Part shown: positions 1-22,475 of the stretch, one piece after another
Position numbering within the stretch: the first letter of the stretch is position 1
How the letters are laid out: every line of letters starts with the position of its first letter
Virus record (IMG/VR): IMGVR_UViG_3300028829_002873
Span: 1-22,475 of that record
DNA length: 22,475 bases
Source of the DNA: a virus
Reading direction: 5' to 3' (one strand)
Program-made: the position numbers and the translations under genes
Notes under the pieces: generated by a model
The model's input: only the letters and a program-made list of their open reading frames with translations
Databases searched by the model: none
Told to the model about the DNA's origin: nothing

Positions 1-151
1 AGCTTACGTGTTTATGAAAGGTGAGCAAGATGTTATGGCCATGTATGACAAGAGGTATCAAGAAAGTTTAATTGGTTTAAAATTGTTGGGCGAATCTAAA
101 GAAACAACGCAGGATTATCGTGTGGGACGCGTTATTCTTCCAAAACAATAA
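1..151 (+). CDS. C-terminal end of a phage structural gene (5' truncated)
   Basis: An open frame enters from the left edge (first full codon at base 2) and ends with TAA at 149-151. The visible 49 residues are charged and mostly helical in character, with a stretch reading MAMYDKRYQESLIGLKLLGE and the end VGRVILPKQ. This type of ending, a short amphipathic helix followed by a basic tail, reminds me of small head-tail adaptor proteins that sit just before the fibre genes in marine podoviruses, but the visible part is too short to name it. The next gene starts 9 bases after the stop, so it belongs to the same transcription unit. Reality of the frame is likely; function is a guess. Confidence 0.6.
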   Translation, partial: AYVFMKGEQDVMAMYDKRYQESLIGLKLLGESKETTQDYRVGRVILPKQ

Positions 152-160
152 GAGGATACA

Positions 161-595
161 ATGGCTATAATTCAAACAACATGCACCTCTTTTAAGGTGG
201 AGCTTCTAAAGGCCGAACATGACTTTGACACGGCTACCTTTAAGATTGCCTTGTACTCAAGCGCGGCTTCTTTGGGAGCGGATACAACTGCTTATAGCAC
301 ATCGAATGAAATAACGAATACGTCAGGATCGGCGTATACGGCTGGGGGAAAGAATTTAACACTAACGGCGACTTTTCCAAAGTCATCAGGCACTACTGCC
401 ATGGTAGATTTTGACAATGTAACTTGGGCTAATGCGACCTTCACAGCACGGGGAGCCTTGATTTACAACTCAAGTGCTTCCAATAAAGCGATAGCTGTGT
501 TAGATTTTGGGTCAGATAGGGTCGCTAATAACTCTAGTTTTGAAGTAAAGTTCCCCACAGCGGATGCTACATCTGCGATAATCAGGATAGCATAG
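161..595 (+). CDS. Small beta-rich virion protein, marine phage family
   Basis: This 144-residue protein is Ser/Thr/Ala-rich, lacks a signal peptide or membrane segment, and looks all-beta. I recognise the pattern from many marine phage genomes: an opening MAIIQTTCTSFKVELL, then FKIALYSS, a central YTAGGKNLT, then ARGALIYN, IAVLDFGSD and a closing AIIRIA. Family members are usually unnamed or listed as structural or tail-fibre associated. The start is supported by a GAGG sequence at 152-156, a few bases before the ATG. The next gene begins 10 bases downstream and has a similar order of motifs, so the two may form a related pair of virion surface subunits. The exact role is unknown. Confidence 0.8.
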   Translation: MAIIQTTCTSFKVELLKAEHDFDTATFKIALYSSAASLGADTTAYSTSNEITNTSGSAYTAGGKNLTLTATFPKSSGTTAMVDFDNVTWANATFTARGALIYNSSASNKAIAVLDFGSDRVANNSSFEVKFPTADATSAIIRIA

Positions 596-605
596 GAGAT
601 ATATC

Positions 606-1043
606 ATGGCATCCTTCGTTAAAATAAATGACTTCGTTGCAAACGCAGTAGAGAATATGGACTTAGAAAGCGATCAACTTGTAATTGCTTTGTCTAATAC
701 AGCACCATCGTCAGAAAGTTCTAACCCAACTGCGGATACTAATGGCATATTAGGAAATGTAACCCAAATTAGTTACAGCAACTTGTCTTCTAGAAACCTT
801 ACTACAACTTCATCTGGACAATCAGGTGGTGTTTACAAGCTTGTCCTTGCAGATTTAACACTTACTGCATCAGGCGGTAGTGTTGCGGCCTTCCGGTACA
901 TTTACATTTATAATGACACTGTATCATCACCCGCCGACCCGCTCATTGGTTATTATGACTATGGCTCAAGCTTAACTCTTAATGATGGTGATACGTTTAC
1001 TATCGACTTTAGCCCATCAAACGGTGTTATTCAGCTAACCTAA
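606..1043 (+). CDS. Small beta-rich virion protein, partner of the preceding gene
   Basis: This 145-residue beta-rich protein has no membrane segment. It opens MASFVKINDFVANAVENMD, continues with VIALSNTAP, and ends YYDYGSSLTLNDGDTFTIDF followed by NGVIQLT. The order (a strand with IALxxT, a variable Ser/Thr loop, IYIYN, a YDYG or DFGS turn, and a final strand) parallels the gene before it, which suggests distant paralogues. The family recurs in marine phage structural modules without a defined function. An AGGAG sequence sits in the end of the upstream gene and the gap before the ATG. It is probably a component of the fibre or tail surface. Confidence 0.8.
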   Translation: MASFVKINDFVANAVENMDLESDQLVIALSNTAPSSESSNPTADTNGILGNVTQISYSNLSSRNLTTTSSGQSGGVYKLVLADLTLTASGGSVAAFRYIYIYNDTVSSPADPLIGYYDYGSSLTLNDGDTFTIDFSPSNGVIQLT

Positions 1044-1057
1044 TAAAGGGGTAGCTT

Positions 1058-1969
1058 ATGCCTGTTCTTAAAAATAGGGCAAAGATGTCCACCAGTACAA
1101 CGGGTACTGGAACCATTACGCTTGGCTCTGCGGAGGATGGGTATCAAACCTTCGCAGATGCTGGCGTATCTAATGCAGATGTGGTTCGCTACGTTATTGA
1201 GGATGGCAGTAACTTTGAGATAGGCACAGGGACCTATACAAGCTCTGGCACTACCCTTTCACGCACGGTGAGCGAAAGCAGCAACTCAGACGCAGCTATT
1301 AACCTTAGCGGATCAGCTACTGTGTTTATCGGGGCTACGGCTGAAGATATTCCAGCGCCTTATTCTAGGAAAACTGCTAACTATACCGCTTCTTCAGGTG
1401 ATTTGGTTATTGCAGATACGTCAGGTGGTGTTTGGACACTGACTTTACCTGCCTCTCCCTCTACAGGTGATATTGTCACGGTCTCTGATGGGGACGACTG
1501 GTCAACCAATAACCTCACTATTGGAAGAAACAGCTCTACTATTGAGAGTGATGCTGCTGATATGACTATGGATGTGGGCGGTGTTTCAGTCCAATTCCTT
1601 TACGATGGTACAACTTGGCAAGTATATGCACAAGCTGGTGTCGAAGGTGGTGATGCAGAGTACGAGAAAGTAGGAACCATCTCCTCAAGTACACTTGACC
1701 TAGAAACGGGTAACGTTTTCTCTCATGCACCTTCAGCTAACGTAACTTATGTATTCAGCAATCCTCCTGCATCAGGAACTGCTTACGGCTTTACCTTAAA
1801 AGTTACACCGTCAGCTACTGTAACGGTTACTTGGCCCAGCGGTGTCGATTGGGCAGGTGGTACGGCACCAGATGCACCAGCATCAGGAGAGACTGATGTG
1901 TACGCCTTCTATACGCAAGATGGTGGAACAACGTACTACGGTTTCCAAGCTGGAGATGCTATGTCATGA
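1058..1969 (+). CDS. Three-domain tail-fibre-like protein
   Basis: This 303-residue protein shows three beta domains. Residues 1-100 (opening MPVLKNRAKMSTSTTGTGTI, with YVIEDGSNFEIGTGTYT) form a module I know from the start of many marine phage fibre proteins. Residues 105-192 (ANYTASSGDLVIADTSGG, then FLYDGTTWQVYA) match a fibre domain often placed before receptor-binding regions. Residues 205-303 (LETGNVFSHAPSANVTYVFS, TVTWPSGVDW, YYGFQAGDAMS) form a compact closing domain. An AAAGGGG sequence precedes the ATG at good spacing. The stop overlaps the next start as ATGA, so the two are translationally coupled. A role in host recognition or fibre assembly is inferred from the domains; trimerisation is not shown. 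Confidence 0.82.
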   Translation: MPVLKNRAKMSTSTTGTGTITLGSAEDGYQTFADAGVSNADVVRYVIEDGSNFEIGTGTYTSSGTTLSRTVSESSNSDAAINLSGSATVFIGATAEDIPAPYSRKTANYTASSGDLVIADTSGGVWTLTLPASPSTGDIVTVSDGDDWSTNNLTIGRNSSTIESDAADMTMDVGGVSVQFLYDGTTWQVYAQAGVEGGDAEYEKVGTISSSTLDLETGNVFSHAPSANVTYVFSNPPASGTAYGFTLKVTPSATVTVTWPSGVDWAGGTAPDAPASGETDVYAFYTQDGGTTYYGFQAGDAMS

Positions 1970-3615
1970 GTATTTCAAGGCTTATGATGCAATGCAGCTC
2001 TGCTAGCGTTCCAGAAGGCGCATACACCTTAGACAGCCCAAAGCCAAAGAAACAATTTCAAAGGCTTTTCGTGGGGAACAAGGATATTTCGCCTCGCGGT
2101 GTTTTTTTAAAAGCGGACGGAACAAAAGTATATTTTACTGGCGGCGGCAGTCGCCAAATCCACCAGTACAATCTCAGCACTGCATTTGACTTAGGTACTA
2201 ATACATATTTTGGCAAAGTAGAGCTTGGATTGAGATATCCCGGCGCTTTGATATTTAAGCCTGACGGCACCAAAGTTTATTTTATCAACAGTTCGACCAC
2301 CGATTATGTGGAAGAGTGGGATCTATCTACGGCGTGGAATATTACAACCGCATCTGCCCATGCAACATATACCATAACACACGAAATTTATCCCTCTGGT
2401 TTATTCTTCAAGCCTGATGGCACTAGGATGTACGTTACCGGCAGTAATGACGATAACTGCATAGAGTACGATCTCAGCACGGCATGGGACGTCACTACCG
2501 TTTCGTATTCCAGAGAGGTATCCACCGGAATTACTAGTTACCCCCGTGATGTTTTTTTTAAAACCGATGGTACTAAAATGTACATCACAGAGGATGTTTT
2601 TGGTCAGAACGACAATACTATACGCGAGTACAATTTATCCACGGCATGGAACGTCACTACAGCAAGTTTTAGTCAAGAACTTCAGACAGAGAATCCCGCT
2701 TTTAATACCAACGTGAAAACAAGTCAGATTTATGGAATTTACTTTAAGTCTGATGGCACGAAAGCTTTTTATACAGGGGAGTCGCAGGATAGAATTGCAG
2801 GTATAGAACTTTCAACGGCTTGGGATATTTCAACGGCTAGTTGGCCTACTGCGGTCAATACCTCTGGAAGCAGCTTCTTTGTACAAACAAATTCATCTTA
2901 TGACATTAATCAAACAGGTCTGTATATGAAGCCAGACGGCTCGGCTTTTTACACGACTTGCTCATCAAGACGAGCAGTATATCGGTATAATATGAGCAGT
3001 GCATTTAATATTGGTACTGCGATTTATAATTCTACGCTGTCAGTTTCTACAAATGCGTATGGTGTATCTGGTATAACTTTTAAACCAGACGGCACAAAGA
3101 TGTACCTAACCGATATTGACTCCGATAGTGTAAGGAGTTGGACGCTTAGTACTGCATGGGACATAACCACAGCGTCTTATGACAGCGTTTCAGTGTCGAT
3201 ATCAAACAACCCTGCTGGAGTTAGGTTTAAACCAGACGGCACACGAATGTACGTGGTAGAAGATAACTCTGACGATGTACGAGAATATACCCTTAGTACA
3301 GCATGGAATCTTTCAACTGCATCATTTTCACGAGAGTTCAATTTAACTTCGTATCAAAACAAACCAGCTGAAATTTTAATATCACCTAATGGCGATAAGC
3401 TTTTTGTTTGTGGCATTAATTCTTCATTAAATCAATCTGATGTAGATGAATTTACGCTTAGTACACCGTGGGACATCACTTCAGCAAGTCATGTACAAAC
3501 CTTCGATGCTTCTTTTGTTGCGCGAACCATAACAGGCATGGATTTCAACAATGACGGTACTTCGCTTTTTTTACAATACAAAACTGAAATAATTGAAATT
3601 GACCTTACGTCTTAG
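1966..3615 (+). CDS. Ten-repeat beta-propeller protein in the fibre cluster
   Basis: The 549-residue product contains ten copies of a ~50-residue unit. Each has a strand-turn motif of the type FKPDGTKMY, with the Asp-Gly near residues 51, 100, 151, 201, 264, 325, 376, 424, 476 and 530. Nine are followed by a strand of the type YxLSTAWDITTAS. This is the layout of a WD/YVTN/NHL-like beta-propeller. There is no signal peptide or catalytic motif. Ten units could make one ten-bladed propeller, or seven blades plus an extra domain. The start overlaps the previous stop (ATGA), which places it in the fibre operon. A surface role in binding host glycan or protein is plausible but inferred. The first unit lacks the Trp of the LSTAW motif and the last is degenerate. 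Confidence 0.83.
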   Translation: MSISRLMMQCSSASVPEGAYTLDSPKPKKQFQRLFVGNKDISPRGVFLKADGTKVYFTGGGSRQIHQYNLSTAFDLGTNTYFGKVELGLRYPGALIFKPDGTKVYFINSSTTDYVEEWDLSTAWNITTASAHATYTITHEIYPSGLFFKPDGTRMYVTGSNDDNCIEYDLSTAWDVTTVSYSREVSTGITSYPRDVFFKTDGTKMYITEDVFGQNDNTIREYNLSTAWNVTTASFSQELQTENPAFNTNVKTSQIYGIYFKSDGTKAFYTGESQDRIAGIELSTAWDISTASWPTAVNTSGSSFFVQTNSSYDINQTGLYMKPDGSAFYTTCSSRRAVYRYNMSSAFNIGTAIYNSTLSVSTNAYGVSGITFKPDGTKMYLTDIDSDSVRSWTLSTAWDITTASYDSVSVSISNNPAGVRFKPDGTRMYVVEDNSDDVREYTLSTAWNLSTASFSREFNLTSYQNKPAEILISPNGDKLFVCGINSSLNQSDVDEFTLSTPWDITSASHVQTFDASFVARTITGMDFNNDGTSLFLQYKTEIIEIDLTS

Positions 3616-3628
3616 AGAAAGTTAAATC

Positions 3629-4108
3629 ATGGCAAAACTATCCTCAAAAATCGTACCGTCAGGTGTTGTAACACCAAGTAGTTCAGATACACTGACCAAT
3701 AAGACAATCAGTGGAGCTACTCTTTCTGGTACACTTAGTGGTAACGCTACTTTAAGTGGAAACCTAACTTTAAGTGGGGATACTACTTTAAGTGGGGATA
3801 CTGCTTTCAGTGGTGCCATAGATGAAGCTGTATACAACCTAACAGGTACTGCGTTAGACCCTAGCAACGGAACTATTCAAACTAAAACTTTATCTGCTAA
3901 CACAACCCTAACAGATAGTGTTTCTGAAGGGGAAAGCATGACCTTGATGATTGACGATGGCACTGCCTACACTATAACATGGCCCACAATGACTTGGGTG
4001 AACAACGGCGGCTCTGCACCTACACTAGCAACAACTGGTTACACTGTTATAGCAATTTGGAAAGTTAGTACCACTTTGTACGGAGCTTTAGTTGGAGATG
4101 GTTCATAA
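3629..4108 (+). CDS. Short fibre protein with LSG hexapeptide repeats
   Basis: This 159-residue protein begins with DTLTNKTISGATLSG (residues 20-34), a phrase common in phage fibre proteins. A run of hexapeptides of the type TLSGDT follows (residues 30-62) and probably forms a beta-helical or triple-stranded shaft. Residues 70-159 are a beta domain with TLSANTTLT, YTITWPTMTW and a final LYGALVGDGS, which resembles the closing domain of the fibre-like protein at 1058-1969. An AGAAAG sequence lies before the ATG. The stop overlaps the next ATG as TAATG at 4106-4110. It is probably a small fibre or whisker component. Confidence 0.8.
   Translation: MAKLSSKIVPSGVVTPSSSDTLTNKTISGATLSGTLSGNATLSGNLTLSGDTTLSGDTAFSGAIDEAVYNLTGTALDPSNGTIQTKTLSANTTLTDSVSEGESMTLMIDDGTAYTITWPTMTWVNNGGSAPTLATTGYTVIAIWKVSTTLYGALVGDGS
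3716..3817 (+). repeat. In-frame 18-base tandem repeat (TLSGDT units)
   Basis: Four adjacent 18-base units (3746-3763, 3764-3781, 3782-3799, 3800-3817) share the core CTTTAAGTGG. They are preceded by a diverged unit at 3716-3733 and a short 12-base unit at 3734-3745. The two central units differ at only two positions. Because the unit is a multiple of three, gain or loss of copies would lengthen or shorten the fibre shaft without breaking the frame. Confidence 0.85.
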
Positions 4109-4842
4109 TGCTTTGGCATAAGTCTCAGGGCGCAGGAGGAGTTGGCGCAGGCGGTGGCAGCGGTGAGGACTTGTATAATGCGTTCTACTCTGTGGCAGAG
4201 TTTCAAAATAATGATAGCATGAACGAGACGACTTCAAATTACAGCGTAAGCGAAGTGCAACAAAATTATAGCGGAACGGGAAGGCTATATTTAATCCACA
4301 AGGCAACTGGTGCTACATCATATTACAATGATGCGCCAATTGCATGCATCCAAGTCTTAAACGAAAGCGGGACATCAATAAACCAGCAATGGTGGTTTGG
4401 GTCTGCAACCAATATTGGTCAGGGGTGGACAACGCACACTTCTCAACACAACCTTGGCAGTGTCGGCAGTGGTGTAAGCATAACGCCCTCTCAAGCTGAA
4501 TCAAACTACCTATTTATTAATGCGGTAGCGCTCGGCAATACTGCTAATCGTTTCACTATTGCACACAGCACTAGCTCCAGTGATACGGGCGCTGCTGGTG
4601 GAATTTCACAACCTAGCTCACCGATGACCCTTGGTGAGAAAACAATGTCTCAAGGGACAACGTATGATTATTATATGTACAGGGAGACCAGCGGTGCGAC
4701 CGTTCCTTTTTGCTCTCTTTGCTGTAGTCCATCGAGAACTTGGACAAGCGGCGAAATAATAAGAATAGCATATATTATCGGAAACGTCGGTACCACGAAC
4801 TACTACACTCCTGATGATACATTCTTTCTGGGGATACAGTAA
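4108..4842 (+). CDS. Gly-rich N-terminus virion protein of unknown fold
   Basis: This 244-residue protein opens with a flexible Gly-rich stretch (GAGGVGAGGGSGEDLYNAFY). A beta-rich body follows, rich in Ser, Thr and Asn, with aromatic pairs such as NQQWWFGSA. Near the end there is a cysteine cluster (FCSLCCSPS, around residue 205) and it closes TPDDTFFLGIQ. The gene is joined to the fibre gene before it by TAATG overlap, so the two are probably made in fixed ratio. I do not recognise a characterised family, although proteins of this kind accompany short fibre genes in marine phages. The cysteines could bind a metal or form disulphides outside the cell; no complete binding motif is visible. 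It is probably a virion surface component. Confidence 0.7.
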   Translation: MLWHKSQGAGGVGAGGGSGEDLYNAFYSVAEFQNNDSMNETTSNYSVSEVQQNYSGTGRLYLIHKATGATSYYNDAPIACIQVLNESGTSINQQWWFGSATNIGQGWTTHTSQHNLGSVGSGVSITPSQAESNYLFINAVALGNTANRFTIAHSTSSSDTGAAGGISQPSSPMTLGEKTMSQGTTYDYYMYRETSGATVPFCSLCCSPSRTWTSGEIIRIAYIIGNVGTTNYYTPDDTFFLGIQ

Positions 4843-4901
4843 TGTTAGGTTTTGACGCACTCGAAAAAAGAAGGAGTTTATCATGTATCTTAAAATTGTA
4901 A
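4842..4901 (+). other. 19-codon micro-ORF starting MLGF, possible gene remnant
   Basis: An ATG overlaps the stop of the preceding gene (TAATG at 4840-4844) and opens a 19-codon frame, MLGFDALEKRRSLSCILKL, that runs into the next gene in another frame. Its first 11 bases are identical to the start of the large repeat protein at 5315, which begins MLGFSPLAS. It could be a remnant of a displaced copy of that start, a translated leader peptide, or chance. Protein production is not shown. Confidence 0.3.
4871..4876 (+). promoter_or_regulatory. Strong ribosome binding site (AAGGAG)
   Basis: AAGGAG lies six bases before the ATG at 4883. It is the best Shine-Dalgarno match among the gene starts I examined, and it fixes the start of the tail assembly chaperone. 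Confidence 0.75.
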
Positions 4902-5311
4902 ATAATAACCCAACAGCGTATTCATTAAGGCAATTGAAGGCAGAAAATCCAGATGTAAGTTTTCCTAAATCAATCCCATCTGCCACATTAGCTTTATACG
5001 ATGTATATGCTTATACCCGCCCGGACGTACCAAGCTTTGACGCTAATACACAACAGGTCATTGATGGGTCATTCGAGCAAGACGCTGAAGGCGCATGGTC
5101 CTACACATATTCTGTAACAAATTTACCCGAACAGGAAGCTGCACACAATGTCCGAAATGAAAGAGATAAACGTCTAAGTGAGACCGACTATCTTGCACTT
5201 TCTGATAATACTTTAACATCTGCGATGAGAACCTACCGACAATCACTTCGTGATATAACAGACCAATCAGGTTTCCCATTTAGTGTAACTTGGCCCACTA
5301 AACCGGAGTAA
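4883..5311 (+). CDS. Phage tail (fibre) assembly chaperone
   Basis: The C-terminal part of this 142-residue protein (residues 86-142) fits the phage tail assembly chaperone family of the PF16778 type: RNERDKRLSETDYLALSD, then TYRQSLRDITDQSGFP, then VTWPTKPE. The signature is an (R)NxRDxxLxxxD helix, a YRQxLRD helix and a closing WPxKP. Residues 1-85 are a beta-like N-terminal domain with YDVYAYTRPDVPSFD. The family helps tail or fibre proteins fold and is not usually part of the finished virion. Its place between fibre genes and the large repeat protein suggests that one of these is its client. The start is set by a strong AAGGAG. The next ATG follows three bases after the stop. Confidence 0.8.
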   Translation: MYLKIVNNNPTAYSLRQLKAENPDVSFPKSIPSATLALYDVYAYTRPDVPSFDANTQQVIDGSFEQDAEGAWSYTYSVTNLPEQEAAHNVRNERDKRLSETDYLALSDNTLTSAMRTYRQSLRDITDQSGFPFSVTWPTKPE

Positions 5312-5314
5312 TAA

Positions 5315-7771
5315 ATGTTAGGTTTCTCCCCATTAGCGTCTGCGCCACTAGCGGATAGTGGGGTTACATCTGTTGACTATTCTTTAACAGCAGATGCTGG
5401 GAGCTTTGCGCTTACGGGGCAAACTGCGGATCTAAACGTAGGTCGCAATCTTGTTGCTGCTGTTGGGTCTTTCACTCTGACAGGGCAAGCGGCGGGCTTT
5501 GCTAAGGCGTTAAATGTTGCGGGGGGAGCGGGCAGCTTTACGCTTACGGGACAAAACGCTGGTATTCTTATTGGTGAAATCTTTGAGACTGGAGCCTTTT
5601 CGCTTGCTGGTCAGACAGTCGGCCTTAATAAAGCTGTTGTTATGTCAGCAGCAGCAGGCAGTTTTACAGTAACGGGTCAAACTGCTGGGCTTAATAAAGC
5701 TTTAAATTTAGCGGGTGATGCGGGGTCTTTTACTGCAACAGGCCAAACGGTTAACCTTAATAAAGCATTAAATGTTGCAGCAGCAACAGGCAGTTTTGCA
5801 GTTACAGGTCAAACCGCTGATTTCGTTAAGGCTCTGAATGTAAGCGGGGGTGCAGGTAGCTTTGCTTTGACAGGTCAGAGCGCGGGTATTTTAATCGGAG
5901 AGATTTTTGAGACAGGAGCTTTTGCGCTTACTGGTCAAACATCTGCATTAAATAAAGCAGTTCGTATGTCAGCGGATGCTGGATCTTTCTCTGCTACGGG
6001 ACAAGATGCGGCCTTTGGAAATGCCTTTGTTTTATCAGGCGGCACAGGGTCGTTTACATTAACAGGCCAAACAGCGGGTATGGTAAAAGCCCTTAATGTT
6101 TCTGGGGGCACGGGGTCATTCACTCTTACAGGGCAAGCTGTAGATTTAGACAAGGCTGTAAATATATCTGGGGGCACAGGGTCGTTTTCGCTTACGGGCC
6201 AGACTGCCAACTTTGAAAATGCTTACTTGTTGGCAGCAGCAACTGGATCGTTTGCCCTTACGGGTAGTGCGGTAGACTTTGGAATTGGCGAAGCATTTGG
6301 AACGGGGAGCTTTACGCTCACTGGTCAAAGCATTAATCTGAACAAGGCTGTCCGCATTTCCGCAGATGCTGGCAGTTTTGCTTTGTCTGGACAGGCTGCT
6401 GTTCTTGATCCCAACTTTGGTAATAAACTTATTGCTCAGGTCGGAAGCTTTGCGGTTACTGGGCAAGCTGCACAACTTATAAAATCATTTTCTGTAGATT
6501 TTGGGGCGGGCAGCTTTGCTCTTTCAGGGCAAGAAATTGACTTTGGTATTGGCGAAAGCTTTGGGGCAGGTAGCTTTGCTCTTACAGGTCCAGCCGTTAC
6601 TTTAAATAAAGCTGTAGTTTTATCTGCGGGCACAGGATCATTTGCTCTTACAGGGCAGAGCGTTGATTTAGATAAAGGGCTTAATTTATCTGGCGGTACG
6701 GGTTTATTTACTCTTACGGGGCAAACAGTAAATCTTAACAAGGGAAGAGCTTTAAGCGCGGGTACAGGTTCATTTGCGCTTACGGGACAAGCTGTAGAGT
6801 TCAACAAAGCGCTTAGGGAAGTCGCGGGTACAGGTTCCTTTACTCTTACGGGGCAAGACGTATCTCTTGCTGCGGGCGCTCTTCTTAATGCAGAAACGGG
6901 TAGCTTCGCCCTTACAGGTCAGGATGCAAGCTTTAATGAAGCTAGGGTACTTAGTGCAGACGTAGGTTCATTCACCCTCACAGGCCAAGCTGCAACCATA
7001 AACCGCGAGATAAATATATCTGGGGGCACGGGTTCATTCGCGCTGACAGGTCAGAATGCGGGTATCCTGATTGGCGAAATATTTGAGACAGGCGCGTTTG
7101 CACTATCTGGTCAAACTGTTGGACTAAAGAAGGATCTTAATTTAAGCGCAGGGGTAGGCTCCTTTGCTCTGACAGGGCAAAATGTTTCTATTGTTGTTGG
7201 CGCAAGATTAGAGGCGGATGCGGGTTCGTTTGCTCTAACAGGCCAAGATGCGACACTTAAAAAATCCTTAACAGAAGCCTTTGGCGCAGGGTCTTTCTCC
7301 TTAACGGGTCAAGATGCGGATTTAGTTGAAGCCAGAAACTATAACTTTACTGCGAATCATGGCTCCTTCAGCCTTACAGGGCAGACTGTTGATTTAAAAT
7401 TAGGCGTCTTACTGGAGGCGGGTGCAGGTTCGTTTGCCCTTGCAGGGCAAGACGTTGGATTTAATCTCGCAATAAGTATGCCTGCGGGTGCAGGTTCGTT
7501 TACTCTTACAGGTCAAGCTGTAGACTTTGTTCGCACCAGAAAGTTAATTGCAGATGCGGGGTCTTTTGCTCTAACGGGCCAAGATGCTACTTTCGTCGCG
7601 GGGATCGCGGTTACTGGCGTGGAGATGACAATTTCCATTGGGCAGGTAATGGTGTATGGTTTGATAGTTCCAACGCAAGATCCAAACTGGGTTCTTATAG
7701 ACCCAACGCAAGATCCAAACTGGACAGAAATAACTCCTTCAGATGACCCAGAGTGGACACTTGTTGCTTAA
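5315..7771 (+). CDS. Giant GSFALTGQ repeat protein (34 units), probable virion surface protein
   Basis: The 818-residue product has a short leader (MLGFSPLASAPLADSG; MLGF openings are frequent in marine phage proteins). It then has 34 consecutive units from residue 29 to 769, each opening with GSFALTGQ or a close variant. Twenty-six units are 22 residues long, five are 20 and two are 24; the last is 21. The closing 49 residues carry three copies of a Trp-containing 11-residue unit (PTQDPNW twice, PSDDPEW once). There is no cysteine, signal peptide or catalytic motif. The alternation of two short strands per unit suggests a beta-solenoid or a string of beta hairpins, hence an elongated fibre or head decoration. 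A GGAG in the end of the chaperone gene serves as ribosome site. Confidence 0.82.
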   Translation: MLGFSPLASAPLADSGVTSVDYSLTADAGSFALTGQTADLNVGRNLVAAVGSFTLTGQAAGFAKALNVAGGAGSFTLTGQNAGILIGEIFETGAFSLAGQTVGLNKAVVMSAAAGSFTVTGQTAGLNKALNLAGDAGSFTATGQTVNLNKALNVAAATGSFAVTGQTADFVKALNVSGGAGSFALTGQSAGILIGEIFETGAFALTGQTSALNKAVRMSADAGSFSATGQDAAFGNAFVLSGGTGSFTLTGQTAGMVKALNVSGGTGSFTLTGQAVDLDKAVNISGGTGSFSLTGQTANFENAYLLAAATGSFALTGSAVDFGIGEAFGTGSFTLTGQSINLNKAVRISADAGSFALSGQAAVLDPNFGNKLIAQVGSFAVTGQAAQLIKSFSVDFGAGSFALSGQEIDFGIGESFGAGSFALTGPAVTLNKAVVLSAGTGSFALTGQSVDLDKGLNLSGGTGLFTLTGQTVNLNKGRALSAGTGSFALTGQAVEFNKALREVAGTGSFTLTGQDVSLAAGALLNAETGSFALTGQDASFNEARVLSADVGSFTLTGQAATINREINISGGTGSFALTGQNAGILIGEIFETGAFALSGQTVGLKKDLNLSAGVGSFALTGQNVSIVVGARLEADAGSFALTGQDATLKKSLTEAFGAGSFSLTGQDADLVEARNYNFTANHGSFSLTGQTVDLKLGVLLEAGAGSFALAGQDVGFNLAISMPAGAGSFTLTGQAVDFVRTRKLIADAGSFALTGQDATFVAGIAVTGVEMTISIGQVMVYGLIVPTQDPNWVLIDPTQDPNWTEITPSDDPEWTLVA
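5399..7621 (+). repeat. Coding array of 34 units of about 66 bases
   Basis: The array encodes GSF(A/T)LTGQ-(x)6-K/A-(x)7 units. Five short units (3, 8, 14, 18 and 26, residues 73, 181, 311, 399 and 573) are two residues shorter and all carry an IGExF motif (GILIGEIFET or FGIGE(A/S)FG(T/A)). Unit blocks 2-5 and 7-10 are near copies at protein level. The DNA copies differ at many third codon positions, so the array is old and held by selection on the protein. Confidence 0.92.
7670..7723 (+). repeat. Exact 21-base direct repeat, 33-base period
   Basis: The same 21 bases occur at 7670-7690 and 7703-7723 and encode two PTQDPNW units. A third, diverged copy encodes PSDDPEW at about 7736-7756. Unlike the GSFALTGQ array, the first two copies are identical at synonymous sites, which points to a recent duplication or gene conversion. 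Confidence 0.85.
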
Positions 7772-7792
7772 ATACGGTAATTCAAATATAAT
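7764..7792 (+). promoter_or_regulatory. Candidate sigma70-type promoter inside the structural cluster
   Basis: A perfect TATAAT (7787-7792) lies 17 bases after TTGCTT (7764-7769), the ideal spacing; the -35 matches only three of six consensus positions. The predicted start of transcription is about 7799, in the only intergenic gap above 50 bases among the complete genes. It would drive the copper-site fibre gene and those that follow. Prediction from sequence only. Confidence 0.5.
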
Positions 7793-7808
7793 AAGTTCTA
7801 TAGAACTT
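7793..7808. promoter_or_regulatory. Perfect 16-base palindrome at the predicted transcription start (operator candidate)
   Basis: AAGTTCTATAGAACTT reads the same on both strands. Its centre (7800/7801) coincides with the start predicted from the TATAAT just upstream, a common place for a dimeric repressor to bind. As RNA it could fold a 6-pair stem with a TATA loop, but the stem has only two G-C pairs and the following T run is two bases, so a terminator is less likely. Confidence 0.45.
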
Positions 7809-7823
7809 TTCAGGTAGGTTCAG

Positions 7824-9425
7824 ATGGCTACATATACAAGCACTAATGGCGTAAAGTTAATATCCACGGGCGACGAAGCTGGTACATGGGGGGATAGTAC
7901 CAACGTCAACTTGCAGATATTAGACAGGGCTGCGAATGGGTTTGCCTCTATTGCTCTTACGGGTACGTCCTACACTCTTCCCGTTGCGGCGCAGCCTTCT
8001 GCGGCCCAAGACGGGCACTATAAAGCTATAAAGTTTACGGGCACCCCCGGCGGGGTTTGCACAGTTACTCTGGAGCAGAATGATCGTGCCCGAATGTATA
8101 TGCTAGTAAACAGCACCAACCAGACCGTTATTATTACTCAGGGCAGCGGAGCAAATGTGACCATTGCGGCAGGTGATTCCGCTACGGTATTAGCCGATGG
8201 CGCAGGTTCAGGTGCGGCGATAGAAGCGTTTTCTAATGCAATCTCTATGCCTGTTGCAACAATTGCAGTTACAGTAGCAAATCCCGGTTCAGGTAATAAA
8301 TACTATATTGATGGCTCTCTGCAACAAACCGTTCAGCTTAAACCCTCTGTTACATATAGGTTTGATCAGTCTGATGGTACAAACGCTACGCACCCCTTAG
8401 CTTTCTCCACGAATGATAACAACTCGCCTTCTGCCCCATTTACCACAGGTGTTACAACGGTGGGTACGCCGGGAAGTGCGGGAGCGTATACTCAGATAAG
8501 ATTAGAACAAGATGCTCCTACCCTTTTGTATTATTATTGCACAAATCATTCCGGAATGGGCGGCAAGGCGGTGGTTCGTGTAGGTGACAATTCTCAATTT
8601 AGTCAAAACCCTGTAAGCGCCACAGACCCCTCCGCAACAGGAGACAATGCAATTGCTATTGGAAGCCATGCGGTGGCGGATGGAGAGCGGGGGGTTGCGA
8701 TAGGTAAATCTAAAGCAACAGGTGAGAGGTCGCTGGCGATTAACATTAACAACAATGCGGCTTTTGGCGCTGCGGGTGATGACAGTATTGCAATAGGGAT
8801 TCAAGCCTCCGCCGCTTCAAATTACTCCATTGCCATAGGAAACACGGCTTCTTCCTCAAACGCAGAGGCTATCGCGATTGGGGATACGGCAACGGCGAGT
8901 GGGGCTAAATCGGTAGCGTTAGGCGTATTTGCTAAAGCAGACACTAGCTATGGAATGGCGTTGGGGCACTATTCCAGAGCGCGTAGAGTTGGACAACAAG
9001 CTTTTGCGTCAGGCTATTTTGCAAACCAAGGCGATGCACAAACTGGAACGTATGTTTTGCGGGGTTTGACAGTAAATTCAACCAGCACAGTAGTTTTAAC
9101 TACGGATGGGGGTGCCGCCTCTGGAAGTAATCAAGTAGTGTTGGAAACGGGCGCTGCTATGGCCTTTAAAGTCCTTATTATAGGTCGGCAGGATAGCGGG
9201 GGCACCGACTCTTATATGTACGAATACACGGGGTATGCTAAAAATAACAGCGGCACAATAACGGTTGGTTCCCAATTAGGGTATAATGCGTATTCTTCAT
9301 CTCTTACAATAACTTTGGCGGCGGATAATACTAACAATGCTTTAGGCATTTCAGTAGTAGGACGAAACCTAACTAATATTCGTTGGGTTGCAACAGTATT
9401 TACCTCTGAGGTAAGTTGGAGTTAG
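7824..9425 (+). CDS. Modular tail fibre with cupredoxin-like and YadA-head-like domains
   Basis: The 533-residue protein has four parts. Residues 1-140 form a fibre N-terminal module (MATYTSTNGVKLISTGDEAG, with TWGDSTNVNLQILDRA), the kind that attaches fibres in marine phages. Residues 145-253 look like a cupredoxin fold, with H190 and a YYYCTNHSGMGG motif giving C239, H242 and M245, the type 1 copper ligand pattern. Residues 276-387 hold about seven YadA/Hep_Hag head repeats of the type SIAIGxxAxA, which in adhesins form a trimeric beta-roll. Residues 390-533 form a closing domain (GYFANQGDAQTGTYVLRG to IRWVATVFTSEVSW) found at phage fibre tips. It starts after a GTAGG sequence and the promoter candidate. 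Host attachment is likely; copper binding is a prediction. Confidence 0.85.
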   Translation: MATYTSTNGVKLISTGDEAGTWGDSTNVNLQILDRAANGFASIALTGTSYTLPVAAQPSAAQDGHYKAIKFTGTPGGVCTVTLEQNDRARMYMLVNSTNQTVIITQGSGANVTIAAGDSATVLADGAGSGAAIEAFSNAISMPVATIAVTVANPGSGNKYYIDGSLQQTVQLKPSVTYRFDQSDGTNATHPLAFSTNDNNSPSAPFTTGVTTVGTPGSAGAYTQIRLEQDAPTLLYYYCTNHSGMGGKAVVRVGDNSQFSQNPVSATDPSATGDNAIAIGSHAVADGERGVAIGKSKATGERSLAININNNAAFGAAGDDSIAIGIQASAASNYSIAIGNTASSSNAEAIAIGDTATASGAKSVALGVFAKADTSYGMALGHYSRARRVGQQAFASGYFANQGDAQTGTYVLRGLTVNSTSTVVLTTDGGAASGSNQVVLETGAAMAFKVLIIGRQDSGGTDSYMYEYTGYAKNNSGTITVGSQLGYNAYSSSLTITLAADNTNNALGISVVGRNLTNIRWVATVFTSEVSWS

Positions 9426-9431
9426 TTTTAA

Positions 9432-11963
9432 ATGCCTTATACAGACCTAAGATTTAAAGCTGGAATCAACAAAGAGATCACTCCTTACTCTGAGGAGAAC
9501 GGCTGGATTGATTGCGATAAAATTCGTTTTAGGTTTGGCTATCCAGAGAAGCTTAACGGCTGGGATAAAAGTTCAACTTCCGATAAAGCTTTTCTTGGTC
9601 AGTGCCGTGGATTACATGAATGGGTTGCTCTCAGCGGAGAAAAGTTTTTAGGCGTAGGGACTGAACAGAAGTATTATATTAAGCAGGGTACAGACTATAA
9701 AGATATTACGCCTTTAAGGGCGACTGGAGAAGCTGTTTCTATTGTAGCTGGATCAAACTCGTCAACACTTACAATAACGGATCTTAATCACGGTTGTGTT
9801 GTAGATGATTTTGTAACTTTTACAACAAACACTTATGATGGTTCCGCTTCTGCCTCTGCTAACGCTCTTGCTATACAAGATTTAACTATAGGCATTCTTT
9901 CCGCTGCTGTTAACTCTTCAACAAATAATGCAAAAGCCTTGTTTAAAGACACGATTATTTCAGGATCTCGCCCTGTTGGTGATATTACAGATGACGGTTC
10001 CGTTAGCGCCGACGATGCTTTGGAGTATGCGAAATACTTTATTGGTCAACAGACAAACGCTACCTACACAAGCTACATTGAAAATACTTTACATCCTTTT
10101 TTAATCACCAATCATACAGGTGGTTCTGGTACAACAGGAGATCCCGGCCCGTACTCTTTTTATTTTGATAATGCTTCTTCTATAATGACGGGTAGTGTTC
10201 TTTCACAAGAGTATCAGGTTACGGAAGTCGTAGATGCAAACACTTATAAGGTGGTTGCTAGGTCAGTAAGTAGCATAGAAAGTATTACCGCTTCAGGTGG
10301 TCTAAGTTTTACACCTTTAGTTAATGACACATGGATAGGAGGAATTAAGGGGACGGCTGCTTACCAGATTGGAACAGGGTTAAATACTTCTGTACAGGGT
10401 ATTGGATGGGGCGCGGGTCTTTGGGGTGGAACTAATGATGGTGCCCTAACAACAAATTTAACAGCGTCTATAAACAATTCTGTTACCACGGTTCCTGTTG
10501 TGTCTAGCACAGGGATTACTGCGGGAGATACTATTTTAATAGGTGGGACAGAATTAGTTACGGTTGGTTCTGTAAGTTCTAATGATTTGCAAGGATGTAC
10601 TCGCGGGGTAAAAGGCACTTCTGCGTCTAGCCATAGTGATCAAGCGTCCGTTATTTTGGCTACAGATGCCAATGCTGATTCAAGTACAGAATTAAACGGC
10701 TGGGGGGAAGGTATCGCAACTGGAACTCAGACCGGTACAAGTAATCTTCGCATATGGTCACATGATAACTTTGGTGAAGACCTTATATTTAACGAGCGTA
10801 ATGGTCAGGTATTTTACTGGGAAAAAACAACTGGGGTTGGTACACGCGGTGTAGAGCTTTCAACGATATCTGGAAGTCCTACGTCTGTGCCACAGAAAGC
10901 CGCACAAGTACTTTTATCAGATCGTGACAGGCATGTGATTGCATTTGGCTGCGATGGATTGGGTGCTTCGCCCTCAACAGCTAAAGGAGACGGCACACAG
11001 GACCCGATGTTAATTAGGTTCTCCAGTCAAGCTAATCCAATTGATTGGTATCCAACAGAAACAAACAGTGCCGATTCTTTAAGAATCGATTCGGGGTCAA
11101 AGATTGTTCAAGCTGTAGAAACAAGGCAGCAAATCCTTGTCTTTACAGATGTTGCCATCTACGCAATGCAGTTTGTTGGGCCACCATTTACCTTTGGTAT
11201 CAACCTTATTTCTAGCAACATAAGTATTGCCAGCCCTAAAGCCGCTGTCGCAGTAGATGATGCCGTCTTTTGGATGGGAGCCGCAGAGTTTTATTCTTAC
11301 ACAGGTGCCGTACAGCGTATTCCTTGCACGGTTCGGGACCATGTATTTAATGACTTTAATACAGGGCAGTCTGATAAGGTTGCGTCGGGGTCCAACATTT
11401 CTTTTGGAGAGGTTTGGTGGTTTTACCCTTCCGCGGATTCTACGGAAAACGACAGTTACGTTGTTTACAACTACTTTGAAAAACTGTGGTACGTTGGAAA
11501 ACTATCTAGAACCGCTTGGTTAGATCGTGGGATATCTGCACTACCAATAGGCGCGGGAGATCAAAACTTTTTATATAGCCATGAGGTTGGGTCAGTTTAT
11601 ACAGACGAGACTCAGAACACCGCGTCGTTTATTGAGTCTGGGGATCTTGGGATTTCAGACGGCAATCAGTTTTCCTTTGTAAGTAGGGTCTTACCTGATT
11701 TAAATTTCAGAGAAACTACTAACAACGACACTACTGTGGATTTTATACTAAGCGCAAAAAATGCGCCGGGATTACCCGCGCAAACCACTAATACCAACAC
11801 TCTTACCAAGACGGAAAGTGTCCCCGTAGATAAATATACAAGTCAGTATCAGACCAGACTAAGAGGTCGTAGTTTTAGATTTAAGGTCCAGTCTACGGAT
11901 AATGAAGTTTTATGGCGGTTAGGTATTCCTCGCGTTGACATAAGACCGGATGGGAGAAGATAA
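9432..11963 (+). CDS. Conserved large virion protein, possibly tail nozzle or DNA-stabilisation protein
   Basis: This 843-residue protein belongs to a family I know from marine podoviruses. It opens with KAGINKEITPYSEENGWIDC and DKIRFRFGYPEKLNGWD. Later motifs are LRIWSHDNFGEDLIFNERNG (439-458), DRDRHVIAFG (497-506), IDWYPTETNSAD (537-548), VFTDVAIYAMQFVGPPFTFG (570-589) and VVYNYFEKLWYVGKL. Repeated strand motifs suggest a beta-propeller like the tail-hub stabilisation protein gp10 of P22, but that link is from memory and weak. Residues about 131-255 and 341-409 look like inserted modules, the first with a dockerin-like loop. The start has a GGAG in the end of the preceding gene. The stop overlaps the next ATG (TAATG at 11961). 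Confidence 0.8.
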   Translation: MPYTDLRFKAGINKEITPYSEENGWIDCDKIRFRFGYPEKLNGWDKSSTSDKAFLGQCRGLHEWVALSGEKFLGVGTEQKYYIKQGTDYKDITPLRATGEAVSIVAGSNSSTLTITDLNHGCVVDDFVTFTTNTYDGSASASANALAIQDLTIGILSAAVNSSTNNAKALFKDTIISGSRPVGDITDDGSVSADDALEYAKYFIGQQTNATYTSYIENTLHPFLITNHTGGSGTTGDPGPYSFYFDNASSIMTGSVLSQEYQVTEVVDANTYKVVARSVSSIESITASGGLSFTPLVNDTWIGGIKGTAAYQIGTGLNTSVQGIGWGAGLWGGTNDGALTTNLTASINNSVTTVPVVSSTGITAGDTILIGGTELVTVGSVSSNDLQGCTRGVKGTSASSHSDQASVILATDANADSSTELNGWGEGIATGTQTGTSNLRIWSHDNFGEDLIFNERNGQVFYWEKTTGVGTRGVELSTISGSPTSVPQKAAQVLLSDRDRHVIAFGCDGLGASPSTAKGDGTQDPMLIRFSSQANPIDWYPTETNSADSLRIDSGSKIVQAVETRQQILVFTDVAIYAMQFVGPPFTFGINLISSNISIASPKAAVAVDDAVFWMGAAEFYSYTGAVQRIPCTVRDHVFNDFNTGQSDKVASGSNISFGEVWWFYPSADSTENDSYVVYNYFEKLWYVGKLSRTAWLDRGISALPIGAGDQNFLYSHEVGSVYTDETQNTASFIESGDLGISDGNQFSFVSRVLPDLNFRETTNNDTTVDFILSAKNAPGLPAQTTNTNTLTKTESVPVDKYTSQYQTRLRGRSFRFKVQSTDNEVLWRLGIPRVDIRPDGRR

Positions 11964-12364
11964 TGTCCATTGCACCCATTCCGTTTTTTCCCGTTCCCCC
12001 ACCGGAATATACTCAACAATATATGTCGGAAGTTGTCAGGTCGTTTTCTGTGTTTGCAACTCAGATTACAAACCCTGCTATAGCAAAGCCTATCTTGATT
12101 GAGATACCTTCGTCTGCACAAGCTTCAGACGAAGTTGGCACTATATATGAGAGTAATACGGTGCTTAGGTTAAAGTCGGCTACTGCGGCAAACAACACGG
12201 TGGGTATGCCGTTGCCTACATATACAGTCTCGACATTACCTACTGTGGAGACGGGCACATTAATATATGTTTCAAACGGTGCGGCGGGTAGTCCGGTTGT
12301 TGCGTTTGGCGATGGATCAAATTGGCTAAGGGTGGATACACGTGCCGCGGTAAGTTCTTCATAG
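11963..12364 (+). CDS. Small virion protein with fibre-type C-terminal domain
   Basis: This 133-residue protein opens with a Pro-rich segment (APIPFFPVPPPEYTQQYMSE) and a short helix, then a beta domain ending VSTLPTVETGTLIYVSNGAA, SPVVAFGDGSNWLRVDTRAA. That last phrase is common at the end of phage fibre and neck proteins. It is coupled by TAATG overlap to the large virion protein before it, so the two are probably made together and may interact. No catalytic motif is visible. A connector or short-fibre role is a guess. The 39 bases after it hold no clear ribosome site. Confidence 0.75.
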   Translation: MSIAPIPFFPVPPPEYTQQYMSEVVRSFSVFATQITNPAIAKPILIEIPSSAQASDEVGTIYESNTVLRLKSATAANNTVGMPLPTYTVSTLPTVETGTLIYVSNGAAGSPVVAFGDGSNWLRVDTRAAVSSS

Positions 12365-12403
12365 AAACTATTACAAACTTCTGGTACAGTGTTCTAAAAT
12401 ACG

Positions 12404-13936
12404 GTGATGACAATGATGCAAATGCCTTTTCAACAAAACACCTCACCTTTTATGGGCCGTCCGCCTATGCAGGTAGGAATAGGAGGCTTGGGGGGAGGCT
12501 TGGATGACCGTGTGTTTGCTCCTCTCAAAAATATGTTGAGTCAGCATCTCACTCAAAGCGTTGTGCAAGAGAAGGTCGAACCGTTTGTCGAAGAAGTTAG
12601 AGATATGGCGGAAGAGCGTTTTGACTTAGGCGGTGGCGGGCAAATAGGAGCCCCGCAATTTAAAAACCAAGTTCAACCCTTTGCGGGAATGTCATTTCAA
12701 CCTGCCGTAGAACCGCCCAGCGGTCTGATCAAGGGTTTTGGAAACAGAATTTTTCAAGGAGCTTTTGAAGGTTACGCGGACGGCGGACCAGTGGCCGCGG
12801 GCCTTGGTTCTTTTCTTGCCTCCAACATAGATGAGTTTGGCCGCAACGGCGATACAGAGGTTATCCACGCTACTAAGTCTGAGGTGGTTTTGCCCAAGGG
12901 AATGGTGGATAACCCTGAAGTTCGTCAGACGGTGCGGGATTTGTTTGAACAGACGGGCCGTGACATGCAAGAGTACACGGTTGGCAGTGGTCAGATGAAC
13001 GTCAATCCGATGACGGGGTATGAAGAAGCCTTTGATTTGATTGGCGGAATTAAAGATATCTTTAAAAAGGCCGCTCCTGTTCTGTTGCCGATAGCGACTT
13101 CCTTCTTATTTCCGGGCATGAGCCCGTTTTTATCGGGTGCTTTGGCAGGCGGCGTTGGTTCGCTAATTCAAGGCGGTAGCATAGAGGACGCCTTTAAGTC
13201 TGGGATACAGGGTGGCTTGGTTTCAAGTGCAGGCGCTCTTATGACGGGCACTAATCCATTTAAAGCGGTTGATCAAACCAAGGGAATGCTTGACCTGCGG
13301 GACGATCCGCTTGGAGATTTGGGCTTAGGGGGTAAAGCGGCGGCGTCAGCGGAACAACCCGGTTTTTTAAATCGAGCGGCGAGTACAACAAAAGACTTCT
13401 TTTATAGTGATCCACAGACCGCTCAACAGATTTCTGGTTTAACTCCAGAGGCCTTTGCTAATTTAGGTGATGCAAGTAAAGCAGAATTGTTTAAACAAGC
13501 GGGCGCTTCTGGCGGCTTAAACACGGGCAGAGCCATAGCAGGCGGTTTGGGAGCCTTGGCACTTGCTGGTGGGTTTGACGAAGAAGAAGCAGATGATGTG
13601 GAAGATCCGTATCCATATTCTAGTCGCGAGCTAATGGAGATGTATCCGGAACGTTACCGTTCAGGCCCGATTATAGCGCCACGTAGACGCGAAAGAGTTG
13701 AAGAAGTTCGTCCCATGTTCGCCGCTAAAGGTGGTGAGATGGAGTTCCCGCGTCGTCAAGGATATATCGCGGGCCCCGGCACAGAGACTTCTGACGACAT
13801 TCCAGCAATGTTATCAGACGGAGAGTTTGTTATGACTGCACGTGCCGTGCGCGGAGCGGGAGACGGTAGCCGTAAGGCCGGAGTTAATAAAATGTATGAT
13901 ATAATGAGAGCTTTTGAAGGCGGGGTGGTTTCCTAA
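12404..13936 (+). CDS. Probable internal virion protein with hydrophobic core and DGEFVM motif
   Basis: The longest frame gives 510 residues from GTG at 12404; ATG codons at 12407, 12413, 12416 and 12422 are equally possible, and no Shine-Dalgarno sequence separates them. The N-terminus is Met/Gln/Gly-rich. Residues 148-190 contain GDTEVIHATKSEVVLPKGM and residues 457-487 contain GPGTETSDDIPAMLSDGEFV, a pair of motifs often seen in marine phage structural proteins. Residues 220-285 form a long hydrophobic Gly/Ala/Leu stretch that could insert in a membrane. The protein ends AFEGGVVS. The stop overlaps the next start (TAATG at 13934). With the following genes it fits a set of head-internal proteins ejected with DNA; this is inference from position and composition. 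Confidence 0.78.
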   Translation: MMTMMQMPFQQNTSPFMGRPPMQVGIGGLGGGLDDRVFAPLKNMLSQHLTQSVVQEKVEPFVEEVRDMAEERFDLGGGGQIGAPQFKNQVQPFAGMSFQPAVEPPSGLIKGFGNRIFQGAFEGYADGGPVAAGLGSFLASNIDEFGRNGDTEVIHATKSEVVLPKGMVDNPEVRQTVRDLFEQTGRDMQEYTVGSGQMNVNPMTGYEEAFDLIGGIKDIFKKAAPVLLPIATSFLFPGMSPFLSGALAGGVGSLIQGGSIEDAFKSGIQGGLVSSAGALMTGTNPFKAVDQTKGMLDLRDDPLGDLGLGGKAAASAEQPGFLNRAASTTKDFFYSDPQTAQQISGLTPEAFANLGDASKAELFKQAGASGGLNTGRAIAGGLGALALAGGFDEEEADDVEDPYPYSSRELMEMYPERYRSGPIIAPRRRERVEEVRPMFAAKGGEMEFPRRQGYIAGPGTETSDDIPAMLSDGEFVMTARAVRGAGDGSRKAGVNKMYDIMRAFEGGVVS

Positions 13937-14949
13937 TGGCGGAGCAAACACAAACAGTAATTAACAGGCAAGATCCTGAGATTGAAGCCTACCGCCTTGG
14001 TTTGCTGGACGATACTCAGGGATTAGTGCAAAATCAGGTTTTTGGTCAAAACGTTCAAAACCTTCGGAACCAAGGCTTAGATGACGCCGCGATTGCGGAA
14101 CGCTTAGGCAGAGAAGTGGAAGAGGTTGGAAATATTTCCCAAGACCAACTGTTTGGTCCTCCAGAGTATGAAACCGCTGAAATTTCCACCGGAGAACAGG
14201 CGGCTATTGATTTAGCGTCTAAGGGTATTGGCGGTTATCAAGAGTATTTAGATCAATCTGCGGAATATTTGAAAGACGCTAGTTCAACACTACAAGCCCC
14301 TGCGGCACAGTTTGATCCTTCTGGTATTGGCGCATTTATGAATCCTTACGAGGATGCTGCGGTTTCACAGGCTCTACAAGACGTTGCGAGAGCGGGCGAA
14401 CGTCAGCGCGTGGACTTGGGCGCAAGAGAAGCTATGGCAGGAGGCTTTGGTCGCGCACGAGGCGGAGTAGAGCAAGCCCTGTTATCCGAAAAAATTATGG
14501 ATCAACAAGCGCGGACCGCGTCTCAGATGCGTCAAGCAGGGTATGAAAGCGCGGCGCAACGAGCGCAGCAAGCTTTTGAGCAACAGCAGGGGCGTGCACA
14601 ACAAGGCGCAATGGGTCTTGGAAATCTTGCCATGAACTACAGTAACTTGGGTCAAATGGGAAGCGCGTTGACCGCCGCGGACATTGACAGATTAATGACC
14701 ACTGGTGGTTTAGAGCGCGGGATTGATCAAGCGGGAATAGATGCTTTGCGAATGACTAACTTGCAAAATTATTCGCAGCCGTTCCAACAATATGGTTTCT
14801 TGTCTGATATTTATAGCGGAGTGCCTACGGGTTCATCTACAATGCAGGTTTCTTCTATGCCTTCAGCTAATCCTTTCCAAACAGCGGTTGGTTTGGGTAT
14901 AGGGGCCTATGGCGCGGCCAGTGGCGCAAAACAAGCGGGGATTTTTTAA
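13936..14949 (+). CDS. Probable internal virion (ejection) protein, helical
   Basis: The 337-residue protein is mostly helical. The N-terminal part contains PEIEAYRLGLLDDTQ (14-28). The middle has the segment GIGAFMNPYEDAAVSQALQD (130-149), then ARGGVEQALLSEKIMDQQAR and a Gln/Ala-rich helix (195-225). I know this pattern from phage proteins found between tail and ejection genes in marine podoviruses. The C-terminus (NPFQTAVGLGIGAYGAASGA) is a Gly/Ala-rich hydrophobic helix, suited to membrane contact. It has a TAATG overlap with the gene before, and the next ATG follows its stop directly. The role as a small ejection or core protein is inferred. Confidence 0.78.
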   Translation: MAEQTQTVINRQDPEIEAYRLGLLDDTQGLVQNQVFGQNVQNLRNQGLDDAAIAERLGREVEEVGNISQDQLFGPPEYETAEISTGEQAAIDLASKGIGGYQEYLDQSAEYLKDASSTLQAPAAQFDPSGIGAFMNPYEDAAVSQALQDVARAGERQRVDLGAREAMAGGFGRARGGVEQALLSEKIMDQQARTASQMRQAGYESAAQRAQQAFEQQQGRAQQGAMGLGNLAMNYSNLGQMGSALTAADIDRLMTTGGLERGIDQAGIDALRMTNLQNYSQPFQQYGFLSDIYSGVPTGSSTMQVSSMPSANPFQTAVGLGIGAYGAASGAKQAGIF

Positions 14950-17553
14950 ATGAACGAAGGTTTTAGATCACTGCCTGAAGATGTGCAGAAAAAGATATTA
15001 GGCAAAGCGATGGGCGGCGTAATGCAGCGTCCTTTGTTCCGTCAGATGGGCGGTCCAGCGCAGCCTATGCCGCAAGACATGGTGCAGCAACCTATGATGC
15101 CGCCTGCGGAACCAACGGCCCAAGCTGAAATGCAGGGGCAGGCTGTTGGGGAAGAAGTAGCGGCTCGCACAATGGGTAACATAGATGCGGCTACTGATGT
15201 TAAATCTGCGATTGACGCGCTTCGGGGCAATGCGGCTCCCATAGAAGCGCGGTATCAGGAGCTTGCTAACTTTGTTGGAGAACGGGACGCGGCCCAAACG
15301 CCAGAGTCCGTTTTGGCTTTGACCCAGCCTGCCATTATGATGACAGAGCAGGGGGCGATGGACAGCGGCATTGGCGAGTTAATGCAGAAGGTTGCGGGCG
15401 ACACGCAAATGGACCAAGGCATGGACCAAGGGTTAGGCGGCTTAATGATGCAGGGGGCGGGAAACACACCACCCCAAAATTTTAGGCAGGGTGGGCCCGT
15501 AGAGGTCCGTCACTTTAGAGAAGGAACTCCTCCTACCGGAAACAGAAGTGTTCCTAAGCGAGCAAGAGAAATGCTCCCGCAATTCCAGCCTCTGTTTGAA
15601 GAAATTACAGGAACAGCGGAGGAGCGGGCAGCGCAATTAGAACGAGATCGTCAAAGCGCCCGATCCGATGCTATGTTTAACCTTGCCAACTTTGGTTTGG
15701 CCTTTGCGGGAGAGACGCAAGGTAACACAATTGCGGAAAGATTAGCTAATGCGGCAACACGTTCCAACGTTGTCGGAGGTTTTCAACAGGCGGGTAAAGA
15801 TGTTTTAGCCGCTAAGAAAGCGCAAGAGGCCCAAGATCTTCAAACGCGGACCGCGGCTCTACAAACATCAATTGGGCAAGCTCAAACAGAACAAGCTCAA
15901 GAAGCGGCTTCTGCTCAAGCAGTAGCTGTGGCGGAAGCTAAGAAAAAACCTCAAAAAAGGGAGTTTGAAGATTTTTATACCGTTGACAAAGACGGGCTTC
16001 CAAAACTTTTGGGTTCAGTAGATCTTTTTTCTCCAGATTATGCTGCAAAAGTAAGGGCATTAGCAAATGCAGCGGTGGCCGATGGACAAGAGTTTTACAA
16101 TGCAAAAACCATTGCACCTTTTATTGAAAAACAGGCGTTAATTTTAAAACAAGGTGTAACTGGTGAAGACACTGAGTTTGTTACAGTTCAAAACGCGTTT
16201 ACCGTTACAAATCCGGACGGAACCTCAAAAACCTTGTCTCCGGGGCAAAATCTGTATTTAACAAAATCTCAGTTGTCAAAACACCGCGATAAAGTGCAAC
16301 CTTATATAGACGCCACTGAATTAGTGACTTTGTATTCTATTGACGGCAAAGACGTCAAAACCTTTTCAAAGGGCGCTCCGAAAGTTCAAGAGTTGATTGG
16401 ATCAGAAAGTTGGTCAACGGATGGAACGGCTTATCGTAATGCCATACAGGAAGAAAAAGAACTTAGAATTTTGGCCGAAACAGTTAAAAAGCGTGACAAC
16501 ATTGTTATCAGACAAAATGCGCAAGGTCAGCTTGTTGTGTTCGATACAACTCAACTCGCGGCAGGAAATACTGAGCCTTTAGCCACGTTGGGTGATCCTG
16601 AAGTTCCAGATGCAGACTACAAAATCTTCTCTTACGTTGACGAATCTGGAACACAACAGTCTGTGCTAAGTGATCTTAACTCAAAATCGGGTAAAAAATT
16701 ACTGGAAAAAGTAAACAACGCACTAGAAAACGGTCGTACTGGAAAACTTCAAAACATAAGCACAGAAAGCGTAACTCCGAAAGGTTATTTAATACCAGAG
16801 AAGGGTGTCTTTACTAGCTACGATGGCGGAAAGACGTATGTAGATCAAGAAGGTGTATCTCAAACGGTGCCCGGTGGAGCAATGCCGATTAGTGATACCG
16901 TTGCATATCAAATAAACAAAACTGAACGGATGCGAGCCTCTGCAATAAAAGCTTTAGAAGAAATGGATTTATCCATTATTAAAAATTTTGAAGGCACCCC
17001 AGAAGAAAGAGCTTTAGTTAAAAACGCGTATGAGTCTGCAAGGACGGGTACAGGTTTCTGGAGCAAAGTTTACGCAGGAATTGATGCAGTAGTTGGTGGA
17101 ATTACAGGGGCAGACCTTGCTATAGAAACTCAAGATGCTCGTCAGTTTGTTCGTATGATTCGCGTTCTTGGTAGATCTGCACTTGCAGCTTCTCCAAGAT
17201 ATGCGGTTGCGGATCTTGCAACTACAGAACAATTGTTTCCAAACGAACAGACGTTGCTTGCAAACCCTGAAACAGAAGCTCGTAAACTTCTTCTTCTTCG
17301 CAAAGAAATTACTTTTGAAAAGGAACGTATTTTAACCAAAATAGCCAGTGGTGATCCGATAGAATCTTCTGAAATGACGCGTCTTAACCAAAAGCTCTTT
17401 GAAATAGATCGTTTGAACGATTTATTAGGGCCCGCTGAAACTATCTTTGCTAACACCAGCGGAGATTCTTTTGAGGCGGGAAAAGATATTTTGCAGAAAT
17501 CTTTGGATGCTGCAAAAGAAAAACAAAAGAAAACGGGGCCTTCGGGAAATTGA
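14950..17553 (+). CDS. Probable internal virion protein, 867 residues, coiled coil
   Basis: The N-terminal ~200 residues are Met/Gln/Pro/Gly-rich and disordered, with VMQRPLFRQMGGP (25-36), PESVLALTQPAIMMTEQGAM (118-137) and NFRQGGPVEVRHFREG (177-192). The middle phrase recurs in marine phage genomes. Residues 222-335 are strongly helical and Gln/Ala-rich, probably a coiled coil. Residues 340-640 form several beta domains with DG turns. The C-terminal part (650-867) is helical, with ARQFVRMIRVLGRSALAASP and LLLLRKEITFEKERILTKIA. A GGGG lies before the start, and the ATG follows the previous stop without a gap. No enzyme motif is visible. It probably belongs with its neighbours to the ejected set. 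Confidence 0.78.
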   Translation: MNEGFRSLPEDVQKKILGKAMGGVMQRPLFRQMGGPAQPMPQDMVQQPMMPPAEPTAQAEMQGQAVGEEVAARTMGNIDAATDVKSAIDALRGNAAPIEARYQELANFVGERDAAQTPESVLALTQPAIMMTEQGAMDSGIGELMQKVAGDTQMDQGMDQGLGGLMMQGAGNTPPQNFRQGGPVEVRHFREGTPPTGNRSVPKRAREMLPQFQPLFEEITGTAEERAAQLERDRQSARSDAMFNLANFGLAFAGETQGNTIAERLANAATRSNVVGGFQQAGKDVLAAKKAQEAQDLQTRTAALQTSIGQAQTEQAQEAASAQAVAVAEAKKKPQKREFEDFYTVDKDGLPKLLGSVDLFSPDYAAKVRALANAAVADGQEFYNAKTIAPFIEKQALILKQGVTGEDTEFVTVQNAFTVTNPDGTSKTLSPGQNLYLTKSQLSKHRDKVQPYIDATELVTLYSIDGKDVKTFSKGAPKVQELIGSESWSTDGTAYRNAIQEEKELRILAETVKKRDNIVIRQNAQGQLVVFDTTQLAAGNTEPLATLGDPEVPDADYKIFSYVDESGTQQSVLSDLNSKSGKKLLEKVNNALENGRTGKLQNISTESVTPKGYLIPEKGVFTSYDGGKTYVDQEGVSQTVPGGAMPISDTVAYQINKTERMRASAIKALEEMDLSIIKNFEGTPEERALVKNAYESARTGTGFWSKVYAGIDAVVGGITGADLAIETQDARQFVRMIRVLGRSALAASPRYAVADLATTEQLFPNEQTLLANPETEARKLLLLRKEITFEKERILTKIASGDPIESSEMTRLNQKLFEIDRLNDLLGPAETIFANTSGDSFEAGKDILQKSLDAAKEKQKKTGPSGN

Positions 17554-17554
17554 T

Positions 17555-20500
17555 ATGGCGGAAGAACAACCAAAACTAATTTTTTCTCAAGACGATCTTA
17601 CTTCTTTGTTCCAAACTTATGGGATGGGCGACGAAGACGTACCAGAAGCCACCGTTGAGGCGCGTGTTGCCAAAGGTATGATAGATACTTTTAATAGTGG
17701 CTTCGGTACAGAAATGACTTACGAACAGTATCGTAACGCAGGTGTACCAGACCGGGAAATAATTCAACTTTTGTCTGAGGATCTGGACGGGAATCCCATT
17801 CAAACCGGAACATTTTTGCAAGGAATGAAGAGAGAGGCCATTCCTACTGCGGTATCCGTACCGACTTTTATGGGTGGTTTTTCGTTAGGGCAAAAGCTTG
17901 TTGCAGGAGTTCCCCCGACCTCCCCCGTCACGGCTGCGGTTCGCATAGGAGTTCCCTTAGTTTTAGGCAGTATAACAGGCATGGCAGGTTATATGATTGG
18001 TGATGAAGTTGCTGAAAAAGTTACCGATGAACCAATTATTTACCCTTTTCATCGTGAAAAATACGAAGCGGGCAGAACAGGTACTGGTGTTTTAGCATTT
18101 GGCGCAATGCCCTTTATGCTTCCAAAACAACTTAATTTTGGAGTTGAACTTGCCAGAAAAACGCTTGGGGGTCAAAAATCTATTTCAACTAGCGCAGTAG
18201 ATTTTTTAGAAAAATCTGTAGGTAGAATGGGCGGCACCGCAAGAGCCGCACCTTTTACATTTGGCGCTTTTGAAGGAATTGCTGGAGCAGGTTCCGTAGC
18301 AGGAGCTTACGGCGCAGAAAAAGCTTATCCCGGTCAAATGTTCCCAAGGCTTGCGATGGAAATGGGCGGAGGGCTTTCTTTCTCTGTTATTGCAGATCTT
18401 TTTGGAACACGCTTAGTTAAGGGTTTAGCGCTTATTCCCAAAGGTGTGCGAGCGGTTAAAGAAGGTAGAGTTGGCGAAGCCATACAATATCTAGGGGATG
18501 AAAGAAAACGTCAAGCTACTAACTATATTTTAGAAACAATCGAAGAAGCAGGGGAAGATCCTGAAGAAATAATCAAACGCTTGGCATCTCAAGAATTTAC
18601 TGATCTTTTAGTAGACGAAAATGACCAACCAATTAATTTAACCGCAGGGTTGAAATCAGGTTCTCCTGCAATTTTAGCATTAGAAAAAGCATTAGAAAAA
18701 ACAGCGGGTGCTGGGGTTGGGAAAGAAAGAGCTTCTGCTAATGTCACGGCAACAAGGGCTCTTAGAAATGCTATTACGGCCTTGTATGCAAGTGATTCCC
18801 CTGAAGCAATTCAGGAAGGCGCTGTTTTTGCCCAAGCCATTTTTGAAAACGAACTTTCTGGGGATCTCGCAAAGGCTTCAAGGAAATTATTTGACGCTTT
18901 TCAGGCAATAGGCAGTCCAGATTCAAGGCAAGCTCAGTTAGGAGAAGCTTTTCAACAAATTTTAGCAGAGCGTTTGGCCGCGGCTCGCGTGAACGAAAAA
19001 CGTTTGTGGAGAGGCGTGAACCGTGGATTTGTGATTGATACTTTTACAGATCTTGACGGTAACGAAATAGACCGTCCAATGTTTGTTGAATTTTTGGATG
19101 ACCGTTTACCTACTACAAAAGAAGCCAAAGACGCGTTGTCTGGTGAGTTGACACCTATTTTTAGGTTTTACAAAAGAAAGCAAGAAGAGTTAGGGCTTTT
19201 AGATGACGCAGAAATAGATGCGGAACTTCGGGCTGACTTGGACATGTCCGCGGACGAAAGCCGTGCTTTAGGGAGATATGAAGAAAGTTTAGGTCAGCTA
19301 ATGGATGATGACCGAACTCGTGTTGAAGGTCTTCTTGAAAGAGCCCGCGAAATGGATCCCGATGAAGCGGTTGAATTTTTGCGGCAAGAGTCTCAGTATT
19401 ATCGCACACGTTCTCGTGATTACGATGATCCAAGAATGGTTCAAAGAATGGCGCTTACTATTGATCGTGCCGCGGATTTGCAAAGAGCGCGATTACAAGC
19501 GGGCCTCTCTCGCGGAACTTTTGAAGAAGGAGCGGGTCCAGACGTCGCTAATGACGTTGCGGGAATAACCGCAAATGAAATCTTTGACATGTACAGCACT
19601 TCTATAAATATTGGGAAGAAGCTTAACGCTCAAGGGGATTCAAACGGAGCAAATATAGCGTTTGGCTTTGCGCGTAAACTTATGGATGATTTAGACGCCG
19701 CCGATACAGATGACGCGGCCTATAATACGGCTCGTGCTTACTCCAGAGCTTTGAACGATGCTTTTACACGAACCTTTGCCAACGACTTACTTGCCGATGA
19801 AAAGACAGGCCGCATAAAGATTCTGCCGGATCAGGTTGCTCACAAGATTTTTTCTGCGGACGCGGGGTCAATGAGAACAAAACAATTAGATATGATTGGT
19901 CAGTTTGAATTAACCCAAGCTTTTACAACGTTATCTGAACAACGCGGGGATCCAAATCTAACCCGAACTCTTAATCGTGCAATGAAATACTCGCGTGATG
20001 AAGAAACTGGTCTAATGAATACAGCGCGTTTAAACCGTTGGTTAAGCAATAATCGCAAAAGTTTGTCACAGTATCCAGAGGTGTTGCAAACAGTTGAAGG
20101 CGCTGTAAAAACAACCTCCGATATCCGCGGAACGTTAGAGTTAATGATCCGAAACATTCGTGCCAATGCTTATAATCCAGATACTGGAGAAATAAGCATG
20201 GTAGGATTACGTCGTTGGATGGAAAACCCTAACAACGCTGATTTACTAGAAGCAATGCCCGCTTTGAAAGCTGATTTAGAAAATTCAGTAACTGCGAAAA
20301 ACCTTTTGGATGAGACGGCCCAAAAGGAGCGGGAAGCACGAGACGCTTTGAAAGGCACTGTATCTTTTATGGATCTGTTGCCAGATGCCACCGAAAACCC
20401 TGCTACTGCCGCTGCAATCGCGTTATCAAACAACCAGAAAAAACCGGTTCAATCTTGGGATAACTTACTTAATGTAGTCAAAAATGCGCCAGATGAATGG

Positions 20501-21460
20501 CAAGTAGGCAACCAAACTTACACAAAAAAAGATGCTATGGAAGGTTTACGGACAGCTTTCATCGAAGCGGCTATGGTTAAGGCGGGGGGATCTAGCAGAA
20601 CGTTTAGCTCAAGAACTTTCTTCGATACAATTTTTGCACCACATAGAAATTCAAAGGGAAACGTTTCTTTAGCCGATTGGATGACACAAAATGATGTTAT
20701 GTCCACAACAGAAATAAATAAATTACGCACCCTAACCACGGAACTTGTAAAAATGGAAAGTTTTGCAGCGAAGGGCGACGTTAATTTGGAAGATATTGCT
20801 GGAACTATAGGTCCGATGATGGATTTCTATTTGCGCGTTGCAGGTTCTTCTGTGGGTTCAAGTATGCAAAGGTTAATTCCGGGCGATACAGGGTCGGGTC
20901 AACTTGTTGCCGCAGGCGCAGGTTCCAAAGCTTTTTTAGGTGTTTACAACAAAGTTTTTAACCAGATCCCCGAAGCTTTAAAAATGGACGTTATGTCTGA
21001 AATGTTTAGAGATCCCGATTTGCTTGCTGCAATGCTAGCAAAGGGAAAAACTGAGAAAGAAAGGGCATCTATTGCTAAAACTCTTACCAAGAAATTGACA
21101 GAAAAGGGTTTTATAGCAGTAACGACTCCAATTAGACGGGCCGCACCAAGCGTTATTCGCGAACCTGCTCAAGAGGTAGATATTGAATTACCTGAACAAG
21201 AAGTTAATCCAGCCCTTGAACGGGCAAGAGAAATCTTAAAAGCACGAGAAGAAGCTTCTAACCAGTCGCCGCCTGTAGGCACTCCCACCACTCAGGCGGC
21301 TCTCCCCGCTCCGCAACCCCCCATGACTAGCGGGGCGGGGACGAATCCACAGGTTCGGCAACAATACGCCGCCCTGTTCCCAAATGACCCAATATCGGGT
21401 ATGTTGGTTCAACGGCCACGGACCTTCCGTCGCGGCGGCATAGCAAGCTTAATGGAGTAG
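17555..21460 (+). CDS. Giant internal virion protein (1301 residues), probable ejection protein
   Basis: I choose the ATG at 17555 (MAEEQPKLIF), one base after the previous stop, rather than the ATG at 17447. The earlier start would overlap 107 bases of the upstream gene with an unusual basic leader. Residues 95-150 and 235-297 contain hydrophobic Gly/Ala-rich helices (RIGVPLVLGSITGMAGYMIG; AFEGIAGAGSVAGAYGAEKA) able to contact a membrane. AYPGQMFPRLAMEMGGGLSF is a motif I know from marine phage giants. Residues 300-1180 are almost all helical and rich in Glu, Arg and Ala. A Pro-rich linker precedes the ending QYAALFPNDPISGML, TFRRGGIASLME. No transglycosylase or protease catalytic motif is seen. 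Size and position match a DNA-ejection channel protein; that role is inferred. Confidence 0.8.
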   Translation: MAEEQPKLIFSQDDLTSLFQTYGMGDEDVPEATVEARVAKGMIDTFNSGFGTEMTYEQYRNAGVPDREIIQLLSEDLDGNPIQTGTFLQGMKREAIPTAVSVPTFMGGFSLGQKLVAGVPPTSPVTAAVRIGVPLVLGSITGMAGYMIGDEVAEKVTDEPIIYPFHREKYEAGRTGTGVLAFGAMPFMLPKQLNFGVELARKTLGGQKSISTSAVDFLEKSVGRMGGTARAAPFTFGAFEGIAGAGSVAGAYGAEKAYPGQMFPRLAMEMGGGLSFSVIADLFGTRLVKGLALIPKGVRAVKEGRVGEAIQYLGDERKRQATNYILETIEEAGEDPEEIIKRLASQEFTDLLVDENDQPINLTAGLKSGSPAILALEKALEKTAGAGVGKERASANVTATRALRNAITALYASDSPEAIQEGAVFAQAIFENELSGDLAKASRKLFDAFQAIGSPDSRQAQLGEAFQQILAERLAAARVNEKRLWRGVNRGFVIDTFTDLDGNEIDRPMFVEFLDDRLPTTKEAKDALSGELTPIFRFYKRKQEELGLLDDAEIDAELRADLDMSADESRALGRYEESLGQLMDDDRTRVEGLLERAREMDPDEAVEFLRQESQYYRTRSRDYDDPRMVQRMALTIDRAADLQRARLQAGLSRGTFEEGAGPDVANDVAGITANEIFDMYSTSINIGKKLNAQGDSNGANIAFGFARKLMDDLDAADTDDAAYNTARAYSRALNDAFTRTFANDLLADEKTGRIKILPDQVAHKIFSADAGSMRTKQLDMIGQFELTQAFTTLSEQRGDPNLTRTLNRAMKYSRDEETGLMNTARLNRWLSNNRKSLSQYPEVLQTVEGAVKTTSDIRGTLELMIRNIRANAYNPDTGEISMVGLRRWMENPNNADLLEAMPALKADLENSVTAKNLLDETAQKEREARDALKGTVSFMDLLPDATENPATAAAIALSNNQKKPVQSWDNLLNVVKNAPDEWQVGNQTYTKKDAMEGLRTAFIEAAMVKAGGSSRTFSSRTFFDTIFAPHRNSKGNVSLADWMTQNDVMSTTEINKLRTLTTELVKMESFAAKGDVNLEDIAGTIGPMMDFYLRVAGSSVGSSMQRLIPGDTGSGQLVAAGAGSKAFLGVYNKVFNQIPEALKMDVMSEMFRDPDLLAAMLAKGKTEKERASIAKTLTKKLTEKGFIAVTTPIRRAAPSVIREPAQEVDIELPEQEVNPALERAREILKAREEASNQSPPVGTPTTQAALPAPQPPMTSGAGTNPQVRQQYAALFPNDPISGMLVQRPRTFRRGGIASLME

Positions 21461-21463
21461 ACG

Positions 21464-22306
21464 ATGGGTTTCTTTGACGATCTGGCAATGGGTTTTGGTG
21501 CCAAAGAAAAAACCAAAGACTTCGAAGCGCGGACCGCGCGTACTATGGCTAAGACCAATCCTCAAGGAGCCGAACAGTATAGGGCATCTCGTGGCGTAAC
21601 AAACGCGGATATCAATACAAACTTTTCTCCATCTACTTACCAAGGCGGTGGTTTTTTTGGCGGTTACACAAGCGGCGCGGATCTTATTGACGGCGGCGGA
21701 CCCGGACGAAGCGGGGCTAGGTTTTCGTCGGCGGACACAGGTGCGTTTGCGGGAGATCCGGGGACGTATGTATCTGAACAAATGTACCTCGACGCGGAGA
21801 AAAACCAGCCCGAAGCTTTCGCTCAAACTCAAGGGGGCATTGCATCCTTGTCAAATCTTGCAGGTTTTAGACCATATGGTAGCTATGACCAAGAGCGTGG
21901 GTTAGGGGCAAAGGGCATTAACATTGGTACGTCTGGTATTGGTGATTATTTTGCAGGCCAAGGCGCGATTGGCAATTTTATTCGCGGCGGAGTTCCTTCT
22001 TCAAAACAACGGGTTGAACCGAATGTGCCGATTGGAGATAGTTTAGACCCCGCCGCCGTACAATTCTTGAACGAACAAGCTGGGGAAGTACCCTCTTTAA
22101 TGGAACGCCTGCGCTTAACTCCAGAATTTGCTAATCCCAATCCTCCTATGATTTTTAATTCAGACGATAATGACAATTTTTTGACGCCCGCACCTCCTCA
22201 AATAGAAGAGATTATAGCGGAACAAACGCAACCGACGCGTGGACAAACATTTATAGCCCCGTTGAGACGAAACCTTGAAGGCATTGTCTCACTAGGGAGG
22301 CGATAA
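21464..22306 (+). CDS. Gly-rich phage protein of unknown function with GGIASL motif
   Basis: The 280-residue protein starts with MGFFDDLAMGFGAKEKTKDF and a short charged helix (20-42). A long Gly/Ser/Pro-rich, probably disordered middle follows. GGIASLSNLAGFRPYG lies at residues 124-139 and FIRGGVPS at 172-179. It ends APLRRNLEGIVSLGRR. The ends of this protein and the giant protein before it (RRGGIASLME) share the GIxSL core. The start is 3 bases after the previous stop, with no strong ribosome site, which suggests coupling. The stop overlaps the next ATG (TAATG at 22304). I do not recognise a characterised family. Low complexity and position suggest an internal or scaffold-like virion component. 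Confidence 0.72.
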   Translation: MGFFDDLAMGFGAKEKTKDFEARTARTMAKTNPQGAEQYRASRGVTNADINTNFSPSTYQGGGFFGGYTSGADLIDGGGPGRSGARFSSADTGAFAGDPGTYVSEQMYLDAEKNQPEAFAQTQGGIASLSNLAGFRPYGSYDQERGLGAKGINIGTSGIGDYFAGQGAIGNFIRGGVPSSKQRVEPNVPIGDSLDPAAVQFLNEQAGEVPSLMERLRLTPEFANPNPPMIFNSDDNDNFLTPAPPQIEEIIAEQTQPTRGQTFIAPLRRNLEGIVSLGRR

Positions 22307-22475
22307 TGGCTGACGTTCCAGCACCAGTAGAAACCAATCGCGGCCCACGGGTCAAAACTAAGTCTGGGGGAATTGGCTTTTTTATTCCACCAGAGCTTAA
22401 AGAGGGGGTAAGAGAAAAAGGTCGTCAGATTGTAAACCTTGCTTCTGCCCTTGATCCTGTTCAAGGCCTTATGCG
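22306..22475 (+). CDS. N-terminal part of a further phage gene (3' truncated by window end)
   Basis: An ATG in a TAATG overlap opens a frame that stays open to the last base, giving about 56 residues: MADVPAPVETNRGPRVKTKS, then GGIGFFIPPELKEGVREKGR, then a helix with NLASALDPVQGLM. Basic and proline-containing at the start and helical afterwards, it looks like the N-terminus of another internal virion protein of the same operon. Too little is visible to assign a family. Confidence 0.65.
   Translation, partial: MADVPAPVETNRGPRVKTKSGGIGFFIPPELKEGVREKGRQIVNLASALDPVQGLM

Follow-up and report, generated by a model that had tools for sequence, protein, structure and literature searches.

Does a phage tail fibre carry a type 1 copper site of the kind found in cupredoxins? 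The question is raised by an IMG/VR virus record of 22,475 bases (the whole stretch of DNA analysed here, referred to as the window), in which one tail fibre protein contains a histidine followed further on by a Cys-x2-His-x2-Met cluster. The original prediction had read these four residues as the possible ligands of a type 1 copper (cupredoxin) site, and this reading is largely supported by ligand conservation, by the predicted fold and by cupredoxin homology established through a bridging subfamily.

Layout of the fibre and its source phage

The residues H190, C239, H242 and M245 are present in the fibre exactly as proposed, and the span of 8391-8558 given for them is correct (Table 1). Their C-x2-H-x2-M spacing is indeed that of amicyanin 1AAC (...YDYHCTPHPFMRGKVVVE), and from the fibre's own composition 0.00028 such motifs would be expected by chance. 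The domain was said to lie between an attachment module and YadA-like repeats, in agreement with the profile matches: an N-terminal module (phrog_31104, residues 2-128), common to other marine phage fibres, precedes it, and YadA_head repeats (PF05658, four stretches) begin directly C-terminal of it at residue 271. Judging from its N-terminal position, the first module is likely to serve in virion attachment. A profile of the domain family matched the fibre domain with an E-value of 1.9e-43, calculated on a small set of ORFs. The stretch used for modelling comprised residues 140-255 (8241-8588).

Table 1 Features of the tail fibre gene (window coordinates).
Feature	Coordinates	Strand	Basis
Tail fibre protein, 533 aa	7824..9425	+	ORF and translation; PHROG tail fibre families
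N-terminal module, residues 2-128	7827..8207	+	phrog_31104, E 3.2e-14
Cupredoxin-like domain, residues 146-249	8259..8570	+	Family profile, AF2, Foldseek, bridge by sequence
His190, first putative copper ligand (HPLAFS)	8391..8393	+	H in 212/213 non-redundant members
Cys239, putative copper thiolate ligand	8538..8540	+	C in 210/210 members
His242, putative copper ligand	8547..8549	+	H in 209/210 members
Met245, putative axial copper ligand	8556..8558	+	M in 206/209; rare exceptions His, Glu, Leu
Best of four YadA-type head repeat stretches, residues 271-294	8634..8705	+	PF05658, E 6e-15

The window phage is most likely a podovirus, because the ORF adjoining the fibre (9432-11963) is related to 'needle head' or packaged-DNA stabilisation proteins of the P22 type; its best matches are to one phage that infects Gammaproteobacteria and to phages of Roseobacter and SAR11. 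The adjacent ORFs 161-595 and 606-1043 both match phrog_644, to which PHROGs assigns no function, and form an apparent tandem duplication. A short fibre-like ORF (1058-1969) adjoins an ORF with beta-propeller matches (1966-3615; Lactonase PF10282, E 2.4e-11, and SGL). The large ORFs 14950-17553 and 17447-21460 gave no significant Pfam match, and the former was equally unmatched in PHROGs and in a tblastn search of the phage collection; both may encode internal virion or ejection proteins.

Conservation of the putative ligands

Alignment of homologues had been named as a check on the prediction, with free variation of the ligands as the outcome that would speak against it. The four ligands proved to be near-invariant instead: across 213 non-redundant members they were kept in 97-100% (individual counts in Table 1), and most other positions were variable. 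The sole invariant columns in an alignment of 84 diverse sequences were Y39, H51, C100, H103 and M106, four of the five being ligands; this alignment excluded two deviant members (L201 and L368), which were counted in the tally of 213 members and in the masked-profile tally below. A set of 15 diverse sequences showed no variation at columns Y35, F37, H47, C96, H99, M102 and G103. The ligands thus occur as His-Cys-His-Met in the canonical order and positions of a type 1 site. The loop that bears the last three varies in length by one residue, with C-x2-H-x2-M in 255 distinct members and C-x2-H-x3-M in 58. Immediately after the first His, 96% of members have Pro.

One of the scan patterns contained the Cys-His-Met peptide and so carried a risk of ascertainment bias, for which controls were run. 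A profile with the ligand columns masked recruited 409 full-length sequences, of which 405 kept the set; in the four exceptions Met was replaced by His (two) or Leu (one), or the second His and Met were both lost (one). The full set was likewise present in 210 of the 218 domains without any literal pattern peptide, and phage copies found by BLAST also kept it. Individual site variants are rare and comprise His to Gln plus Met to Glu in L368:1992-2348, Met to His in L200 and L201, and Met to Leu in L430, the last being a change that type 1 sites tolerate. A role of Cys239 in an intradomain disulfide was ruled out, because a single Cys is present in 313 of 320 distinct domains.

Predicted fold

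The AF2 model built on the 84-sequence alignment has nine strands, with a pLDDT of 94.9 and a pTM of 0.88. In model numbering (residue 1 = 140), His190 is placed just before the strand at 53-56, Cys239 ends the strand at 95-100, and the loop leading to the strand at 107-112 contains His242 and Met245. By these secondary-structure positions, the predicted placement of the His, the Cys and the His-Met pair along the strands is the cupredoxin arrangement. A Foldseek search of the PDB with this model returned rusticyanin first (E 9e-6), followed by Cu nitrite reductase, laccases, CueO, pseudoazurin and plastocyanin. The structure prediction proposed originally thus led to cupredoxins as the best PDB matches. 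A second model, made for the subfamily with the C-x2-H-x3-M loop (A3; pLDDT 96.5), had Cu nitrite reductase (E 1e-4), small laccases and rusticyanin as its first matches. Ranks 1-31 for the first model and 1-34 for the second were occupied entirely by copper proteins of cupredoxin fold, at TM-scores that were moderate, mostly 0.5-0.64, with high rmsd. In two subfamilies, therefore, the modelled domain resembles the Greek-key beta-sandwich of solved cupredoxins. In BFVD, the model is also resembled, with E about 1e-7, by small 'beta-sandwich proteins' of Marseillevirus LCMAC201 and Pithovirus LCPAC304 (A0A481YVH3 and A0A481Z7Q7).

Homology to cupredoxins by sequence

Direct comparison of the window domain with cupredoxins fell short of significance. 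A single-sequence search of the PDB with the window domain gave no match. Against Copper-bind (PF00127) it scored 13.7 bits (E 0.087), below the curated cut-off of 21.2 bits, and it is therefore filed only as a divergent cupredoxin; the match to the pseudoazurin model TIGR02375 (E 0.056) was also below threshold. The profile of the window's own family (A2) retrieved PDB cupredoxins at E 0.2-1.2, sub-threshold and mixed with immunoglobulin (Ig) proteins, two of which scored better, and a SUMO chain. Direct hhalign of A2 with 15 Copper-bind sequences gave Prob 54 and P 1.2e-4, with only the Cys-His-Met region aligned, against P 0.03-0.9 for reversed and shuffled controls. For amicyanin, no significant sequence match to the window domain was obtained; only the loop spacing is shared, and no methylamine dehydrogenase was recognised among the window ORFs scanned. 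We accordingly place the domain neither in PF00127 nor with amicyanin.

These direct matches were insufficient alone, and a bridging subfamily was therefore sought. It was found in a second domain of a protein of Prochlorococcus phage MED4-213 (L099, open-frame residues about 683-785). In a single-sequence search of the PDB, all 24 matches of this domain were of cupredoxin fold, the best being plastocyanin 1B3I (E 6e-4). The alignment of the subfamily (A4), in which His, Cys, His and Met are invariant, matched Cu nitrite reductase (5.8e-8), rusticyanin (4e-6), plastocyanin (1.6e-5) and amicyanin (2.7e-4) as a profile against the PDB. Among its members, 39 of 40 matched Copper-bind (best 2.2e-5) and 15 of 40 matched Cupredoxin_1 (best 1.4e-5), counting E-values up to 1. 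A2 and A4 in turn aligned by hhalign with Prob 99.1 and E 1.3e-18 and with the four ligands in register, so that His190 is aligned with an invariant His of the bridging subfamily, itself aligned with the ligand His of rusticyanin. An A4-type profile also found the window ORF directly (E 1.5e-7, among the small set of window ORFs only). Aligned with Copper-bind, the bridging profile reached Prob 97, and the combined profile of the bridging subfamily and the window family Prob 95. It is because of this subfamily, and only through it, that the cupredoxin homology of the fibre domain is significant by sequence.

The bridging domain itself (L099:5675-5983, + strand) represents a second cupredoxin-like type, closer to the canonical one, and has counterparts at loci L418-L497; the proteins concerned are large structural proteins of cyanophages. 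Further copies are frequent in these ORFs (2-4 per ORF), which suggests multi-copper tail proteins.

A large family in marine phage virion proteins

The remark that similar sequence occurs in other marine phage fibres proved well founded. At least 589 relatives were found in IMG/VR with the window domain as first query, further loci were recruited by four divergent queries, and 48 annotated phage records contain the domain, with Synechococcus, Prochlorococcus, Candidatus Pelagibacter and Methylophilales as hosts. S-TIM5, Syn1, P-SSM2 and HTVC028P are among the cultured phages that have it. The domain thus defines a large family, named in neither Pfam nor NCBIfam, in virion proteins of marine phages that infect cyanobacteria, SAR11 and OM43. 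The proteins that bear it are annotated as tail fibre, virion structural or hypothetical proteins. PHROG families 27200, 30742, 677, 708 and 693 contain it; these are whole-protein clusters labelled tail fibre, baseplate wedge or function not given, in which the domain is neither named nor tied to copper.

Among 84,980 species genomes scanned by pattern, just 12 had the domain, in some cases at least within phage-like loci, and the family is for this reason mainly viral; a search of plasmids gave no match. Two cellular occurrences differ in context. A SAR86 genome contig (L090:4872-5393, + strand) encodes, beside bacterial chromosome genes, a protein of 174 aa that begins with a lipobox-like sequence (LLYAC) and is made up for the most part of the fibre-family cupredoxin-like domain; it is a possible cellular counterpart or source of that domain. 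In an alphaproteobacterial single-cell genome (L091:1173-3962, + strand), the domain lies inside a surface-type protein with FG-GAP repeats that adjoins an RTX/RCC1 protein.

Within phage proteins, the domain was found in fibres, baseplate wedge proteins and wedge-fibre connectors of unrelated phages, in places with 2-4 copies per protein. It is mostly internal and usually not the fibre tip, since it is C-terminal in just 48 of the 314 ORFs with a known end.

Identity of the domain and possible role of the metal

Because conservation, fold matches and homology through A4 agree, residues about 146-249 of the fibre are almost certainly a divergent cupredoxin domain with an intact type 1 ligand set. 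The domain probably binds one copper ion once it is outside the reducing cytoplasm; if the fibre is a trimer, as the YadA-type repeats suggest, there would be three coppers per fibre. We consider it the best explanation, with a probability of roughly 0.6, that this divergent cupredoxin depends on copper and serves the fibre trimer as a module for structure or adhesion. The His, Cys and Met loops would be fastened to one another by the copper, in a way comparable to the iron held in the T4 gp37 fibre tip, leaving an exposed His-Met face free for contacts, and the metal-locked beta-sandwich could then give tail and baseplate proteins a rigid unit for structure or adhesion. A reusable module fits better than one receptor-specific tip, because the domain is mostly internal, occurs in several kinds of protein and is sometimes present in 2-4 copies; the metal is taken to matter because the metal set is strictly retained. 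The simplest reading is thus a beta-sandwich locked by copper, which contributes both stiffness and an adhesive face.

Strict conservation may nevertheless mean more than stability, because evolution could, in principle, dispense with a metal whose role is structural alone. It is conceivable, though we think it unlikely, that copper on many marine phage tails is active in infection, as a ligand for host copper uptake or as a redox-sensitive trigger. The first of these would have the copper-loaded domain dock on a copper-responsive outer membrane transporter or a copper-handling surface protein of the host, so that host copper acquisition is exploited for adsorption. Precedents exist: secreted azurin binds the copper TonB-dependent transporter OprC in P. 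aeruginosa, so cupredoxins can dock on such transporters (PMC6907878), pyocins enter via the copper-regulated transporter CrtA (PMC10422930), and an analogous Ferrojan, or Trojan horse, hypothesis has been put forward for iron in HxH phage fibres (PMC11705849). Strict conservation of the ligands also fits a role of the metal itself. However, copies of the domain are also located mid-fibre, in baseplate wedge proteins and in connectors, positions at which one would not look for a receptor-binding tip; the hosts, moreover, differ greatly from one another, and the receptor is only hypothetical. Given the azurin, pyocin and iron precedents, docking may be regarded as testable, and it is doubtful enough that we do not favour it.

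Less probable still is a domain that keeps the cupredoxin fold but naturally holds a different metal or no metal at all, with the four residues retained for folding. Type 1 sites take several metals in vitro, and the rare members with Met to His, or with His to Gln plus Met to Glu, are consistent with such a reading. Yet His2-Cys-Met is the copper set in known proteins, and in lineages that do not need copper, such as many plant phytocyanin-like proteins, the ligands vary, unlike the 97-100% retention observed here.

Slightly less probable again is a switch in which a Cu(II)/Cu(I) change at the reducing host surface, or electron exchange with a host protein, tunes when ejection occurs or which conformation the fibre or baseplate adopts. 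In its favour, the ligands are those of electron-transfer cupredoxins and align in register with the ones of rusticyanin and plastocyanin, and the domain does occur in baseplate proteins. The partner is only hypothetical, however, type 1 copper sites are built not to move on redox change, and the second-shell residue after the first His is unlike that of electron carriers. Finally, an ordinary Ig-like fibre domain with a chance C-x2-H-x2-M string, suggested by some Ig proteins among the weak sequence and fold matches (rank 32 in the first Foldseek search), was rejected as very improbable on the near-invariance of the four residues, the ranking of cupredoxins ahead of Ig domains in both fold searches and the significant cupredoxin matches of the bridging subfamily profile.

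In the open literature searched, no description of a cupredoxin in a phage virion was found. Retention of the four ligands in nearly all of several hundred relatives suggests that many ocean phages may carry copper (or another metal) on their tails. If the domain binds copper, a large class of phages of Synechococcus, Prochlorococcus, SAR11 and OM43 bears copper centres on the tail, copper joins the metals used in phage tails, many 'hypothetical' virion proteins are partly explained, and phages already in culture would allow a direct test of whether copper chemistry is linked to the adsorption of phages in seawater. Were the copper also active in infection, copper availability would be a determinant of phage adsorption in the ocean.

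Comparison with known systems

The fibre domain shares with amicyanin, plastocyanin and pseudoazurin (PF00127) the His...Cys-x2-His-x2-Met order, with amicyanin spacing, a length of about 105 residues, a His before a strand, a Cys that ends the penultimate strand, aromatic residues before the Cys and a Gly near the Met. In contrast to these proteins, which are free periplasmic or lumenal carriers, it sits inside a fibre, and the segment from its first His to the Cys includes a conserved GT-x-GSAGAYT region peculiar to it. The first His is followed by Pro, where plastocyanin and amicyanin have Asn; together with the fibre location and the viral distribution, this sets the domain apart from electron carriers. 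Rusticyanin and the N-terminal cupredoxin domain of Hyphomicrobium Cu nitrite reductase are the best fold matches of the two models and among the best A4 profile matches, with the ligands in register, at 11-17% identity and moderate TM-scores; rusticyanin differs in being longer (about 155 aa) and in its longer Cys-His-Met loop. T4 gp37 and other HxH fibres resemble the fibre described here in having metal-binding residues in a phage tail fibre, with proposed structural and receptor roles (PMC11705849). In those fibres iron is held by motifs of the trimer, whereas here the putative site lies within one domain and consists of the Cys-His2-Met set typical of copper.
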